Of a DNA stretch of 64,000 nt, positions 1 through 64,000 are shown piece after piece. Below the pieces are notes generated by a model. It saw nothing but the letters and a program-made list of their open reading frames with translations, searched no databases and had not been told where the DNA came from. Where the stretch lies: positions 62,001 through 126,000 of the forward strand of contig JADLFL010000012.1 in assembly GCA_020845575.1 (NCBI GenBank), read 5' to 3'. The DNA comes from Acidobacteriota bacterium. GTDB taxonomy: Bacteria > Acidobacteriota > Vicinamibacteria > Vicinamibacterales > Vicinamibacteraceae. Positions within the stretch are counted from its first letter, which is position 1. The number at the start of each line of letters is the position of its first letter. Made by a program: the position numbers and the translations under genes.

Positions 1-1565
1 TGCGTTCGAGCATCGGCCCCGTGAGGCGTACCGACTCCGTCTTGTCGGGTGTCTTTTCAGAGGCGATCTCCAGCGTGATCGTTCCGCAGTGCGGTCCGAA
101 GGCGTCGGGCGCGAACACGTACAGCCCTTCCCTGATGGCGGCGGTCTCGGAGATGCGGCGCTCGACGATGAAGGGGTGGATGGGGATGATGTCGCCGGTG
201 CCGCAGCGCGCGCGCAGGTTGGCGAACCCCGGTTCGTATCGCTTGATCGGCGGCAGCGCGATGCCCTGCGTGAGCGCCGCGCCTCTCGCCACTTTCATCC
301 ACAGGCTCTCAACCTGCCGCGGCGCCGCGCGCACCAGCAGCACGGCCGGCTTGTCGGCGACGTAGCGCGACCACTGACCGAAGTCCATCGCGTACTCGCT
401 GGCGTAGGCCGTCACCGGCGTGATCAGGTCCACGTCGAACCCCGACGAGGAGACGCGCGGCGACGTGAGGCTGCCCGTACGCTGCTTCACGCCCTCGCGC
501 ACCACATCGTCTGTCACCACCTGCACGGGTTCCACGGGCAGCGCGATGCGGGATGGTGGCGGTGTCGGCATGGCCGCTCGCGCGGCAGTGAGCACCTCGC
601 ACAACGCGCCGATCCGCACCACGCGGATCGGTGGATCCGATTCACGTACCGTTTCGACGGGCGACGTGAGCCCGACGAGCGTGCCGTCGGTGGCAAAGGC
701 CGGCCCGCCGGGACTGTCGAGGGGCACATCGAAATCAGCGGTGACAGCCCCCGGTTCCAGGCGGAACACGACGCCCCGCGCCGCGGTGGGCTGGCGGCGC
801 ATGGGCATGCCGATGGCGCCGAGCACCTGTCCGCGCGACACGTCGCGCGCGGGCGATGCGCAGTCGAGCGGCACCTGTCGGCGCGACAGCAGCAACTCTG
901 GATCGACGCGGAGGATGGCGACGTCACGCTCCTCGTTCGAGGCGACCACTGTTGCCGCGACCTTCGTGAGCGGCGTGACCTGTACTTCGACCTGCGTGGC
1001 GCCCTTCAGGACGCGTTGTGACGTGGCGATGAATCCCGTGGTGTCGATCACCAGCCCCGTGGCGTGCATCAGCGGCGTCCACACCTCGACGACGCTGTCC
1101 TGCCATTCCACCAGGATGTCCCAGTGGTCCATGGTCGGCGGCGCGCCAGGCGTGCCGACCGACGGAGCCGCCGTACGTGTCTCGGCGTTGTCGGCTGTCA
1201 GCGCGATCGTGGCGGTCGCACCAGCCGTCAGATCGACTGTCTCGCGCCACTCGTACGTCCTGCCGCGCAGCACGAGCGGTTGATTCGACGATGTAGTGGC
1301 CCGCGGGAAGCGTGAGCTGACCCGTGCCGTCGAGCGCGGTGACCACGCGCCACGGCGACCGGCTTGGCGGGTCGTCGCTGACGAGCAGCGCATGGCGGCG
1401 GCCCAGCGATGGTCCGCCGTCCTCGCCCGGCAGCATGACGGTGACGCGCAGCACGCCCGTCGCCTGCGCGGAGACCGTCTGCACGGACGCGAGCAGGCAC
1501 GCCACCGCGAGGAGTCCCAGCGCGAGAGCGGACGGGCGGTCAGCGGCCGTCTGCGTGTGCGGCAT
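1..1565 (-). pseudogene. Secreted trypsin-like (S1C-fold) pseudoprotease, frameshifted and cut by window edge
   Basis: The reading begins at ATG 1565 with a signal peptide (hydrophobic run ALALGLLAVACLLASV, then VSA-Q). It continues through a beta-rich segment to about residue 94 (near 1283), then resumes one frame over and stays open off the left edge. The second part has the HtrA/trypsin-like layout, but the catalytic His region reads IATSQRVL where active members have TNAHV. The Asp motif is intact (RDVAILRVD, about residue 214). The Ser motif reads DSPGGP instead of GNSGGP. The His and Ser therefore look lost, so this is probably a binding or scaffold protein rather than a protease. The frame break near 1280-1285 could be a real mutation or a base-call error. 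The start overlaps the upstream gene by 26 bases, suggesting a two-gene unit. The 3' end is outside the window. Confidence 0.62.
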
Positions 1566-2367
1566 ATGTCGGAAGCCCATGTGCGTCGGCGATGCGCGCC
1601 CACCAGGCCACGACGTCCTCGTCCGGCGCGTCGGGCCTGTGACGCTCGACGCCCCAGAGGCCGACGCGCAACGCCTCACCGATGGTACTGACGCGAATCC
1701 GGCGTGCGTGGGCGGGCACGCCGTCTGGCGCGAGGGCCATGGGCCGCCAGTTGCTTCCGGTACTGTCGGCCACCAGCTCGAACGCGATCGGTCGGCCGTC
1801 GCCGAACGCCACGGCGAGTTCGTCGAGGTACCACTCCGCGTTCAGCAGTCCGTCCGGCGGGATCAACGTATTGAATCTGTGAGCCGCCACTGACGGATCC
1901 GGGCTCGCCATCTCGTCGAGCCAGATCACGAAATACGGATCGAGCGGACGCCACGCGAGCACGCCGCTCCCGTCGAGCGGCAGTTCCAGGGCGCGCGCCG
2001 CGGCCGCATCGATCGCCGCGATCGCGTCGTGCTCCTCGCCGTCGACATCGCCGATCGAGAGAAGCCGGCTCGCCGCGCGAATCACGGAGTCCCTCGCCGG
2101 GTCGTCGGGATCGAGCGTGTGCACCAGGCGGACGAGCGGCATCAACGTGTCGCGCCTGACGGGCCGCCGTTCCAGGATCGACACGGCCAGCCCGCGCAGC
2201 GTGGCGCCACCCGGCGTGCGGTGCGCGACTTCCTTGCTGAGGAGCATGGCGGCGAGCCCGTCGACGCCGCCGGCCATGTACGCCGCACCGATCACGCCGG
2301 CGATGAGCAGGACGGCGATCGTCGTGAGCCGCCCGGGCAGCTTCGCCAGCCACGTCGTTGCCGTCAT
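1540..2367 (-). CDS. Hypothetical membrane-anchored protein
   Basis: A 275-residue protein starting MTATTWLAKLPGR, chosen because the sequence further upstream in the same frame is intergenic repeat. One hydrophobic segment lies near residues 12-45 (TTIAVLLIAGVIGAAYMAGG), so it is probably an N-terminal anchor with the rest outside the cytoplasm. The body is acidic and carries WYLDELAVAFGDGRP and SNWRPMALAPDG, which I do not recognise as a named family. It overlaps the start of the downstream pseudoprotease on the same strand, so the two are probably cotranscribed. No catalytic motif is visible. It is real by codon usage, but its function is unknown. Confidence 0.6.
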   Translation of the reverse strand: MTATTWLAKLPGRLTTIAVLLIAGVIGAAYMAGGVDGLAAMLLSKEVAHRTPGGATLRGLAVSILERRPVRRDTLMPLVRLVHTLDPDDPARDSVIRAASRLLSIGDVDGEEHDAIAAIDAAAARALELPLDGSGVLAWRPLDPYFVIWLDEMASPDPSVAAHRFNTLIPPDGLLNAEWYLDELAVAFGDGRPIAFELVADSTGSNWRPMALAPDGVPAHARRIRVSTIGEALRVGLWGVERHRPDAPDEDVVAWWARIADAHGLPTYAAHADGR

Positions 2368-2384
2368 GGCAGGGATGATACAGA

Positions 2385-2475
2385 GAATGACGAATGACGA
2401 ATGACGAATGCCGGTGCCCGGTGTCCGGAACGTGCCCTGAGCGAGCGAAGCGAGTCGAAGGGTGTCGGGAATGCG
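2385..2475. repeat. Intergenic heptamer array and dispersed-type repeat
   Basis: Three perfect tandem copies of GAATGAC (2385-2405) run into GAATGCC, then GGTGCCCGGTGTCCGG, then a CTGAGCGAGCGAAGCGAGTC stretch (from about 2438). Related units occur after the addA stop codon (about 50986-51010) and inside addA (about 50431-50466). This looks like the debris of a dispersed repeat family between divergent genes. It also contains the promoter region for both neighbours. Confidence 0.6.
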
Positions 2476-2530
2476 GATCCCGTAACATGCATCGCGTTGC
2501 ACAGACTCGAATGGTCGAGAGGAGTAGTCA

Positions 2531-3394
2531 GTGATCGTCCCGCGTACGTCCCGTCACGAGATCCTGCAGAAGCTGCGCGCCAAGGTGGCGCGGCGCCTGC
2601 CCATCCACATCGCGAGCGCCGGCAGCGGCCTCGTGGCCCGACTGCTCGAATCGGCAGGCGTCGACTGCATCAACACCTTCTCCGGCGCGCGCCTGCGCGC
2701 CAACGGGATGGGAACGATGTCGATGTTGTGGCCGATCCTGGATTCGAACAGACAGACGCTCGACTACACGCGCGAGGACGTCATGCCCGCCATCAAGGGT
2801 GATGCCTTCATCTGCGCGTGCCTCAACGCCAACGATCCGCTCAAGGACATGCGCATGGTGCTCGACGACTGCCTGCGCATGGGCGTGCACTCGGTGTCCA
2901 ACATCGGCCCGTCGATTTCGTACGTCGACAAGGGCAGCGAGATCCGCAAGGTGCTGACGAGCGCCGGCATCACGATGCAGAACGAGATCGATCTGCTGAA
3001 GCTCGGACGCGAGATGGACATGGTCACGATCGGCCTGGCCTTCGACGAGGAAGACTCGATGCAGCTCGTGGAAGAGGCGCAGCCCGACATCTTCTGCTTC
3101 CACGCGGGCACCACCAAGGGAGGGCTGCGCGGATACGACTCGGGCGAGACGATCGAGGAGACGGCGCGGCGCACGGAGGAGGCCAACCAGAAGCTGCGCC
3201 GGCTCAAGCCTGACATCATCCTCGTGGCGCACGGCGCCGCGATGGAGACGCCGGCCGACGCGCAGTACATCCTCGATCACACGTCGTGCGAGGGCTTCTG
3301 GACGGGGTCCTCAACCGAGCGCCTGCCGATCGAGAAAGCCGTGTCCGCCGCCGCGCGTGAGTTCCAGGCCCTGCGGTTCAGCGACAACAGGTAA
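2531..3394 (+). CDS. PEP-hydrolase-like TIM-barrel protein (Tm-1 C-terminal domain type)
   Basis: A 287-residue protein with a GTG start preceded by GAGGAG. The sequence matches the phosphoenolpyruvate hydrolase-like / TIM-barrel family: IHIASAGSGLVARLLESAG near residues 26-44, then a barrel of alternating strands (FICACLNANDP, SVSNIGPS, ITMQNEIDLLKLG, DIFCFHAGTTKGG, DIILVAHGAAMETP). The length is normal for a single-domain member. It lies 12 bases upstream of a UPF0261 gene. In the plant virus-resistance protein Tm-1 these two domains form one chain, so the pair probably acts together. The substrate is not known, and the hydrolase name is a family label rather than a shown activity. It is the first gene of a seven-gene operon. 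Confidence 0.85.
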   Translation: MIVPRTSRHEILQKLRAKVARRLPIHIASAGSGLVARLLESAGVDCINTFSGARLRANGMGTMSMLWPILDSNRQTLDYTREDVMPAIKGDAFICACLNANDPLKDMRMVLDDCLRMGVHSVSNIGPSISYVDKGSEIRKVLTSAGITMQNEIDLLKLGREMDMVTIGLAFDEEDSMQLVEEAQPDIFCFHAGTTKGGLRGYDSGETIEETARRTEEANQKLRRLKPDIILVAHGAAMETPADAQYILDHTSCEGFWTGSSTERLPIEKAVSAAAREFQALRFSDNR

Positions 3395-3406
3395 GCGGAG
3401 ACGATC

Positions 3407-4693
3407 ATGGCGAAGAAGGTGATTGCCGTCCTGGCGACGCTCGACACGAAGGGACAGGAAGCCGCGTTCCTGCGTGAGCAACTCGAAGCACTGGGCAGCG
3501 GCGCGCTGCTCGTGGACATCGGCGTGATGGATGCGCCGGCCACGCGCGCAGACGTCACGCGCAGCCAGGTGGCGCGCGCGGGCGGGGCGTCGTTGAAGGC
3601 ACTCCAGGCGGGCAAGTCGCGGGAGACGTCGCAACCCGTGATGGCGGCCGGAGCCACGCGGATCCTCCTGAAGCGCCTGCAGGCCGGCGAGGTCCACGGC
3701 GTCATCGGTCTGGGCGGCCTGCAGGGCACCGCGGCGTGTACCGCCGTGATGCGCGCCCTGCCGTACGGCGTCCCGAAGGTGATGGTCTCGACTGTCGCCT
3801 CGGGCGACACCTCGTCGTACGTCGGCATCTCCGACATCACGATGATGTTCTCGGTGGGCGACATCATCGGCCTGAACACCTTCATGCGGAAGGTGCTCGC
3901 CAACGCGGCCGGCGCGGCGCACGGGATGGCGCAGGTCGGCGTGTCGTTGCGCACGCGTGCACGCGGCGGCAAGCCGCTCATCGGCATCTCGAACCTCGGC
4001 GTGCTGACGCGCGGCACGCTCCATGCGCTCGAACGCTTTCGCGCACGCGGATACGAGGCCATCGTGTTCCACGCCGTGGGCACCGGCGGTCGCGCGATGG
4101 AGCTGATGATGAAGCAGGGCATCATCGGTGCCGTCTTCGATTACGCGATGGGCGAGATCAGCGACGAGTTGTTCCACGCGCTGCGCGCCGGTGGACAGGA
4201 GCGATTGACGGTGGCCGGCGCGCTCGGCCTCCCGCAGGTGCTCGTGCCTGGTGGTTCCGAGCACCTGGGCATCCTCGTGTCGACGCCGCATCAGTTGCCG
4301 GAACGCTGGAAGGACCATCGCCACGTGTGGCACAACGAGGTCGTACTCGCGCCTCGGCTGAATGCGAAGGAGCTTCGCACAGTGGCACGCGAGGTCGGCA
4401 GGCGCCTGCAGCACACGCGCGGCAACGCCGTGTTGATGATCCCCACGCTCGGCACCGGAAGCTACGCCATGCCCGGCGGTCCGCTCAACGACCCGAAGGG
4501 CGACGCCGCGTATTTCGCCGCGCTGAAGAAGGCCATGCCGTCGACGATCGAGATCGTCGAGCGTCCGCTGCACGCGGAGGATCCGATGTTCGTCGACGAG
4601 GCGGTGGATCGGCTGATTGCGCTCGTGGAACGGCAGCAGGCTGGCCGCCGTCGTCCCGTCGCGCGCGCATCGCGTAAGACGAAGCGCACATGA
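3407..4693 (+). CDS. UPF0261 / Tm-1-like ATP-binding protein
   Basis: A 428-residue protein starting MAKKVIAVLATLDTKGQE, the family signature (TLDTKG). It has Gly-rich stretches GVIGLGGLQGTAAC and ASGDTSSYVGISDITMM, followed by the C-terminal half with FHAVGTGGRAMELMM and LVPGGSEHLGIL. This is the N-terminal, nucleotide-binding domain type of tomato Tm-1, here as a separate gene beside its usual partner. The start is 12 bases after the previous stop, and the stop overlaps the next gene by ATGA. The C-terminal tail is Arg/Lys-rich (RRRPVARASRKTKRT). Family assignment is firm, but the cellular role in bacteria is not established. Confidence 0.9.
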   Translation: MAKKVIAVLATLDTKGQEAAFLREQLEALGSGALLVDIGVMDAPATRADVTRSQVARAGGASLKALQAGKSRETSQPVMAAGATRILLKRLQAGEVHGVIGLGGLQGTAACTAVMRALPYGVPKVMVSTVASGDTSSYVGISDITMMFSVGDIIGLNTFMRKVLANAAGAAHGMAQVGVSLRTRARGGKPLIGISNLGVLTRGTLHALERFRARGYEAIVFHAVGTGGRAMELMMKQGIIGAVFDYAMGEISDELFHALRAGGQERLTVAGALGLPQVLVPGGSEHLGILVSTPHQLPERWKDHRHVWHNEVVLAPRLNAKELRTVAREVGRRLQHTRGNAVLMIPTLGTGSYAMPGGPLNDPKGDAAYFAALKKAMPSTIEIVERPLHAEDPMFVDEAVDRLIALVERQQAGRRRPVARASRKTKRT

Positions 4694-5445
4694 TCACCGG
4701 AGCGCTGCCGTTCGAGATCCGCAATGCGGAGCGAGAGCGGCTCGATCACGCCTTCGTGGGCGACGCGGGTCAGGCACCCGATCTCGTCGTGGTCATCGGC
4801 CACGGCGTGACGTCGCACTGGGACCGCCCGTGGCAGACCGATCTGGCTGCCGCGCTGGCGCAGGCCGGCATCGCATCGCTGCTGGTGTCCTTCTCCGGCA
4901 ACGGCGTGTCCGAGGGGGCGTTCGAGGCGAGCTGTCCCAGCAAGGAGTCAGGCGATCTGGGCAGCGTGCTCGACGCCCTCGAGGCGTGGGGCGTGCGACG
5001 GTTCGTCTATGCGGGCCACAGCATGGGCGGTGCCGTCGGCGTGCTCCGCGCGTCGGCAGACGCACGCATCGAGTGGCTGGTGTCGCTCGCGGGCATGTTT
5101 CACGTGCACGCCTTCATGGAACGCACGTTCGGCCACCTTGTGCCCGGCGAAGGACTGATGCTCGACAAGCCTGACTGCGTGTGGAACTCGACGCTCGCCG
5201 CCGACGCGCGTCGTCTCGGGTCTCTCACGTCGCAGGCAGCGGCGATCCACATCCCGTGGCTGCTGGTGCACGGCGATGCCGACGAACTCGTGCCGCTGCA
5301 GGATGCGATCGATGCACGAGCGGCGGCGGGCGGACGGCCCGATCTCGTCGTGCTGCCGGGTGTGGACCACAGGTTCACCGGCGCGATTCCCGCGATGGCG
5401 GGCGCCGTCGTGTCGTGGCTCGGAGCGGCCACTCGGAAGGAGTAG
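4690..5445 (+). CDS. Alpha/beta hydrolase
   Basis: A 251-residue cytoplasmic serine hydrolase. Features include the oxyanion-side motif HGVTSHW near residue 37, nucleophile elbow GHSMGG (about 111-116), the acid loop HGDADELVP (about 193-201) and the catalytic His in GVDHRF (about 226-231). There is no signal peptide. The ATGA overlap with the UPF0261 gene implies translational coupling and a shared pathway with the two preceding genes, so a carboxyl-ester or thioester substrate generated there is plausible. The exact substrate cannot be read from the sequence. Confidence 0.88.
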   Translation: MITGALPFEIRNAERERLDHAFVGDAGQAPDLVVVIGHGVTSHWDRPWQTDLAAALAQAGIASLLVSFSGNGVSEGAFEASCPSKESGDLGSVLDALEAWGVRRFVYAGHSMGGAVGVLRASADARIEWLVSLAGMFHVHAFMERTFGHLVPGEGLMLDKPDCVWNSTLAADARRLGSLTSQAAAIHIPWLLVHGDADELVPLQDAIDARAAAGGRPDLVVLPGVDHRFTGAIPAMAGAVVSWLGAATRKE

Positions 5446-5446
5446 C

Positions 5447-6763
5447 GTGCGCAGACGGGATTTCCTCAGGTCCACGGTCGTCGCGGGGGCCTCGGCCGGC
5501 CTCGGCGTGTCCACGCGTGCGGCAGGCGCCTCTCGCGTCGCGTCCGTCGCGCCGTCCGATCGCCTGCGGGTCGGCTTCATCGGCACCGGCGCGCGCGCGC
5601 AGGAGTTGATCGAGGCGTGCAACGCCACTGGCAGCATCGACGTCGTGTCACTCTGCGATGCCTACACAGGCCGGGCCGAACGCGCGAAGGCTCGCACGGG
5701 CGGGACGGCCACAATCGTCGGCGACTACCGGACGATCCTCGACGACAAGGGTGTGGACGCCGTCTTCATCGCCACTCCGGACCACTGGCACAAGGCGATG
5801 GCGGTGGCCGCGCTCGGCGCGGGCAAGGACGTCTACATCGAGAAGCCGCTGACGTACGCGGTGGCCGAGGGCCCCGAGATCATCGCCGCCGTGGACCGGC
5901 ATGCGGGCATCCTTCAGGTCGGCAGTCAGGACATCAGCACGCCGCGGCTCCACAAGGCGCGCGACATCGTGCGGAGCGGACGCCTGGGGCAGATCACGCT
6001 GGTGCGCGCGGCGTTCAACCGCAACACCGCCGGCGGCGCCTGGCTCTATCCGATTCCACCCGACGCCAGTGAACGGACGATCGACTGGCCGCGCTTCCTC
6101 GGGCCGGCGCCCGCGCGAGCGTTCAGCCCAGAGCGCTTCTTCCGCTGGCGCTGCTACTGGGACTATTCGGGCGGCCTCGCGACGGATCTCTTCGTCCACC
6201 TCGTCACGGACATCCACTTCATCATGGACGTGGAGCATCCGTCGCAGATCGTGGCCTCGGGCGCCACGCACCGATGGAAGGGCACGCACGAAGTGCCCGA
6301 CACGATCGACGCCATCCTCACCTATCCGGAGGGTTTCACCGTCACCCTGAGCTGCACGCTCAACAGCACGGGCGGCGAAGAAGGCGTGCACATCTACGGC
6401 ACCGAGGGGGCGCTCCACATCGTGGGCGATGGGCTGCGCGTGGCGCCGGAGCACGCGCGCAACTCGAACGGGTGGGTGGTGAGCGCCTGGCCGGAGGCCC
6501 TGGAACGCGCGTACTACGCCGATCCGGCGAACCGGGCCGACGAGCGCCCCTCGTCGCTGCCCGAGCAGGTGTTGCCGGCCGAGGAGCGATGGACCACCCG
6601 CGGCGAGGACCCGAGTGTCGCGCACGTCCGCGCGTTCGTCGCCGCCGTGAAGTCGCGAACCCAGCCCGTGGAGGACGCACGGTTCGGCCATCGCGCAGCG
6701 GCGTGTGCACACCTCATCAACCGGGCGATACGCGAGACCGCCGTCATGAAGTGGGACGCATGA
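5447..6763 (+). CDS. Gfo/Idh/MocA-family oxidoreductase, Tat-exported
   Basis: A 438-residue protein. The GTG start at 5447 is favoured over upstream in-frame starts because AAGGAG sits just before it and the product then opens with a twin-arginine signal (RRRDFLRSTVVAGASAG). The Rossmann nucleotide fold starts at VGFIGTGARAQ, and the family motif EKP appears in YIEKPLTYAVAEG. A middle GATHRWKGTHEVPDT segment and the C-terminal barrel follow. It probably carries out NAD(P)-dependent oxidation or reduction of a sugar or sugar-like substrate in the periplasm, as in many Acidobacteriota and Planctomycetes paralogues. It is one base after the hydrolase gene and overlaps the next start. Confidence 0.88.
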   Translation: MRRRDFLRSTVVAGASAGLGVSTRAAGASRVASVAPSDRLRVGFIGTGARAQELIEACNATGSIDVVSLCDAYTGRAERAKARTGGTATIVGDYRTILDDKGVDAVFIATPDHWHKAMAVAALGAGKDVYIEKPLTYAVAEGPEIIAAVDRHAGILQVGSQDISTPRLHKARDIVRSGRLGQITLVRAAFNRNTAGGAWLYPIPPDASERTIDWPRFLGPAPARAFSPERFFRWRCYWDYSGGLATDLFVHLVTDIHFIMDVEHPSQIVASGATHRWKGTHEVPDTIDAILTYPEGFTVTLSCTLNSTGGEEGVHIYGTEGALHIVGDGLRVAPEHARNSNGWVVSAWPEALERAYYADPANRADERPSSLPEQVLPAEERWTTRGEDPSVAHVRAFVAAVKSRTQPVEDARFGHRAAACAHLINRAIRETAVMKWDA

Positions 6764-8700
6764 CCCGCCGGACCGTGCGCGTCCTGCTGCTGGTGCTCGC
6801 CTGCCTCGGCGTGTGGCCGGTTGATGCGACCGCGCAGCGGCGGGTCGTCTGGGACCGGCTCGACGTCGAGGCCCACATCGACGCCACTGGTGCACTGACG
6901 GTGACCGAAGCGCATTCGATGGTCTTCACGGGCGACTGGAACGGTGGCGAGCGTACGTTCAACATTCGCGGGCGCCAGCGGCTCGAATTGCGTGGCCTGT
7001 GGCGCGTGAACGGCAACGAGCGCATCGCGCTCACGGAAGACGCCGCCCTCGGCGACGTGGACGACTACGCGTGGGCGGACCGCCAGCGCCTCCGATGGCG
7101 CAGCCGGCTGGCGTCCGATCCGCCATTCGCCGACACACCGCTCCGGTACGAGATCACGTACGTGCTGCGCGGCATTCTGGTCGACGAGGGCGGCACGTTC
7201 CGTCTCAACCACGACTTCGCGTTTCCCGATCGTGGCGATACCATCGAGGACTTCTCGCTCGATCTCACGTTCGACCCGGAGTGGCGCGCGCCCGACGACT
7301 TCCCCGGCACGTTCACGCGCACCATGATCGGCCCAGGTCAGGGACTCGTGGTGAACGTCCCCCTTCGCTTCGTGGGTGCTGAACTGCCTGTCGCGCTACA
7401 GCCGCAACGGCAGAGTCCGCTGCTCGGCCCCGCGGCGTGGGCACTCGTCGTGCTGACACTGGCTGGCATCGGCAGGTACTTCGCGATCGAAGGCGCGAGC
7501 GGACGGTTCGCGCCGCTCGAGACCGACATCGACGAGGCGTGGCTCGAGGAGCACGTGCTGCGCTACAAGCCCGAGGTCGTGGGCGCGGCGTGGGACAACA
7601 AGGTCGGCATGCCGGAGGTGCTGGCGGTGCTCGCGCGCCTCGAACGCGAAGGCAAACTTCGCAGCGTCGTGGGTGACGGTGGGGCCAGGTTCTCGCTGCA
7701 CCTGACTCAGGGACGCAATGTCTTCGTGGACTACGAGCGCGGCCTCATCGACGCCCTGTTCGCTGCTGGGCGCACGGAGATCACACCGGAGATCGTCCGC
7801 GCGCACTACCGGCACATGGGCTTCAATCCCGTCGAGTTCATCTCGTCGGGTGTGACCTTCGAGATGCGAGGGATCCTGCCTCCCGGCACGCCTCGTCCAG
7901 CGCCGCAGGGTTTCGTCTCGGCAGGTCTCATCTGCCTCGGTGTCGTCCTGCTCGGCGTCTCGGCGTGGTCGACGGGTCTGCCGCCGGCGGTGTGGCTCCT
8001 GCTCCTTCCCGCGATCGCCGCGGCCATCGGATTGTCTGTCGCGGCCTCGGTCTTCCGGCCGCGCCTCCATCTCGGGCGCATCGCCGCACTGGTGGCCCTC
8101 TTGCCGGCCGTGTTCGCGGCATGGGCGACGGCCTCGTGGCTCTGGCGTCTCGCGGGCAGGGTCCACCTCGATGAGCCGCCGCTCACGACGCTCGGCCTCG
8201 CGGGTGTCCTCGTCCTCGCGCTGGCCATGATCAACATGGCCCTCGTCGGGCCCCGATCCCTGGAAGTCCCGGAGGTCATCGCGTTCCGGCGGCGCCTGGC
8301 TGCGGCGCGGGGGTACTTCGCGCGGGAACTGCGCAAGCCCCGGCCAGCCCTGCGCGACCAATGGGCGCCGTGGCTGCTGGCGTTCGGCCTCGGTCCGCAG
8401 ATGGATCGGTGGTCCACGAGCCACCCTCGCGCGACGCACACCAATGACGACGAGCGGCACGCGTCACGATCCGACGACACGTCCGAGTCGTCGAGCAGCG
8501 CGCCCGCGTGGACGGGTTTCGGCGGCGGTCGCTCCGGCGGGGCGGGTGGTGGCGCCGCGTGGGCGACGGCGGCAGCGGCCCTCGCCGCCCCCATTGCGAC
8601 ACCGGGCAGCAGTTCGAGCGGCTCCGACAGCAGTTCCAGCTACTCCAGCAGCGACTCGAGCAGCAGCAGTTCCGGCGGCGGCGGAGGTGGTGGCTGGTGA
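6760..8700 (+). CDS. DUF2207 predicted membrane protein
   Basis: A 646-residue protein with a signal peptide (VRVLLLVLACLGVWPVDA) followed by a DUF2207 ectodomain (DVEAHIDATGALTVTEAHSM, then FNHDFAFPD-type strands). A membrane helix near residues 225-245 and further helices near 385-500 (SAGLICLGVVLLGVSAW, AVWLLLLPAIAAAIG, LAGVLVLALAMINMAL) follow. The C-terminus is a low-complexity Ser/Asp tail ending in seven Gly and Trp, typical of this family. Its ATG overlaps the oxidoreductase stop (ATGA). The function of DUF2207 proteins is unknown; they are predicted envelope proteins. Confidence 0.82.
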   Translation: MTRRTVRVLLLVLACLGVWPVDATAQRRVVWDRLDVEAHIDATGALTVTEAHSMVFTGDWNGGERTFNIRGRQRLELRGLWRVNGNERIALTEDAALGDVDDYAWADRQRLRWRSRLASDPPFADTPLRYEITYVLRGILVDEGGTFRLNHDFAFPDRGDTIEDFSLDLTFDPEWRAPDDFPGTFTRTMIGPGQGLVVNVPLRFVGAELPVALQPQRQSPLLGPAAWALVVLTLAGIGRYFAIEGASGRFAPLETDIDEAWLEEHVLRYKPEVVGAAWDNKVGMPEVLAVLARLEREGKLRSVVGDGGARFSLHLTQGRNVFVDYERGLIDALFAAGRTEITPEIVRAHYRHMGFNPVEFISSGVTFEMRGILPPGTPRPAPQGFVSAGLICLGVVLLGVSAWSTGLPPAVWLLLLPAIAAAIGLSVAASVFRPRLHLGRIAALVALLPAVFAAWATASWLWRLAGRVHLDEPPLTTLGLAGVLVLALAMINMALVGPRSLEVPEVIAFRRRLAAARGYFARELRKPRPALRDQWAPWLLAFGLGPQMDRWSTSHPRATHTNDDERHASRSDDTSESSSSAPAWTGFGGGRSGGAGGGAAWATAAAALAAPIATPGSSSSGSDSSSSYSSSDSSSSSSGGGGGGGW

Positions 8701-8714
8701 CGTAGACTTCGCTC

Positions 8715-9878
8715 ATGATGCGACGCGCCTCCGTGCTGGCTGCCGCGGTGCTGTGCCTCGGCGCAGCCCCGCAGGACGAGACGTTCACGCCCCTGTTCGA
8801 CGGCACCACGTTGAACGGGTGGGTCAACATCAACTGCGCTGCCGACACGTTCACCGTGCGCGACGGCATGATCGCGTCGACGGGCGCGCCGATCTGCGAG
8901 ATTCGCACCGAGCGCATGTACGAGAACTTCGTGCTCGAGCTCGAGTACATGCACCAGCAGCCGCGCGGCAACGCCGGCGTCTTCGTCTGGGCCGACGCGC
9001 TGCCGGCGCGCGGCCAGCCGTTCCTGCGCGCCATCGAGGTGCAGATCCTCGACGGCCGCAACTCCGAGACGTACACGAGCCACGGCGACGTCTTCGCGAT
9101 CCACGGCGCCGTGCTCACGCCGGACCGCCCGCACCCGCGCGGGTCGATGCGCAGCCTCCCGAGCGAGCATCGCGCGAAGGGTGTCGGCGAGTGGAACCAC
9201 TACCGGATCACCGCCAACAACGGCACGCTCAAGCTCGCCGTCAACGGCAAGGAAGTGTCGGGCGGATACGACATCTCGCCGCGCAAGGGATACATCGCGC
9301 TGGAGTCGGAGGGAGCGCCGACGCTCTTCCGCAACATCAGGATTCGAGAACTGCCCTCGTCTGGCGCGCTCGACCCGAAGCACGTCTCCACCGCGTACGA
9401 CGGACACAAGGCGCGGTACGACGGCGCGAGCCTCGATGGCTGGCTGCTGCCCGCCGACAGGGCCGTGACGTGGAAGGCCACAGACTGGACGATGACGCAC
9501 GAGAGCGAGCCTTCCGGCCGGCCGATGCCGTTGCTGTCGGCAGACAGCTACGGCGACGTGGAAATCGTCACGGACTGGCGGTGGGTCGACGAGGCGGAGC
9601 CTGTCGCGGGTGAGACACCGACAGCCCTGCGTGATGTCCTGCCGTCCGGCGCGCGGGCGGTGGTCGTCGCTCAGGCCGGACCCGGCGTGCAACCTGCCGG
9701 CAAGTGGAACCGCGTCGTGCAGCGCATCGTCGGCAGTCGCCTCACGATGACGGTCAACGGCACGACGGTGATCGACAACGCGGTGCAGGAGGGGCTGCCC
9801 GCGCGCGGACGGCTGGCGCTCGTGCCTGTCGGGCGGCGCGTGGAGTTCGCCAACGTCTTCGTGAAGCCGTTGCCCTGA
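8715..9878 (+). CDS. Secreted protein with two DUF1080 (3-keto-disaccharide hydrolase-like) domains
   Basis: A 387-residue protein with a short signal peptide (SVLAAAVLCLGAAP). It contains two jelly-roll DUF1080 units. The first runs from about residue 27 (FTPLFDGTTLNGWVN) to about 215. The second begins at YDGASLDGWLLPADRAVTWK (about 237). Signature pieces include NAGVFVWADA, AIEVQILDGRNSETY and WNHYRITANNGTLKLAVNG. DUF1080 proteins are known as 3-keto-glycoside hydrolases that act after an oxidoreductase has made a 3-keto sugar. The Gfo/Idh gene in the same operon fits that pairing. The second copy is more divergent and may be a binding module. Confidence 0.85.
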   Translation: MMRRASVLAAAVLCLGAAPQDETFTPLFDGTTLNGWVNINCAADTFTVRDGMIASTGAPICEIRTERMYENFVLELEYMHQQPRGNAGVFVWADALPARGQPFLRAIEVQILDGRNSETYTSHGDVFAIHGAVLTPDRPHPRGSMRSLPSEHRAKGVGEWNHYRITANNGTLKLAVNGKEVSGGYDISPRKGYIALESEGAPTLFRNIRIRELPSSGALDPKHVSTAYDGHKARYDGASLDGWLLPADRAVTWKATDWTMTHESEPSGRPMPLLSADSYGDVEIVTDWRWVDEAEPVAGETPTALRDVLPSGARAVVVAQAGPGVQPAGKWNRVVQRIVGSRLTMTVNGTTVIDNAVQEGLPARGRLALVPVGRRVEFANVFVKPLP

Positions 9879-10801
9879 TGGCATCCGCGCGCAGTGCCGA
9901 CGCGTCGCCGCACGTGCCGATCATGGTGGCGGAGGTCCTGCGCCACCTTCGTCCATCGCCCGACGACGTGGCGGTCGACTGCACGCTCGGCGGTGGCGGC
10001 CACGCGCTCGCGATTCTCGATCGAGTGATGCCGGGGGGCCGCTTCCTGGGGCTCGACGTCGACCCCGGCGCACTCGGTCTTGCGGAGGCGCGTATCCGCG
10101 CGGCAGGTCATGGCCCGGATACCGCCACGGTGGTGCACGCCGACTTCAGGCGGCTGCCGACCGTGATGGACGCGGCAGGCATGACCGCCGCGAATCTGGT
10201 CCTCGTCGATCTGGGCGTGTCGGCCATGCAGCACGACACGCCCGCACGCGGGTTCAGCTACAAGCACCCGGGCCCGCTGGATCTCCGGATGGATCAGACG
10301 ACAGGCGTGCCTGCCTGGCAGCGCCTCGCGTCGTTCGATCGCGACGCCCTTGCGGCGGTGCTGACCGCCAACGCCGACGAACCACACGCCGATCTCCTCG
10401 CGCGCCTCATCGTCGAGCGGCGTCCGGAGACCACGCACGCGCTGGAGCGACTGATACGGGTCGGCCTGCGTGGCGCCCTTCCGGATCTGCCGCGCGCGGA
10501 CGTCAAGATGTCGATCCGCCGCACGTTCCAGGCGCTGCGCATCTTGGTGAACGACGAGTTCGCGGCACTCGACGAACTCCTTCGCGTCCTGCCCTCGTGC
10601 CTGCGTCCCGGCGCCCGCGCGGTGTTTCTCACGTTCCATTCAGGCGAAGACAGACGCGTGAAGAATGCCTTACGCGAAGGCCTGCGTGCCGGCACCTACG
10701 CAACGATCGCCGACCCCGTCGTCAGATCGGCGAAGGCGGAGACCTTCGCGAACCGCCGCGCCGCGTCGGCGAAGCTCCGCTGGGCCGTCGTACGCGCGTG
10801 A
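9878..10801 (+). CDS. rsmH: RsmH-type 16S rRNA (cytosine-N4)-methyltransferase
   Basis: A 307-residue protein; ATG 9878 overlaps the previous stop by one base. Family hallmarks are present: PHVPIMVAEVLRHLRP, the SAM-binding DCTLGGGGHA (about 37-46), DLGVSAMQHDTPARGFSY, PLDLRMD and the C-terminal TFHSGEDRRVK. Known RsmH enzymes methylate N4 of C1402 in 16S rRNA. Classical members read SFHSLEDR and sit in the division/cell-wall cluster. This copy has Gly for Leu there and lies at the end of a sugar-related operon, so it may be a paralogue. If the genome has no other copy, it would be the housekeeping enzyme. Confidence 0.86.
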   Translation: MASARSADASPHVPIMVAEVLRHLRPSPDDVAVDCTLGGGGHALAILDRVMPGGRFLGLDVDPGALGLAEARIRAAGHGPDTATVVHADFRRLPTVMDAAGMTAANLVLVDLGVSAMQHDTPARGFSYKHPGPLDLRMDQTTGVPAWQRLASFDRDALAAVLTANADEPHADLLARLIVERRPETTHALERLIRVGLRGALPDLPRADVKMSIRRTFQALRILVNDEFAALDELLRVLPSCLRPGARAVFLTFHSGEDRRVKNALREGLRAGTYATIADPVVRSAKAETFANRRAASAKLRWAVVRA

Positions 10802-10808
10802 TCACGAC

Positions 10809-10843
10809 CATGAAAATTCGGTGTGACACGCCGAATTGTCATG
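10809..10843. promoter_or_regulatory. 35-bp near-perfect palindrome upstream of DUF4143 ATPase
   Basis: Two 17-base arms surround a single central A at 10826. The core arm is AATTCGGTGTG, mirrored by CACGCCGAATT; the outer arms read CATGA and TCATG. Only two pairs are mismatched (10814/10838 and 10822/10830). No T-tract follows and it ends 13 bases before the ATPase start codon, so an operator is more likely than a terminator. Confidence 0.6.
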
Positions 10844-10856
10844 GTAGGGTACCGCC

Positions 10857-12017
10857 ATGGCGATCGAACGTCGCGAGCACGCCGCGCGCGTGACCCGACT
10901 GCTGGCGCGCTTCCCCGTCGTCGCCATCCTCGGTGCCAGGCAGGTCGGCAAGACGACGCTGGCGAGGCAGGTCGCGCGGATGTCAGGCCGTCGCACCGTG
11001 TGGTTCGACCTGGAGGATCCCGCCGACAGAGCGCGCCTCACGGATCCGCGCCTCGCGCTCGCCGGGCTTCAGGGGCTCGTCGTGCTCGACGAGATCCAGT
11101 TCCGGCCCGAGCTGTTTCCGGCACTTCGGGTGCTGGCAGACAGGCGCCCGCGCCGAGTTCGCTTCCTGGTTCTCGGGAGCGCGTCGCCGTCTCTCCTGCG
11201 GCAGTCGTCCGAAACGCTGGCCGGCCGGATCGCCTACCACGAACTTCCCGGCTTCTCTCTCGACGAGGTCGGCGTCAGCCGACTCGATCGACTGTGGCTG
11301 CGCGGCGGATTCCCGCTGGCGTTCCTCGCGCGCTCCGATGCCGACAGCCTGACATGGCGACAGGCGTTCGTGAGGACGTTCGTCGAACGCGATCTGCCGT
11401 CGCTGGGTGTCGGTGTCGCCGCCGAGACGATGCGGCGATTCTGGTCGATGATCGCGCACCGCCATGCGCAGGTGTGGAACGCGTCCGAGATAGGACGTTC
11501 GTTCGGTGTCGCGGACACCACGGCGCGTGGATACCTCGACGTGCTCACCGATGCGCTCGTGGTGAGGCAACTGCGTCCGTGGTTCGAGAACATGGGCAAG
11601 CGTCAGGTGAAGGCGCCGAAGGTGTTCATCCGTGATTCGGGGCTGCTGCACACCTTGCTCAATCTCCAGACGGTGCGTGATGTCGAAGGTCATCCGTCGC
11701 TCGGCGCGTCGTGGGAGGGATTCATCATCGACCAGGTCGTCCAGCGTCTCGGAGCCGGGTCGAACGAGATCCATTTCTGGCGGACGCACACCGGCGCCGA
11801 ACTCGATCTGCTCGTCGTGCGCGGCAAGCGGCGGCTGGGATTCGAGGTCAAGCGGACGTCAGCACCCGGCGTGACGCCGTCGATGCGCTCGGCGCTGAGC
11901 GATCTCGGACTGACGTCGCTCACTGTCGTACACGCTGGGGATGATTCGTTCCCGTTGATGCCGCGCATCAGAGCCGTCAGCGCATCAGCCCTGATCAGTG
12001 AACTCCACCCGTTGTAG
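10857..12017 (+). CDS. AAA-type ATPase with DUF4143 and nuclease-like C-terminus
   Basis: A 386-residue protein. Walker A is GARQVGKTT (26-34) and Walker B is VVLDEIQ (about 77-83). A winged-helix-like DUF4143 region follows (from about 200, SEIGRSFGVADTTARGYLD). The C-terminal end contains AELDLLVVRGKRRLGFEVK, the Asp...Glu-x-Lys pattern of PD-(D/E)xK folds that is usual in this family. These ATPases are widespread and accessory, often autoregulated and patchily distributed, with no firmly known role. The large palindrome just upstream supports its own regulation. It is the first gene after the preceding operon. Confidence 0.88.
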   Translation: MAIERREHAARVTRLLARFPVVAILGARQVGKTTLARQVARMSGRRTVWFDLEDPADRARLTDPRLALAGLQGLVVLDEIQFRPELFPALRVLADRRPRRVRFLVLGSASPSLLRQSSETLAGRIAYHELPGFSLDEVGVSRLDRLWLRGGFPLAFLARSDADSLTWRQAFVRTFVERDLPSLGVGVAAETMRRFWSMIAHRHAQVWNASEIGRSFGVADTTARGYLDVLTDALVVRQLRPWFENMGKRQVKAPKVFIRDSGLLHTLLNLQTVRDVEGHPSLGASWEGFIIDQVVQRLGAGSNEIHFWRTHTGAELDLLVVRGKRRLGFEVKRTSAPGVTPSMRSALSDLGLTSLTVVHAGDDSFPLMPRIRAVSASALISELHPL

Positions 12018-12066
12018 GCAGGCGAGCCGACCAGGACGGGCGACAGGCCAAGGAGCACCCTACATC

Positions 12067-12552
12067 GTGATCACGATTCGTGCGGCAGGGACGCAGGATG
12101 CCCCGGCCATCTGGTCGATGCTCGAACCCGTTGTCCGTGCGGGTGAGACGTATGCGCTCGACAGGGACATGAGCGAAACTGACGCGCTCGCGTACTGGAT
12201 GGGGCCTGACAAGGAGACGTTCGTCGCTGAAGACGATGGGACCGTCGTCGGCACGTACTACCCGGGACGCAATCAGGCCGGTGGCGGCAGCCACGTCTGC
12301 ACCTGCGGTTACGTGACCGATCCAGCGGCGACACGACGTGGCGTGGCGCGACGGATGGGCGAGCACTCGATCGCGCATGCGCGCGCCGGGGGCTATCGCG
12401 CCATGCAGTTCGACTTCGTCGTGTCGAGCAACGAGCGAGCCGTGCGGTTGTGGCAGTCACTGGGATTCGACGTCGTCGGACGACTGCCCGGGGCTTTTCA
12501 TCACCCAATGCTCGGCCCTGTCGACGCTCTCGTGATGTTCCGGTGTCTCTGA
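12067..12552 (+). CDS. GNAT N-acetyltransferase
   Basis: A 161-residue protein starting at GTG 12067, with AAGGAG about 11 bases upstream. It has typical GNAT order: ITIRAAGTQDAPAIWSML at the N-terminus, the acetyl-CoA loop in VTDPAATRRGVARRMGEHS (R-x-x-G-x-A, about residues 84-102), and the C-terminal motif RLWQSLGFDVVGRLPGAF. It resembles the phosphinothricin/L-amino-acid acetyltransferase branch, but the acceptor is unknown. It may be cotranscribed with the ATPase (49-base gap) and converges on the matC-like gene. Confidence 0.85.
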   Translation: MITIRAAGTQDAPAIWSMLEPVVRAGETYALDRDMSETDALAYWMGPDKETFVAEDDGTVVGTYYPGRNQAGGGSHVCTCGYVTDPAATRRGVARRMGEHSIAHARAGGYRAMQFDFVVSSNERAVRLWQSLGFDVVGRLPGAFHHPMLGPVDALVMFRCL

Positions 12553-12577
12553 AGGAGCGGTGACGTCAGCGCATCTG

Positions 12578-13807
12578 TCAAAGCAGCAGCTGACAGAACA
12601 GCGCGCCGACGATGGTCATCGACATGCCCCAGGCGAACAGCGCCCTGAAGAGCCGTGTGGCATCCATTCCCTCGGGCAGGGCGGCGATGCACAGCGCGCC
12701 GAGCGTGGAGAGTGGCGACACGTCGACCAGCGCGGCGCCGACGTTGATGCTGAGTGCGATCTGTAGCGGATCGCCACCGCCGAGTCGCGTCACGAGTGCA
12801 GGAATCGTCGGCAGGAACGTCGGATAGACAACGCCCGATGTCGAGCTGTACGTCGAGATGAGCCCGGTGATGAACGCGATCGTGCCGTTGATCGAGGAAG
12901 GCGTCGCGACGGCGGCGAGCGCCGCGCTGAAGAGGTCGAGCCCGCCCGTGCCTTCGAGCACACCGACGAGTGTGCTCACGCCGCACACCAGCACGATCAC
13001 CGACCATGGCACCTGCCGCAACATCGCCGCGTCGTCGGCTGCGCCGATGAGCACGAGCACGGCGGCCGTGGCGAACGCCGCGAGCCCGAGGTTCGCTCCG
13101 AACGCGACAACGGCCACGACCCACAGTGCCCCCGCGACCAGCGTGATCGCGTGACGACGCTCGAACGCCTCGGGTGGCGGCATTGCTGCTCTCTCCGTGG
13201 ATCGCAACAGTCGCATGCCGCCGAACAGCCCCCATGCCAGGCCGCCGCACATGACGTGTGCCGCGAAATTGGTGGCCCACACCGTCCACCCATGACCCGC
13301 CAGCCCGATCTTCGTCATCGCGGCGTCGACGATGACGCCGACGGCGCTGAAGGGGGAGAGATTCCCGGCGTTGGCGCCGTTGCCGATCATCAGCGCCGCG
13401 AGCAGCGCCGGCACGCCGGCCCTCACGCCTGCGGCCATGCCGAGCGGGGCGAGCAGTGCCACGCTGGCGATGGCGCCGGGTCCGAGCGTGCTCACGACAC
13501 AGGCGACGACGAACAGCAGCGGCGGCAGCCAGCCCGCGCGTCCGCCGCAGAGGCGGAGCGCGCGACTGGTGAGGACCGCCATCGTGCCGTTGGCCGTCAT
13601 CACACCGAAGAGCAGCGTCACGCCGAGCAGCGTGAGGAAGAGCGACGACGGGAAGACGGCCATCAACGCGTCGACGCGCCAGCCCGCGGCGTACACGGCC
13701 AGCGGCCACGCCAGCGCGATGGCCAGCACGCCCACGTTCACGCGTGTGCCGAGGCTCGCCAGCATGACGAGCACCAGTGCGGCCACCGACAGCGCGGCCG
13801 GGCTCAT
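12578..13807 (-). CDS. matC: MatC-like dicarboxylate/malonate permease
   Basis: A 409-residue integral membrane protein with about 11-12 hydrophobic helices. The N-terminal half resembles the dicarboxylate carrier MatC N-terminal domain. Conserved helix breaks include STLGPGAIASVALLAPLGM, GNGANAGNLSPFSAVGVIVD (the polar hairpin typical of this carrier type) and STYSSTSGVVYPTFLPTIP near the C-terminus. The start overlaps the matB-like stop by ATGA, so the two are translationally coupled. In rhizobia MatC imports malonate for MatB. The same job is inferred here mainly from that pairing. Confidence 0.75.
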   Translation of the reverse strand: MSPAALSVAALVLVMLASLGTRVNVGVLAIALAWPLAVYAAGWRVDALMAVFPSSLFLTLLGVTLLFGVMTANGTMAVLTSRALRLCGGRAGWLPPLLFVVACVVSTLGPGAIASVALLAPLGMAAGVRAGVPALLAALMIGNGANAGNLSPFSAVGVIVDAAMTKIGLAGHGWTVWATNFAAHVMCGGLAWGLFGGMRLLRSTERAAMPPPEAFERRHAITLVAGALWVVAVVAFGANLGLAAFATAAVLVLIGAADDAAMLRQVPWSVIVLVCGVSTLVGVLEGTGGLDLFSAALAAVATPSSINGTIAFITGLISTYSSTSGVVYPTFLPTIPALVTRLGGGDPLQIALSINVGAALVDVSPLSTLGALCIAALPEGMDATRLFRALFAWGMSMTIVGALFCQLLL

Positions 13808-15279
13808 GACTGCATCGCGATGAGGATGTGGCGCTGCACCTTGCCGAGCGCGGTCCTGGGCAGCGCGTCGACGCGGATGAAGCGGCGCGGGACCTTGAAC
13901 GACGCGAGTTCGCCGCGCACGCGCGCGTCGAGTGCCGCGAGGTCGACGCCCTCGTCGCAGACGATGTAGGCCACGGGAAGTTCGCCACGAGTGTCGTCGG
14001 GCACGCCGACGACCGCCGCCTCGCGTATGCCTTCGTAGGTGGTCAGGAGATCCTCGATCTCGCGCGGGTACACGTTGAACCCGCCGCTGATGATGAGGTC
14101 GCTGCGTCGCCCCTGGAGCGTGATGTACCCATCCTTGTCACGCACGCCGATGTCGCCGGTGCGGAACCAGCCGTCGACGAACGCGGCCGCCGTGGCGTCG
14201 GGGCGGCGCCAGTATCCGGGACAGATGTTCGGCCCGCGCACCCACAGTTCGCCCGCCTCGCCATCGGCGACGACGATGCCGTCTTCCGACCGGATCTCGA
14301 CGTCGATGAGAGGCAGCGGCAGGCCGACCGTTCCCGCGCGCCTATCGCCGATCAGCGGGTTGCTGACGTTCATCATCGTCTCGGTCATGCCGTAGCGCTC
14401 GAGGATCACGTGACCGAAGCGTTCCGCGAATGCCGTCAGCACATGTGCCGGGAGCGGTGCCGATCCCGAGACGAAGAGACGCATGCGTTCACCGATCGCC
14501 CGCGCGCGATCCGGCGGGGCATCGAGCAGGCGGACGTACATCGTTGGCACACCGAAGAACAGCGTGGGCCGGTAGTCGTCGAACCAGTCGAGTGCCTTGG
14601 CGTACTCGAAGCGCTCGACGAGCCGCATGTGGCATCCGCTTGCGAGCCAGCACTGCACGCCGTTGCCGAGCCCGTGTACGTGGAACAACGGGAGCGCGGC
14701 GAGGTATCGGTCGCCCGCGGTGATCCCCCACGTGGTGACGAGCGTGAGCGCGTTGGCGGCGAAGTTGCCGTGCGTGAGGATCGCGCCCTTGGCCGTCCCC
14801 GTCGTGCCTGACGTGTAGACGAGTGCCACGGGCGTGCCCGCCGTGCTGCGCACGCGTGGCGGCGTCGCGGCTGCGGCGTCGGCGTCACGCTCCAGCGCGT
14901 CGGCATCCCACACGGGCGTACCGTCCGGTACGTCCCCTGCGTGATCGGGCGTCGTGATCACGGCGACAGGAGCGGCGTCGCCGACGATGTGTCCGACCTC
15001 GCGCGCTCGATAGAGCACGTTGATCGGCACGACGATGGCGCCGAGCTTCACTGACGCGATCCAGAGATCGATGACGAGGAGACGATTGGGCAGGCAGAAC
15101 GCAATCCTGTCGCCTGGGCGCAGTCCTCGCGCGTGCAGACTGGCGGCGAGGCGGTCGCTGCGGGCGTCCAGATCGCCGAAGGTGAAACTCCGGCACGTGC
15201 CGTCCTGCTGTATGACGTCGAGCGCGGGCGTCGCCGCCCGGCCGCGCAGCGAAAGGTCGTAGAGATCGAGCAATGACAC
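13804..15279 (-). CDS. matB: Malonyl-CoA synthetase-like acyl-CoA ligase
   Basis: A 491-residue ANL-superfamily enzyme with a GTG start. Core motifs are YTSGTTGTAKGAILTHGN (P-loop, about 153-170), YGMTETMMNVSNP (A5 region), GWFRTGDIG (A7), GRRSDLIISGGFNVYP (A8) and the catalytic Lys in PRTALGKVQR near the C-terminus. The TETMMNVSNPLIGDRRAGTVG stretch is the form seen in MatB malonyl-CoA synthetases rather than long-chain ligases. It probably converts malonate, CoA and ATP to malonyl-CoA. It pairs with the downstream permease. No decarboxylase (matA) is present nearby, so the malonyl-CoA may feed biosynthesis. Confidence 0.78.
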   Translation of the reverse strand: MSLLDLYDLSLRGRAATPALDVIQQDGTCRSFTFGDLDARSDRLAASLHARGLRPGDRIAFCLPNRLLVIDLWIASVKLGAIVVPINVLYRAREVGHIVGDAAPVAVITTPDHAGDVPDGTPVWDADALERDADAAAATPPRVRSTAGTPVALVYTSGTTGTAKGAILTHGNFAANALTLVTTWGITAGDRYLAALPLFHVHGLGNGVQCWLASGCHMRLVERFEYAKALDWFDDYRPTLFFGVPTMYVRLLDAPPDRARAIGERMRLFVSGSAPLPAHVLTAFAERFGHVILERYGMTETMMNVSNPLIGDRRAGTVGLPLPLIDVEIRSEDGIVVADGEAGELWVRGPNICPGYWRRPDATAAAFVDGWFRTGDIGVRDKDGYITLQGRRSDLIISGGFNVYPREIEDLLTTYEGIREAAVVGVPDDTRGELPVAYIVCDEGVDLAALDARVRGELASFKVPRRFIRVDALPRTALGKVQRHILIAMQS

Positions 15280-15460
15280 GGTTCAGCGCTCCATGTAGTC
15301 CCGGTGTGCGCTCGCCTCGGCTGTCGCGGCGGCCACGTCACCCTGCAGCCGTCGAAGAGCACCGAAGAGCAAGGCACACAGAACCCAGGCTTGTCGGGTC
15401 GGCACGAGGGGTGTCGCGTTCATCGCATGAACACCAATGGGCCAGTTGTGGTTATCTGTA

Positions 15461-15474
15461 TGCCATATTAGGCA
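15461..15474. promoter_or_regulatory. TGCC-N6-GGCA dyad in matB/regulator intergenic region
   Basis: A short dyad with an AT-rich centre (ATATTA), flanked by ATCTG on the left and AGAT on the right, which lengthens the symmetry imperfectly. It lies about 180 bases upstream of the matB-like start and 85 upstream of the regulator. It could be a regulator site or overlap a promoter. Confidence 0.35.
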
Positions 15475-15521
15475 GATGAGGCGCGATACTGCGTCTTGTG
15501 GTGACCTGTGTCAACACCAGC

Positions 15522-15542
15522 GAAGTTCAGAAAATGAACTTC
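15522..15542. promoter_or_regulatory. Inverted repeat GAAGTTCA-N5-TGAACTTC, likely operator
   Basis: Two perfect 8-base arms with spacer GAAAA, placed 16 bases before the ATG of the HTH/sugar-binding regulator. The position fits autoregulation of that gene. No T-run follows, so it is not a terminator. Confidence 0.6.
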
Positions 15543-15558
15543 AATAAGGTGGGTGCTG

Positions 15559-16662
15559 ATGATTGCGAAAACGCGCGACATGCGAGGGTCGAGCACGCTG
15601 GCCAGGGGGCTCGCCGTGCTGCGTCACGTGGAAGGGATGGCGCGCCCGGCCTCGGCGACCGAGATCGCAACTGCCGTCGGCATGCATCGCGTCAGCACTC
15701 TCCGCCTCCTGCACACGCTGGAGAGCCAAGGCTTCCTGCGTCGCGATGGCGCACGACGCTACAGGCCCGTCGAGCGCCAGCGGACCGCGCGCATCGGCTA
15801 TTGCGCACCACTCGCGGGCACCGCCTTCCGTCGCGCGATTGTCGAGAGTCTCCAGCGATCGGCTGCCGATGCGGGTCTCGATCTCACGACGCTCGACAAC
15901 CCGGACGACGATGCGGAGACGGCGCGACACAACGCGGAACTGCTCATCGATCTTGGCGCGCGAGTCGTCATCGTGTTCCAGCCACAGCAGCGCGTGGCAC
16001 ACGCCCTGGCCGACGTGCTCCATCGTGCTGCCGTGCCGTTCATCTCCGTCGACTCACCCATCCCCGGTGGGTTCTACTTCGGTGCCAACAACTTCGAGGC
16101 CGGAAAGCTGGCGGGCCGTGCGCTCGGCGATTTCGCGCGGCGCACCTGGCAGGGGCGTTGTCACAGGCTCGTGCTGCTCGAAACGCATCTCGCGAGTCAT
16201 GACGTCGAAGCCCGACTCAGTGGCGCGCTGGCCGGCGTGCGGGAGGTGCTGCGCGGATTCCCGGAAGAGCGTGTGCTCCACCTGGACGGCGAGGGCCAGC
16301 ACGACAAGAGCCTCCAGTCGCTGCGCGCCACGCTGGAGGGATATCGGCCCGGGACGAAGACGCTCGTGTCATGTGTCAACGAGCCCGCGGCCCTGGGTGC
16401 CATCGACGCCGTGCGCGCGCTCGCGCGCGAGGCCGATGTGGCCATCGTGGGACAGAACGCGACGGCAGACGTCCATCGCGAACTGGCAGATCCTGCCAGC
16501 CCGCTGGTCGCCTCCGTGGCGTACTTCCCCGAGCGCTACGGCGGAAGACTTCTCGATCTCTGTCAACGAGTGCTCCGACGGGAGGCGGTGCCGCCCGCCG
16601 TGCTCGTCGAGCACGTCGTGCTCACGCGCGAGAACTGGCGCGAGTACTATCCGCCCGCCTGA
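15559..16662 (+). CDS. Transcriptional regulator: IclR-type HTH fused to periplasmic-binding-like domain
   Basis: A 367-residue protein. ATG 15559 is preferred over GTG 15553 because AAGGTGGG lies just upstream. Residues about 8-75 form an IclR-like winged helix (STLARGLAVLRHVEG, SATEIATAVGMHRVSTLRLLHTLES, GFLRRDG). Residues about 80-360 are a LacI/RbsB-type ligand-binding fold (IGYCAPLAGTAFRRAIVESLQ, DLGARVVIVFQPQQ, VPFISVDSPIPGGFYFGANNFEAGKLAGRALGDF, VAIVGQNATADVHRELADP). IclR proteins normally carry a GAF-like sensor, so this combination is unusual. It probably senses a sugar or small carbohydrate and controls itself and a neighbour (matBC or the downstream amidohydrolase). Confidence 0.82.
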   Translation: MIAKTRDMRGSSTLARGLAVLRHVEGMARPASATEIATAVGMHRVSTLRLLHTLESQGFLRRDGARRYRPVERQRTARIGYCAPLAGTAFRRAIVESLQRSAADAGLDLTTLDNPDDDAETARHNAELLIDLGARVVIVFQPQQRVAHALADVLHRAAVPFISVDSPIPGGFYFGANNFEAGKLAGRALGDFARRTWQGRCHRLVLLETHLASHDVEARLSGALAGVREVLRGFPEERVLHLDGEGQHDKSLQSLRATLEGYRPGTKTLVSCVNEPAALGAIDAVRALAREADVAIVGQNATADVHRELADPASPLVASVAYFPERYGGRLLDLCQRVLRREAVPPAVLVEHVVLTRENWREYYPPA

Positions 16663-16856
16663 CCGACCATGGCGTCGCGGCTTGAACCGCGTGATGTCCA
16701 TGGGCGCATCGGAGCGACGCGGACAGGCGATGGGCCTGGTGGCGCGGCGACACACGCCGCACAGGAACTGTCCCCATGCCTCCGACGATGCCATGTCCAG
16801 TACACCGTCCCGCAACGACTCCGATGCTTCCGATTGTCCGAAAGGTGAGGTGCTTC

Positions 16857-18101
16857 ATGCTTCGAGCCACTCTACTCGTGCTTGTGTTCGCACCGGCGCT
16901 CCTGGCCCAGACCAGCTACGACCTGCTGCTGAAAGGCGGCCACGTCATCGATCCGAAGAATGGCATCAATGCTCTGATGGACGTGGCGGTGAAGGACGGG
17001 AGGATCGCCCGCGTGGCGGCGAACATCCCGGCCGCCGACGCCACCAGGGTGGCGGATGTGACAGGGCTGACGGTGACGCCTGGACTGATCGACATCCACG
17101 TACACGTCTATCAACGGCCCGACAACAGGGCCATGGCACGGGACAGCAACGTGCAGGCCGACGCGCACACGTTCCGCAGCGGGGTGACGACGATTGTGGA
17201 CGCGGGCTCATCCGGATGGCGGGACCTGCCGGAGTTCCGCAGGCGCGTCGTGGAGAAGTCACGGACGCGGGTGCTGGCGTTCGTGAACATCTCCGGCTCC
17301 GGCATGGGACTCGACAAGGAGGATGACCTCGGCGAACTGGATGTCGAAGCGACAGTGCGCGCCGTGAAGGAACACCGTGACATCGTCGTGGGCATCAAAT
17401 CGGCGCATTTCGGCGGCCCCGGCTGGGAGTCGATCGACGCGGCCGCCAGGGCGAGCCGGGCCGTCGAGATGCCGGTGATGGTGGACTTCGGCTATATGAA
17501 CGACGTCCGCAACCTGACCGGTCTTCTTGCTGACAAGTTGCAGCGAGGCGATATCTACACGCACTGTTATTCCGGGCATCGTGAGGAGCTGCTTCAGGAC
17601 GGCAACATCAATCCGGCGATGTTCACCGGCAGGAAGCGAGGCATCTTCTTCGACGTCGGGTTCGGCGCAGGCAGCTTCTATTGGTATGTCGCGGCTCCGG
17701 CGCTGCAGCAGGGCTTCCCACCGGACTCGATCTCCACCGATCTTCATACGGGCAGCATGAACGCCGGCATGAAGACGATGAACAACTCGATGTCTTCCGT
17801 GCTGAACCTTGGCGCCTCCCTCGCGGACGTGATCGCCATGTCCACCTGGAATCCGGCGAGACAGATCAAACGTCCCGAACTGGGCCACCTCGATGTCGGC
17901 GCCGGAGCCGACATCGCCGTGCTCCGTGTAGACGAAGGGCGGTTCGGATTCGTCGACTCCGCCGGTGCGGTGTATCCGGGCCGTCAGCGGATTGTCACCG
18001 AGCTCACGATCCGGGACGGGCGCGTGGTCTGGGATCTCAACGGCAGGACCAGCACGAGCTGGAAGGAGTTCCCGTACGACAGGAAGAAGTGGACGAAGTA
18101 G
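16857..18101 (+). CDS. Secreted amidohydrolase/deacetylase-family metallohydrolase
   Basis: A 414-residue protein. The ATG at 16857 follows AGGTGAGG and gives a clear signal peptide (LRATLLVLVFAPALLAQ). Metal-site motifs follow the amidohydrolase order: LIDIHVHV (HxH, about 81-88), a likely carboxylated Lys in VVGIKSAHFGG, His in YTHCYSGHRE and Asp in STDLHTGSMN. Composite-domain strands frame the barrel (VIDPKNGINALMDVAVKDGRI; GAGADIAVLRV). It belongs to the amidohydrolase/deacetylase group, with the substrate unknown. It lies 194 bases downstream of the regulator, and I see no other signal in that gap. Confidence 0.87.
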   Translation: MLRATLLVLVFAPALLAQTSYDLLLKGGHVIDPKNGINALMDVAVKDGRIARVAANIPAADATRVADVTGLTVTPGLIDIHVHVYQRPDNRAMARDSNVQADAHTFRSGVTTIVDAGSSGWRDLPEFRRRVVEKSRTRVLAFVNISGSGMGLDKEDDLGELDVEATVRAVKEHRDIVVGIKSAHFGGPGWESIDAAARASRAVEMPVMVDFGYMNDVRNLTGLLADKLQRGDIYTHCYSGHREELLQDGNINPAMFTGRKRGIFFDVGFGAGSFYWYVAAPALQQGFPPDSISTDLHTGSMNAGMKTMNNSMSSVLNLGASLADVIAMSTWNPARQIKRPELGHLDVGAGADIAVLRVDEGRFGFVDSAGAVYPGRQRIVTELTIRDGRVVWDLNGRTSTSWKEFPYDRKKWTK

Positions 18102-18262
18102 ACCGTCGCCTCGCGCCGCCGCGCAGGCGAGGCCGTGAGCACGCGCGCGCTGTAGACGATGGAAACCCGACGAGCCGCCGCGAAAGTTCGTTAGGATGGA
18201 CTATCGCGCGCGTGCTCCCCGGCAGCAGCGTCGCAGGGATGCCACGGTAAGCAAGGTCCTTG

Positions 18263-19594
18263 ATGTCCGCCAAAGTCAAGCCAACGGTTCTCGTCGCCGA
18301 CAACAATCTCCATACCCGCATGACCACGACGCGGGTGCTCATGCGCGACTTCGACATGGAGGTGAGCGAAGTCACCAACGGGATGGACGCCATCGAGCGT
18401 CTCAGCACGCGGGCGTTCTCGTTCCTCGTGCTCGACCTCGATCTCCCGATGATCGACGGCCTCCGCGTGCTCGAGATCCTGCGCCAGGGGCCCGACGATG
18501 CGGCGATGCCGACAGTGATCATCGCCGAATCCCCTGACGAGAGCACGGTGCGCCGCCTCATCGAGCTCGGCGTCGGGGACCTGATCCTGCGCCCGGTCGA
18601 CCCGCGCGTGCTGAGCCAGCGGCTCGCCACGTTCATCCAGCGGCATCGACATGCGCTCGGGCGCGACGAGTACAAGGATGGTGGCAAGCTTGCCAAGCCC
18701 GGCGCCACGCGCGTGCTCATCGCCGACGGCGACGCGAACTTCCGCGAGTTCGTCGTGTCGACGCTTCGAGAGAAGGTGACGACCACGGAAGCCGAGACGG
18801 GCGTGGCCGCACTCAAGGCCTGTCTCGAGTCGCCACCGGATGTCGCCCTCATCGGACACGATCTCGGCCTTCTCAAGAGCGACCTGCTCGTGGCGGAGCT
18901 CCGACGCGTGCCCGCATTGCGGGGCACGCGCGTCGTGGCCATCGCTCCGCAGAATCATCTCGAGAGCGTGGTGAAGTCGGCCGCCTACGACGGCGTGCTC
19001 GTGCGGACGTACATTCCGAAGCTGTTCGGCGATCAGTTCGATCGCCTGCTCCAGCGGGCGGACGGCCTGAATCGCGCCCTGGCCCTGTATCCCGCGCTGC
19101 AGGCGCGGTTGACGAGCGCCGTCGAGCAGGTCTTCGGCATGATGCTCGGCGTCGACGTCACGCCGCTCGACGCGTCGCCGGGCAAGGAACGCGACGGAGA
19201 CGCGATCTCGTGCCTGGTCGAGATCGAGGAGCTCAGCGAGCAGCTGGTCCTGCAGTTCCAGCTCACCATGCCGTTGGAACACGCGCGATTTGCGGCTGCC
19301 AGGATGCTCGGGACCTCGGACGCCGTGATCACGCCCACCGAACCAGACGCAGCTGTCAGCGAGATCGCCAATATCATCACGGGCCGCCTGCGGACGGCGT
19401 TGAACGAGCGCGGCATCAGCGTCCGCTGCGGATTGCCGACGATCCGTCATCACGCCGTGCGCGGCTGGGCGCCACCCGCCGACGGCGACGCCATCGTCGT
19501 CTTCTTCGAGGCGCACGCGCACGACCTCTGTATCTGCACGACCCTGTCCGGCAGCAACGCCGCCGGCGACAGCTCGCCCGACACGCCCGCCTGA
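18263..19594 (+). CDS. Response regulator with two REC domains and a CheX-like phosphatase domain
   Basis: A 443-residue protein; ATG 18263 is preferred over TTG 18260, with AAGG upstream. REC1 (about 7-125) has the acidic pair in VLVADN and phosphoacceptor Asp58 in LVLDLDLPMIDG. REC2 (about 149-265) starts VLIADGDANF, but the phosphoacceptor position reads ALIGHDLGLL, so the Asp seems lost. Residues about 275-435 resemble CheX/CheC, with the signature Glu and Asn in VSEIANIITG (366-370). It is probably a signalling protein joining a receiver to an aspartyl-phosphate phosphatase. No kinase or chemotaxis genes are adjacent. Confidence 0.78.
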   Translation: MSAKVKPTVLVADNNLHTRMTTTRVLMRDFDMEVSEVTNGMDAIERLSTRAFSFLVLDLDLPMIDGLRVLEILRQGPDDAAMPTVIIAESPDESTVRRLIELGVGDLILRPVDPRVLSQRLATFIQRHRHALGRDEYKDGGKLAKPGATRVLIADGDANFREFVVSTLREKVTTTEAETGVAALKACLESPPDVALIGHDLGLLKSDLLVAELRRVPALRGTRVVAIAPQNHLESVVKSAAYDGVLVRTYIPKLFGDQFDRLLQRADGLNRALALYPALQARLTSAVEQVFGMMLGVDVTPLDASPGKERDGDAISCLVEIEELSEQLVLQFQLTMPLEHARFAAARMLGTSDAVITPTEPDAAVSEIANIITGRLRTALNERGISVRCGLPTIRHHAVRGWAPPADGDAIVVFFEAHAHDLCICTTLSGSNAAGDSSPDTPA

Positions 19595-19634
19595 TCGTCG
19601 TTCGTCCGCTTGACGCGGCGATCGCGCCGTGCCA

Positions 19635-19667
19635 CTGTCTCCACTATGTCAGCCAGTGGAGAGACAG
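19635..19667 (+). terminator. Weak hairpin downstream of REC-REC-CheX gene
   Basis: CTGTCT-CCACT pairs with AGTGGA-GAGACAG around a nine-base loop, with a two-base bulge. No U-tract follows. It may be a factor-dependent terminator or RNA-stability stem in the 250-base gap before the RidA gene; nothing else stands out in that gap. Confidence 0.3.
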
Positions 19668-19844
19668 GGCGTCTCGATCTGAAGTGCCTTGGGAGCAGGA
19701 TCTCACCACGTCGGCTGCCGAGATCGAGATCGCAAGGTTACCTGCTGCCGCTGGACGGGTGGAACTCTGGTATCCGGGACCGATCAAGCGGCATTTACGT
19801 GCACCCGAAGACGGGCGTGATTGGCCAACAGCGCCGGCCGCGCC

Positions 19845-21092
19845 ATGAACGCTGACGCCCTCGCCGCCATGCTGGCCGGTGCGCTGTCGGTCACGAGCGC
19901 GGCCGTGCTCGTCGCGCAGGCTCAGGTGCCGATACGAGTCATCTCGCCGCCGGGCACAACGGTTGCCGGGCCGTACAGTCCCGGCGTGTTCGCGGGTGGC
20001 TTCCTGTACGTGTCGGGGCAGGGTGGACGCGATGCGGACGGCCGGCTGCCGGACACCATCGAAGGCCAGGTGCGCCAGGCGCTGCAGCACGTGAAGGCCA
20101 TCGTGGAGGCCGGCGGGCTCACGATGGCGCATGTGGTGTACAGCCAGGTCTATCTGACAGACATGGCCGACCACGACGTGATGGACCGCGTGTGGCGCGA
20201 GTTCTTCCCCACGGCGCCGCCGGCGCGCGCGGTTCTCGGCGTGTACAGCCTGCCGGCCGGCATCGCCGTCGAGATCAACGCCGTCGCGTATCGGGACCTC
20301 GAAGGCAGGCGACCGATCGTCCCACCCGGATACCCGCCGTCGTGCTCGTGGTCGCCGGGCGTGATGGCCGGCACCCGGTTGTTCCTGTCGGGATCGCCTG
20401 GCGCCGACGTGGCGACGGGGCGCGTGCCGCCGGACCCCGACGACCAGGTGCAGCTCGCGCTCGACAACATGCGGCAGATCCTGGTCGCCGCCGGACTCGA
20501 CTTCCGTCACGTCGTGTTCGTGAACCCTTACATGACGAGCGCCGCCTCGCGCCGGATGAATCCCATCTACGCGAAGCACTTCGAGTTCGGCAACACGCCG
20601 GCGCGCGCGACCATCAACGTGACGAGCCTGCCAGGCGGCAACACGATCCAGTTCACGGGCGTGGCGATCGCCGACCTCTCGCGCCGCCGCGCGTTCAGGC
20701 CGAAGAACATGGCACCCAGTCCGACGGCGAGTCCGTGCGTGCTGGCCGACGACACCTACTATTGTTCGGCCAAGGGCCCGTTCACGCCTGGCCCCGCCAG
20801 ACTTCAGGGCATCTGGGTGGGCAGCGTCGATGCGCAGATCCGCCAGACGATGAGGAACCTGCTCGACGGGCTTGAAGAGGCAGGGCTGGCGCTCCCGAAC
20901 GTCGTCGCGACGAACGTGTATCTGGACGACATGGACGACTACGCGCGCATGAATCGCGTCTATGCCCAGTACTTCCCGGACAATCCGCCGACGCGGACGA
21001 CCATCGCGCAGGTGGCCCCGACCGACCGCACGTCCAGTAGCGGCGACACGTATCCAGGCCTCGAGCAGATTTCGCTGATTGGGGTGAAATGA
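19845..21092 (+). CDS. Secreted triple-RidA (YjgF/UK114) domain protein
   Basis: A 415-residue protein with a probable signal peptide (AAMLAGALSVTSAAVLVAQAQ). Three RidA-like domains follow, at roughly residues 30-145, 150-270 and 285-415. Each has the opening GPYSPGV / SWSPGVMAG / KGPFTPGP type, a GQVRQAL / DQVQLAL / AQIRQTM helix, and the key Arg in PPARAVLGV / TPARATINV / PPTRTTIAQ. Free RidA is a homotrimeric enamine/imine deaminase with active sites at subunit interfaces, so a single chain could fold as a pseudo-trimer. The terminal Glu of the motif is kept in domain 1 (AVEINAVA) but altered in domain 2 (IQFTGVA). No strong ribosome site precedes the ATG; TTG 19821 is an alternative. Confidence 0.82.
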   Translation: MNADALAAMLAGALSVTSAAVLVAQAQVPIRVISPPGTTVAGPYSPGVFAGGFLYVSGQGGRDADGRLPDTIEGQVRQALQHVKAIVEAGGLTMAHVVYSQVYLTDMADHDVMDRVWREFFPTAPPARAVLGVYSLPAGIAVEINAVAYRDLEGRRPIVPPGYPPSCSWSPGVMAGTRLFLSGSPGADVATGRVPPDPDDQVQLALDNMRQILVAAGLDFRHVVFVNPYMTSAASRRMNPIYAKHFEFGNTPARATINVTSLPGGNTIQFTGVAIADLSRRRAFRPKNMAPSPTASPCVLADDTYYCSAKGPFTPGPARLQGIWVGSVDAQIRQTMRNLLDGLEEAGLALPNVVATNVYLDDMDDYARMNRVYAQYFPDNPPTRTTIAQVAPTDRTSSSGDTYPGLEQISLIGVK

Positions 21093-21133
21093 CGTACGCC
21101 CCGAGATGCGGATCGCCCGCGCGGTTCCAGCGA

Positions 21134-22627
21134 TCAGGCGGGCAGCACGTTCGCGTTGAGGCGGAACAGGTTGTCCGGGTCGTACTGCTTCTTGACCGCG
21201 ACCATGCGGGGAAAGTTCTCTCGATAGTTCGCGTTCAGGACGGCGCGTGTCTCGTCGTTGACTTCGTTGATGTAGAAGCCGCTGGTCAAGGGCTCGATGG
21301 CTCCCCAGTACTTGCGCGCCCACCCCATGTGCGGCGCGCCATCGTCGCCGACCTTCCATGACACGGCGGCCATCAAGGCGTGTTGAGCATGGCGGTGCGG
21401 AAAAGCCGCCGCGCCGACCGGCTGCCTGCCGATGGCACCGCCGGCGTGCTGGGTGAAGACGGCGGTGGAGCGGACCGGATGTCCCTCGAACCCGTCGATG
21501 ATGCCGGAGATCAGTTGCTCGCTGATGCCGGTCGTGAACCCGCTCTTCATGTACTCGCCCATCCCGCGCACGTCGGTGTCGTCGCCCGAACGCTGGACGT
21601 CCACGTAGCGCTGCGCCTTGATCGTGTCGGCGATGGGCGTCCCGAGCGTGCGCAACGGCGCGAGGTCGCGATCGGCGTTGTCGCCGCAGTAGCAGACGTG
21701 CAGCAGTGCGATGCCGTCCTTGCCGCCGGGAGGCTGCGCCATGACGAAGTCCACGTAGACCTCGTCGGACGCCCTGGCGGAGAACTCGGCGTAGAAGCGC
21801 AGCACCTCGCGCGCCTTCGCGATCGGAAAGACCAGGTCGCCGGCCGTGACGGTGCCGCCGAACGGATGCAACTGGAACTCGAAGCTGGTGACGACGCCGA
21901 AGTTGCCGCCGCCGCCGCGTACACCCCAGTAGAGGTCGGCGTTCTCATCCTTGTCTGCGTGACGGACAGAGCCGTCGGCGCAGACCACGTCCACACCGAC
22001 AACGTTGTCGACAGCGAGGCCGTACCTGCGCGCCAGCCGGCCGAACCCGCCGCCCGTCGTGAGGCCGCCGACGCCGGTATGCGAGACCGTGCCGAGCGGC
22101 GTCACCATGCCGTCTGCCGCTGCTTCGTGATCGACGAGACCGAGCAGCGAACCACCCTCGACGTACGCACGCCTGGTCCTGGTGTCCACCCTGACGCCAC
22201 GCATGCCGGACAGGTCGATCATCATGCCCTTGTCGCACGTGGACAGACCCGAGAAGCTGTGGCCACCGCACTTCACGGCCACGAGCAGGCCGTGCGCGGC
22301 AGCAAAACTCACGGCCGTGCGGACGTCGGCGGTTCCAGTCGGCCGGACGATGAGCGCCGGACGCCTGTCGATCGCCGGGTTCAGCACGCGCCGGGCGGCC
22401 TCGTACCCGGGAGACGACGACAGCAGCGTCGGGCCACGGAGGCTTGCGGCCAGATCCTTGATGGCTGCCGCCGGCAACGTGACGGCACGACCGTCACCAC
22501 GCACCGCATCGAGATCGGCCATCGTCGCCGGTGCGGCCTGATATGCACGGCTGAACGCAAGGCGTGGGGCGAGCGGAACGAACCCGGCGACAGCCGCGGC
22601 CGACTGAAGGAATGCGCGTCGATGCAT
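21134..22627 (-). CDS. FAD-linked oxidase, berberine-bridge-like, Tat-exported
   Basis: A 497-residue protein starting HRRAFLQSAAAVAG, a twin-arginine-like signal. The FAD-binding_4 domain contains VAVKCGGHSFSG (His for 8-alpha linkage) and GVGGLTTGGGFGRLARRYGL. The C-terminal BBE segment is YDPDNLFRLNANVLP. In bicovalent relatives a Cys lies before GVGG (GTCPTVG type); here the stretch reads GTVSHTGVGG, so only single covalent attachment is expected. It probably oxidises an alcohol, sugar or phenolic compound with O2. It converges on the RidA gene and diverges from the vWA gene. Confidence 0.86.
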   Translation of the reverse strand: MHRRAFLQSAAAVAGFVPLAPRLAFSRAYQAAPATMADLDAVRGDGRAVTLPAAAIKDLAASLRGPTLLSSSPGYEAARRVLNPAIDRRPALIVRPTGTADVRTAVSFAAAHGLLVAVKCGGHSFSGLSTCDKGMMIDLSGMRGVRVDTRTRRAYVEGGSLLGLVDHEAAADGMVTPLGTVSHTGVGGLTTGGGFGRLARRYGLAVDNVVGVDVVCADGSVRHADKDENADLYWGVRGGGGNFGVVTSFEFQLHPFGGTVTAGDLVFPIAKAREVLRFYAEFSARASDEVYVDFVMAQPPGGKDGIALLHVCYCGDNADRDLAPLRTLGTPIADTIKAQRYVDVQRSGDDTDVRGMGEYMKSGFTTGISEQLISGIIDGFEGHPVRSTAVFTQHAGGAIGRQPVGAAAFPHRHAQHALMAAVSWKVGDDGAPHMGWARKYWGAIEPLTSGFYINEVNDETRAVLNANYRENFPRMVAVKKQYDPDNLFRLNANVLPA

Positions 22628-22784
22628 GGTGGGGCTCCCGATGAGTCAACGCTGCGACCCAGGCAACCGAACGGCTGAGCTGCGGACCTTGTCCGGCGAG
22701 GGGCGCATGTCCGGATCGCGCCGTGCTTTGCGTATCCACCGATAGAGGAGGGCTGTCACGGAGACGGCCCCGCCGGAGACCGGA

Positions 22785-23759
22785 ATGCCTTACGTACGAA
22801 CCACTGCGGCGGGCCTGCTGACTGCAGTCACGCTGATTGTCTCGACCGTGAGCCTGACAGGCTCACAGCAGGATACGTCCAGCACCATGCTGGTCCTCGA
22901 TGCCTCGGGTTCCATGTGGGCCCAGGTCGGGGGCCGCACGAAGATCGCGATCGCACGCGACGCCGTCGATACGATGGTCTCGACGTGGCGGGGCGGTGAC
23001 CTCGGCCTCATGGCGTACGGTCACAATCGCAAGGGCGACTGCAACGACATCGAAGTCCTGCACCCGATCGGCCGTGCGGACGCGGCCGCCATGCGCCGCA
23101 CCGTCGGGGGCCTGAATCCCAGGGGCATGACACCCATCTCCGCCTCGGTCCGCCAGGCGGCAAACCTGCTGCGCTTGTCCGAACGGAAGGCGACAGTGAT
23201 CCTGATCAGCGACGGCGAAGAGACATGCGGCGCCGATCCCTGCGCCGTCGGCAAGGAACTGGAAGCCATCGGTGTCGATTTCACCGCCCACGTCGTCGGC
23301 TTCGACATCGCCCGCGGCAGTCGCGCACGCCAGCAGCTCGAATGCCTGGCGGCAAGCACGGGCGGGCGCTATCTTGACGCGCGCGACGCGCGTGAGCTCT
23401 CCGAGGCCCTCGCTGACGTCGCCGCCGCGTCGAGTGGCCCGCTGACCGGCGCACAGGAGTGGTTGCCCGGGTATTCACTGGGGTGGGTGGCGGGCACGGT
23501 CGTCGACGGCGTCGAGGACAACCACGCGACGCGCAGCGTAGCGTTCAGCGTCGAACAGACCGCCAGGGACTGCCAGACGCTGTGCAACGGCGAGGCAGGT
23601 TGCGCCGGCTGGCACTATGAGCCCACCGGGAGCTATTTCATCGACCATCCGCGCTGCTTTCTCAAGGGGTACACGGCCCCTCTGCGATTGGAGAAGCAGG
23701 ACGACAACTGGATCGCGGGCGTCAAGCCGGGCGCCAGGATCGTGATGGAGCAGCCATGA
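22785..23759 (+). CDS. Secreted von Willebrand factor A protein with C-terminal PAN-like domain
   Basis: A 324-residue protein with a signal peptide (TAAGLLTAVTLIVSTVSLTG). The vWA domain (about 33-210) has a full MIDAS: DASGSMW, the Thr in GMTPI and Asp in ISDGEE. A Cys-rich C-terminal region (about 240-320: RDCQTLCNGEAGCAGWHYE, HPRCFLKGY) looks like a PAN/apple fold. It probably binds a protein or carbohydrate at the cell surface. The following lipoprotein gene overlaps by ATGA, and a Ser/Thr kinase follows 47 bases later, suggesting one functional unit. Confidence 0.8.
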   Translation: MPYVRTTAAGLLTAVTLIVSTVSLTGSQQDTSSTMLVLDASGSMWAQVGGRTKIAIARDAVDTMVSTWRGGDLGLMAYGHNRKGDCNDIEVLHPIGRADAAAMRRTVGGLNPRGMTPISASVRQAANLLRLSERKATVILISDGEETCGADPCAVGKELEAIGVDFTAHVVGFDIARGSRARQQLECLAASTGGRYLDARDARELSEALADVAAASSGPLTGAQEWLPGYSLGWVAGTVVDGVEDNHATRSVAFSVEQTARDCQTLCNGEAGCAGWHYEPTGSYFIDHPRCFLKGYTAPLRLEKQDDNWIAGVKPGARIVMEQP

Positions 23760-24538
23760 ACCTGTGGCGGTGCTTTCCGATCGCGCGTCGTGCCGTGCTC
23801 GTCGTGGCGTTGACGGGCGTTGCGTGCGGAGCAACGGGATCGGATGCAGGCAGTGTCACCGACGCCGGTGTGGCCGATGCAGCGGCAAGGGTCGCGGCGC
23901 CAGTCGAGGCCGCACTGCAACCCGGCCAGCGCGTGCAGGGAACCCTCGTCGTGGACTGGGGGGCTGGTGACGTCATGTATCGGTCCGTTGCGACGGTCAT
24001 CGATGCCGATCTCGGCCGCAAGACAGCGGAGCGATTGCAGACCGCGGAGGGACAGCGCGATCTGGACCGCGCGAAGGAACGGGTGGGTGGCGGCGTGCGC
24101 GTGGGTGCCGATGACGTGCAGGCCATTGCCGAACAGTTCGCCGGGACGACGCGATACACCTCCGAGATTCGCGCTGTGTCGATCATCAAGATGCGTCAGG
24201 TGACGCTCAACGGCACGGCAGTAGACGGGACGCAGGTCACCCTGACGTTCAGCGTCGGCCTGACTGACGCGACGGTACGCGCCGCGGCACTCGACTACAC
24301 TCCGGACGCACGACGCCTGACGCAGTCGCTCACGAGCACCGTCGACGGTGGTGGACCCGTGACCGTGGAGATCGACCGATTCGAGCGGGTGAGCGACGAT
24401 ACGTGGTCGATCGCGGGGCGATTCACGAGCGGTGTCCTGCTGCCCGGCGTGCTGGCACGCGACCTGGCAGGCCGGCGCATCGAAGGTGTGCGCGGCAGGT
24501 TCGACGTGACGGAGGTGCACGTTCGCGCCGGTTTGTAG
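23756..24538 (+). CDS. Putative lipoprotein of unknown function
   Basis: A 260-residue protein. The N-terminus (RRAVLVVALTGVACGATG) looks like a lipoprotein signal with Cys near residue 24, though the residue three before Cys is Gly rather than the usual aliphatic. The mature part has TRYTSEIRAVSIIKMRQV and a final DVTEVHVRAGL and is rich in Asp and Val; I do not recognise the family. The ATGA overlap with the vWA gene implies coupled synthesis and perhaps a complex between the two. Confidence 0.6.
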   Translation: MNLWRCFPIARRAVLVVALTGVACGATGSDAGSVTDAGVADAAARVAAPVEAALQPGQRVQGTLVVDWGAGDVMYRSVATVIDADLGRKTAERLQTAEGQRDLDRAKERVGGGVRVGADDVQAIAEQFAGTTRYTSEIRAVSIIKMRQVTLNGTAVDGTQVTLTFSVGLTDATVRAAALDYTPDARRLTQSLTSTVDGGGPVTVEIDRFERVSDDTWSIAGRFTSGVLLPGVLARDLAGRRIEGVRGRFDVTEVHVRAGL

Positions 24539-24585
24539 CGCGCGTGCGGCCCGTGCCGCGGGTCCGTGAGGCGGCGACCAAGACC

Positions 24586-27033
24586 ATGCAAGAGAGCGAC
24601 GTGCGAGACGAGACGTGGGTGCGAATCGAGGCGCTGTTGGACGCGGCCCTCGATGTGCCCACCGACATGCGTGAGGCGTGGTTGCGAGGGCAATCCGCGC
24701 CATCGGGCATCGTCGCCGAGGTCGCTCGGCTGCTGCAGGCCGTCGAGCTCGGACGCGACTTCCTGGAAGCACCCTCGTCCGGGCAGGCCTCCAGCGATGC
24801 ACGGCCGTACAGCCTCGACCCAGGCGACAGGGCGGGCGTCTGGCGCGTCGTGCGCGCGATCGGGCGCGGTGGCATGGGCGAGGTCTACGAAGTGGCGCGC
24901 GACGACGGCCAGTTCGCGCAGCGCGCCGCGCTCAAACTGCTCGGCCACGTCGCGCCAGGTGCCTGGGAACGCTTCGAGACCGAGCGTCGCATCCTCGCCA
25001 GGCTGGAGCACCCCGGCATCGCCCGTCTGATCGACGGCGGACATCTCGACGCCGGGCGGCCGTACATGGTGATGGAGTACGTGGACGGCGTCGCCGTCCA
25101 CGAGTGGTGCACGGTGCATCGCGCGTCGGTCGACGATGCCGTGGCGGTCGTGCTCGACGCGTGCGACGCGCTGGCGTACGCGCACAGTCGACTGGTCGTG
25201 CACCGCGATCTCAAGCCCTCGAATCTGCTCGTGGACGAGCGCGGGCGTGTCCGGCTCATCGACTTCGGGGTTGCGTTGCTGACCGACGCGGTCGATGGCG
25301 ACGACCGTCGTGCGCCGCTGAGTCTGGGCTACGCGGCTCCCGAACAGTTGGCGGGGCGTCCCGTCGGCACGGCAGCCGATGTCTACGGGATCGCCGCCGT
25401 GCTCCATCGACTGCTCACCGGCCAGGCGCCGTACGGCAGCGGCCTGCCGTCCGCGCTGGCCGCCATGCAGGGCGCGGACCTGCGCGTCGCGCCGCTGCGT
25501 GAGCGAGCCGTGGCGCGGCCGGACTCGCGTCGCGCGCGCCGTCTGCTCGACGACCTCGACGCGATCCTCGCGCGGGCGATCCAGCCGGACCCGGCCGATC
25601 GGTATCCGACACTGGAGGCGTTGGCCGGCGATCTGCGGCGCGCCCAGCGAGGCGCCGTGGTCGACGCCCGGTCAGGCGAGTCAGGCTATCGGCTTCGGCG
25701 GGTGGCCTATCAGTATCGGTGGCGATTCACGACGCTGGCAGCCGTCATCGGCAGTCTTGGTGTGGGACTGGGCGTGGCCGTGTGGCAGGCACGAGAGGCC
25801 GCGCATCAGCGCGACGCGGCACTGCGCGAGCAGGCGCGCCTCGAGGCCGTGCAGCAGGCGGTGTTCCACATGTTCCGCAGCGCTGGTGCACTCAAGGGCA
25901 GCGATGCGAGCGCCGCCGATGTGCTCGACAACGCGGCGCAGCGCATCGTCCACGAGTTTGCGCGCGAGCCGGGCGACGCCGCGCCGGTGCTGCACACGCT
26001 TGGTGAACTGTACTTCCTCATCACCGACTACGAAGCGGCCGAACCGCTGCTGCGGCGTCTGGCCGACGCGGATCCTGCCGAGGTGGACCCGGCGTTGATC
26101 GCCGCTGGCCGCTACGACCTGGCGCAGGTACGCCTGCAGCAGGGACGTGCGGATGACGCGCACGCGCTGCTTGCCGAGGCGCAGGCGTTCTGGTCGGCCG
26201 ACTCCCGTCGCTGGCGATCGCGGCTCGTCGACAGTCGCCTGCTCGAAGCGCAGTTGCTGCGCCAGGCCGGTCGGGCCGACGAAGCGGTGCAGTTGCTGCG
26301 TGATGGCCTGATCGAGCGCATCGCGCTGAGTGGAGCCCATCATCGGGAGACAGGTGTGTTCCACAACAACATCGGCGTCGCGTTGTTCGGCCAGGGACGG
26401 CTCGACGAGGCCCGGGAGGCATTCGTCGCGGCTGGTGGCGTGTGGCAGGCGAGCGGACTCGATCAGTCGCCGGACGCCCTGAACACGCTGAACAACTGGG
26501 GCGCTGTCGAAGTGGCGTCAGGACACCCGGCCGCCGCCGAGCCGCTGCTGGCACGCGCGGTGGACCTGCGCCGCCGCCAGTACGGACCCTCGGCAGCCAC
26601 GGCGGCCCTGCTCAGCAATTACGGCAAGACGCGCCTGCAGCGCGGCGACGCGGTGGGCGCGCTGCCGCTGTTGCGTGAAGCCGAGACGATGGGCGCGCAG
26701 TACGCCGGCGTCGGCAGTCTGCATCATGCGGCTGCCGCCGCAGGCGTTGTCGAGGCGTCACTGGCCGTGGGAGACGTTGCCGGGGCCGAACGCACCGCAC
26801 GTGCGGCACATGCCGCGGCCCGGAGTACGCTCGGTGCCGAGCATCCCGGCGCTGTGATGGCGACGCTCGCGCTCGCGCGCGTGAGGGCCGCCCAGGGACA
26901 CGTCGGGGAAGCGACGCGACGTCTCGCCGACGCCGAGCGCGCGTCAGCCGGTCTCGGTGCGCAGGGGCAGCGCTTCATCGCGCAGGCGGCCGACATCAGG
27001 ACGCGCTACCGTCTGACGGCGACAGCGCCGTGA
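24586..27033 (+). CDS. Membrane Ser/Thr protein kinase with TPR-type ectodomain
   Basis: An 815-residue protein, with ATG 24586 taken as the start since upstream in-frame sequence overlaps the lipoprotein gene. Kinase domain about 85-355: Gly loop GRGGMGEVY (93-101), ATP-binding Lys117 in AALKLL, HRDLKPSN (206-213), IDFGVALL and YAAPEQL. One transmembrane helix lies near 385-405 (TLAAVIGSLGVGLGVAVW). The extracytoplasmic part is helical, with TPR-like repeats from about 470 onward (EPLLRRLADADPAEV, GVFHNNIGVALFGQGRLDEAREAF, NNWGAVEVASGHP). This architecture is common in Acidobacteriota. Its 3' end overlaps the convergent sigma-factor gene by 38 bases. Confidence 0.9.
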   Translation: MQESDVRDETWVRIEALLDAALDVPTDMREAWLRGQSAPSGIVAEVARLLQAVELGRDFLEAPSSGQASSDARPYSLDPGDRAGVWRVVRAIGRGGMGEVYEVARDDGQFAQRAALKLLGHVAPGAWERFETERRILARLEHPGIARLIDGGHLDAGRPYMVMEYVDGVAVHEWCTVHRASVDDAVAVVLDACDALAYAHSRLVVHRDLKPSNLLVDERGRVRLIDFGVALLTDAVDGDDRRAPLSLGYAAPEQLAGRPVGTAADVYGIAAVLHRLLTGQAPYGSGLPSALAAMQGADLRVAPLRERAVARPDSRRARRLLDDLDAILARAIQPDPADRYPTLEALAGDLRRAQRGAVVDARSGESGYRLRRVAYQYRWRFTTLAAVIGSLGVGLGVAVWQAREAAHQRDAALREQARLEAVQQAVFHMFRSAGALKGSDASAADVLDNAAQRIVHEFAREPGDAAPVLHTLGELYFLITDYEAAEPLLRRLADADPAEVDPALIAAGRYDLAQVRLQQGRADDAHALLAEAQAFWSADSRRWRSRLVDSRLLEAQLLRQAGRADEAVQLLRDGLIERIALSGAHHRETGVFHNNIGVALFGQGRLDEAREAFVAAGGVWQASGLDQSPDALNTLNNWGAVEVASGHPAAAEPLLARAVDLRRRQYGPSAATAALLSNYGKTRLQRGDAVGALPLLREAETMGAQYAGVGSLHHAAAAAGVVEASLAVGDVAGAERTARAAHAAARSTLGAEHPGAVMATLALARVRAAQGHVGEATRRLADAERASAGLGAQGQRFIAQAADIRTRYRLTATAP

Positions 27034-27547
27034 ACAGCCACGCCTTGGCCTTGACCCAGTCGCGACGGACGGTCCGTTCCGTGACGCCGAGGACGCGCGC
27101 GGTTTCGGCATCGGAATAGCCGCCGAAGAACCGGCACTCGACCACGCGGGTCAGGCGCGGATTCAATGCGGACAATCGAACGAGCGCGTCATCGAGCTCC
27201 ACCAGCCGCTCGTCGCTCTCCCAGAATGGTTCGGCGTCGGGATGGTCCTCGAGTGCGTCGACCATGCCGGCGCCGCGCTTGTGCGCCAGCTTGCGCCGTG
27301 CGTGATCGACCAGCGCCTGGCGCATGGCCAGGGCCGCCGCGTGCAGGAAGTGCCGCTCGTCACGCCAGCCCGGACCCGCCTGCAGACGCAGATAGGCTTC
27401 ATGGACGAGCGCCGTCGTGCGGAGCGTCTCGCCGGCGCCAACCCGACGACGCTCGCGCCGAGCGGACGTCCGAAGGGCGTCGATGAGCATCGGCATCAAC
27501 TCCGCGGCAATCGCCAGCACCTCCGGTGGATGGGTCACAGCCGGCAT
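26996..27547 (-). CDS. ECF sigma factor paired with Ser/Thr kinase
   Basis: A 183-residue sigma-70 ECF protein. Region 2 covers ETLRTTALVHEAYLRLQ and RHFLHAAALAMRQALVDHARRK. Region 4 is the HTH ECRFFGGYSDAETARVLGVTERTVRRDWVKAKAWL. The RAMRQ/VDHARRK form is that of ECF sigmas commonly encoded beside TPR-type Ser/Thr kinases, where kinase activity is thought to control the sigma factor. No anti-sigma gene is adjacent. It is arranged tail-to-tail with the kinase and overlaps it in the last codons, so the two transcripts are complementary there. Confidence 0.9.
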   Translation of the reverse strand: MPAVTHPPEVLAIAAELMPMLIDALRTSARRERRRVGAGETLRTTALVHEAYLRLQAGPGWRDERHFLHAAALAMRQALVDHARRKLAHKRGAGMVDALEDHPDAEPFWESDERLVELDDALVRLSALNPRLTRVVECRFFGGYSDAETARVLGVTERTVRRDWVKAKAWLFTALSPSDGSAS

Positions 27548-27623
27548 GCGGATGGGATTCTACGTCGTGCCCCGGTCGTGCCTGGTCAGATAGACTGGCG
27601 CCTTCGATCCGTGAGGAGGTGTC

Positions 27624-29003
27624 ATGCACTCGACCGACAATCGTGGCCGTGTGGCCGCGCTATTTCTTTCTGCCGCTCTCGCCACCGCGGCGTGCGGCGG
27701 CACGCCCACCCCATCCACCCCGCGCAGCGCGGATCTCGCGCTCGTGAACGTGAACGTCCTGCCCATGGACGAGGAACGCGTCCTCACCGGACAGACGCTC
27801 CTCATCGAGGCCGGCCGCATCGTCGAGATGGGCCCGGCGGCGGATGTCGTCGTGCCTGATGGCGCCCGGGTCGTGCAACTCGACGGCAAGTACGTCCTGC
27901 CCGGGCTCGGCGAGATGCACGGGCACCTGGCAGGGCCGAATGCCGAGATGAACGACCGCATCGTGCGCCTCAACGTGGCGCACGGCATCCTCACCGTGCG
28001 GAGCATGCTCGGCCACCCGGCGCAACTCGAATTGCGTGACCGCATTGCGCGCGGTGAGGTGCCGGGGCCGCGGATCTACACGTCGGGGCCGTCTGCCAAC
28101 GGCAACACGGCGACCACCGCCGAACAGGGCGCGCAGCTCGCCCGCGAGCAGCACGCCGCCGGCTACGACCTCATCAAAATCCATCCCGGCGTCACGCGCG
28201 AAGCGTTCGACGCGATGGCAACGACCGCGAAGAGCGTCGGCATTCCGTTCGCCGGACACGTACCCGCTGCCGTCGGCGTCCACCATGCGATAGCATCTGG
28301 TTACAGATCCATCGATCACCTCGACGGCTACGCGGAGGCCGCCGTTCGCGATGGTGTGCCGCTCGAGGGCGTGCCTGTCGGGTTCTTCGGCAGTCAGATC
28401 GCCCAGCATCTGGACGATGCGAAGATCCCGGCGCTTGTCGAGAAGACCAAGGCGGCCGGCGTGTGGGTGGTGCCGACCGAGACGCTCCTCATCCGCTTTC
28501 TCGACGAGCGCTCACCCGAGGAGTCGGTGTCGCGGCCCGAGATGGCGTGGCTGCCCGCGGAGATGGCGACCAACTGGGCCAACGCGCGACGCAGCTTCCA
28601 GGCGGGGCCGCAGTTCTCGACGCGCGAGAACCGTGCGCGCCTCATGGCGTTCCGCTCGACATTGATCAAGGCGTTGCAGGCGCAGGGTGTCGGCATCCTG
28701 CTCGGCGCCGACGCGCCGCAGGTCAACAACATTCCCGGGCTCGCGACGCACGAGGAACTGCACGCGGTGGTGCGCGCCGGGCTGACGCCCTATCAGGCGC
28801 TGGTGTCGGGCACCCGCAACGTCGCTGTGTACTTCGGCACCCAGGCCGACAGCGGTACCGTGGCGACGGGCAAGCTCGCCAACCTGCTGGTGCTCGACGC
28901 GAACCCGCTCGACGACATCACCAACTCGCTCCGCCGCACGGGCGTCGTGTTGAACGGCACATGGCACGACCGCGACGCGCTGGACCGCCTGCTCGAGCCG
29001 TAG
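27624..29003 (+). CDS. Lipoprotein amidohydrolase (imidazolonepropionase/prolidase-like)
   Basis: A 459-residue protein with a strong GAGGAGGT site. The lipobox is ATAAC near residue 23. The amidohydrolase metal motifs are MHGHL (HxH), LIKIHPG with the likely carboxyl-Lys, AGHVPA, DHLDGY and GADAPQ. It starts with the composite-domain strand ADLALVNVNVLPMDEERV and ends with LANLLVLDANPLDDI. Close relatives are annotated as secreted amidohydrolases acting on peptide-like or cyclic amide bonds; the true substrate is unknown. A perfect hairpin follows the stop codon. Confidence 0.88.
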   Translation: MHSTDNRGRVAALFLSAALATAACGGTPTPSTPRSADLALVNVNVLPMDEERVLTGQTLLIEAGRIVEMGPAADVVVPDGARVVQLDGKYVLPGLGEMHGHLAGPNAEMNDRIVRLNVAHGILTVRSMLGHPAQLELRDRIARGEVPGPRIYTSGPSANGNTATTAEQGAQLAREQHAAGYDLIKIHPGVTREAFDAMATTAKSVGIPFAGHVPAAVGVHHAIASGYRSIDHLDGYAEAAVRDGVPLEGVPVGFFGSQIAQHLDDAKIPALVEKTKAAGVWVVPTETLLIRFLDERSPEESVSRPEMAWLPAEMATNWANARRSFQAGPQFSTRENRARLMAFRSTLIKALQAQGVGILLGADAPQVNNIPGLATHEELHAVVRAGLTPYQALVSGTRNVAVYFGTQADSGTVATGKLANLLVLDANPLDDITNSLRRTGVVLNGTWHDRDALDRLLEP

Positions 29004-29010
29004 CGCATCG

Positions 29011-29041
29011 GCCGGCGTCCCTCGCGCACGAGGACGCCGGC
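29011..29041 (+). terminator. Hairpin after amidohydrolase gene
   Basis: GCCGGCGTCC and GGACGCCGGC form perfect 10-base arms with an 11-base loop, seven bases after the stop codon. Only a short pyrimidine stretch (TCTCATCC) follows, so it is a strong stem with a weak U-tract. Confidence 0.6.
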
Positions 29042-29243
29042 TCTCATCCTGCATGATGTCGACTGGCGTCCCGTCTGCGTCACCGTCGGGCGCGTGCGGT
29101 CGCGCCAGACGCCACTCACGCAGTCGCACCGCACGCTCCGCCGGCGGAACGCCCTCGCGGATGAGCCGCAGCTCGACGAGCTGTTGGCCGACGTCGAAGA
29201 GCTCCAGCGCCAGGCGAAGGCGCGCGGCGGGGGAGCCACTCAT
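29040..29243 (-). pseudogene. Antitoxin-like small-ORF remnant
   Basis: On the minus strand the first 68 codons from ATG 29243 read like a compact helical protein (ARLRLALELFDVGQQLVEL, PPAERAVRLREWRLARP, then APDGDADG). The reading then runs on without a stop deep into the opposite amidohydrolase gene, where it becomes Arg-rich shadow. This suggests a small gene that lost its stop codon. The pattern resembles small proteins encoded beside nucleotidyltransferase toxins, but no such toxin lies here. Low certainty. Confidence 0.28.
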
Positions 29244-29287
29244 GGCGCCATGTAGTGGCCGGAGGCCTGGTCACGTGGCTGGGCGAA

Positions 29288-30280
29288 CTATCGCATCGTG
29301 ACGGGCACTATCGAGCGATCCGCTCGATACTCCAGCGGCTGAATGGCGATCTGCCGCTGTCCGCGATAGGGGCCGTCTCCGTCATGGCCTTCCCAGCGGT
29401 GATAGGCGATGTGCCAGTGTCCGTCCGCAGGGTCCTTCAAGAAAGCGTGATGGCCAGGTCCCTTGTAACGGACGTCACTGACGAGGATCGGTCCTTGATA
29501 TGTCCACGGGCCGATCGGTGAGGCGGCGGTGGCGTAGTGGACCGAGTAGGAAGCGTGCCGCCACGAGCCTGACGAATAGGACAGGTAGTAGAGCCCACCG
29601 CGTTCGTGCATGAACGCGCCCTCGGTGAACCGGGGCGGGGTTGCCACCGGCACCTCGCGGTCGATGGTGACCATGTCCGGCTTCAGCACCCAGACGCGCA
29701 GCGTCGCACCCGCGCTGCCGCCGGCGTACAGATAGCGGACGCCGTCTCGGGGATCGATGAAGACCGCCGGGTCTATCGCTTCGAATCCATCGCCGCCGGT
29801 GACGAGCGGTCTGCCGCTGTCCGAGCAGGGACCACCAGGTCCGTCGCAGACCGCGACGCCGATCCGACTGGGCGTCGGGTTCTGCGGGCCGACCGAGAAG
29901 TAGAGATAGTGGCGGCCGTTGGCGGCGATCATGTCTGGCGCCCACAGCCAGTGCCGCTCCGCGCCATCGTCCCTGATCCAGCGAATGGCGTCGAGCCGAA
30001 GCAGCTCCGGCCCCCGCCGCCACTCCTTCATGTCGGTGGAGGTCCAGGTGTACAGGCGTTCCGCGCCGCCTTCGCCGCTGTTGGTCGGGTATATCCAGTA
30101 GCGGCCGTCCGCGACCTCGATATCCGGATCGGCGCCGGCGAACAAGGCGGGCACGGCTTGTCCCCCGAAGCCCGGAGGGCGAAGGGGGATCTGCGCCACC
30201 CCAATCCCCACCGCACCGGCGAGCGTGGCCGCGACGACGGCCATCCGTGTGCCGCCGCAGTTTCTCAGCGATCCAGCCAT
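29288..30280 (-). CDS. Glycoside hydrolase family 43-type secreted enzyme
   Basis: A 330-residue five-bladed propeller enzyme with a hydrophobic N-terminus (VVAATLAGAVGIGVAQ). The expected catalytic triad positions are visible: Asp in AGADPDIEVADG (about 50), Asp in AIDPAVFIDP and the acid Glu in FTEGAFMHERGGLYYLSYS. WAPDMIAANGRHYLYFS is the typical blade motif. It is likely an arabinosidase, xylosidase or related exo-acting enzyme on plant polysaccharide. The start overlaps the upstream peptidase stop (same strand). ATG 30244 is a possible later start. Confidence 0.85.
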   Translation of the reverse strand: MAGSLRNCGGTRMAVVAATLAGAVGIGVAQIPLRPPGFGGQAVPALFAGADPDIEVADGRYWIYPTNSGEGGAERLYTWTSTDMKEWRRGPELLRLDAIRWIRDDGAERHWLWAPDMIAANGRHYLYFSVGPQNPTPSRIGVAVCDGPGGPCSDSGRPLVTGGDGFEAIDPAVFIDPRDGVRYLYAGGSAGATLRVWVLKPDMVTIDREVPVATPPRFTEGAFMHERGGLYYLSYSSGSWRHASYSVHYATAASPIGPWTYQGPILVSDVRYKGPGHHAFLKDPADGHWHIAYHRWEGHDGDGPYRGQRQIAIQPLEYRADRSIVPVTMR

Positions 30281-31443
30281 TGCTCGAGCAACGTTGACAG
30301 TCGCGTACCCGCGTGGTCGACCGCATCCGGGAACGACCGGCGCGTTTGGTCGGCGAGGCGGAGGGCATCGTCGCGCTGGCCGGACTCGGCGTAGTGGCGT
30401 GCGAGGAGCGCGCGGGCGAGCGCGCCGGTCTGGACGCCGTCGCCATACCAGGATTCATTGAAGTCGGCGATGACACGCTTCAGGAGGGCTTCACGTTCGG
30501 CGCCGCGTGACGATTGGGCAAGATAGAGCAGGGCGCAGCCCGCGCGGTTGGAGGCGGGATACTTCTCGACGAGATCGAGCAGGCTGGTGCGCGCCTCTGG
30601 TGATCCCGGGCTGCGGCTGGCGCCCTGATACAGCCTCTCGATCTGACGGAGTTCGTCGGTCGTGAACCGCTTCGTGTCCAGGCGCATCCGCGTCTGCGCC
30701 TGTTCGTGCAGGCGTGTCAGATTCGCGATGTCGGCCGAGGAGAACCCCGTGAGCCGCGATTCGAACTCGGTGACCATGCGGTCGAAGTCGTCGCCGTAGA
30801 TCGCACGCGCCTCCTCCGGAGTCTGCCGTGCGAGCAGACGCAGGAAGCGCTCGCGTCCGCCACCCCGCACGAGGTGCTCGACGAATGCGCCAGCGATCGG
30901 ATACACGACGTCCTCCGGCAACGACCCGCCCCGCGACCACAGGGACGCGATCACCGGAGGCCGTGCGCCCACACGTTTCGCGGCGGCCTGTGCGGCGGCG
31001 ACGCGATCGCGTCCCGAGAGGTCGAAGGCGACCGCGGTGCCTTCCTCGAGAAAGCGCGACGTCTGCGCAGGCTTCGCCGCGTGGTAGGCGAGCACGTGGG
31101 CGAGCTCGTGTCCGCGTGTCTGGTTCACTGCGGCGTGGATGAGCAGTTGCTCCGGTTCTGCGAAGCCGACCGGCCGGCCGAGGATGCGGCGAACGTCGGC
31201 GCCTTCATTCCAGGCATAGAACTCGATCCTGCCGGGCAGGGTGACCGCGAAGAACCGCTGCAGTTCGTCGAATGCCTCCTGCAGGCGCTTGGCGAATGCC
31301 TGCGGTTCGACGCTCGTGTCCGGCGGGACATGGAGACGGACGTGTTCCGTCTCGACCGTGGACCAGCCGGTGAACGTCTGCTCGGCTGCGGCATCGGCGC
31401 GCGCGGTCACCAAGGTGAGGAGCAACAGAGCGGCGACGCGCAT
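30265..31443 (-). CDS. Secreted peptidase_MA-like metalloprotease with helical repeats
   Basis: A 392-residue protein starting at ATG 31443, which gives a clean signal peptide (RVAALLLLTLVTARADA). The zinc motif is HELAH (112-116), with the third ligand likely Glu in FLEEGTAVAF (about 133), matching a gluzincin/peptidase_MA-like domain. The C-terminal half is helical (TDELRQIERLYQGASRSPG, SLLDLVEKYPASNRAG), suggesting tetratricopeptide-like repeats. The substrate is unknown. The GH43 start is nested in its last codons, so both are translated from one message. Confidence 0.78.
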   Translation of the reverse strand: MRVAALLLLTLVTARADAAAEQTFTGWSTVETEHVRLHVPPDTSVEPQAFAKRLQEAFDELQRFFAVTLPGRIEFYAWNEGADVRRILGRPVGFAEPEQLLIHAAVNQTRGHELAHVLAYHAAKPAQTSRFLEEGTAVAFDLSGRDRVAAAQAAAKRVGARPPVIASLWSRGGSLPEDVVYPIAGAFVEHLVRGGGRERFLRLLARQTPEEARAIYGDDFDRMVTEFESRLTGFSSADIANLTRLHEQAQTRMRLDTKRFTTDELRQIERLYQGASRSPGSPEARTSLLDLVEKYPASNRAGCALLYLAQSSRGAEREALLKRVIADFNESWYGDGVQTGALARALLARHYAESGQRDDALRLADQTRRSFPDAVDHAGTRLSTLLEQWLDR

Positions 31444-31522
31444 CGCGGAGAGTATAGCCACAGAGCCGAGATGCACTTCCTCGAGCCGGACGGGCCCTTG
31501 ATGAGGTCGCGCGAGCGCTGTA

Positions 31523-31535
31523 GCCTATGTAAGGC
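31523..31535. promoter_or_regulatory. GCCT-ATGTA-AGGC dyad in vapB promoter
   Basis: A short perfect dyad with flanking TA/TA symmetry, 25 bases before the vapB start and close to a possible -10 (TATGTA). It fits a VapBC autoregulatory operator. Confidence 0.4.
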
Positions 31536-31560
31536 ATATGCTCACGCGAAGGAGGACGTC

Positions 31561-31794
31561 ATGACCATCGAACGTCACGTTCGCCTGTTCCGGAACGGTC
31601 GCAATCAGGCGTTGCGCATTCCGCGCGACCTGGAGCTGCCCGGTCGAGTCGCCACGCTTCGGAAGGAAGGGGACCGGCTGATCGTGGAGCCGGTGGCCGG
31701 GCCATCGCTGCTGGCGGTGCTGGCCGCGCTCAAGCCTCTGCGCGAGGACCTCCCACGCGTCGCACGTCCGGAAGCCGAGCCTGTCGACCTCTGA
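31561..31794 (+). CDS. vapB: VapB-type antitoxin (AbrB/SpoVT fold)
   Basis: A 77-residue protein. AAGGAGG precedes ATG 31561 at good spacing. The N-terminal swapped-hairpin barrel is evident: HVRLFRNGRNQALRIPRDLELPG, the VapB signature. The C-terminal part (LLAVLAALKPLREDLPRV) would wrap the toxin. It is followed one base later by vapC. Known VapB proteins neutralise VapC and repress the operon. It is the first gene of the accessory islet. Confidence 0.9.
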   Translation: MTIERHVRLFRNGRNQALRIPRDLELPGRVATLRKEGDRLIVEPVAGPSLLAVLAALKPLREDLPRVARPEAEPVDL

Positions 31795-31795
31795 C

Positions 31796-32203
31796 ATGGC
31801 GCGCCTTTATCTGCTCGACACCAACATCCTCTCGCATCTGATCCGGCTACCGCAGGGACCTGTGGCTCGGAGGATTGCCGACGTCGGCGAGGCCAACGTC
31901 GTGACGAGCGTGATTGTCGCGTGCGAGCTGCGCTATGGCGCGGCCAAGCGTGGCAGCCGCAGATTGACGCGTCAGGTCGAGGCCGTGCTCGGTGCCTTGA
32001 CGATTCGACCGCTCGAGTCCGACGTCGAGGCCGTCTACGCCGCGATTCGGGTCGCCCTGGAGAAGAAGGGGACGCCCATCGGTGCCCACGACATGCTGAT
32101 CGCTGCGCACGCCCGTGCCATCGACGCGGTGTGTGTCACGGACAACATCGCCGAGTTCGAGCGAATCCCGGCGCTCGAGGTCGAGAACTGGCTGAGAGAG
32201 TGA
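31796..32203 (+). CDS. vapC: VapC-type PIN-domain ribonuclease toxin
   Basis: A 135-residue protein. The PIN acidic residues are all present: Asp in YLLDTNILSHLI (about 8), Glu in ACELRYGAAKRG (about 43), Asp in IGAHDMLIAAHARA (about 98) and Asp in VTDNIAEFERI. The FitB/VapC-4-like spacing is normal, and the gene appears intact. It is probably a site-specific tRNA or rRNA endonuclease held in check by VapB. Confidence 0.92.
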   Translation: MARLYLLDTNILSHLIRLPQGPVARRIADVGEANVVTSVIVACELRYGAAKRGSRRLTRQVEAVLGALTIRPLESDVEAVYAAIRVALEKKGTPIGAHDMLIAAHARAIDAVCVTDNIAEFERIPALEVENWLRE

Positions 32204-32406
32204 TGGCGACGTCCACCCTCGAACAATCGCGGGAATCAGCGACCCGCGACGATCCCTGATTTTCACGATCGAACTGGGGGTGTGAGGCCCACCTTCGCTC
32301 CTGCGGAGCTACGGAGGGCGTCCCTTCACGTGAGGGCGACTCGTTCGAAAGGCTCGCCACTGATCACGTGGCTCGCCATCCGAAGCTCGGCGAAGCCGAG
32401 CGAAGG
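32204..32406. other. Intergenic repeats between TA modules
   Basis: There is no convincing gene. It contains small hairpins of the dispersed type: GCTCC-tgc-GGAGC (32297-32309) and GCTCGGC-gaa-GCCGAGC (32385-32401). Both lie in a stretch whose composition differs from the neighbouring genes and that looks like transfer debris. The downstream part, to 32629, holds a micro-ORF listed separately and otherwise nothing recognisable. Confidence 0.5.
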
Positions 32407-32487
32407 ATGGTGGACCAGATTTTCCCCAGTTGGACCCGGATGTCCGATTGGCTGCTCGAAGCGGAGGGCTACGCTGCTGCAGCCTGA
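32407..32487 (+). other. 26-codon micro-ORF, copy 1
   Basis: Reads MVDQIFPSWTRMSDWLLEAE and six more residues, then TGA. A second copy of exactly the same length sits at 34520-34600. The two share about 15 of 25 residues after the first, with several differences at third codon positions. The shared DNA core is CAGATTTTCCCCAG. It could be a microprotein, the tail of a lost gene, or a non-coding element end; expression is not shown. Confidence 0.35.
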
Positions 32488-32629
32488 AGGTCCAAAGTCG
32501 CGCGTCCGCTGCGGTTTGCGCGCGATGTGGCCCCCTCCCTCGATGAACGCTGACCAACGGTAGAACCTTACAGGCGTCCGGTAAGGGACCGCGAACCCCA
32601 AGCCCCGTCGCTCGCAGCCCAGCAGTTTC

Positions 32630-32662
32630 GATACGTATCAATTCAGTGTTGCGATACGTATA
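32630..32662. promoter_or_regulatory. Duplicated GATACGTATC palindrome at RHH/PIN operon
   Basis: GATACGTATC at 32630-32639 is repeated as GATACGTATA at 32653-32662, where its last base is the A of the antitoxin start codon. The 23-base spacing is about two helical turns, as expected for two dimers bound side by side. No ribosome-binding sequence is visible, so translation may be leaderless or weak. Confidence 0.55.
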
Positions 32663-32889
32663 TGTCGAAGCTGACGCTGAGCGTTGACGAAGAAGTCGTC
32701 CGGGACGCCAAGCGGTATGCCGCAGCCCGAGGGACCTCGATCTCCAGACTCGTCGAGCGGTACGTCGGCTTGCTGTCCAGGCTCCCCAAGTCCGAGGATC
32801 AGACGCCGGTCTTGAGAATGCTCCGAGGAGCGGCGCGCGGCGCATCCGCTGACGCCTACCGCGAGCACCTCGACCGGAGGTATCGGTGA
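32662..32889 (+). CDS. Ribbon-helix-helix antitoxin (DUF6364-like)
   Basis: A 75-residue protein. The N-terminus KLTLSVDEEVVRDAKRYAAARGTSISRLVERYV is a ribbon-helix-helix DNA-binding fold of the DUF6364 type. The C-terminal tail (ADAYREHLDRRY) is the likely toxin-binding part. The stop overlaps the PIN toxin start by GTGA, and the duplicated palindrome overlaps its own start codon, pointing to autorepression. Confidence 0.85.
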   Translation: MSKLTLSVDEEVVRDAKRYAAARGTSISRLVERYVGLLSRLPKSEDQTPVLRMLRGAARGASADAYREHLDRRYR

Positions 32890-33305
32890 AGCGGTTCCTG
32901 CTCGACCTCAACGTCTTCCTCGACGTCATCCTCGACCGGCAACCCGAGGCTGATGCCTCGGCGGCGCTGTGGGCAGCCATCGAGCAGGGGCATGGGCAGG
33001 GGCTGGTTCCGGCCCACGGCGTGACCACCATCTTCTACATCCTGGAGAAGGCCCGCGGAGCGTCTTTTGCTCGCCAAGGCGTCGAGCGGCTTGTCGGCGT
33101 ATTCAGCATCGCGCCCGTCAACGACGATGTCGTCAAGAGGGCACTGACCTTGGCTTGGCCGGACTTCCAGGATGCCGTCTGCGCCGCCGCCGCAGAGACG
33201 AGCAACTGTGACGCGCTCGTCACACGCGATCCCGATGGCTACCCTGATCCGCCACTGCCGGTAATCGATCCAGTTGCCGCCCTCAGCTTGTTGATAGAGG
33301 GATAG
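32886..33305 (+). CDS. PIN-domain toxin (VapC-like)
   Basis: A 139-residue protein with a GTG start. PIN motifs are LLDLNVFLDVILDR (Asp near 7), a polar replacement near VTTIFYILEKARG where Glu is usual, Asp in FQDAVCAAAAETS and Asp in VTRDPDGYPD. It is the partner of the overlapping RHH antitoxin. It is probably an RNase like other VapC proteins. The missing classical second acidic residue is common in this subgroup, and the gene appears intact. Confidence 0.85.
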   Translation: MKRFLLDLNVFLDVILDRQPEADASAALWAAIEQGHGQGLVPAHGVTTIFYILEKARGASFARQGVERLVGVFSIAPVNDDVVKRALTLAWPDFQDAVCAAAAETSNCDALVTRDPDGYPDPPLPVIDPVAALSLLIEG

Positions 33306-33318
33306 GCCCATCGTCAGC

Positions 33319-33417
33319 ATGTTCGACCACTCGAACTTCAAGCACTACGCGTTCTCTGAAGTCCCGGCGGGTCTGGATCTGTACCTGATCGACGTGAAGG
33401 ACATGCCAGAGTTTTGA
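33319..33417 (+). other. Small reading frame of unclear origin (32 codons)
   Basis: ATG 33319 opens a frame reading MFDHSNFKHYAFSEVPAGLD, a further DLYLIDVKDMPEF-like end, then TGA. It lies between the PIN toxin and the truncated higA tail. Coding style fits the neighbours, but the product matches nothing I recognise. It is probably a gene fragment left by recombination. Confidence 0.25.
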
Positions 33418-33439
33418 GCGGGAGTGGCTGGAGCTCTTG

Positions 33440-33625
33440 GGTGGCCAAGGTGCTGCGGGTCACGCAGCCTCGCGTCAGCGATCTGCTCAGCGGTCGCATC
33501 GACCTGTTCAGCCCGGACACCCTGATCGACATGTTGGCCAGGCTTGGTCTTGGCGTGCGACTGGTGGTGAAGACTCCTCGCTCCCGCAACGTGGCATGAG
33601 TATCCCACTGAGTTCGGTCCAGGAT
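33440..33625 (+). repeat. 186-bp direct repeat, copy 1
   Basis: It matches 35222-35407 without gaps, with about 12 differences (about 93-94% identity). The repeat covers the last 53 or so codons of higA plus 26 bases beyond the stop codon. The left junction is abrupt: upstream bases are unrelated. Confidence 0.9.
33441..33599 (+). pseudogene. Truncated higA tail (XRE-type antitoxin fragment)
   Basis: It encodes VAKVLRVTQPRVSDLLSGRI and the remaining C-terminus of a HigA-like protein, ending RSRNVA. It is almost identical to residues 54-105 of the intact higA at 35064-35381. The N-terminal half, including the first HTH helix, is missing, and no toxin gene is beside it. The remaining frame is still open, so this is a recent duplication or the end product of recombination between two higA copies. 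Confidence 0.85.
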
Positions 33626-33660
33626 TGTTGCCAAGAAGTCACGACCTCTGCCGCTGTGGA

Positions 33661-33682
33661 CTGCACGTATAAATACGTGCAG
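33661..33682. promoter_or_regulatory. CTGCACGTAT-AA-ATACGTGCAG palindrome
   Basis: A perfect 10-base inverted repeat with a two-base centre, ending eight bases before the start of the decayed antitoxin gene. A TATAAAT-like -10 lies in the centre, so repressor binding would block the promoter directly. Confidence 0.6.
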
Positions 33683-33690
33683 AGGCTCCG

Positions 33691-33941
33691 ATGGCAACAC
33701 CCGGGTCCGCGACCCAGAACATCACCGTCCGCCTGAACCGGCGCACCCTGCGAAGGCCAAGATTCTCGCAGCCAAGCGGAACACTTCGATCAGTGGCCTG
33801 CTGGCCGAGCAGATCGAGGCGCTGGTCGGTGAGGACGACGCCTACGAGCAGGCGCAGCGGCGGGCGCTCGCGCTCCTTGACCAGGGGTTCCATCTTGGCG
33901 GCCGGATCGAATCCACGCGCGACGAGTGGCACGAGCGATAA
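33691..33941 (+). pseudogene. Frameshifted RHH-type antitoxin
   Basis: It opens normally (MATPGSATQNITVRLNRRTL), then one base is missing near 33751-33754. In the shifted frame the reading continues as AKILAAKRNTSISGLLAEQ and on to TRDEWHER and TAA at 33939. The full-length parent would be about 83 residues of ribbon-helix-helix antitoxin. The operator palindrome upstream is still perfect, so decay is probably recent. Confidence 0.82.
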
Positions 33942-34382
33942 GGCGTTCGTCGACTCGAACGTCCTGATCTACGCCCACGACGTGGACGCCGGGCGGAAGC
34001 GCGAGGTGGCCAGGGCGCTGCTTCGTGAGCTGTGGCTCGCGCGAACCGGCGTCCTGAGCGTTCAAGTCCTTCACGAGTTCTACGTCAACGTCACGCGCAA
34101 GATCCGGACGCCCCTGTCGAAGGCGGAGGCGCGGCGGGTTGTCGCGACATACATCCCGTGGTGCCTCCAACCGGAGACCAGCGACGTCAACGAGGCGTTC
34201 CGGATCGAGGACGAGGCCAGCATCAGCTTCTGGGACGCCCTCATCGTTGCCACGGCGGCGCGCGGCGGTGCCACGCGCGTGCTGTCTAGGACCTGGACCC
34301 TGGGCAGATCATCTCTGGCGTAACTGTGATCAACCCGTTCACGGACTCACCGGAAGCGCTCCCGCGGGCCGATGACCACTGA
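33931..34382 (+). pseudogene. Decayed PIN-domain toxin
   Basis: The body is a good PIN domain: KAFVDSNVLIYAHDVDAG, LSVQVLHEFYVNVTRK and ISFWDALIVATAARGG. It lacks a normal start codon: the expected position, overlapping the antitoxin stop, reads ACG (33931). A missing base near 34287-34290 breaks the end. Restoring it gives DLDPGQIISGVTVINPFTD and a stop at 34380. Together with the broken antitoxin this is an inactive TA pair, unless an upstream TTG rescues a shortened product. Confidence 0.8.
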
Positions 34383-34519
34383 CCATCGTCCCCCGATCAC
34401 CTCGGCTGGCCTGCATCTCCGGTTGCGGCATGAACTGCTTCATCCACACGTCTCTCGAATCGAACCGCGCAACCTGTGCGTGTTCAAGCACTTACAGAGA
34501 GTTGTGAGGAATCGGAAAT
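34383..34519. other. Intergenic stretch without a gene
   Basis: I see no credible reading frame, hairpin or promoter here. It separates the decayed PIN gene from the second micro-ORF. The stretch from 34601 to 34697, after that micro-ORF, contains TTGACA (34636-34641) but no well-spaced -10. Confidence 0.4.
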
Positions 34520-34600
34520 GTGGTGGCCCAGATTTTCCCCAGATGGAACCGGCTCGAGGATTGGCTCGGCGAGGCGCACGCCTATTCGAGGGCGGCGTGA
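34520..34600 (+). other. 26-codon micro-ORF, copy 2
   Basis: GTG start, then VAQIFPRWNRLEDWLGEAHA and five residues to TGA, exactly as long as copy 1 at 32407-32487. Identity to copy 1 is about 69% in DNA and about 60% in protein. See copy 1 for alternatives. Confidence 0.35.
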
Positions 34601-34697
34601 TGACGGACTCCGCGATCCCGCCCGTCCGTAAGACGTTGACAGACAGGCGCTTGTTGGGCCGTCCAGCGGCCCGTCCACAGTGGCCCGCTGCGCTGCG

Positions 34698-34716
34698 ATA
34701 CAAAAATTTGTATAAT
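34698..34716 (+). promoter_or_regulatory. higBA promoter with ATACAAA-AA-TTTGTAT palindrome
   Basis: A perfect 7-base inverted repeat (34698-34713) overlaps a consensus -10, TATAAT (34711-34716), 17 bases before the higB start. The AT-richness stands out against the surroundings. It is probably the HigA operator. Confidence 0.65.
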
Positions 34717-34732
34717 CGGCAGGCGTAAACGG

Positions 34733-35086
34733 ATGGTGGACAAGACGCTGGTCTGGCTCGGCAGCTCTCTCAAGGACCTGCAGGACTTCCCCGCGCTGGT
34801 GCGGCGCCTGGCGGGCTTCCAGTTGCGGCGGGTGCAGCAGGGGCTCGATCCCGACGACTGGAAGCCGATGAAGACGGTCGGACCAGGAGTCCGAGAGATT
34901 CGGATTCACGTCGAGGGCGCCCACCGCGTCTTCTACGTGACGACGCGACCAGAGGCCATCTACGTGCTCCATACATTCGAGAAGAAGACGCAGAAGACGA
35001 GTGCGGCGGACCTGAAGATCGGTCGCGAGCGGTTTCGGGGTTTGGAGAAGTCGAGGCAACAGGATGGCAAAGAACGACGCGCTTGA
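34733..35086 (+). CDS. higB: HigB-type toxin (phage Gp49-like, DUF891)
   Basis: A 117-residue protein of the RelE/HigB superfamily: TLVWLGSSLKDLQDFPALVRRLAGFQLRRVQQG, GPGVREIRIHVEGAHRVFYVT, and AIYVLHTFEKKTQKTSAADL. These are the hallmark segments of DUF891 toxins, which are ribosome-dependent mRNA endonucleases. The toxin gene comes first and overlaps higA by 23 bases, the usual higBA order. Intact. Confidence 0.9.
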   Translation: MVDKTLVWLGSSLKDLQDFPALVRRLAGFQLRRVQQGLDPDDWKPMKTVGPGVREIRIHVEGAHRVFYVTTRPEAIYVLHTFEKKTQKTSAADLKIGRERFRGLEKSRQQDGKERRA

Positions 35087-35381
35087 GGTCACTCCGTCCA
35101 CTGGGAACGTCTTTGGGGACCTCGGGTTTCCGAAGGCGGAGGCCGAGCACCTCCTGATCCGGGCTGACCTCCTCATTCAGTTGCAGAAGGCGATCGCCTC
35201 TCGAGGGCTCAGGCAGGCGGAGGTGGCCAAGGTGCTGCGGGTCACGCAGCCGCGCGTCAGCGACCTTCTGCGCGGCCGCATCGACCTGTTCAGCACGGAC
35301 ACTCTGATCGACATGTTGGCCAGGCTTGGTATTGGCGTGCGACTGGTGGTGAAGATTCCTCGCTCCCGCAACGTCGCATGA
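35064..35381 (+). CDS. higA: HigA-type antitoxin (XRE HTH)
   Basis: A 105-residue protein. The HTH covers residues about 35-85 (LIQLQKAIASRGLRQAEVAKVLRVTQPRVSDLLRG), followed by LFSTDTLIDMLARLGIGVRLVV. The N-terminal DVFGDLGF-like segment is typical of HigA2/XRE antitoxins that pair with DUF891 toxins. It starts inside higB. Its 3' half is duplicated at 33440-33625. It probably represses at the palindrome upstream of higB. Confidence 0.9.
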   Translation: MAKNDALEVTPSTGNVFGDLGFPKAEAEHLLIRADLLIQLQKAIASRGLRQAEVAKVLRVTQPRVSDLLRGRIDLFSTDTLIDMLARLGIGVRLVVKIPRSRNVA

Positions 35382-35407
35382 GTATCCGACTGAGTTCGGT
35401 CCAGGAT
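35222..35407 (+). repeat. 186-bp direct repeat, copy 2
   Basis: This is the copy that contains the 3' half of the intact higA gene. It ends exactly where the recombinase remnant begins, which marks 35407/35408 as a recombination junction. Confidence 0.88.
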
Positions 35408-35679
35408 GTCACGGCTCCAAACTCGAAGCCCTTGACGTCGAGGGCACGCTGAACTTCGCGGAGCGCATCCTGCCGCGCGCGGCCGACCTCTGGGTGCAGT
35501 CGTCACTCGACCAGCGCCAGCGGTTCCAACAGCTGTTCTTTCCCGAAGGAATCGCGTTCGACGGTTCCACGTTCGCTGGAGCCGCCGCAACCGCCACGGC
35601 TTTCAGCTACTTGCGGGGAGTTGGGACGGGAAATGAAGGTGTGGTGGACCTGACCGGGATCGAACCGGTGACCTCCTGA
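35408..35679 (+). pseudogene. C-terminal remnant of a serine recombinase
   Basis: The open frame encodes HGSKLEALDVEGTLNFAERI, WVQSSLDQRQRFQQLFFPEG and FDGSTFAGAAATA, the tail typical of large serine recombinases/integrases carried by integrative elements. The catalytic N-terminus and the DNA-binding middle are absent. The frame ends inside the tRNA-Ala gene on the opposite strand, as is usual when an integrase gene abuts its tRNA target. The last residues (LTGIEPVTS) are simply the reverse reading of the tRNA 3' part. Confidence 0.75.
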
Positions 35680-35717
35680 ATGCCATTCAGGCGCGCTCCC
35701 AGCTGCGCCACAGGCCC
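35642..35717 (-). tRNA. tRNA-Ala (anticodon GGC)
   Basis: The 76-nt gene folds as a full cloverleaf: acceptor GGGCCTG/CAGGTCC with the alanine identity pair G3-U70, D stem GCGC/GCGC, anticodon stem CCTGA/TCAGG with loop ATGGCAT (anticodon GGC), T arm ACCGG-TTCGATC-CCGGT, discriminator A and encoded CCA. It decodes GCC. Its 3' end is the junction with the accessory islet. Confidence 0.97.
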
Positions 35718-35739
35718 ACGCAAGAAGTAGAAGTATAGC

Positions 35740-36831
35740 CTAGCCAGCTGACGAAAGCCAGTTGACGAGGCGGCCGAAACCACTCGATTCGGCTTCGAGT
35801 TGCGCGAGGCCGTGCATCTCCGAGGCCTGACGCTCGGCACGGGCCAGAGCGTCCAGCGCCTCATCGTTGCCCTTGCCGTGCGTGTGGCTGACGGCGGCCG
35901 AGAAGGTGAACACCACTCGCCGTGTCACACCCTGACGCTCGTACTCGTACTCCGCTGCGACGCGGGCCTGCACCTTCCTGATGACCTGCGCCACCTGCTT
36001 CGGCTGAGCACCCGGCAGGAACATTGCGACATGGTGCGTATCAGTCCGATACACCTTCGCATCGTCGCCGAACGTCCCGCGCAGCAGCTGTCCCAGAGCC
36101 AGCACCACGCGCTCGAACACCACCAAGCCATGACCGTCCACGATGGCTTTCGGCTCGTCGACGCGGCACACCACGACGCTTGCCGGCCCCAGCGGAGACA
36201 TGGCCATGTCGCGCAGCAACGCCGCACGCGTCAGCGTATCGGCCGACGACGATGACTCCCGCGTGGCGGTCGCCTGAGCGAGGGTTTCGTCGGCTCTCTT
36301 GAGGTCCGTCGCCACCTGCGCCAGTCGTGACGCCTCCTGGCGCTCGACCTGTTTCACGGAATGCCGGAGCTGGTCGACCTCCCGGTTCAACTCGCGCCGC
36401 AGCGTCCGGATGTCCTCGATCCGCGTGAGGTCGGCCACGCGCGTGCTGCTGGCCATGAGATCCTGGCGGAACGCCGCCGCATCGCCGCGGAGGCCGTCAA
36501 CGAGTTCCCGCAGCAGCCGAATCACGCCGCCGAACTCGGCTTCACGGGCCGAGACATGGCCGGCCAGTCTCGCGTACGCTTGCGAGGCGTCGCCGACGAG
36601 ACGAAGTCCGGCGTTGGACACCTCCTTGGCGGGACCGCTGCCGCGGAGCCGCTCGCGTGCCTGCATGAGGCGGGTGCGCAGCGCCTCGGAGGGGAACTCG
36701 GGTGCCGCGGGGAACTGCGCTTCGAGCAGCACGACCAGGTCCTCGACGACACCGAGCAGGGCGTCTCGCTGATTGGCACCGTCGGTCGCGTCGTCCTGGG
36801 AAAGTCCTAGGGAGATGGGCCTGTCTGTCAT
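35740..36831 (-). CDS. Coiled-coil protein with degenerate GGDEF-like domain
   Basis: A 363-residue protein starting MTDRPISLGLSQDD. The middle (about 120-205) is a long heptad-rich helix (RIEDIRTLRRELNREVDQLR). The C-terminal 150 residues have the order of a diguanylate cyclase domain (SPLGPASVVVCRVDEPKAI, LGQLLRGTFGDDAKVYRTD, THHVAMFLPGA, TFSAAVSH), but the GGDEF signature is replaced by TDTHHVA. It is therefore probably inactive as a cyclase, perhaps a scaffold or nucleotide sensor. It is divergent from the large propeller gene; the 149-base gap holds both promoters. Confidence 0.7.
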   Translation of the reverse strand: MTDRPISLGLSQDDATDGANQRDALLGVVEDLVVLLEAQFPAAPEFPSEALRTRLMQARERLRGSGPAKEVSNAGLRLVGDASQAYARLAGHVSAREAEFGGVIRLLRELVDGLRGDAAAFRQDLMASSTRVADLTRIEDIRTLRRELNREVDQLRHSVKQVERQEASRLAQVATDLKRADETLAQATATRESSSSADTLTRAALLRDMAMSPLGPASVVVCRVDEPKAIVDGHGLVVFERVVLALGQLLRGTFGDDAKVYRTDTHHVAMFLPGAQPKQVAQVIRKVQARVAAEYEYERQGVTRRVVFTFSAAVSHTHGKGNDEALDALARAERQASEMHGLAQLEAESSGFGRLVNWLSSAG

Positions 36832-36980
36832 CAGGGTCAGATGTCCTGCCGGGAATCGGCGCGATCGCACCGGACCTTGAAACATGCCGGGAGCGGCCCG
36901 CCGATTGCATGACGTGCAGTGGGGTCTCAGAGACAACGCAGGTTCAGGAGAGCGCCTACACCGGCGCTCGGAGGGGCAGC

Positions 36981-39900
36981 ATGCACGGGTGGCGAGCAAC
37001 AGGGGGCGCGATGGTCATCGCGGTCCTCGCGGCGACTGGGAGTGCGTCAGGGCAGACGACCGAGCGCGTGAGTCTCTCCGCGGCAGGGGCGCAGGCCATT
37101 GGTGGTCGGTACGCGCCGAGGCCGTCCATCGGTGCCGAGGGAACCACTGTCGCGTTCGAGAGTCCCATCGCGACGCTCGTGACAGGCGACACCAACGACG
37201 CGGTCGACATCTTCGTCGCCGCCGGCGGTGTACTGACGCGTGTCATGGGCACCGGCAACGTCCAGCCCAACTGCACGTCGCAGCGGCCCTCCGTCTCGGC
37301 AGACGGGCGCTACGTCTCGTTCGACTCCTGCGCCACCAACATGGTGGCGGGTGACACGAACAACCTCAGTGACGTCTTCGTGCTCGATCGCAGCACGAAC
37401 ATCGTCACGCGCGTGTCCGTGTCGACAGCCGGGACGCAGGCCACCGGCGGGCCGAGCTACGCGAGCGCCATCAGCCCGAACGGGCGGTACGTCGCGTTTC
37501 TCAGCCAGGCGAGCAACCTCGATGGGGCCGTCTTCGGAACGTACGCCTATCTGCGCGACACCGTCGGCGGTACCACGCACCTGGTCTCCCGGATGCCCGC
37601 GGGCAACCTGATGACGTCCGACGTGCGTCCGAGCGTGGCCGACAACGGGACCGTTGCCTTCGCGTCGGCCACCAACGTTCCAGCACTGGACGATTCGAAC
37701 GGCGTCTCCGACGTCTACCTTCGCGTGGGGGCGACAGGCGGATCGCCGACCACCGTGCGTGCCAGCGTGTCGGCGACCGGCGCGTCGCTGGCGGCACTCT
37801 CCACGCGTCCATCCATCAGCGCCGACGGCCAACTCGTGGCCTTCGAAACGGCGGCGCCCGCCGTGCCGGCCGATACGAACGGGCTCACCGACATCTATGT
37901 CCGCGACATCACGCAGGCGACCACTGTCCTGGTGTCGCGTACGGCAGGAGGCAATGGCGGCAACGGCAACAGCATGGAGGCCTTCATCGCCGCAGGCGCA
38001 GGCAGCGGTCACGTGTCCTTCACGTCCAATGCCAACGACCTCGCCGGAGCCGCTGACGCCGTGACGGATGTCTTCAGGGCCAGCCTCTCTCGCGCGCCAC
38101 TCGCGGTGACGGGCGTGACGCGCGCAAGCGTGCCGGTCGGCTCGGCCACCGGCTCGTCCAGCGCGTCTGGCGTCGCGCTCGGAGGCCGCGTGGCGTTCGC
38201 GTCGGATGAGCCCCTGGTGGCCAATGATGTCAACGGCGACACCGACGTCTACACCTTCGACGGCACGGCAACCCGCATCAGCGTGACAGCGCCCGGATCC
38301 GACCCCACGTACTCCGGCAGAAGCCTTCGCCCGTCGCCCAGCTACGCGGGGACCTTCGTGGCCTTCCTTTCGTCGGCGACCAACCTCGTCGATGGCGACA
38401 GGAACGGACGGACCGACGTCTTCGTGCGCAATCGCACCACGGGGGAGACCGAACGCGTGCCCGTGCCGCTCGGTCATGAATCCACCGACGCCGACTGGGT
38501 GACCATCAGCCATGACGGCCGGTTCGTCGCCTTCAGCCGCGGTGCGGCGTTTCTGTACGACAGGTTCGATCGCGTGCTCACGCCCGTCAGCACCGCCACT
38601 CCGGGCGGCACGGCCGTGGCCGCGGCCCAGCCGCGCGTGAGCGCCAGCGGCCGCTACGTGGTGTTCCTGACCCCTGCCCAACTGGAGCCGGCCGACACCA
38701 ACGCCGTGGTCGACGTCTATCGGTTCGACCGCCTCTCGGGTACCAACCTTCTCGTCAGTCGTGGCGCGACGGCGGCCAACGGCGGCTCGTCGGCTCCGAC
38801 CATCTCGGGTGACGGCTCGCGTGTCGCGTTCTCGTCGCTGGCCAACAATCTCGTGGCCGGGGATACCAACGCGCGGTCGGACGTGTTCGTCAGAGACATC
38901 GCGGCCGGTACGACGATGCGCATCAGCACGAACGTCGACGCCCAGCCCACGACGATCGACGCCCGCGATCCGTTCATCAGCACGGACGGCCTGCACGTGG
39001 GCTACCTGCTCTCGAGCAACGTCCTCACGAGTGAGGCGACGGCGTCCTCCGACGTGTATGTCGCGCGTACCGACGGCAGCGTGATTCGGGGGCCGCTGAA
39101 CGGGATCAGTGAGGGCACCGGCACCACGGAAGGCGCCTACGATCCGACACTCAGCATGTTCGGGCGTTTTCTCGTGTTCCGCTCGTACGCGCCGACGCTC
39201 GCGGCGGGCGACACGAACGGCGCCGCCGATGTGTTCGGCCGTCAGATCATGGCGGACCCCCTCACGCCGGCGTTCGGCGCGGCCCAGCTCCTCACGACGC
39301 CCTCGGCAGGAGGGACGGCCACGGGTGGCACGGGCTTCGACTCCGAGAACCCCGAGATCGCCGGCACCGGCACATTCGGCACCTACCAGTCAGGGTTCAC
39401 CAACCTCGTGCCTGGTGATACCAACGGGATGGTCGACGTATTCGCGCGAGCCGGAATCTTCGGCAACGGCGAGTGCGACTACATCGAGGCCACGCTGTCG
39501 GGCTATGCCGCCTGGCTTGCCCAGTTCGGCGTCGATTCGTGCTCGGATAGCGGATCGCCATACGCCGACCCCGACGGTGACGGTGCGACCAACGAGCAGG
39601 AACGACAGGGCGGTGGCGACGGCAATCCCGTGCACGGCGTGTTCACGCGCTACTTCGCGGAGGGGGCGACCAAGACTGCGGCGCTCGACTTCGACACGCG
39701 GATTGCGCTCGCCAACCCGAGCGGCGCGACGGTGACCGGAGAGATCACGTACCAGCTGCCGTCGGGGACGGCGGTGCCTCCGACGCCTTTCACGCTCCTG
39801 CCGTACGAGCGCAAGACGGTGCTGCTCGACGAGCAGCCCGGCATCGCCGAGACGGGCCCCGACGTCGCCTACGAGTTCTCGACCACGGTGAAGGCGAGCG

Positions 39901-41027
39901 CGCCCATCGGGGTCGATCGCACGATGACGTGGGACAAGTCCACGTACGGCGCGCATGCCGAGACCGGCGTGGTCAGCCCGTCGCGCAAGTGGTACTTCGC
40001 CGAAGGAGCGACGATTTCGGGATTCAACCTGTTCTACCTGCTGCAGAACCCGTCCAATGCCCCCGTCACGGTGGAGGCGCGGTATCTGCTCGGCACCGGA
40101 GTGGTCCACAGCAAGTCCTACGAACTCGAGCCCAACAGCCGCTTCAACGTCTGGGCGAATGTGGAGGTGATCAACGGCGATCGGCCGTTGCAATCGGCGG
40201 AACTGTCTGCCGAGTTCACTGTGACGGCCGGCGCCGCGATCATCGCGGAACGCGCCATGTACCGGGGCAGCAGTCCGCTCTTCAAGGCCGGTCACGAGAG
40301 CGCCGGCATCACCGCGCCGGCGACGGAGTGGTTCCTCGCCGAGGGCAATGCCGGCGAGTTCTTCGACGATTTCGTGCTGATCGGCAACACCATGCCGCGC
40401 GCCGCGCTCGTCCAGGCCGACTTCATCGTCGGGAACACGGGCACGATCTACTCGAAGCAGTACACGGTGGACGGGAACTCGCGGTTCAACATCTGGGTGG
40501 ATCAGCAGGAGGTGGCGCCCGGTCAGTTCCCGTTCAGGACGGGCAATACGGACGTGTCGGTGCGCATCCGTTCGCTCAACGACGTGCCGATCATCGTGGA
40601 GCGTGCGATGTGGTGGCCTGGCAGTTCGAGTACCTGGTACGAAGCCCACAATTCACCCGGGTCCACGCAGACGGCCTCGCGCTGGGTCCTGGCTGAAGGT
40701 GAGCACGGAGGGGCGATCGGTTGGCGCACGTACATCCTGGTGGCCAACACGGGGGCGTCCCCCGGCACGATTCGTGTGCGGCTGCTGCTCCCCGGCGGAC
40801 AGACGTCTGTGCTCGCGGGGCTGTCGCTCGCGGCACAGTCGCGCACCACGTACTTCCTCGGCGACCTCCTCGAGGAGGCAGGTCTTCCCACCGACTCGCA
40901 GGCAGGCGTCCTGATCGAATCGGAGGGAACCCCGCTGCCCCTCGTCGTGGAACGCGCGATGTACCGCAACGCCAACGGGGTCAGCTTCCGGGTGGGGACC
41001 AACGCGCTAGGTACGCCGCTGCCGTGA
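36981..41027 (+). CDS. Large secreted beta-propeller protein with repeated C-terminal modules
   Basis: A 1348-residue protein; GGAGGGG precedes ATG 36981, and a signal peptide follows (AMVIAVLAATGSASGQ). Residues about 25-830 are tandem repeats of the form SADGRYVAFxS...NLVxGDTNxxxDVFVRD, resembling PD40/TolB-like propeller blades with Ca-loop-like GDTN motifs; two propellers are possible. A short Asp-rich linker (DPDGDGATNEQE) resembles a Ca-binding type-3 repeat. The final 450 residues hold three or four copies of a module starting WYFAEGAT / WFLAEGNA / WVLAEGEH and ending in VERAMYR-like strands. It is probably a surface or extracellular binding protein. The downstream membrane gene overlaps by GTGA. 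Confidence 0.8.
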   Translation: MHGWRATGGAMVIAVLAATGSASGQTTERVSLSAAGAQAIGGRYAPRPSIGAEGTTVAFESPIATLVTGDTNDAVDIFVAAGGVLTRVMGTGNVQPNCTSQRPSVSADGRYVSFDSCATNMVAGDTNNLSDVFVLDRSTNIVTRVSVSTAGTQATGGPSYASAISPNGRYVAFLSQASNLDGAVFGTYAYLRDTVGGTTHLVSRMPAGNLMTSDVRPSVADNGTVAFASATNVPALDDSNGVSDVYLRVGATGGSPTTVRASVSATGASLAALSTRPSISADGQLVAFETAAPAVPADTNGLTDIYVRDITQATTVLVSRTAGGNGGNGNSMEAFIAAGAGSGHVSFTSNANDLAGAADAVTDVFRASLSRAPLAVTGVTRASVPVGSATGSSSASGVALGGRVAFASDEPLVANDVNGDTDVYTFDGTATRISVTAPGSDPTYSGRSLRPSPSYAGTFVAFLSSATNLVDGDRNGRTDVFVRNRTTGETERVPVPLGHESTDADWVTISHDGRFVAFSRGAAFLYDRFDRVLTPVSTATPGGTAVAAAQPRVSASGRYVVFLTPAQLEPADTNAVVDVYRFDRLSGTNLLVSRGATAANGGSSAPTISGDGSRVAFSSLANNLVAGDTNARSDVFVRDIAAGTTMRISTNVDAQPTTIDARDPFISTDGLHVGYLLSSNVLTSEATASSDVYVARTDGSVIRGPLNGISEGTGTTEGAYDPTLSMFGRFLVFRSYAPTLAAGDTNGAADVFGRQIMADPLTPAFGAAQLLTTPSAGGTATGGTGFDSENPEIAGTGTFGTYQSGFTNLVPGDTNGMVDVFARAGIFGNGECDYIEATLSGYAAWLAQFGVDSCSDSGSPYADPDGDGATNEQERQGGGDGNPVHGVFTRYFAEGATKTAALDFDTRIALANPSGATVTGEITYQLPSGTAVPPTPFTLLPYERKTVLLDEQPGIAETGPDVAYEFSTTVKASAPIGVDRTMTWDKSTYGAHAETGVVSPSRKWYFAEGATISGFNLFYLLQNPSNAPVTVEARYLLGTGVVHSKSYELEPNSRFNVWANVEVINGDRPLQSAELSAEFTVTAGAAIIAERAMYRGSSPLFKAGHESAGITAPATEWFLAEGNAGEFFDDFVLIGNTMPRAALVQADFIVGNTGTIYSKQYTVDGNSRFNIWVDQQEVAPGQFPFRTGNTDVSVRIRSLNDVPIIVERAMWWPGSSSTWYEAHNSPGSTQTASRWVLAEGEHGGAIGWRTYILVANTGASPGTIRVRLLLPGGQTSVLAGLSLAAQSRTTYFLGDLLEEAGLPTDSQAGVLIESEGTPLPLVVERAMYRNANGVSFRVGTNALGTPLP

Positions 41028-41512
41028 TCGAGCCTGACGCACGAGGAACCGGCGGCACGCTGCGCACGCGTGCCGCAGCGGCGCCGGTCTGGCGCTATCT
41101 GCTCGGTGGCGTGGTTGCCGCGGTCGCGGCCGTGGCGACCAACCTGGCGTGGCGTGGCGCATACGCCGCGTCGAGTGGACAGCCGCTGCCAGACGCCGTC
41201 AGCGAACCGGCGGTGACGGTGGCGACCGCGAGCGCCGTCCTGCTGGCGGCAGCTGTGTACCTGCTGCTGTCGCGCGCGTTCACGATTGCCACGCCGTTGT
41301 ACATGCTGGGGTGCGTGCTCGCGGCGGGCGTGTCGTGCATCGCGCCGTTCGCACCCTTCATGCCCGACGGCGCGCCGCCACCGCCCGACTTCCCGCAACT
41401 CGCGGTGCCGATGCACGTCGCGGCAGGTCTGCTCGCGGCGAGCATCGTGCCGCTGGTGGTTCTGTTCGGCGTGAAGAAGCCCCGCCAGGCGGGTGCCGAC
41501 GATCAGTACTGA
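41024..41512 (+). CDS. Four-helix membrane protein (DUF6069-like)
   Basis: A 162-residue protein with a GTG start overlapping the propeller gene stop. Four hydrophobic helices: YLLGGVVAAVAAVATNLAW, TASAVLLAAAVYLLLSRAF, PLYMLGCVLAAGVSCIAPF and MHVAAGLLAASIVPLVVLFG. The spacing resembles DUF6069 membrane proteins, whose role is unknown. Coupling to the secreted propeller gene suggests a possible link in the envelope. Its 3' end overlaps the asparaginase gene (opposite strand) by 10 bases. Confidence 0.65.
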   Translation: MIEPDARGTGGTLRTRAAAAPVWRYLLGGVVAAVAAVATNLAWRGAYAASSGQPLPDAVSEPAVTVATASAVLLAAAVYLLLSRAFTIATPLYMLGCVLAAGVSCIAPFAPFMPDGAPPPPDFPQLAVPMHVAAGLLAASIVPLVVLFGVKKPRQAGADDQY

Positions 41513-42612
41513 TCGAAGATGCGTTGCAGTTGCGCCGGGTCGGTGGTCTTGGTCAGCGCCACCATCAACAGGATGCGTGCCTTGACCGGCGCGAGGTCGT
41601 TGGCGGCGATGCGGGGCGCCTCAACCGGACGCAGTCCTGCTGCCTGGCCCGCGCCTCCGGCGCGCGGGGGTGCGATGCGTCCGCTGCCGGTGCGCGTCGT
41701 CGCCACGACGGCGACCTGCTTGTCGCGCGCGTAGGCAACGCCCTCGCCCTGCGTTCCCGATGTCGCGCCTGCGCCTGCCGTGGCGAGCACCACACCCCTG
41801 GCGCCGAGGTCGATGGCGGCCTTGATCAGGTCGCCAGACGCACCCTGGTACACGAGGAAGACGTCGACGCGCGGCAGTGACGTCACGGCGCTGATGTCGA
41901 ACTCCGAGTCGGCCGTGTGCCGGCCTTCTGCGCGTCGGCGGAACACGACGCGGTCCGCGTCCACCACGCCGAGTGCGCCGAACCCGCGCGACGCGAACGT
42001 GTGCAGGCGGAGCGCGTCGGTCTTGGTGACGTCGCGCGCGCCGTTGATCTCGTCGTTCAGCACCACGAGCACGCCGCGTCCGGCCGCTTCCGGATCGGCA
42101 GCCACGCGGAACGACGCGAGCAGATTGGCCTGCCCCTCGTAGCCGGTCTGGCTCGGGTTGCGCATCGAGCCCGTCACCACGATGGGCCTGCTGTCGTGCA
42201 CGGTGAGGTGCAGGAAGTACGCGAGCTCTTCGAGCGTGTCCGTACCGCTCGTGACCACGACGCCCGCCAGCCCGGCATCGTCGCGGAACACCGCTTCGAC
42301 GCGCTTCGCGAGGCGGACCCACTCGTCCAGCGGGATTGCCGAACTGCCCGTGTTGGCGAACTGCTCGGACTGCACCGTGGCGACGTCAGCGAGGCCGGGC
42401 ACCGACGCGACGAGCTCGTCAGCCGTCAGGCGTCCCCCGCGCCGATTGCTGATCGTGCCGCCTGTCGCGATGAACCTGACACGCGGTCGATCCCGATCGG
42501 TCGCTACCGCCCGCCGCGCGTCCGTGGCCACCGGGGCTGGCGCCTGCGCGACGGCCGTGGCTGCGCCGGCTGCGATGACGCACAGCAGGACGGCAATGAA
42601 TCGCTTACGCAT
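41503..42612 (-). CDS. Periplasmic type II L-asparaginase
   Basis: A 369-residue protein with a signal peptide (RFIAVLLCVIAAGAATAVAQ). The two catalytic threonines are in FIATGGTISNRRGG (about 48-61) and VVTSGTDTLEELAYFLHLT. The substrate loop GSMRNPSQTGYEGQANLL and FDISAVTSLPRVDVFLVYQGAS support the type II fold. It hydrolyses Asn, possibly Gln, to the acid and ammonia outside the cytoplasm. Its start overlaps the last codons of the small upstream gene by eight bases. Confidence 0.92.
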   Translation of the reverse strand: MRKRFIAVLLCVIAAGAATAVAQAPAPVATDARRAVATDRDRPRVRFIATGGTISNRRGGRLTADELVASVPGLADVATVQSEQFANTGSSAIPLDEWVRLAKRVEAVFRDDAGLAGVVVTSGTDTLEELAYFLHLTVHDSRPIVVTGSMRNPSQTGYEGQANLLASFRVAADPEAAGRGVLVVLNDEINGARDVTKTDALRLHTFASRGFGALGVVDADRVVFRRRAEGRHTADSEFDISAVTSLPRVDVFLVYQGASGDLIKAAIDLGARGVVLATAGAGATSGTQGEGVAYARDKQVAVVATTRTGSGRIAPPRAGGAGQAAGLRPVEAPRIAANDLAPVKARILLMVALTKTTDPAQLQRIFDQY

Positions 42613-42835
42613 GCGCTTCGCTCTGGCGTGTGAGCCGGGTGAGCCAGTCGGCCAGCCGCTGCTGCGCCGCATCGGCAGTGTCGTCGTAGAACGGCATCAG
42701 CGCGGTCGGTGCGCCCTGTGCCGTCACGACGTGCGCGCGCCATCGCTGACGCTGCACCTGCGACAACTCGATGTGGTACAGCCGGCCGTTGATCAGTTGC
42801 TCGATTCTGTGCACGCGAGGGCCCACCGATGGCAA
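42605..42835 (-). CDS. Small conserved-looking protein, unknown function
   Basis: A 76-residue protein: RVHRIEQLINGRLYHIELSQVQRQRWRAHVVT, then ALMPFYDDTADAAQQRLADWL. The pattern of strands followed by a helix, with the LMPFYDDT box, looks like a genuine small globular protein. No function is recognised. It is translationally linked to the asparaginase gene. Confidence 0.6.
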   Translation of the reverse strand: MPSVGPRVHRIEQLINGRLYHIELSQVQRQRWRAHVVTAQGAPTALMPFYDDTADAAQQRLADWLTRLTRQSEAHA

Positions 42836-42856
42836 GGATGCGAACGGACGCGGGTT

Positions 42857-42875
42857 GCTCCGGCCAATCCGGAGC
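42857..42875. promoter_or_regulatory. GCTCCGG-ccaat-CCGGAGC inverted repeat
   Basis: Perfect 7-base arms, 22 bases upstream of the small gene/asparaginase start and within the divergent gap (42836-43128). It is placed as an operator for the minus-strand unit; no U-tract follows. Nothing else is evident in the gap. Confidence 0.4.
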
Positions 42876-43128
42876 GACGGTCATTGTAGAGAACTGCCAG
42901 ACGCGCGCAAGCGAAGACGGCCGCGAAACGACGTGCACATGGTGAGAGCCCCATTCGAAACGACGTGATTGCAGTGACTTGCGCGCGACGCCCAACGCAC
43001 GTCCACACGAAATCCACCGTCCGTCCGCAGGTTTTCCACAGGGCGTCTCGCCGTGCGTCGCGGTGCCGTGGCGCGACGGCTCGCGAAGCCTCGACACCGA
43101 CAGCGGAAGCAGCGAAGATCGACAGATT

Positions 43129-44583
43129 GTGGCGACGCGGCGATGGGGGAGCCTGGCGTGCGTGATTGCGGTGGGTCTGGCGGTGCCGGCATGGGCATCG
43201 CAGGAGACCCGTCGCGGCACGGCGCCGTCTGCTGCCGGTGTTGCCGATGTGCCGACGGCACTCGCGTGGCATCGTCTGTTCCTCCTCGACGGACAGGTCG
43301 TGAGCATCGTCGGCGAGTTCACGCGCGTGGACGACATGGTGATGGCGCAGCTCCCGGTGGGGGCGGTGGGTTCGGACGGCGTGCCGCAGGCGCGCACCGT
43401 CTCCATCCCCTCGGCCACCGTCGACTGGACGCGCACCGATGCGTATCGCGACACGCTCCGCCGCGCGCAGTTCGAACGTGCGGGCGGTGAGCGCGCCTAC
43501 GCAGCGTTCACCGAAGAAGTCGCGGCGATGCTGCGCGACATCGCGCTGCTCCAGGATCCTCTCGAGCGAATCAGCCGCCTCGAACGCGCGCGTGCTCACC
43601 TTGCTCAGTGGCCGATCGCGCACCATGGCCATCGCGCCGACGATGTGGCCAAGACGCTGTCGGTGGTGGACGACCTTATCGCGGGCATGCGTGCGGCGGC
43701 CGGCGAGCAGACGTTCTCGCTCGCGCTCACCGCCGGTGCCGCATCGGCGGCGCCGCCGCCAGCGGCGGTGCTGGCGCCGCCCACGCTGCACGACATGGTC
43801 GCGCAGGCCCTCGCCCTCGCGCCGCGCGTGTCCGCCGCCGCCGAGCGCATGGTGCTCCTGCGTGCCGCCGAGTCGCTGCTGGCCGAAGCGCCCGCAGGCG
43901 AAGACTGGACATCTCTCGCGCACGCACAGGTGCGCCGTCAGATCGCGGACGAGACGCGCGTCACCAGTCGATATGCCCGCCTTGGATCGTGGATGCTCGA
44001 TCGCACCGCACGACTGCTCGCCGCCGCCGATGTCAGAGGCCTGTTGCGTACGCGAGACATCCTCGTGAAGCGAGACGCGGCGATGGGACGACAGCGCCCT
44101 GCGGAGATGGCCTCGCTCCTGGCCACGCTGGACGTCCGTCTCGATGCCGCCCGCCGGCACCGCCTGCGGCTCGAACGCTGGCAGGAACGCCGGGTCGCCC
44201 TGCAGGCCTACGCCTCGGTCGTCTCGCCCTGGCTGTCGCCGAAGGAGGCGCTGGCGCGTGCTCTCGAGGACATCAAGGCTCTCAGCGGTCCGGAGGCAGC
44301 CTTGCTCGCACAGGCGGAGAGTCAGCTCGCGGCGGCGCGGTCGGCGAGCGCGACGGTCGCGGTGCCCGACGAGGCCCGCGCGATTCAGCAGGTGTGGGCG
44401 TCGACGCAACAGTTCGCTGCGCGTGCGATCGACGGTCGGCGTGCGGCCATCCGCAGCGGCGACATGCAGCAGGCCTGGGATGCGTCTGCGGCGGCGGCCG
44501 GCGCGCTGATGCTGCTGCAGCAACTGCGGACCGACGTGCCGGTGCTCCTGCGTCCTCCCGCGCCGCCCGCACCGGGGTCCTGA
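43129..44583 (+). CDS. Secreted helical protein of unknown function
   Basis: A 484-residue protein if GTG 43129 is used, which gives a signal peptide (WGSLACVIAVGLAVPAWA). Upstream in-frame starts (TTG 42979) would put the signal too far inside. The body begins with a strand-rich part (RLFLLDGQVVSIVGEFTRVDDMVM) and is otherwise helical and Ala/Arg-rich (LERISRLERARAHLAQWP, EALARALEDIKALSGPEAALLAQAES). It is not recognised. It is two bases upstream of addB, an odd operon partner for a recombination nuclease. Confidence 0.55.
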   Translation: MATRRWGSLACVIAVGLAVPAWASQETRRGTAPSAAGVADVPTALAWHRLFLLDGQVVSIVGEFTRVDDMVMAQLPVGAVGSDGVPQARTVSIPSATVDWTRTDAYRDTLRRAQFERAGGERAYAAFTEEVAAMLRDIALLQDPLERISRLERARAHLAQWPIAHHGHRADDVAKTLSVVDDLIAGMRAAAGEQTFSLALTAGAASAAPPPAAVLAPPTLHDMVAQALALAPRVSAAAERMVLLRAAESLLAEAPAGEDWTSLAHAQVRRQIADETRVTSRYARLGSWMLDRTARLLAAADVRGLLRTRDILVKRDAAMGRQRPAEMASLLATLDVRLDAARRHRLRLERWQERRVALQAYASVVSPWLSPKEALARALEDIKALSGPEAALLAQAESQLAAARSASATVAVPDEARAIQQVWASTQQFAARAIDGRRAAIRSGDMQQAWDASAAAAGALMLLQQLRTDVPVLLRPPAPPAPGS

Positions 44584-44585
44584 TC

Positions 44586-47500
44586 GTGCCTCCTGTCGTT
44601 CGCCTCGTGGAGGGCGAGGACATCGACGCCTGGCAGCGCGCCCTGCTCGTCCTCTGCCTGCCGTCTCGCGCGTCCGGCGATTCGCCCACCGTCGACCTCG
44701 ATGCGCCGACGGTCATCGTGCCCAACAGCGCCGCGGCCGAACAGTGGCATCGCACGCTGGAGCGACGCGTGCTGCTCGACGAGTGGACCGCGCCGCGTGC
44801 GCTCCAGGACGCGCTGGAGCATGAGGTCGATGCGCGGCCGCGCCGCGCCCTGACGATGCCGCGGCTGCTGACGCGCGATCAGGTGTACGACGCGTGCCAT
44901 CGCACTGCCCGCATCGACGCGCGCCGCCTGCCGCCACTCGAACGCGAAGTGCTGATGGGTGCGAGCGCACGCGACGCCGCGCGCGTGTCACCGCCGCCGT
45001 TCCTGCTCCGGCCGGGTCTTGTCGCGGAGATGCTGCGATTCCACGATCACGTCGATCGACTCGGACACGACGTCGGCACGTGGCTCGCGAGCGCCATCGC
45101 GCAACTGCAGGACGAGGCCGACACGGATCGCGGCGCCGCGCGCCTCCTGCAACAGTCGCGGTTCCTCCAGGCTGCCTTCGCGCGCCTGGCCACGAAAGTC
45201 GCCGCTGCCGACGGGCTCGACGACCGCGCGCTGCGCGAGGCGCTCCATGCGTGCGACAGGCCGTGGGGACCCGCGCACCTGGTCATCGCGGTTGGCGATC
45301 ACCACGCGGACGCCAACGGCCTCTGGCCCGTCGACCTGCGCCTGCTGGCGGGCGCGCCGGCCGCCAGGCGCATCGACGTGCTGGCCACGCGTCGTGTCGC
45401 GAACGGCCTGTTCGGCAGACTGCGGCGACTCTGGCCAGACGCCGTGGACGTGAGGATTCCCCGTCAGCGTCCCACCGTGACGATGCTGGAGGTGTCGTCG
45501 CCGGAACATCGATGGCTGGCGTGCCGCGACAGAAATGAGGAAGTACTCGCTTACGCACGTCGCGTGAAGGTTCGTCGCGATCGCGATGCAGCGGCGAGTG
45601 CGCTCGTCTTCCGCCGTCCGCTGCCGTACCTCTATGCGGCGCAGTCCGTACTGGGCGGCGCCGGTATCCCGTTCCAGTCGTCGGGCACGCTGCCGCTGGC
45701 TGCCGAGCCCTGGGCAGCCGGACTCGACCTGCTGATGGACGCGGCGCTCGCGGGGTACACGCGCGCGGCGCTCGTCACGCTGCTGCGCTCTCCGCATGTA
45801 CGGCTCCGCCGTGCTGATGGGACGCCGATTGACGGCGCGGACATCGCCGCGTTCGACACATGGCTGTCGGGGCATCGATACCTCGGGACGCTCGCGCGGC
45901 TCGATGAACTGCTGAATCGGCCATTGCCGGCGGAGCGAGGCGGCACGTCAGCGCCATCGCAGTCGCAGGGGCGTGGACAGATCGACATCCAGCGCGGGGA
46001 ACGCGTGGCGCGCGACGTCGGTCGCGCCGCATGCGGCTGGCTCTCGCGCATGGCCCCGTTCGATGGCGCGGGCCCCGGCGCAGCGCACGTGCGTGCGCTG
46101 CGCGAGACGTGGCAGGCTGCCGAACGCCTGCCCGAGGACGATGAGCCGGAGGCGAGCCGCACCAGGCGTACGCGTGCCGCATTGAACCTGTTGCTGGGGC
46201 AGCTCGAAGCGGCGCTGGCGGCGCACGATCCCGCGCCGGTGCCGGCGCGCGACACGTGCATCCTGATCCGTCGCTGGATCGAGGAGCGGACGTTCGCGCT
46301 GCCGCGCCGAGACGACGGCGTGCAGGTGATCGACGCCGATGCCGCGCCGTTCGGCACCTTCGACCACGCGCGCATCGTCGGACTGCTCGAAGGCGAATGG
46401 CCGGAGCCGTCGGCTCGCGAGATCTTCTATCCCGCGTTCATGCTCGAGCGTCTCGGCTGGGCGGAGGAACGCACGAGGACCGCGGCGCTGCGCGCGCGCT
46501 TCGCCGATCTCCTGTTGCTGCCGGCGCAGGCCGTCGGCGTATCGGTCCCCGAACTCGATCAGGACGCGGTGGTGCGTCCCTCGTCGTTGCTCGACGAACT
46601 GCTGGCATTCGGCGCCGAGCGTTGCGTACCGATCCCCGACGACGAGCGCGACATGCCGGTGACCGCCGACGATGCGCTGCTCGCGACGCCGGCGTATCCG
46701 CGTGCGCCTGTGCTCGACGGCGAGGCGCAGGCCTGGGCGTGCTGGCGCGTCGCTCGTCCCGCGCCTCCCGAACCTGGGAGGACTGCGTCGCTGCCGGGGG
46801 ATCGTTACGGCGTCACGTCGGTGGAGACGTACGTGCAGTGCCCGTTCAAGTACTTCGCCAGCCGTGTCCTGTCGCTCGAAGGCGAGGCGGAAGACGAGCC
46901 GGGCCTGCCCGCGCGCGACGCGGGCATCCTGCTGCACGACGTGCTCCGTGCCTGCTTCGAGGAATGGCAGCGTCAGGGGAGAACCGCGATCGGTCCCGAC
47001 GACCTGCCGGCCGCGCGCGAGGTGTTCGCGACGGTCGCCGAGCGGGCGCTCCGTCATCTGCCACCTGCCGATCGCGCCGTCGAACGCGTGCGTCTGCTCG
47101 GGTCGGCTGTGGCGCCCGGCGTGATCGAGAAGATGCTGCGCGTGGAGGCAGAGCACTTCGGTGACGTTGGCGCGCGCGCGCTCGAGCATCCGATCGATCA
47201 GCCCGTGACCCTGCCGTCGGCGCAAGGCCCGCGGACGGTGCACGTTCGGGGACGCGTGGATCGCGTCGACTGGACTGACGGACATGCCATTCGCGTCGTG
47301 GACTACAAGACGGGCCGTCGTCCGACGCAGGCGCTGCAACCGGGGGTGTATGCACACGCACTCGTCCAGCAGGAAGCGGCAGCGGGCCGCACCGTGACGA
47401 TCGCACCGAGCGGCTTCGTGGCGTTCCGCGAAGAGGTGCCCTGGATCGAGTCGGTTCGCACGAGCGACGATGCCGACGGGCAGGCACGGGCGTTCGTGGA

Positions 47501-47615
47501 GGCCGTCGACGCCATCGAGTCGGGCGCGTTTCCCGTGAAGCCGCAGAATCCGTTCCGCTGCCAGTTCTGCGAGTACCCGGGCGTGTGCCGGAAGGACTAC
47601 GTCGGCGATGAGTGA
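44586..47615 (+). CDS. addB: AddB-like PD-(D/E)xK nuclease subunit
   Basis: A 1009-residue protein starting GTG 44586. The N-terminal and middle parts are an inactivated-helicase-like fold. The C-terminal RecB nuclease domain begins at GVTSVETYVQCPFKYFASRV and contains GILLHDVL, HVRGRVDRVDW and RVVDYKTG (D...DYK). The Cys in VQCPF together with three in FRCQFCEYPGVCR matches the AddB iron-sulfur cluster. It acts with AddA to resect double-strand breaks for RecA. The last eight bases overlap addA. Confidence 0.85.
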   Translation: MPPVVRLVEGEDIDAWQRALLVLCLPSRASGDSPTVDLDAPTVIVPNSAAAEQWHRTLERRVLLDEWTAPRALQDALEHEVDARPRRALTMPRLLTRDQVYDACHRTARIDARRLPPLEREVLMGASARDAARVSPPPFLLRPGLVAEMLRFHDHVDRLGHDVGTWLASAIAQLQDEADTDRGAARLLQQSRFLQAAFARLATKVAAADGLDDRALREALHACDRPWGPAHLVIAVGDHHADANGLWPVDLRLLAGAPAARRIDVLATRRVANGLFGRLRRLWPDAVDVRIPRQRPTVTMLEVSSPEHRWLACRDRNEEVLAYARRVKVRRDRDAAASALVFRRPLPYLYAAQSVLGGAGIPFQSSGTLPLAAEPWAAGLDLLMDAALAGYTRAALVTLLRSPHVRLRRADGTPIDGADIAAFDTWLSGHRYLGTLARLDELLNRPLPAERGGTSAPSQSQGRGQIDIQRGERVARDVGRAACGWLSRMAPFDGAGPGAAHVRALRETWQAAERLPEDDEPEASRTRRTRAALNLLLGQLEAALAAHDPAPVPARDTCILIRRWIEERTFALPRRDDGVQVIDADAAPFGTFDHARIVGLLEGEWPEPSAREIFYPAFMLERLGWAEERTRTAALRARFADLLLLPAQAVGVSVPELDQDAVVRPSSLLDELLAFGAERCVPIPDDERDMPVTADDALLATPAYPRAPVLDGEAQAWACWRVARPAPPEPGRTASLPGDRYGVTSVETYVQCPFKYFASRVLSLEGEAEDEPGLPARDAGILLHDVLRACFEEWQRQGRTAIGPDDLPAAREVFATVAERALRHLPPADRAVERVRLLGSAVAPGVIEKMLRVEAEHFGDVGARALEHPIDQPVTLPSAQGPRTVHVRGRVDRVDWTDGHAIRVVDYKTGRRPTQALQPGVYAHALVQQEAAAGRTVTIAPSGFVAFREEVPWIESVRTSDDADGQARAFVEAVDAIESGAFPVKPQNPFRCQFCEYPGVCRKDYVGDE

Positions 47616-50600
47616 GATCGCCACGACGCCCGTCGATCAGGCGGCGCGATCCTATGCCACCGATCCGCTGCATCACGTGGTGCTCGAGGCATCGGCAGGC
47701 ACGGGAAAGACGCGGGTGCTGGTCGAGCGGTATCTCGCACTGCTCACGGCAGGTGTCGACCCGCGGCACGTGCTGGCGATCACGTTCACGCGCAAGGCCG
47801 CCGCCGAGATGCGTGAGCGGATCGTCGCCGAACTGCAACGGTCGCATCCGGGTGTGTGGCAGACGTTGCGCGATCGCGCCGACGAGATCGCCGTCTCCAC
47901 CATCGACGCGTTCTGCTTCTCGCTGCTCCGCGAGTTCCCGCTCGAAGCGGGGCTCGACCCTGGCTTCTCCCTGGCCGACGAGACGGAAGTGGCCCGCCTC
48001 GTGGAGACGTCGCTCGATCGGACGCTGCGCGAGTGCCGCGAACGCGCGCCGTACGACGAGGGCATTCGGCTCGTGCTCGCGCAGATGGCGCTGCCGCGAC
48101 TGGCGGAAGGCCTGCGCGCGCTGCTCGCGCGCCGGTTCGTGGCGCCGGCCGCATTGCGGCACTATCTCGGTCGGCAGGCACGGCACGTCCGCTCCGAAGC
48201 ATCGGCGGCCGAAGGCGCGCGCGACGCACTCCGTGCCGCGCTGCCAGCGGTGCCTGGCGGACTCCAGGCGTGGATGGCGTCCGGACCGCAGGACGTCGCC
48301 CACTGGACGTTGACGCGGATCGACATCGAGCGGCTCATCGCGCCATCCGAGCGAGTGCCCATGACGCCGGCCGATGTCCGTGCCGCGCTCGATGGCTTCT
48401 CGCGCTGGGTGCTGACGCAGACAGGCGCGGCGCGCCGCAAGCCCGCCAGTGCCAGACCGACGTTCGCGTCATCGTCTGCGTACGAGGTGCATCGCGATGG
48501 GCTGGAGGCCGTGGCGCAGGCGGTCATCGCCACGCGTCGAGGATTCGAGGCGTCGCTCAACGTGCTCCTGGCGCGCGCGATCCGGCGTGTGTTCCGGCTC
48601 GCGCACAGACGCTACCTGCAGACGCTGATGCTGCACGATGCGCTCGATTTCTCCGAGGTGCTCCATCGCGCGGTGCAACTGCTCGGCCAGATGGACGAGT
48701 TCTCGCGCAGCCGCTTCCGCCTCGAAGCCCGTTATCAGCACGTACTCGTCGACGAGTTCCAGGACACGAGCCGGCTGCAGTGGCAACTCGTGGCGTCGCT
48801 CGTGCACGCATGGGGCGATGGTGTCGGCCTGGGGCACGAGGGACCGCTGCCACCATCGCTGTTCCTCGTCGGCGATCGCAAGCAGTCGATCTACGGCTTC
48901 CGTGACGCGGACGTCGGTCTCCTCGACGAGGCGGTGGCGTTCGTCCAGGGCCTCGCCGCCGACAGCGCGCCGCGCCAGGCGATCTCGCAGAGTTTCCGTT
49001 CGCATCCGGACCTGCTCGCGTTCGCCAACGACCTCGCCGCGGGCATGGTGACATCCCGCGCGCCCGCCGCCGTGGCGTTCCGGTACGAGGAGGACGACAG
49101 GTTCCCCCTGCCAGCCGGACACGTTGTCGGACGCGAGCCGGAACCACGGCTCGGCCTGCTCGTCGGCGAGGACGTTGACGCGTGCGCCTCGGGGGTCGCG
49201 GCGGAGATCGTGCGCCTGCTCGACGAGGGCACGATCACGGAACGTGGTGCCGACGCGCCACGGCGAGTCCGTCCAGGCGACATCGCCGTGCTCTTCCGAT
49301 CGCGTGAGAGTCACCGCGAATTCGAGAAGGCGCTGTCCGCACGTGCGATCCCCAGCTACGTGTACAAGGGGCTCGGTTTCTACGATTCAGACGAGATCAA
49401 GGATCTCGTGGCGCTGGTGCGGGCATTGGCGGCGCCCGAATCGAACCTGCGTGCTGCGGCCTTCCTGCGCTCCGGTTTCGTCGGGCTTTCCGATGACGCG
49501 TTGAGGCGATTGGCTCCCGAACTCGCGGCGCGTGTGTGGGCGCCAGGCGCAGACGAGGGCGAATTCTCGGAAGACGATCGTCTGGCGCTGGCGAAGGTGC
49601 GTGCGGCATGGCCGCAATGGGTCGCTCTCGTCGATCGCTTGCCGCCGGTAGACGTGCTGGACCACGTGCTGTCGGCGTCGGCGCATGCCGTGACGCTTCG
49701 CGGCCACAGGCAGGCGCAGGCGCGCGAGAACGTCAAGAAGTTCCGGGGGCTGGTGCGCCGTATCCAGAACCGCGGCTACGCCACGATGGCGCGAATCGCA
49801 GCGCACATCGATCGTCTGTCGGCAGGCGATGAGTCCAACGCGGCCGTCGACGCGGTCGGTGCCGTCACACTGATGACCGTACACGCGTCCAAGGGACTCG
49901 AGTTCCCGATCGTCTTCCTCGTCAACATGACGCGCGGCACCGGTGGTTTTCCGCCGCCCCTGCGCGTGTTGGCCGGCGACAGCGGCGAGGATCCGATCGT
50001 GGGCGTGGCGCGCTACGAGCCCGGAGCCACGGCAGCCGAGCAGGTGCGCGCCAGGGAGGAGAGCAAGCGACTCATGTACGTGGCGGTGACGCGCGCGCGC
50101 GAGCGGCTGTATCTGAGTGCGCCAGCACAGAAGCGCGGCCGCATCGTCGCTGGTCCGGGCAGCCTTGCGAGCGTGTGCCCGCCGTCGTTGCTCGAATCGT
50201 TCTCGATGGCCCTCGCGGGTGCCGAGGACGTCACGTGGGCCGGCGGGGCGCACCTTCACCGCATGCGCGTGTGTCCCGATGGTGGTGCGGTGGTCGCCAG
50301 CGTGGAACCACGAGACGTGCCGGTGCCGGTGTCCGATGAGGTCCCCGCATCCCTGCAGCCGCGTGCAAGCGGTGGCGGCACCCCTCGCACGCGCGTCACG
50401 GAGTTGGCGGCACGCGACGGGGCCTCGTCGCCCGACACCGGGCATCGGGCACCGGGCACCGGACAGCCGCATTGCGGAAGCGCGAGACCTGTCCTCGACG
50501 CCGATCTGGTCACGGGACGTGCGGTGCATCGGCTGCTCGCGCACGCTGACGCGCACGATCACGTGTCGATGCTGCTCGCGCGCATCAGGGCCGATCTCGG

Positions 50601-50985
50601 GGCGGACGAACAGATGGCTGTTGGCGACGTCGAGGCGTTCGCACGCGACGTCGTCGCTCTCGTTCAGAACGTGTGGCGTGAGGACTGGCTGCGACTGGCA
50701 CTGGCGTCGCCGCGAGCGCGCTTCGAGTTCGCGATCGCGTACCGGATCGACGATGGCGATGTCGTGCGCGTGGTGCGCGGAACCGTGGACTGCCTGGTGC
50801 CTGTGGAAGAGGGGCTGCTGGTCCTGGAGTTCAAGACCGGACAGCGGCGACCGTCGCATCAGCGCCAGCTCGACCTGTACGTCGACGCCGTGCGTACGAT
50901 ATACCCCGGCACCGGCGTGCGCGGGCATCTCGTGTATGCGACGCGAGAGCCAGCGCCGATGACGGCACAGACGCTCCCGATCTAG
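47608..50985 (+). CDS. addA: AddA-like UvrD-family helicase-nuclease
   Basis: A 1125-residue protein. Helicase motifs appear in order: EASAGTGKT (Walker A, about 27-35), AITFTRKAAAEMRERI, STIDAFCFSLLREF, VDEFQDTSRLQW (about 380), FLVGDRKQSIYGFRDAD, QSFRSHPDLL, VTLMTVHASKGLEFPIVF and RLMYVAVTRARERL. The C-terminal RecB-type nuclease has GRAVHRLL, VRGTVDCL and LLVLEFKTG. The linker before it (around 50431-50466) carries a translated intergenic repeat. It partners the overlapping addB product in end resection. Confidence 0.92.
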   Translation: MSEIATTPVDQAARSYATDPLHHVVLEASAGTGKTRVLVERYLALLTAGVDPRHVLAITFTRKAAAEMRERIVAELQRSHPGVWQTLRDRADEIAVSTIDAFCFSLLREFPLEAGLDPGFSLADETEVARLVETSLDRTLRECRERAPYDEGIRLVLAQMALPRLAEGLRALLARRFVAPAALRHYLGRQARHVRSEASAAEGARDALRAALPAVPGGLQAWMASGPQDVAHWTLTRIDIERLIAPSERVPMTPADVRAALDGFSRWVLTQTGAARRKPASARPTFASSSAYEVHRDGLEAVAQAVIATRRGFEASLNVLLARAIRRVFRLAHRRYLQTLMLHDALDFSEVLHRAVQLLGQMDEFSRSRFRLEARYQHVLVDEFQDTSRLQWQLVASLVHAWGDGVGLGHEGPLPPSLFLVGDRKQSIYGFRDADVGLLDEAVAFVQGLAADSAPRQAISQSFRSHPDLLAFANDLAAGMVTSRAPAAVAFRYEEDDRFPLPAGHVVGREPEPRLGLLVGEDVDACASGVAAEIVRLLDEGTITERGADAPRRVRPGDIAVLFRSRESHREFEKALSARAIPSYVYKGLGFYDSDEIKDLVALVRALAAPESNLRAAAFLRSGFVGLSDDALRRLAPELAARVWAPGADEGEFSEDDRLALAKVRAAWPQWVALVDRLPPVDVLDHVLSASAHAVTLRGHRQAQARENVKKFRGLVRRIQNRGYATMARIAAHIDRLSAGDESNAAVDAVGAVTLMTVHASKGLEFPIVFLVNMTRGTGGFPPPLRVLAGDSGEDPIVGVARYEPGATAAEQVRAREESKRLMYVAVTRARERLYLSAPAQKRGRIVAGPGSLASVCPPSLLESFSMALAGAEDVTWAGGAHLHRMRVCPDGGAVVASVEPRDVPVPVSDEVPASLQPRASGGGTPRTRVTELAARDGASSPDTGHRAPGTGQPHCGSARPVLDADLVTGRAVHRLLAHADAHDHVSMLLARIRADLGADEQMAVGDVEAFARDVVALVQNVWREDWLRLALASPRARFEFAIAYRIDDGDVVRVVRGTVDCLVPVEEGLLVLEFKTGQRRPSHQRQLDLYVDAVRTIYPGTGVRGHLVYATREPAPMTAQTLPI
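50431..50466 (+). repeat. CACCGGGC-type repeat inside addA linker
   Basis: About four eight-base units of the GGGCACCG type, translated as PDTGHRAPGTG. The same unit types appear in the intergenic region at 2413-2428, where they are non-coding. It lies in a Pro/Gly-rich linker, so the helicase and nuclease domains are not interrupted. Confidence 0.55.
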
Positions 50986-51010
50986 AAATGCCGAATGCCG
51001 CGATGCCGGG
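50986..51010. repeat. GAATGCC heptamer repeats after addA
   Basis: AAATGCC, GAATGCC and GCGATGCC follow the addA stop codon directly. The unit is close to the GAATGAC array at 2385-2412. Confidence 0.5.
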
Positions 51011-51037
51011 GCCGCAGGCGGTGCGCGAGCCCTCGGG

Positions 51038-51238
51038 TCACTCCCTGTCGATCCACGCCTGGAGCTCCGGCGAGAGGTTCTCCAGTTCGCCTTCGACTTC
51101 TTCGAAGTAGTCGCAGTCGGGGCAGCGCCACTCGAGGATGTGGCGCATCGACGTTTGCATCGTACCGGCGATGCGATTGATCTGTTCGACGGGCTCGAGG
51201 CGCATCGAGTCTCCGCACATCGGGCATTCCTGGGTCAC
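51038..51238 (-). CDS. Small zinc-ribbon protein
   Basis: A 66-residue protein from GTG 51238, with GGGAGG upstream at good spacing. Two CxxC knuckles (QECPMCGDSM and EWRCPDCDYFEEVEG) bind one zinc. Between them is a helix/strand (LEPVEQINRIAGTMQTSMR). The acidic tail ends SPELQAWIDRE. It is probably a small nucleic-acid or protein-binding adaptor. The exact role is unknown. Confidence 0.72.
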   Translation of the reverse strand: MTQECPMCGDSMRLEPVEQINRIAGTMQTSMRHILEWRCPDCDYFEEVEGELENLSPELQAWIDRE

Positions 51239-51340
51239 GACACGTGTCTCCCTCCCGTCAATCGGCACGCGGGACCACGCCTTGACAACCGGTGAAGGCG
51301 CTCTCCACACTACGCTGTGCCGCGCGGCACCGCACTTCAC

Positions 51341-51889
51341 ATGCACGACTACTACCGCATCGCGGAGATCTCGGGATCGTCACGATCCGGGCGGGCACGG
51401 GCCGTGCCCGGATGGGCGGTGATCGCGCACGCGCTGCCCTACGTGCCGCCGCGTGCGCCCGTCGCGTCGCTGCACCTGGTACGGGCCCTCGAACCCGAAC
51501 GTCCGGCCGAGAGGCTCCTGCGGGATGAAGTCGCCTTCGACTTCCCGTCGGGCCGCCACGCGCTCGATCGCGTGCGGCGCGACTTCGCCGATACCGACGC
51601 ACCCGTTCCCGTTGCCGTTCCCATCACGCTGTCGTCGCGCGACGCGAGGCGCAGCGCGCGTGTGCCCCTGTGTCTGCAGGTGCCATCGGTGTGCGAGAGC
51701 TGCGGCGGGCGCGGCGAGGTGTGGGACGAACCGTGCGGCACGTGTGCCGGCGCGGGGACCGCACGTGCCGCGCGCTACGTCGTCGTGCGCGTGCCCGCCA
51801 ACTCCGTCGATGGCACCACGTTGCGCTATCGCCTGGCGCTGCCGTACGGCCCCCGCGTCAACCTCGACGTGCGGCTGACCGTCCGTTGA
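51341..51889 (+). CDS. Protein with isolated DnaJ-type zinc-finger knuckles
   Basis: A 182-residue protein starting MHDYYRIAEISGS. Four Cys in CESCGGRGEVWDEPCGTCAGAG (about 121-142) match two knuckles of a DnaJ zinc finger, followed by a strand region (RYVVVRVPANSVDGTTLRY) like the DnaJ substrate-binding part. The J domain itself is replaced by an unrelated N-terminus (SLHLVRALEPERPAERLL). It may be a chaperone-related protein. It is translationally coupled (TTGA) to a small membrane protein. Confidence 0.6.
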   Translation: MHDYYRIAEISGSSRSGRARAVPGWAVIAHALPYVPPRAPVASLHLVRALEPERPAERLLRDEVAFDFPSGRHALDRVRRDFADTDAPVPVAVPITLSSRDARRSARVPLCLQVPSVCESCGGRGEVWDEPCGTCAGAGTARAARYVVVRVPANSVDGTTLRYRLALPYGPRVNLDVRLTVR

Positions 51890-52269
51890 CCCGCATCCTC
51901 CTCCACGTGCAGCTGCTCGGCCGGCTCTACGTGGTCGCCGGATGGCTTGCGGTCCTCGCCTCCATCTCCCTGCTGTTGCTCGGTATCGGTGCCGTCAGCC
52001 TGGCGATGCAGAAGGGGCCGGAGGTGGCGGCCAGTCTGGCGGCGGCCATCTTTTTCGCGTGCGCGGCGACGGCGCTGGTGTGGGGTAGCGTGCAGATCGG
52101 CGTCGGGTGGGCGCTGCCGCTGCACCAGCCGTGGGCGCGGCCGGCGGCGCTCATCGTCGCGATCATCAACGTGTTCGTGATCCCGTTCGGGACCGCGTTG
52201 TCGCTGTATGCGTTCTGGGTTCTGCTCCAGGAGGCAGGCAAGCGCCTGTTCGAACGTCCCCATTCCTGA
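51886..52269 (+). CDS. Small four-helix membrane protein
   Basis: A 127-residue protein with a TTG start overlapping the previous stop; GTG 51907 is an alternative. Four helices: LYVVAGWLAVLASISLLLLG, AASLAAAIFFACAATALVWG, GWALPLHQPWARPAALIVAI and IPFGTALSLYAFWVLL. No family is assigned. It is probably cotranscribed with the zinc-finger gene and perhaps with the DUF4870 gene 68 bases downstream. Confidence 0.65.
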   Translation: MTRILLHVQLLGRLYVVAGWLAVLASISLLLLGIGAVSLAMQKGPEVAASLAAAIFFACAATALVWGSVQIGVGWALPLHQPWARPAALIVAIINVFVIPFGTALSLYAFWVLLQEAGKRLFERPHS

Positions 52270-52337
52270 CGTTGAAGAGTATGATTCCCCCGTCCCTCTC
52301 GAGACACGGTGCATGGGGGACAAGGAGCGCAGCACGA

Positions 52338-52715
52338 ATGAATGTCGTTGCCGACAAGTCATCCACGGGCCTTGACGCGAACATCGCGGGCGCCCTCGCC
52401 TATATCCCGATCGTCGCGATCGTCTTCCTCGTCATCGAGAAGGGCAGCCGGTTCGTCAAGTTCCACGCGGTGCAATCGCTGTTACTGTGTCTGGCCTGGA
52501 TCGTGCTCTGGTTCGGCCTGACGATGGTCGGCCTCGTGGCGAGTCGTCTCCCGTTCGGGTTCATCATCAACATCCTGCTGCTGTTTGTGAACCTCGCGGT
52601 GATGTTCGGTGGGTTCGCTCTGTGGATCATCGCGGTCATCAAGGCGTTCCAGGGACAGCAGTGGAAGATGCCCTACATCGGCGACATCGCCGAGCAGCAG
52701 AGCGCGAACCTCTGA
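52338..52715 (+). CDS. DUF4870/Tic20-like membrane protein
   Basis: A 125-residue protein with AAGGAG upstream. The DUF4870 signature is clear: IAGALAYIPIVAIVFLVIEKGSRFVKFHAVQSLLLC, then FIINILLLFVNLAVMFGGFALWIIAVIKAFQGQQWKMPYIGDIAEQ. It is an integral membrane protein with three or four helices and no known function. A good intrinsic terminator follows, closing this transcription unit. Confidence 0.88.
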   Translation: MNVVADKSSTGLDANIAGALAYIPIVAIVFLVIEKGSRFVKFHAVQSLLLCLAWIVLWFGLTMVGLVASRLPFGFIINILLLFVNLAVMFGGFALWIIAVIKAFQGQQWKMPYIGDIAEQQSANL

Positions 52716-52768
52716 CGCGGTAGCCCATGTCGCGCACGGGCGTCAGCCTGTCCGACCGACATCGTTCC

Positions 52769-52807
52769 GGGCGCGACGGTCACTGGCTGTCGCGCCCGTC
52801 GTGTTTT
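52769..52807 (+). terminator. Intrinsic terminator after DUF4870 gene
   Basis: GGGCGCGAC pairs perfectly with GTCGCGCCC around an 11-base loop, followed by GTCGTGTTTT. It separates the preceding genes from the mrp gene. Confidence 0.75.
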
Positions 52808-52863
52808 CGCGCCGTACGCGCGTCTCGCGACCCACGCCCGCCGAACGCCGGTAGAATCGAGGG

Positions 52864-53943
52864 GTGAACGTGCCGACCCCCGCCCAGATCCTCGACGCGC
52901 TTCGTGTGGTTCAGGATCCCGACCTCCGCCGCGACATCGTGGCGCTCGATTTCGTCAAGCGCGTTGCCGTCGCCGACGACGGGCGTGTGTCGTTCGCCAT
53001 CGAACTCACCACGCCTGCCTGCCCGGTCAAGGACCTGTTGAAATCGCAGGCGCACGATGCCGTCGCGGCGCTGCCCGGCGTGACGGCCGTGGACATCGAG
53101 ATGACGTCGAGCGTCCGAACGAGCAGCGTGCCCACGGGACAGCGTCAGGCGCTCCCGGGCGTGAAGAACATCATCGCGGTCGGCGCAGGGAAGGGCGGCG
53201 TCGGCAAGACGACGATGGCGGTCAACCTGGCGCTGGCACTGGCGCAGCGCGGCGGCCGCGTCGGCCTGCTCGACGCCGACATCTACGGCCCGAACGTCCC
53301 GATCATGCTCGGCGTGCACGCACCGCTCGAGACCGACGGCCAGCGGATCATCCCGATCGAGAAGCACGGCATCTGGACGGTGTCGATGGGATTTCTCGCC
53401 GGGGATTCGGATCCCGTGATCTGGCGAGGACCGATGCTGCACGGCGTCCTCAGGCAATTCCTCCAGGACGTGGCGTGGCCGGAGCTCGACTACCTGATCG
53501 TCGACATGCCGCCGGGCACGGGCGACGTGGCGCTCAGCCTGAGCCAGCACACGGCCGTCTCCGGTGCCGTTGTCGTCACCACGCCGCAGACGGTGTCTGT
53601 GGCCGATTCGCGGCGAGCCATCCAGATGTACCGGAAGCTCAACATCCCCGTGCTCGGCCTCATCGAGAACATGAGCTATTTCACCTGCCCGTCGTGCCGG
53701 CACGAGACGGACCTGTTCGGACGTGGCGGCGGTGAGCGACTGGCCGAGGAACTCCAGGTGCCATTCCTCGGAGCCGTCCCGATCGCGGAGCCGATCCGGT
53801 ATGCGGGCGACGTGGGCGTCCCCATCGTCCTGAGCGCGCCGGACCACGTCGTCGCCGCGGCGATTGGCACCGTGGCCGAGCAGGTCGCGGCACAGGCGTC
53901 GGTCCAGGCGTTCCGCACCATCCCGCTCACTCCGGTGTCCTGA
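52864..53943 (+). CDS. mrp: Mrp/ApbC-type iron-sulfur carrier ATPase
   Basis: A 359-residue protein with a GTG start. The N-terminal MIP18 (DUF59) domain (about 8-85) includes TTPACPVKDLL. The P-loop ATPase follows, with the deviant Walker A GKGGVGKTT (109-117), LDADIYGPNVPIML and DMPPGTGDVALSLSQ. The CxxC pair in TCPSCRHE ligates the bridging cluster. It is a cytosolic Fe-S cluster carrier or assembly factor. The next gene starts nine bases after its stop, so M16 peptidases may be cotranscribed. Confidence 0.93.
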   Translation: MNVPTPAQILDALRVVQDPDLRRDIVALDFVKRVAVADDGRVSFAIELTTPACPVKDLLKSQAHDAVAALPGVTAVDIEMTSSVRTSSVPTGQRQALPGVKNIIAVGAGKGGVGKTTMAVNLALALAQRGGRVGLLDADIYGPNVPIMLGVHAPLETDGQRIIPIEKHGIWTVSMGFLAGDSDPVIWRGPMLHGVLRQFLQDVAWPELDYLIVDMPPGTGDVALSLSQHTAVSGAVVVTTPQTVSVADSRRAIQMYRKLNIPVLGLIENMSYFTCPSCRHETDLFGRGGGERLAEELQVPFLGAVPIAEPIRYAGDVGVPIVLSAPDHVVAAAIGTVAEQVAAQASVQAFRTIPLTPVS

Positions 53944-53952
53944 GCCCGCCCG

Positions 53953-55257
53953 ATGCAGATTCCATACACGCGGCGCACGCTCGACAACGGTCTCGATGTC
54001 ATCGTGCACGAGGATCACGATCTGCCGATCGTGGCCGTCAATCTCTGGTATCACGTCGGCTCGAAGAACGAACGGCGCGGGCGGACCGGGTTCGCGCACC
54101 TGTTCGAGCACCTGATGTTCGAAGGATCCGCGCACCACGACCACGGGTTCTTCGCGCCGCTGCAGCGTGCCGGGGCGTCGCTCAACGGGTCGACCAGCTC
54201 GGATCGCACCAACTACTGGGAAGTGGTACCCGACGGCGCGCTCGACCTCGCGCTGTGGCTCGAGTCGGATCGCATGGGGCACCTGCTGCCCGCGCTCACG
54301 CAGGCCAAGTTCGACAACCAGCGCGACGTGGTGCTCAACGAGCGTCGGCAGAACTACGAGAACCGGCCGTACGGTATGGCCAGCATCGCGCTGGCCGAGG
54401 CGCTCTACGACAGGGACCATCCGTACAGCTGGCCGACCATCGGCTACCCGGAGGACCTGCGCGCCGCGTCCCTCGACGATGTCCACGCGTTCTTCCGTGC
54501 GTACTACCACCCGGGCAACGCCTCGCTCGTGCTGGCAGGCAACATCACGGCGGCGCAGGCGTTCGCGCAGGCGGAGCGCTACTTCGGCGACATCCCGGCC
54601 GGGCCCGCCGTACCGGCTGTCGCGGCGGGCGTGCCGACATTGACGTCCGGCGTGCGGCTGCAACTCGAGGATCGCGTCGAACTCCCGCGTCTGTATCTGG
54701 CGTGGCACGCGCCGGCGTTGTTCGCCGACGGCGATGCCGAATGCGACCTGCTCGCGGACATCCTCGGCGGTGGCAAGACCAGCCGCCTCTATCGCGCGCT
54801 CGTCGTGGAGCAGCAGATCGCGACGGAGGCGGCGGCCATGCAGTACTCTCGCGAGTTGACGGGCATGTTCCAGGTCGTCGCGACAGCGGCACCAGGCGTC
54901 TCGCTCGACCAGTTGTCGGCCGCCATCCACGCGTGTCTCGACCAGGTGCGCACGACGCGTGTCACCGACGCGGAACTCCGCCGGAGCCAGGTCCAGGCCG
55001 AGGCGCACTTCATCTACCGCCTGCAGACCATCGGCGGTTTCTCCGGCAAATCCGATCAGTTGAACGCCTACAACATCTATCGCAAGGATCCCGGGTTCGT
55101 GACCGAAGACCTCGCGCGCTACGGGCGTGTGACGCCCGCCGGCGTGCGGGATGCGGCGTGTCGCTGGCTCTCGCAGCCGTTCGTCGCACTCGGCGTCGTG
55201 CCAGCCGGGCTGGCGTCAGCCGGGCTCACCGACGCCACGTCGGCGGTGGTCGCGTGA
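53953..55257 (+). CDS. M16-family zinc metallopeptidase, active-type subunit
   Basis: A 434-residue protein. The inverted zinc motif HLFEH (49-53) is intact, with the downstream Glu in NERRQNYENRPYG (about 125). The second-half domain carries LYLAWHAPALFADGDAECDLLADILGGGKTSRLYRAL, the usual M16 C-terminal lobe. There is no signal peptide, so it appears cytoplasmic, although exported forms are common. It pairs with the next gene (GTGA overlap), giving a two-chain M16B-type peptidase. Confidence 0.92.
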   Translation: MQIPYTRRTLDNGLDVIVHEDHDLPIVAVNLWYHVGSKNERRGRTGFAHLFEHLMFEGSAHHDHGFFAPLQRAGASLNGSTSSDRTNYWEVVPDGALDLALWLESDRMGHLLPALTQAKFDNQRDVVLNERRQNYENRPYGMASIALAEALYDRDHPYSWPTIGYPEDLRAASLDDVHAFFRAYYHPGNASLVLAGNITAAQAFAQAERYFGDIPAGPAVPAVAAGVPTLTSGVRLQLEDRVELPRLYLAWHAPALFADGDAECDLLADILGGGKTSRLYRALVVEQQIATEAAAMQYSRELTGMFQVVATAAPGVSLDQLSAAIHACLDQVRTTRVTDAELRRSQVQAEAHFIYRLQTIGGFSGKSDQLNAYNIYRKDPGFVTEDLARYGRVTPAGVRDAACRWLSQPFVALGVVPAGLASAGLTDATSAVVA

Positions 55258-56621
55258 GCGTCGATCGCCGGCTCCTTCCCATTCCAGCACCGCCCCCCGG
55301 GATCACGTTCCCGCCGCTGACGTACAGCGAACTGACGCCCGGCGTCAGGCTTGCCACCGTCGAGCGCCGCGAACTGCCGCTCGTCTCCATGCTGTGGCTC
55401 TGGCACGCGGGCACGTCTGCCGATCGCGACGACGCGGCAGGTCTCGCCGCGCTCACGGCCGACCTGCTCGACGAGGGTACCGCGGCGCTGACGATGGCGG
55501 AGCTGCACGACGAGCTGGCGGGCATCGGGGGGCAGCTCGACACCGACATCGGTCACGACGCCACGGTGATCTCGATGCTCGCGTTGTCGAAGCACCGCGA
55601 GCGTGCCGTCGAGCTCTTCGTGGACATGGCGGAACGACCCCGCCTCGCGGCGGCTGATGTCGCACGCGTGCAGGGATTGCGGCTGAACCGCCTGCGTCAG
55701 CTTCGCCACTCCGCGTCGGCACTGGCCGACCTGCTGTTCATGCGCAAGCTGTACGGTACGCATCCATACGGCCGTCCGGGCATCGGAACCGAGGCGTCGC
55801 TCGCGGCGTTCACGCCCGATCAGGTGCGCGCGTACCACGATCGGCTTGCTACCACGCCCGCCACGGTCGTCGTCATCGGAGACATCGGTCACGAGGAGGC
55901 CGTACGCCTGGTGTCGAGGCATGTGTCGGATCGGCCGCGCGTGTCGCAACCCGATCCGGCCGTACCGCTGCCGGCGTCTGGCACGCGACTGGCGTTCGTG
56001 CCGCGCGAGGGCGCCGCGCAGTCGGAGATCCGGATCGGCCGCGTGGCACTGCCGCGGAAGACGGCCGAGTATCACGCCGCCGTCGTCACGAACATGCTGC
56101 TCGGCGGCGCGTTCGTGAGTCGCATCAACATGCGCCTGCGGGAGGAGAAGGGCGTGACCTACGGGGCGCGTTCCTCGTTCCAGTTCCTTCGGTTGGCCGG
56201 GCCGTTCTCCGTGCAGGCCAGCATCCAGTCGGAGGCGACGGCCGCGTCGGTGCGCGACGTCCTCGATGAGCTCGACGCTCTCGGTGGCAGCCGTCCGGTG
56301 ACCGACGAGGAACTGGCATCGGCCCGCGATGCGCTGACGCGTGGATACGCGCGGGGATTCGAGACGGCCGAGCAGATTGCCAGGGCCGCCGCCCAGTTGG
56401 CGTTGTACGACCTGCCCGCCGACACGTTCGATCGCTTCTCCGAGAGCGTTTCAGCAGTGACGACCGCCGACGTCACGGCCCTGGCTCGTCGATGGCTGGA
56501 GAGCGGGCAGATGCGGGCCGTGGTGGTCGGGGAACCGACGACGGCCCGCGCGGGTCTCGACGCCGTCGGACTCGACCAGCCGGAGTCGCTGTCATCCGAC
56601 GAGGTACTGGCGGGCGTCTGA
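55254..56621 (+). CDS. M16-family peptidase-like subunit lacking zinc motif
   Basis: A 455-residue protein with a GTG start overlapping the previous stop. The M16 fold is clear (LPLVSMLWLWHAGTSADRDDAAGLAALTADLLDEGT, VVVIGDIGHEEAVRLV, TNMLLGGAFVSRINMRLREEKGVTYGARSSF), but the HxxEH site is replaced by AALTADLLDEG. It carries the Arg-Tyr type residues (GVTYGA) that the partner chain supplies for substrate binding. Together with the upstream gene it probably forms a heterodimeric peptidase. Confidence 0.9.
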   Translation: MSVDRRLLPIPAPPPGITFPPLTYSELTPGVRLATVERRELPLVSMLWLWHAGTSADRDDAAGLAALTADLLDEGTAALTMAELHDELAGIGGQLDTDIGHDATVISMLALSKHRERAVELFVDMAERPRLAAADVARVQGLRLNRLRQLRHSASALADLLFMRKLYGTHPYGRPGIGTEASLAAFTPDQVRAYHDRLATTPATVVVIGDIGHEEAVRLVSRHVSDRPRVSQPDPAVPLPASGTRLAFVPREGAAQSEIRIGRVALPRKTAEYHAAVVTNMLLGGAFVSRINMRLREEKGVTYGARSSFQFLRLAGPFSVQASIQSEATAASVRDVLDELDALGGSRPVTDEELASARDALTRGYARGFETAEQIARAAAQLALYDLPADTFDRFSESVSAVTTADVTALARRWLESGQMRAVVVGEPTTARAGLDAVGLDQPESLSSDEVLAGV

Positions 56622-56726
56622 CGGGGCCGATGCGCGTGCGGTCAGACGCGTTAGGATCCGTGCGTCATCAATGAACCCGGTCGGACCGGGGGCCGTCTCA
56701 CCCCTCGTCGTGGAAGGATCGCCCCG

Positions 56727-56930
56727 ATGAGTCTCGCGAGGACCACACTCAGTCTCGCGGGCGTCGTGCTCGCCATTGCGACGACGCTCGCCGTGGCCAC
56801 GCTGTGGCTGCTGCTCACCGAACCGGTGACGGTGGCCGACGCCGTGGCCCGGGGCGACGTGTCTCCGCTGATGTCGGCGCTCGCCGGCGTCCTCGCGAAC
56901 GCCGTCCGCGGACTGCTGGATTACCTCTAG
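56727..56930 (+). CDS. Single-helix small membrane protein
   Basis: A 67-residue protein with GGAAGG upstream. One long hydrophobic helix (LSLAGVVLAIATTLAVATLWLLL), then an amphipathic end. It is not recognised. It is placed between the M16 pair and a perfect palindrome. Confidence 0.5.
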   Translation: MSLARTTLSLAGVVLAIATTLAVATLWLLLTEPVTVADAVARGDVSPLMSALAGVLANAVRGLLDYL

Positions 56931-56931
56931 T

Positions 56932-56963
56932 GTGCAGGGGCGACGCATGCGTCGCCCCTGCAC
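56932..56963. repeat. 32-bp perfect palindrome (dispersed-type or bidirectional terminator)
   Basis: Two 16-base arms with no spacer; the left arm reads GTGCAGGGGCGACGCA. It sits between convergent genes, one base after the stop of the small membrane gene. A second inverted repeat, CGGGCT-tc-AGCCCG, follows at 56983-56996. The form matches widely dispersed GGGGCGACGCATGCGTC-type intergenic repeats. It may also end transcription from both sides. Confidence 0.7.
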
Positions 56964-57005
56964 CGTGTTTCGATGGAGCGAGCGGGCTTCAGCCCGTTCG
57001 ACGAT

Positions 57006-58034
57006 TCACAGCGCGCGCATCAGGAAGCGCGTCAGCCAGTAGCCATCGAGGTACTTGAACGGCGTCTTGCCCGTGCTGTAGTGGCCGCACGGCAGGACCG
57101 CGACCTGGTGCGGAATCCCGCGGTCGCGGAACTCCTTGACGAATGCCTTGGACAGCCGCAACGGAAACGTGGTGTCGTACCGCGCGTACACCAGCAGCGT
57201 CTTCAGGTGCCGCATGCGATCCATGTAGGGCTGCGGGCTGATCGGGGCCCAGATGCGGCGCAGCGTGTCGAGGTCCACATGACCGTCGAGTCCCTGGCGC
57301 ACGTGCTGTGTGGACAACCCTTCCCACACGACGTCAGCAAAGTGCGGCGAGACGTGATTGAGCGCCGCCGCCTTGATCCGCGGTTCGTGCGCCGCCGTCA
57401 GCATGGACAGGCACGACCCGAGGCTCGTGCCGCAGATGCCGATCGACGAATACCCCTGCGCGTGCAGCCAGCCCACCGCACGCCTGGCGTCGAGCACGGC
57501 CTGCCGGCACACCTGAAGCGTCCGTCCCACGTTGCTGCTGACGATGTAGTCGGCGCGCAGCAGTTCGGGGGGCATGCGCCAGTCGTGATACGGCTTGCTC
57601 AGACGCAGCGCCGTCAGGCCCGCCCTGTTGAACAGGCGGCACAGGCCCACGTGCCCGTCCGCGTCCGCGTTCCACTGCGGCAGCACCACCACCGCGCGCC
57701 CGCGATCCTCGCGTGCCTTGTACAACCGCGCATGGACGATGTTGTTCTCGGCGTGCGGCGTGACGACTTCGCTCGGGAAGCGCAGGTGGCCCTGCGCGTC
57801 GATGGTGCAGTCGACCGGGTCGGCATCGGTGCTCGCGAAGAACTGCTCGCTGTGCGCAACAGCCCACGCCGCATACCGTTCCAGCGCCTCCGCCGTGGCG
57901 CTCGCGTGAGGCGTCTCCGGCGCGTGCGGGAGGTCACGCGCCCAGTCACGACCCCAGTCGAACTCGCGAACGATACGCGTGGTCGTGCGGTTATGGAGAG
58001 ACCGCTCCCACCGATCGAAGGTCCAGCGCAGCAT
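57006..58034 (-). CDS. Alpha/beta hydrolase (ABHD18-like)
   Basis: A 342-residue protein starting at ATG 58034, one base inside the amidase stop. The serine-hydrolase triad is visible: nucleophile elbow GTSLGSC, acid in VYARYDTTFPL, and His in PCGHYSTGKTPFKY. The long N-terminal cap and the WRMPPELLRADYIVSSNVGRT stretch resemble the ABHD18/DUF2048-type hydrolases. The substrate is unknown. Coupled to the amidase, it may act on the same class of ester or amide. Confidence 0.85.
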   Translation of the reverse strand: MLRWTFDRWERSLHNRTTTRIVREFDWGRDWARDLPHAPETPHASATAEALERYAAWAVAHSEQFFASTDADPVDCTIDAQGHLRFPSEVVTPHAENNIVHARLYKAREDRGRAVVVLPQWNADADGHVGLCRLFNRAGLTALRLSKPYHDWRMPPELLRADYIVSSNVGRTLQVCRQAVLDARRAVGWLHAQGYSSIGICGTSLGSCLSMLTAAHEPRIKAAALNHVSPHFADVVWEGLSTQHVRQGLDGHVDLDTLRRIWAPISPQPYMDRMRHLKTLLVYARYDTTFPLRLSKAFVKEFRDRGIPHQVAVLPCGHYSTGKTPFKYLDGYWLTRFLMRAL

Positions 58035-59368
58035 CACGCGCGATCCTGCGTCAGCAAGGCTTCGACGCCGCGTGCCGCGGCCACGAGCGATGCCGTGTCG
58101 CGGCCGACCAGTTGCAGGCTGGCGGGCCACCCATCCGGCGTGGTCCCCACCGGCAGCACGATGGCCGGGTGCCGGGACATGTTGAACGGTTGCGTGAGGC
58201 GCAGCATCGCCACGCGCGTTGGTTCATCGTCGCGGTCCGGCCACGTGACGTGCGTCTGCCCGAGTCGCGGCGGGGTGATCGCCATGCCGGGAAGGGCGAG
58301 GACGTCGACGCGTGTCAGCAACGCCGATACCTCCTCTTCGATGCGGCGACGGACGTCGAGCGCCTCCGCATACGTATCGTCGGATGGCCGCTCCGCTGTC
58401 GACAGGCGATGGCGAACGGCCGGGGTGTAGGCCGCGCCGTGCTCGGCGAGTCGGGGCGTGTGAAAATCGAGCGCCTCTCGAATCACGATCGTGCCGTATG
58501 CGGGCGCGACGAGTGGGGCGGTGACCAGGGACATGTCGGTACGAGAAGCGCCTGCCGCGTGCAGGGCGTCGAGTGCCGCATCGATGCGACCGCCGATGGC
58601 TGCATCGACAGCCTGCCAGCCGACCGTGCGGAGGACGCCGATGGCGAGGCCTCGCACGTCGCGCGGCGGCGGGCAGGGGGGGATCGCGCGCGATCGGATG
58701 GCCTGGAGCATCAGCCACGCGTCCTCGACGCTCGTGGCAAGTGGACCCACGCAATCCAGCGTCGGGCTGAGCGGTACGACGCCTGTCAGCGACACCTCAC
58801 TCCACGCGGGCTTCAGGCCGACGAGACCGCACGCGGCAGACGGGATGCGGATCGAGCCCCCCGTGTCGGAACCGATGGCCGCGTGACTCATGCCCGTGGC
58901 TACCGCCACCGCCGCGCCGCCGCTCGACCCGCCCGCCGAATGCGCTGCATCACGCGGGTGTCGTACCGGACCGAATCCCGAGTCCTCGCTGGTCGTGCCC
59001 AGCGCGAACTCGTGCATGTTGGTACGCCCGAGGAGCACGGGTCCGTGCTCACGCAGATACGCCACCGCCGGCGCATCCGTCGTGGCGACGGCCGTCATGG
59101 ATTGCGATCCGGCCGTGGTGACACACCCCTGCTGGTCGAGGAGGTCCTTCAGCGAGATCGGTACGCCGTGCAGGACACCGCGATCGTGGCCGGCACGCAA
59201 TGCCGAGTCGGCGGCGTCGGCGTCTCGACGCGCCCCGGCAGGGTCGACGAACGTGAACGCGTTGGTGACCGGCTGCCACTGTTCGATACGCTCGAGGCAT
59301 CGTTCGACGAGGTCACGTGCGCGCACGCGACCCTCTCGCATGTCGCGTGCTGTCGTCGCCAGGGCCAT
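58034..59368 (-). CDS. Amidase signature-family enzyme
   Basis: A 444-residue protein starting MALATTARDMREGR. The Ser-cisSer-Lys triad is present: Lys in PISLKDLLDQQG (about 76), the Gly/Ser-rich GGSSGGAAVAVATG and the nucleophile in GSDTGGSIRIPSAACG. The end QLVGRDTASLVAAARGVEAL is typical of the family. It hydrolyses amide bonds; GatA (the amidotransferase subunit) is a less likely alternative because no gatB or gatC is nearby. It is divergent from pyruvate kinase. Confidence 0.88.
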   Translation of the reverse strand: MALATTARDMREGRVRARDLVERCLERIEQWQPVTNAFTFVDPAGARRDADAADSALRAGHDRGVLHGVPISLKDLLDQQGCVTTAGSQSMTAVATTDAPAVAYLREHGPVLLGRTNMHEFALGTTSEDSGFGPVRHPRDAAHSAGGSSGGAAVAVATGMSHAAIGSDTGGSIRIPSAACGLVGLKPAWSEVSLTGVVPLSPTLDCVGPLATSVEDAWLMLQAIRSRAIPPCPPPRDVRGLAIGVLRTVGWQAVDAAIGGRIDAALDALHAAGASRTDMSLVTAPLVAPAYGTIVIREALDFHTPRLAEHGAAYTPAVRHRLSTAERPSDDTYAEALDVRRRIEEEVSALLTRVDVLALPGMAITPPRLGQTHVTWPDRDDEPTRVAMLRLTQPFNMSRHPAIVLPVGTTPDGWPASLQLVGRDTASLVAAARGVEALLTQDRA

Positions 59369-59453
59369 CGAACCACGATACCCCAACGACCTCGCCGTGT
59401 GGCAGCCCCGATGCCGACACGATAGACTCGCCCCCCAACGTGCTCCTGAGACC

Positions 59454-60872
59454 ATGAGACAGACTCGCATCATCGCCACGCTCGGTCCGTCGAGTGCCAC
59501 GCCAGAGATGATTCCCGCGCTCGTGGCGGCAGGCGTCGACATCTTCAGGTTGAACTTCTCGCACGGCACGCACGATCAACACGCCCTGGCCATGCGGATG
59601 GTCCGTGAGTCGGCGGCGGCCGCCGCTCGGCACGTCGCCGTGCTGCAGGATCTCAGCGGCCCGAAGATCAGGACCGGACGACTCCCGGGCGGATCGCCGA
59701 TCGCTCTCCCGAAGGGCTCGCGTCTCAGAATTACCACCGGCGACGACGAGGGGCGCGACGGACACGTGTTCACCACGTTCGCGGGCCTGGCGTCCTCGGT
59801 CGCCGCCGGCATGCGGCTGTTGCTGGACGATGGTGCGCTGGAACTGCGCGTGGATGGGACCGACGGGACGACGATCGACACCACGGTGCTCGTCGGCGGC
59901 ATGCTCGGGCAGCACAAGGGCATCAACGCACCCGACGTGCAGCTGCCCGCATCGGCGCTCACCGACAAGGATCTCGCGGACCTGCGGTTCGGTGTCTCGA
60001 TCGGTGTCGACATCGTCGCCTTGAGCTTCGTGCAGACGGTCGACGACCTCACCCGCACGCGCGATGCGCTGCGCGACGCGGGGGGCGACGAGATCGCGCT
60101 CATCGCCAAGATCGAGCGGCCGCAGGCGGTGGAGAACCTCGCGTCTCTGCTCGATGCGTGCGACGGCGTGATGGTGGCGCGAGGCGATCTCGGCAACGAG
60201 ATGCCGTTGCACAGCGTGCCACGTGCCCAGAAGGTGATCACGCAGCTCGCCCAGGAAGCGGGCAAGCCCGTGATCGTGGCCACGCAGGTGCTCGAGTCGA
60301 TGCGCGCCAACCCCAGGCCGACCCGCGCCGAGGTGAGCGACGCGGCCAACGCCGTCGACGACTCGGTGGATGCCGTCATGCTGTCGGGGGAGACGGCGAG
60401 CGGCCTCTATCCCGTCGAGGCCGTGCGCGTGCTCGACGCCGTCATCCGCGACGCCGAGTCGCTCGGCCCGCGCCCGCGTGCGTCCTTCAACGCGGGCATC
60501 CTGGGCGTGCCGCACAACCGAGCGCTCTGCGAGGCCGCCGTCACGCTCGCGCACGCCGGTCGCGCCGAGGCCATCGTCGCCGTCACGCGCCATGGCAAGA
60601 CCGCACGCGTGCTCGCGGCCCTGCGGCCCGGGCTGCCGATCCACGCCGTCACGGCCGACGACCGCGTGGCGCGGCGGCTGATCCTGTATCGAGGTGTCTG
60701 GTCGATCGTGGTGGACAGGGCCGTGCTGGACACCCCGGATGGCATCGAGGTGGAACGGCGGCTCGTGGCGATGGGCGTGCTGCGCAGCGGTGAGCCGATC
60801 GTCTTCGTGAGCATCCATGCCGACCTCACGCGGCCGGACGCCAACTTCCTGCGGATTCGTCGCGTCGGCTGA
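59454..60872 (+). CDS. pyk: Pyruvate kinase
   Basis: A 472-residue protein. Family landmarks are RQTRIIATLGPSS, FRLNFSHG (about 31-38), DLSGPKIRTG, LPASALTDKDLADL, IAKIERPQAVEN (catalytic Lys), VARGDLGNEMP, and the C-terminal regulatory domain from about 340 (AVTRHGKTARVLAALRPG). It converts phosphoenolpyruvate and ADP to pyruvate and ATP. No clear ribosome-binding sequence precedes the ATG. It is close to the amidase promoter and ends four bases before the convergent SRPBCC gene. Confidence 0.95.
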   Translation: MRQTRIIATLGPSSATPEMIPALVAAGVDIFRLNFSHGTHDQHALAMRMVRESAAAAARHVAVLQDLSGPKIRTGRLPGGSPIALPKGSRLRITTGDDEGRDGHVFTTFAGLASSVAAGMRLLLDDGALELRVDGTDGTTIDTTVLVGGMLGQHKGINAPDVQLPASALTDKDLADLRFGVSIGVDIVALSFVQTVDDLTRTRDALRDAGGDEIALIAKIERPQAVENLASLLDACDGVMVARGDLGNEMPLHSVPRAQKVITQLAQEAGKPVIVATQVLESMRANPRPTRAEVSDAANAVDDSVDAVMLSGETASGLYPVEAVRVLDAVIRDAESLGPRPRASFNAGILGVPHNRALCEAAVTLAHAGRAEAIVAVTRHGKTARVLAALRPGLPIHAVTADDRVARRLILYRGVWSIVVDRAVLDTPDGIEVERRLVAMGVLRSGEPIVFVSIHADLTRPDANFLRIRRVG

Positions 60873-60875
60873 CGC

Positions 60876-61379
60876 TCACGCGTCGGGCGTGTCGCGCGTG
60901 GGTGCGTCTTCGAGATGCGCTTTCAGCGCCGCCAGCGCCGCCAGCCAGCGCGTGCCCATCACGCGGTAGTAGCGTTGCCAGCGCGGACTGTCGTCGCAGC
61001 CGTTCTGGTGCACGCGCAGTCGCGTGCCGGTGTCGATCGGTTCGCACGTGACGTCCAGCGCCATCGGCCCGACCGGATCGCCCTTGGGCGGAATCCAGTA
61101 CGCGTCGGCGAGGAAGAACTCGCGGCCGGGGCGTACGTCGATGACCATGCCGTAGAACGTGCCGCCGAACGGACCGATCAGGGGATCGGCGCCGGCGTCG
61201 ACCGGCCACTCCACGGCGAAGACACCGAGCGGCGTCGGCGTGGTGACCGAGCCGCATGTGCCCCACCACGCCCGCAGCGCCGACGCATCGAAGAAGGCCG
61301 CGTGGACGGCCTCCGGCGGCGCGCCTATCTCGATGGATGCGTCGAACGTCGATGGGTCGGGCGACGCGGCGGCGCTCAT
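60876..61379 (-). CDS. SRPBCC (AHSA1-like) domain protein
   Basis: A 167-residue protein from ATG 61379. The fold pattern is typical: FDASIEIGAPPEAVHAAFFD, RAWWGT, GGTFYGMVIDVRPGREFFLADAY and RLRVHQNGCDD, followed by a helix with RYYRVMGTRWLAALAALKAHLE. These are ligand-binding proteins, many stress-linked; the ligand is unknown. Its start faces the leader of the threonine-family operon, so the 60-base gap contains both promoters. Confidence 0.82.
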   Translation of the reverse strand: MSAAASPDPSTFDASIEIGAPPEAVHAAFFDASALRAWWGTCGSVTTPTPLGVFAVEWPVDAGADPLIGPFGGTFYGMVIDVRPGREFFLADAYWIPPKGDPVGPMALDVTCEPIDTGTRLRVHQNGCDDSPRWQRYYRVMGTRWLAALAALKAHLEDAPTRDTPDA

Positions 61380-61439
61380 GGCGCCGGAGTATGACACGCG
61401 GCGGCTCTTGCCAGGCGGCCGGCGTCGCGGCTACGCTAT

Positions 61440-61532
61440 ATGACCGTGACGCGCCGCACCACCATCATTACCGTGACCACTCGAAAGCGGGAACTCGATT
61501 CCGCGCGCGGGTGGCTCGTGTACGCGTCCTGA
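61440..61532 (+). CDS. Thr/Ile-rich leader peptide
   Basis: A 30-residue reading frame, MTVTRRTTIITVTT followed by RKRELDSARG and six more residues. Of its first 14 residues, seven are Thr and two are Ile. No Shine-Dalgarno sequence is obvious; GTG 61446 is an alternative start. Its stop codon lies 103 bases upstream of asd. The content is what a threonine-attenuated operon needs: ribosomes would stall here when charged Thr-tRNA is scarce. Confidence 0.75.
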   Translation: MTVTRRTTIITVTTRKRELDSARGWLVYAS

Positions 61533-61605
61533 GCTCGACAAGCTCTCATTCACAAGCGTACGTGCACCACGAGAACCCGCCGCGCGGCCCGCGCTGGCGG
61601 GTTTT
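61501..61605 (+). terminator. Attenuator: terminator with competing antiterminator
   Basis: AACCCGCC (61574-61581) pairs with GGCGGGTT (61596-61603), followed by a T-run, giving an intrinsic terminator 30 bases before asd. The upstream segment CCGCGCGCGGGT (61501-61512, inside the leader peptide codons) can pair with 61575-61587, with one bulged base, and would remove the 5' arm of the terminator. The pairing region lies about 20 bases beyond the last Thr codon. Confidence 0.78.
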
Positions 61606-61635
61606 GTCGTTGATGGCGGACGAAACGAGGATTCG

Positions 61636-62682
61636 ATGTCGTCTCGAGTAGAAGTGGGCGTGCTCGGTGCCACGGGCACCGTGGGCCAACAGTTCGTGAG
61701 GTTGCTGGCGCGGCATCCGTGGTTCGACGCCACCTGGCTGGCCGGCAGCGACAGGTCGGCGGGCCGGCCGTATGGTGAGGCCGCGAACTGGAAGCTCTCC
61801 ACGCCGATGCCTGACGCCGCGGCGGCGCGCGTCGTACAGTCGCCGGTGCCGGGTACCGGCCCGAAGCTGGTGTTCTCGGCGCTCGACGCCAACGTGGCTG
61901 GCGAGATCGAACGCGCCTTCGCCGAAGCCGGACACATCGTGGTGAGCAACGCGCGCAACCACCGGATGGATCCGCTGGTGCCGCTGCTCATCCCGGAGAT
62001 CAACCCGGATCATCTCCAGTTGCTCGCACGGCAGCGCACCGACTACGGCTGGAAGGGCGGCATCGTCACCAACTCCAACTGCTCGACGATGTTTCTGGCC
62101 ATGGCACTGGCGCCGTTGCGGACGTTCGGCCTGACGTCGTGCAACGTCGTGACGTTGCAGGCCGTGTCTGGCGCCGGCTATCCCGGCGTGCCGTCGCTGG
62201 ACATCCTCGGCAACGTCGTCCCGTTCATCGGCGGCGAGGAAGAGAAGCTCGAAATCGAGCCGCAGAAGATCCTCGGCGGCCTCGCCGGCGATCATGTCGA
62301 GCCGCATCCCGTAGTCATCAGCGCGCACACCACCCGCGTCCCCGTCATCGACGGCCACACGGAGATGATCTCGATCGACTTTGCCAACGCTGTTGCGGCG
62401 GCCGACATCCGTGCGGCGTTCGCCGCGTTCCGGGGAATTCCGCAGGAACTTGCGTTGCCGTCGGCGCCCGCGCAGCCGCTGGTCTATCTCGAAGCCGACA
62501 ATCGCCCGCAGCCGCGCCTCGACGTCGAACGCGACAACGGGATGGCCGTGTTCCTCGGCCGTCTCCGACCCTGTCCCGTACTGCAGCACAAGTTCGTGGC
62601 GCTCGGCCACAACACGGTGCGCGGCGCGGCCGGCGCCGCGCTGCTCAACGCCGAGTTGATGCAGGCGCAAGGCCTGCTCTGA
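61636..62682 (+). CDS. asd: Aspartate-semialdehyde dehydrogenase
   Basis: A 348-residue protein. The NADP fold opens with GVLGATGTVGQQFVRLL (about 8-24). The catalytic Cys is in NSNCSTMFLAMALAPL, and the base and substrate loop is in SAHTTRVPVIDGHTE. The longer fungal/archaeal-type form (DILGNVVPFIGGEEEKLEIE) is used rather than the short Gram-negative form. It reduces beta-aspartyl phosphate to the semialdehyde, the branch point to Thr, Met, Lys and Ile. The leader and attenuator directly upstream control it. Confidence 0.94.
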   Translation: MSSRVEVGVLGATGTVGQQFVRLLARHPWFDATWLAGSDRSAGRPYGEAANWKLSTPMPDAAAARVVQSPVPGTGPKLVFSALDANVAGEIERAFAEAGHIVVSNARNHRMDPLVPLLIPEINPDHLQLLARQRTDYGWKGGIVTNSNCSTMFLAMALAPLRTFGLTSCNVVTLQAVSGAGYPGVPSLDILGNVVPFIGGEEEKLEIEPQKILGGLAGDHVEPHPVVISAHTTRVPVIDGHTEMISIDFANAVAAADIRAAFAAFRGIPQELALPSAPAQPLVYLEADNRPQPRLDVERDNGMAVFLGRLRPCPVLQHKFVALGHNTVRGAAGAALLNAELMQAQGLL

Positions 62683-62691
62683 GGTGTCGCC

Positions 62692-64000
62692 ATGGTCGTG
62701 ATGAAGTTCGGCGGCACGTCGGTCAAGGATGCCGATGCCATCAGGCGCCTCGCCGGCATCGTCTCGCGCGAAAGCCGGGTGAGCGGCGCGCCAGTGGTAG
62801 TGGTGTCGGCGATGTCGGGCATCACGGATCAACTGCTGGATGCCGTGGCGGCGGTGGAGCGCGGTGATGCGGCGGGCGCGTCACTGAAGGTGAACGCGAT
62901 GCGCGACAGACATCGCGCGGCGGCCGAAACCCTGCTCGGTGCCGGTGAGGAGCGCGACATCGTCATCGACGCGCTCGAACGGCAGTGGCGCGACACGGCG
63001 TCGCTGCTGCACGCGATGGCGGTCCTGCGCGAGGTCTCGCCGCGATCGCGCGACGCCGTTGTCGCGATGGGCGAACTGGCCAGTTCGCGACTGGTCGCGG
63101 CGGCACTCACCGATCTCGGCGTGCCGGCGCAGTTGGTCGACGCGCGTGAGGTGCTCGTCACGAGCGATGAGCACGGACAGGCGCGACCGGATCAGGCGTC
63201 GACCGCGGCGCGCCTCCGCGATCTCGTGCTGCCGCTCTCGCGTACCGGCGTGGCAGCGGTGCTCGGCGGCTTCATCGGCGCCACGCGCGAAGGCGTGACG
63301 ACGACGCTGGGGCGTGGCGGTTCGGACTACTCGGCATCGCTGTTCGGTGCAGGGATTGGCGCGGCAGAGATCCAGATCTGGACCGACGTCGACGGCATGC
63401 TCACGGCGGATCCCCGCGTGGTGCAGGGCGCGCGTCCGCTCCTCGCGCTGTCGTTCGCGGAGGCATCCGAGCTTGCGTACTTCGGCGCCAAGGTGCTGCA
63501 TCCGAGCACGATCGCGCCGGCGGTCACCGACGGCATTCCGGTGCGCATCCTCAACTCGCACAGGCCCGACGTGGCGGGCACCACCATCACGGCGAACCCG
63601 CCGCTGCCCGACGCGCCGCTCACGGGCCTTGCGTGCAAGCGCGACATCACCGTCATCGACATCCGATCGTCGATGATGCTCGCGGCCTACGGCTTCATGC
63701 GCCGAGTGTTCGAGGTGTTCGAACGCTATCGCACATCCGTCGACGTCATCACCACGTCGGAAGTGAGCGTGTCGATCACGATCGAAGACCGTCGCGCCCT
63801 CGACGACATCGTGAGCGACCTCTCCGCGTTCGCGGAGGTTGGCGTCGAATCGGAAATGGCGCTGCTCTGCGCCGTCGGCGAGCGGCTGCGTCTGGAACCC
63901 GGCCTTGCCGCGCGCGTGCTCGGTGCGCTCGACGAGTTCCCGCTGCGGATGGTGTCGCAGGCGGGTGCCCGTCGCAACCTCACGGTGGTGTTGCCGCAGT
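62692..64000 (+). CDS. lysC: Aspartokinase (class resembling E. coli LysC), partial
   Basis: At least 436 residues, open at the window edge; ATG 62692 is preceded by GAGGTG. The kinase part shows VVMKFGGTSVKDAD (start), VVVVSAMSGITDQLL, TTLGRGGSDYSASL (about 204-217), IQIWTDVDGMLTADPRVV and ASELAYFGAKVLHPST. ACT domains follow from about 310 (ITVIDIRSSMMLAAYGFMRRVFEVFERYRTSVDVITTSEVSVS). The match is to the lysine-sensitive E. coli LysC subgroup, although the leader signals Thr/Ile. A bifunctional extension cannot be excluded past the edge. Confidence 0.92.
   Translation, partial: MVVMKFGGTSVKDADAIRRLAGIVSRESRVSGAPVVVVSAMSGITDQLLDAVAAVERGDAAGASLKVNAMRDRHRAAAETLLGAGEERDIVIDALERQWRDTASLLHAMAVLREVSPRSRDAVVAMGELASSRLVAAALTDLGVPAQLVDAREVLVTSDEHGQARPDQASTAARLRDLVLPLSRTGVAAVLGGFIGATREGVTTTLGRGGSDYSASLFGAGIGAAEIQIWTDVDGMLTADPRVVQGARPLLALSFAEASELAYFGAKVLHPSTIAPAVTDGIPVRILNSHRPDVAGTTITANPPLPDAPLTGLACKRDITVIDIRSSMMLAAYGFMRRVFEVFERYRTSVDVITTSEVSVSITIEDRRALDDIVSDLSAFAEVGVESEMALLCAVGERLRLEPGLAARVLGALDEFPLRMVSQAGARRNLTVVLPQ

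Follow-up and report, generated by a model that had tools for sequence, protein, structure and literature searches.

The biology of RidA proteins centres on the shielding of cytosolic PLP enzymes from 2-aminoacrylate, and chorismatase is itself a single-chain, RidA-like pseudo-trimer ring. A tandem form was named 3x-RidA by Niehaus et al. in 2015 and described as "presumably covalently linked trimer units" (PMC4433059). In TdcF the active site lies between subunits, the conserved residues being Tyr17, Gly31, Asn56, Asn88, Arg105, Pro114, and Glu120; a bond from Glu120 to residue 107 spans the interface, and Asn88 sets the orientation of Arg105 (PMC1884159). The ong cluster of Pseudoalteromonas employs OngB, OngC, and OngD for N-acetylglucosaminate and contains an essential RidA gene whose role was left unexplained (PMC9537276). 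In the PLP lyase DGL the residue His-163 protonates an intermediate so that an imine leaves, the H163A variant releases an enamine, considered potentially cytotoxic by the authors, and three arginines form a cluster near the phosphate (PMC9529869).

The window (the whole stretch of 64,000 nucleotides that was analysed) encodes a 3x-RidA protein that, with a probability of about 0.5, would act as an exported closed pseudo-trimer hydrolysing enamines or imines outside the cytoplasm together with a deacylase and a PLP lyase. The sequence with its domains and conservation, the gene neighbourhoods of relatives, the loss of the lyase histidine, and the half-site pattern are computed results, from which we infer the export, the ring fold, the substrate class, and the activity in this route. 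The preliminary description of the locus had supposed different imines or a binding role; this is now replaced by a more specific proposal, in which the protein would work alongside a deacylase and a PLP lyase, both exported, the lyase by Tat.

The triple RidA gene, its N-terminus, and its relatives

The open reading frame starts either at TTG 19821 (423 aa) or at ATG 19845 (415 aa) and ends with the stop at 21092 on the + strand. Three RidA-like domains in one protein had been noted in the preliminary description, with the key Arg kept in all of them and other site residues differing; the frame and its three PF01042 stretches (E 1.6e-65), each domain singly above the Pfam cut-off, confirm the first point, and the presence of E. 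coli R105 in every domain together with the differences at positions 17, 31, 88, and 120 bears out the others (Table 1). The Q at position 120 of domain 3 lies outside the Pfam match, and an insertion precedes the last strand of this domain. The protein scored 207.2 bits with NCBIfam TIGR00004 (Rid family detoxifying hydrolase), above the cut-off of 106.25.

Table 1. Features of the window discussed in the text, in window positions.
Feature	Position	Strand	Basis
IclR-type HTH with periplasmic-binding-protein-like sensor domain (PF13407)	15553..16662	+	Pfam; upstream of amidohydrolase
Amidohydrolase/deacetylase family metallohydrolase (PRK09237), predicted to be exported	16776..18101	+	NCBIfam, tblastn, alignment residues
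Response-regulator receiver and CheX-like protein	18260..19594	+	Pfam; between amidohydrolase and 3x-RidA
3x-RidA protein, putatively exported	19845..21092	+	ORF list, Pfam, NCBIfam, dN/dS
Signal-peptide-like segment, 26 residues ending AQA	19845..19922	+	sequence, hydropathy, orthologue N-termini; cleavage position by eye
RidA domain 1	19962..20291	+	Pfam; E. coli positions 17, 31, 88, 105, 120 = Y, G, D, R, E
RidA domain 2	20340..20645	+	Pfam; E. coli positions 17, 31, 88, 105, 120 = W, G, N, R, Q
RidA domain 3	20730..21005	+	Pfam; E. coli positions 17, 31, 88, 105, 120 = A, A, N, R, Q
FAD/BBE oxidoreductase with RR signal motif	21134..22627	-	Pfam, tblastn; convergent with 3x-RidA

Orthologues in two congeners share amino acid identities of 0.786 and 0.785 with the window protein, and the corresponding dN/dS values are 0.135/0.688 and 0.137/0.832; the gene is under purifying selection and the frame is therefore a working gene. 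This conservation and the recurrence of the same architecture in many genomes establish that it is not a chance frame. An Rfam search of window positions 15000-23000 gave no match up to E 0.1, promoter prediction at the locus found none, and four terminator-like sites against 1.7 expected were not informative.

Read from ATG 19845, the N-terminus consists of a hydrophobic run (highest mean over 15 residues, 2.03) followed by AQA; basic residues are absent from its n-region, which would gain one Arg with the TTG start. The signal peptide announced in the preliminary description is thus retained as a hydrophobic run with AQA but is weaker than claimed, and export is supported more by homologues than by the window protein's own N-terminus. 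Both orthologues have better, conventional signal-like N-termini. In a screen for a 15-residue window of mean hydropathy at least 1.6 ahead of domain 1, 36 of 39 triples, all from the window's phylum, had such a segment, the exceptions being L114, L059 (1.55), and L063, which points to an exported branch; lipobox-like cysteines were seen at the N-termini of several triples. The Haem_bd domain ahead of the RidA domains in L114 may itself be a sign of export.

The statement that RidA is normally cytosolic needs qualifying, since 14 of 40 single-domain RidA proteins sampled from the same phylum passed the same hydropathy threshold, although long frames were over-represented in the sample and a few of the 14 may owe their segment to read-through ahead of a cytosolic start. 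Single-domain proteins with Sec-type signals (L116, L117, L119, L120, L126, L128, and L150) and with RR motifs (L135 and L139) were both found; export is therefore possible without covalent linkage. The rule that exported single-domain RidA proteins use Tat as folded trimers and triples use Sec was considered and rejected, the signals being mixed among the single-domain proteins. A single chain may nevertheless aid the assembly of a low-abundance ring after Sec export, without being a requirement for it.

The distribution of triples was surveyed in 297 genomes of the window's phylum with a profile (A1) built from 20 triples, and at least 27 genomes had, among the matches listed, one covering at least 189 of the 378 profile positions. 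From these matches, that is, by similarity to triples, 41 wide loci were picked, the window locus included; they contained 41 multi-domain RidA frames, 39 with three recognised domains and two with two. Contigs C45 and C24 of the window genome each carry a further triple frame. When 161 domains were placed in a tree they grouped by position, with 13 label changes against 89.1 after shuffling, and the order d1-d2-d3 is therefore old within each type; one fusion event and several are both compatible with this tree. Two scans of viral contigs for relatives that could deepen the alignment gave none that was confirmed, and a scan of genome contigs gave only two single-domain haloarchaeal RidA.

Two triples of unusual composition were encountered. 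The one on contig C24 of the window genome (L047:5174-6688) has lost Arg105 throughout, its three domains having L, a gap, and A at this position, and retains the three-domain architecture and a signal-like N-terminus; it is likely a non-deaminase derivative, and some triples accordingly cannot be ordinary deaminases. Upstream of it lies a secreted-looking frame resembling, by eye, a TIM-barrel sugar isomerase. In the other (L114:7291-9057) the Pfam domain Haem_bd (PF14376, E 8.7e-44) is fused ahead of the 3x-RidA, a combination so far unexplained.

Unequal active sites and the predicted fold

Two half-site groups, Gly31 with Glu120 and Asn88 with Arg105, were taken from the TdcF text (PMC1884159). 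Loss of Glu120/Gly31 (E) was then compared with loss of Arg105/Asn88 (R) in the same or another domain of the 39 triples. The pairing E1-R3, E2-R1, E3-R2 gave 19 doubly defective sites, a count reached in none of 5000 shuffles (mean 5.1), and 11 one-sided defects, while same-domain pairing (5 doubly defective, 39 one-sided) and the opposite ring (7 and 35) were both at chance. As three pairings were compared one of them must win; the margin is wide. The pattern was also obtained with Arg105 alone (9 against 2.4 after shuffling) and in sets of 19 and 11 non-redundant rows. Independent contrasts on the tree leaned the same way, E1-R3 in 3 of 3, E3-R2 in 3 of 3, and E2-R1 in about 0.9 of 1, and among the pairings listed E3-R3 leaned as well (2.3 of 3); the independent events are few (4 changes for E1, 5 for R3), and no single pair can reach p 0.05. 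The most economical interpretation of these alignments has each site formed where two neighbouring domains meet, with domain 3 also touching domain 1, and has sites disappear as units; the paired defects fit a closed ring with inter-domain sites. Arg105 is kept in 37, 36, and 32 of the 39 triples in domains 1, 2, and 3, respectively.

Under the E(i)-R(i-1) pairing the window protein would have one complete site, composed of domain 1 (Gly31, Glu120, and Tyr17, which we take to belong to the Glu120 half-site) and domain 3 (Asn88 and Arg105). One of the other two sites is doubly damaged and the second is damaged on one side, so that the conserved Tyr17, Gly31, Asn88, and Glu120 are present together only in this composite site.

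The fold was predicted by AlphaFold2 from a three-row alignment (window, L014, and L015), and the best model reached pLDDT 70.5 and pTM 0.79, its last 31 residues being poor; the five models had pLDDT values of 70.5, 68.9, 45.1, 44.5, and 37.9, three of them poor. The single RidA chains listed by Foldseek each covered one domain of this model, and its alignment with chorismatase 5ag3_C ran to 417 columns. The top VIA-align matches were likewise chorismatases (4bps, 5ag3_A, and 5a3k_C), with Z 24.7-24.8 over 283-285 residues at rmsd 3.0-3.1, spanning model residues 23-387 at 13% identity; with 4bps (Z 24.8, 283 aligned, rmsd 3.0) the model shares the overall single-chain fold of chorismatase. 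Structure prediction had been suggested in the preliminary description as a check of its covalent pseudo-trimer with unequal sites. The pTM 0.79 model with its whole-chain chorismatase match favours that architecture, but the alignment-free fold was poor (pLDDT 36.1, pTM 0.32). The architecture thus gains from a moderate-confidence model and from the paired decay of half-sites, although the idea is not new.

Neighbouring genes and the DgaE-like lyases

The gene at the upstream end of the neighbourhood joins an IclR-type HTH to a PF13407 domain, to our knowledge an unusual pairing, and its product is a possible regulator. The window amidohydrolase scored 416.8 bits with NCBIfam NF006689 (cut-off 371). 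Homologues with 46-49% identity were found by tblastn near the triple in L046, L050, L051, L060, and L064, that is, in 6 of 41 loci with the window and with a 24% match in L107 left out; in paralogous loci they stand directly upstream of 3x-RidA. No homologue of the convergent FAD/BBE oxidoreductase was found by tblastn in the 40 other wide loci; this enzyme is exported-looking, and such enzymes might make imines.

A DgaE/SelA-like PLP gene lies near the triple in 8 of 41 loci (L046, L048, L049, L050, L051, L060, L064, and L112); the window is not among them, and in the other 33 the retrieved flanking sequence contains no such gene. In both orthologue loci (L048 and L049) this gene is the next one downstream of the triple, and the window genome carries the lyase orthologue, 81% identical, about 180 kb from the triple (G000:C12:262652-264190). 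Since seven genomes of the family contain 17 strong DgaE-like matches, about 2.4 per genome, 8 of 41 is well above random placement, by an informal comparison in which several loci are orthologous. The remaining triple loci had no shared catabolic neighbour that was recognised.

Single-domain RidA genes follow B-type triples on the opposite strand. A single-domain counterpart of the trio was observed in L135 (G005 contig C53, about 4300-7700), where a DgaE-like lyase, an amidohydrolase, and a single-domain RidA with a Tat-like signal (NRRGFMRK) stand in a row. A second amide-hydrolase association is that of an Amidase-family gene (cluster c6) near 3x-RidA in five loci (L053, L055, L056, L061, and L115), which spans two different families of genomes; PF01425 was present in the three members tested (L053, L061, and L115).

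All nine DgaE-like N-termini that were read carry an RR motif, for example, TRRTFF or TRRDLF, which is typical of Tat, the system that exports folded cofactor-bearing proteins. When ten DgaE-like proteins encoded at these loci were aligned to DGL (7lc0), all of them lacked His-162 and His-163 and kept the PLP lysine (SGxK; Lys-217 in the DGL paper, residue 213 in the PDB chain). Of the DGL arginines, Arg346 is absent in all ten, Arg301 is kept in two, and Arg332 in six. The lyase of L050 scored 184 bits with the equivalog NF047797, below its cut-off of 600. With both histidines and most of the phosphate-binding arginines missing, these exported enzymes resemble lyases that act on substrates without a phosphate group and may release an enamine; a different residue could also replace His-163 as the proton donor.

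A proposed extracytoplasmic route and its alternatives

According to the proposal, 3x-RidA would fold as a closed pseudo-trimer of three domains in one chain, where each potential site would take Glu120/Gly31 from domain i and Arg105/Asn88 from domain i-1, cyclically. The substrate would be an N-acylated 2-amino acid or amino-sugar acid, whose amine an exported amidohydrolase of the PRK09237 type would unmask. A DgaE-like PLP ammonia-lyase, exported by Tat, would next remove water to give the enamine, and 3x-RidA would convert the enamine or imine into a 2-oxo acid and ammonia at its intact site. A narrower version is put forward tentatively: the lyase has lost its imine-releasing histidine and would therefore hand a free enamine to the exported, covalently closed RidA ring, where whole sites would be switched off and one or two would be working.

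The whole-chain chorismatase match (Z 24.8) and the fact that the window protein has just a single complete canonical site would also suit an exported pseudo-trimer that, like chorismatase, catalyses another reaction as a hydrolase or lyase, having one site specialised for another carboxylate substrate and a PLP-lyase neighbourhood that is incidental or belongs to a different pathway step; most triple loci indeed have other neighbours, an Amidase-family gene in five of them. This is rather unlikely, as the complete site keeps the RidA Tyr, Gly, Asn, Arg, and Glu, the NCBIfam cut-off for Rid detoxifying hydrolases is passed, a PLP lyase stands beside both orthologues, and identity to chorismatase is 13%. 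It is improbable, too, that the protein is a non-catalytic carboxylate binder or scaffold that might, for instance, hold the exported lyase or sense what this enzyme produces: the three-domain paralogue L047 without any Arg105 and the haem-binding fusion L114 would agree with such a role, but both are exceptions and the window branch retains one full site. Cytosolic RidA becomes a chaperone after N-chlorination (PMC7464077), and a periplasmic holdase, in which this role was moved to the envelope and the active sites are remnants, could be imagined; it is made quite improbable by sites that are kept or lost whole instead of drifting and by the retention of Arg105 in 37, 36, and 32 of 39 triples. 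A cytosolic location, with an N-terminal hydrophobic stretch that does not serve as a signal peptide, would be favoured by the missing basic residue ahead of the run from ATG 19845 and by the triple L063 without a hydrophobic segment; it is very improbable in view of the segment in 36 of 39 triples, several with lipobox-like cysteines, and the conventional signal-like N-termini of the orthologues.

If the exported enamine-hydrolysing ring is the correct reading, enamine chemistry, PLP enzymes, and a clean-up partner would operate together outside the cytoplasm; the position of 3x-RidA beside an exported vitamin-B6 enzyme in relatives is a hint that enamines may be made and cleared there. A natural triplet with one complete site would also allow a direct test of what has long been assumed about RidA, namely whether a site functions independently of the others and from which pair of subunits it is assembled. 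It also suggests a specific role that could be looked for in the essential RidA of clusters such as ong, which combine a deacetylase with a PLP deaminase.

In the open PMC literature (titles and the beginnings of abstracts) no mention of an exported 3x-RidA or of an exported lyase trio was found, and the term "3x-RidA" occurred only in PMC4433059. Among known systems, the homotrimeric imine deaminases RidA/YjgF/TdcF share the domain fold, the site residues, and the inter-subunit position of the site (PMC1884159, PMC7311433), whereas the window protein is one chain with three unequal sites, one of them complete, and is predicted to be exported. The chorismatases FkbO/Hyg5 (4bps, 5ag3, and 5a3k) share the whole-chain fold of the model but differ in substrate and reaction, show 13% identity, and are not exported RidA triplets. 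DgaE/DGL belongs to the same family as the partner lyases and has the same PLP lysine; the partner lyases differ in their Tat-type motifs and in the absence of His-162/163 and most phosphate-binding arginines. The closest described trio is ong, where a deacetylase, a PLP deaminase, and RidA also occur together; its enzymes were suggested to be cytoplasmic, with a D-aminoacylase-type deacetylase, a fold-type III PLP enzyme, and a single-domain RidA (PMC9537276). The 3x-RidA of Niehaus et al. (for example, EF_0115 of Enterococcus faecalis) has the same three tandem RidA domains and presumed covalent trimer, and the part of that paper available here mentions no export, unequal sites, or partner genes (PMC4433059), whereas the present branch appears mostly exported and some of its members have genes for a deacylase and a PLP lyase nearby. 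Both the triplet architecture and the notion of a covalent trimer are thus already published (PMC4433059), and the export, the whole-chain match of the model to chorismatase, the partner genes with the missing lyase histidine, and the half-site pattern go beyond that account.

Follow-up and report, generated by a model that had tools for sequence, protein, structure and literature searches.

What controls the expression of asd, the gene for aspartate-semialdehyde dehydrogenase, at the right end of a 64,000-nucleotide stretch (the window) from a 4.57-Mb Acidobacteriota genome? From the sequence alone, the original prediction placed a Thr/Ile attenuation device of the Escherichia coli thrL kind ahead of asd and an aspartate kinase gene. 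Our analysis keeps the attenuator but does not support reading it simply as a Thr/Ile regulator of a Thr pathway. Judging by the anatomy of the locus, its conservation, lineage-specific complementarity, operon content, and modeled folding logic, it is probable that a ribosome-mediated transcription attenuator controls an asd-lysC-dapB-dapA-dapD-dapE operon. The principle of the device is an ordinary one, and its conservation is real; what is unusual is the phylum, the target operon, the probable near-leaderless layout, and an apparent retargeting of the sensor codons.

Leader translation, ribosome stalling, and termination are predicted to proceed as follows. RNA polymerase would begin transcription very close to the start codon of the leader, with a ribosome following it and translating the leader. 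Should charged tRNA be scarce for the Thr/Ile codons or for the TTRKR Lys codon, the ribosome would stall before its front edge reached 61501; 61501-61520 would then pair with 61568-61587, the 5′ arm of the terminator would be captured, and transcription would read through into asd. With plentiful amino acids, a ribosome at the stop codon (61530) would cover the antiterminator strand, the 61574-61603 hairpin would form, and transcription would end.

Leader ORF and predicted transcript start

The plus-strand segment 61440-61532 encodes MTVTRRTTIITVTTRKRELDSARGWLVYAS, 30 codons of which 9 of the first 14 specify Thr or Ile, as originally described. This composition is moreover unique: in a six-frame scan of the whole window, at least 9 Thr/Ile per 14 open codons occurred at the leader site only (2 overlapping segments out of 107,040). 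The frame itself thus stands, while its start probably shifts from ATG 61440 to GTG 61446, leaving 28 codons; the in-frame upstream ATG would prepend MT to the leader. The GTG is favored because the start codons of congeneric leaders (GTG or ATG) align there and because the hexamer TACGCT begins 14 nt before it, the distance being 15 to 17 nt in relatives; TACGCT begins only 8 nt before ATG 61440. Coordinates of all features are collected in Table 1.

Among the 51 leaders having a TATACT-like hexamer (at least 5 of 6 positions), 39 have it beginning 15 to 17 nt before the start codon, a distance at which the transcript 5′ end would lie no more than a few bases from that codon. At the window locus, TACGCT occupies the place of the relatives' TATACT, and transcription is predicted to start at ∼61444; the leader is probably leaderless or near-leaderless. 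Taken by itself, the window promoter call is weak: a consensus promoter scan reported no promoter upstream of the window leader, and congeners L004 and L005 show no clear −10 box at that place. To the left of the leader lies a minus-strand ORF (60876-61397) that diverges from asd, so the terminator can act only on transcription toward asd and serves no upstream gene.

Table 1. Features of the asd leader region and the genes that follow it (window coordinates)
Feature	Position	Strand	Details
Candidate promoter	61408..61437	+	−35-like TTGCCA 61408-61413, 18-nt spacer, −10-like TACGCT 61432-61437
Leader peptide ORF	61446..61532	+	GTG start likely; VTRRTTIITVTTRKRELDSARGWLVYAS; TGA 61530-61532
Sensor region	61458..61487	+	ACC ACC ATC ATT ACC GTG ACC ACT CGA AAG (Thr, Ile, Lys)
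Antiterminator 5′ strand	61501..61520	+	Within final leader codons; RNAduplex, swap test
Antiterminator 3′ strand	61568..61587	+	Includes terminator 5′ arm
Intrinsic terminator	61574..61605	+	Arms 61574-61581 × 61596-61603, U tract 61602-61605, then GTCGTT
asd, aspartate-semialdehyde dehydrogenase	61636..62682	+	TIGR00978, 436.5 bits, above cut-off
lysC, aspartate kinase	62692..64000, past window end	+	TIGR00657, 328 bits, above cut-off

Terminator and antiterminator at the window locus

The pairing of 12 bp with one bulge between the late leader codons and the 5′ arm of the terminator was predicted again as first described (61501-61512 with 61575-61587), and it is lengthened by pairing of 61515-61520 with 61568-61573. 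The segment 61500-61590 folds at −43.2 kcal/mol (z = −3.46; equaled by 0 of 200 shuffles), and RNAduplex gave −36.8 for the two antiterminator strands, compared to −25.4 for shuffled sequences (0 of 100 as good). The terminator hairpin, which carries an additional inner stem between its outer arms, folds at −28.2 kcal/mol over 61568-61612 (z = −3.77; 0 of 200 shuffles as good), and 61586-61603 was matched by a terminator scan.

The hairpin was originally described as an 8-bp stem followed by TTTT. The stem is as described; the U tract is shorter than claimed because the first two T residues already lie in the 8-bp stem. It can be read as TT after 8 bp or as TTTT after 6 bp, is longer in most relatives, and counts against the attenuator reading. 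The 5′ untranslated region of asd (61606-61635) may leave room for translational effects.

Conservation of the device across Vicinamibacterales

The window genome and its congeners probably belong to the genus Luteitalea of the family Vicinamibacteraceae. Of 162 genomes from the order Vicinamibacterales, 109 yielded asd, and a leader followed by a terminator precedes it in 63 of 91 upstream regions (2 of the 91 are truncated). Families f8 and f14 are without such a leader before asd; their upstream sequence resembles the end of an aspartate kinase gene, as alignment confirms in one case.

Retention of the Thr codons and the stem in close relatives was the point on which the original prediction had made itself vulnerable. 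The leaders of the congeners read (V/M)TR.T.IITVTTRKRELDSARGWLVYAS or similar, and the four congeners keep their Thr/Ile content despite a varying order of the two residues and a codon-sized indel, which preserves the leader frame; the length of the spacer varies freely. Identity among the four congeners is 97.7% in the 3′ half of the leader and 93.3% in the terminator, compared to 69.0% in the spacer, 62.6% in the upstream region, and 63.3% at third codon positions of asd.

Automated leader picks L127 and L141 (wrong) and L130 (unclear) were excluded from the tests reported below.

Operon content

The naming of asd and aspartokinase was correct. The best model for lysC is "lysine-sensitive aspartokinase 3," with a score just below its cut-off. 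Beyond the window, the operon goes on with dapB (score just below cut-off), dapA, dapD, and a dapE-like gene assigned as ArgE/DapE family, and this continuation makes it a lysine/diaminopimelate (DAP) operon. The hom-thrB-thrC operon of the same genome lies on another contig and has neither a leader nor a terminator before it. A second aspartate kinase is located within that operon (G000:C36, about 17100-21900; L214, L215, and L222). Among 18 fetched loci with a leader from families other than f4, 17 have dapB and dapA after asd; the contig of the 18th ends after lysC.

Family f4 is organized otherwise. In the three f4 genomes (L041, L042, and L044; L228 to L230), the genes after asd-lysC are hom, metY, and metX in two cases and hom and metX in the third; one of these metX genes was assigned by resemblance only. 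The f4 leader is rich in Met (z = 7.9) and reads ...MRMMAMRMTSIGG... or similar. The asd-lysC-hom-(metY)-metX arrangement seems to be a methionine operon with this same device in control.

Which amino acid is sensed

Compared to shuffled sequences, leaders of the window genus are enriched in Thr (z = 5.5), Ile (z = 4.0), and Lys (z = 3.5), and those of families f5 and f2 are enriched in Lys (z = 10.9 and 9.3) and Thr (z = 5.2 and 5.1); the values for the order as a whole are inflated, since the script that picked the leaders gave credit for RK, for a −10 box, and for Thr, Lys, Ile, and Met residues; the window leader was found independently of the script. Within the order, the Thr/Ile-rich form is that of the window genus. 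The sensor motif common to the order is instead CGA-AAG (Arg-Lys), often accompanied by Thr, with the conserved Lys codon 9 to 19 codons before the stop, most often 13. What the order keeps throughout is a CGA codon followed by a Lys codon. The window leader retains this pair as part of TTRKR, and we read it as a combined Thr/Ile plus Lys sensor. Across most of the order, the common sensor would be Lys, usually with Thr; in the window genus, where we infer which amino acid matters most, it would be mainly Thr/Ile; and in the single methionine-operon family it would be Met.

The pair CGA-AAG is near invariant in the leaders (61482-61490 in the window, and relatives). A conserved pause hairpin as the explanation of CGAAAG is not supported: across the order, the strand after the Lys codon pairs to much the same extent as in shuffles (0.51 and 0.49, respectively). 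Such a 1:2 hairpin is common in attenuators of this kind, but we did not count it as a defining feature.

An attenuator sensing lysine alone through CGA-AAG, with the Thr/Ile run of the genus tolerated or tuning translation speed, would suit several of these observations: the operon product is lysine/DAP, the conserved sensor residue is Lys, the aspartate kinase resembles the lysine-sensitive type, and the f10 leaders are rich in Lys with little Thr (z = 7.1 compared to 1.1). We nevertheless regard it as rather unlikely, given that Thr and Ile are strongly enriched in the four congeners despite their changed order. Sensing of Thr/Ile makes sense as well, given that the operon provides Lys/DAP directly and, by way of Asd, also Thr, Ile, and Met.

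The Met-rich leader of f4, together with its hom-met operon, suggests that the leader amino acid tracks the operon product, a contrast that rests on one family. There is, in our judgment, about an even chance that a single ancestral leaderless attenuator on asd arose in Vicinamibacterales and that its sensor was retargeted among Lys, Thr/Ile, and Met along with the operon product (dapBADE versus hom-metYX), including lysine- and methionine-sensing kinds for which we found no description and a near-fixed CGA before the sensor Lys. The device recurs in at least 10 families of the order and so gives a direct view of how sensor specificity evolved, with the leader amino acid appearing to follow the operon product. 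It also suggests that leader peptides regulate lysine/DAP and methionine operons, a task that riboswitches perform elsewhere (PMC1262725). The prediction is testable in a named species, Luteitalea pratensis.

If the leader were instead a small functional or arrest peptide (R-K...RKR plus a variable tail), its sequence would matter rather than codon charging. The R-K-R motif is indeed kept across families in both peptide and nucleotides, and CGA directly precedes Lys 72 times in the leaders, compared to 26 CGA among 212 Arg codons in asd. Against this, the sensor part varies by lineage (Thr/Ile, Lys, and Met), and the sequence of the tails goes with the antiterminator strand required to match each terminator, which makes the peptide explanation improbable.

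Complementarity and folding logic

The remaining evidence for the ribosome-mediated attenuator concerns its RNA. The antiterminator strand pairs with the terminator 5′ arm better than shuffles do (no more than 5 of 100 as good) in only 34 of 63 leaders, with a mean z of −1.8. Alignment-based folding within families (alifold on truncated alignments, with the helix partly recovered) gave almost no double-sided covariation, and a strand-swap test was therefore used instead. In this test, in which each of 14 lineage groups was represented by one leader, own pairs scored −18.8 kcal/mol and swapped pairs −16.2 kcal/mol (permutation P, median <1/500, maximum 0.042). The strands differ by lineage, e.g., GCGCGCGGGU with ACCCGCCGCGC, GUGUCGG with CCGACAC, and GUCGGCGG with CCGCCGAC, and complementarity has therefore been maintained through change.

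Folding with a simulated ribosome, a check that had been proposed, supports a thrL-like geometry. In full transcripts of the four congeneric leaders, the terminator probability was 0.00, 0.36, 0.29, and 0.16 with a stalled ribosome and 1.00 with the ribosome at the stop codon. For nascent RNA that still lacks the 3′ arm, the modeled capture of the 5′ arm averaged 0.81 over 62 leaders when the last sensor codon was occupied by the ribosome (the stalled state), compared to 0.17 with the ribosome at the stop codon; capture was greater in the stalled state in 59 of the 62, and the shuffled control gave 0.45 (Wilcoxon P = 3e-9). At full-transcript equilibrium, a clean switch was seen in only 9 of 63 leaders. 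Because the terminator dominates in most, the choice there must be kinetic, made during transcription, and equilibrium folding of full transcripts was taken as support for the window genus only.

The strength of the terminator, which most leaders are predicted to form even when no ribosome is present, would also fit a plain constitutive premature terminator or 5′-end stabilizer with an incidental short ORF. This is very improbable in view of the unique codon bias of the leader, the codon-sized indel beside a spacer of free length, and the antiterminators matched across lineages.

Comparison with known systems

The locus presents what is expected of an attenuator: a small reading frame with many codons for amino acids that belong to the pathway under control, an intrinsic terminator between the leader and the first gene, and, in prediction, an exclusive antiterminator freed by a stalled ribosome and covered by one at the stop codon. 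It resembles E. coli thrL and the Rfam family Thr_leader (RF00506) in its Thr/Ile-rich leader, its competing antiterminator and terminator, and its aspartate-family operon. Unlike in E. coli thrL, the window-type leader probably starts almost at the transcript 5′ end, a Lys codon is kept in relatives, and the phylum is another. Membership in RF00506 was ruled out, as the covariance model gave no match and the operon is asd-lysC-dapBADE, not thrABC; the device does not lie upstream of thrA or a thr operon.

The lysine (L-box) and S-adenosylmethionine (SAM; S-box) riboswitches likewise exert RNA-level control of lysine and methionine genes (PMC1262725) but bind their metabolite directly, and they were not detected at the window locus. 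A metabolite-binding riboswitch or T-box is scarcely credible here even though the lysine riboswitch controls lysine genes elsewhere (PMC1262725), as no Rfam family matched the locus at gathering score, nothing plausible appeared at E values up to 10, and covariance model matches to RF00168 and T-box were absent.

The closest precedent found is SEP5 of Sinorhizobium meliloti (Alphaproteobacteria), compared here by description rather than by sequence: in the passages that treat it, SEP5 is a translated small ORF (sORF) that contains six Thr codons and three Lys codons and lies in the 5′ untranslated region of an "aspartate dehydrogenase" gene, proposed as a leader peptide and untested (PMC10117765). 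That gene is probably asd. The same passages mention neither a terminator nor comparative evidence on the RNA nor a logic for the operon (PMC10117765). According to the passages describing them, the leaderless attenuators S. meliloti trpL (PMC10117765) and the mycobacterial polycysteine sORFs (cited in PMC13236596), the latter described as translation attenuation, have an ORF start at or near the 5′ end and an expression set by ribosome behavior on sensor codons, as is predicted for the window leader; they differ in the amino acid sensed, Trp and Cys, respectively.

The original remark that such control is little documented in the phylum agrees with a survey in which predicted attenuators in Acidobacteria almost never had associated functions (PMC2965389). 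In the open-access literature, we found no paper on the asd leader device of Vicinamibacterales and no described leader-peptide attenuator for lysine or methionine; most subscription papers lay outside this search, so priority cannot be claimed.

Occurrence outside the order

A matching leader-terminator device was absent from 40 asd upstream regions of other Acidobacteriota families. The exception outside the order is L104 (Acidobacteria group 2 AA87, about 470-640), where leader MRITSMSTTSTTTMGTIAASGEWRS and a terminator stand before asd. The L104 leader is of a Thr/Met/Ile kind (MKSIPSMRITSMSTTSTTTMGTIAASGEWRS), with TAGTCT 15 nt before its ATG. In L119, from Candidatus Peribacteraceae, two tandem Thr/Lys leader-terminator units precede asd (about 2200-2470): the first consists of MTRARITTVTTKRAPEAS and then AGCAACC..GGTTGCTTTTTTT, the second of MDETRTTATKTTTKPP and then ACAACC..GGTTGTTTTTT. 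By their sequence, these tandem units are a possible double attenuator in a bacterium of the candidate phyla radiation.
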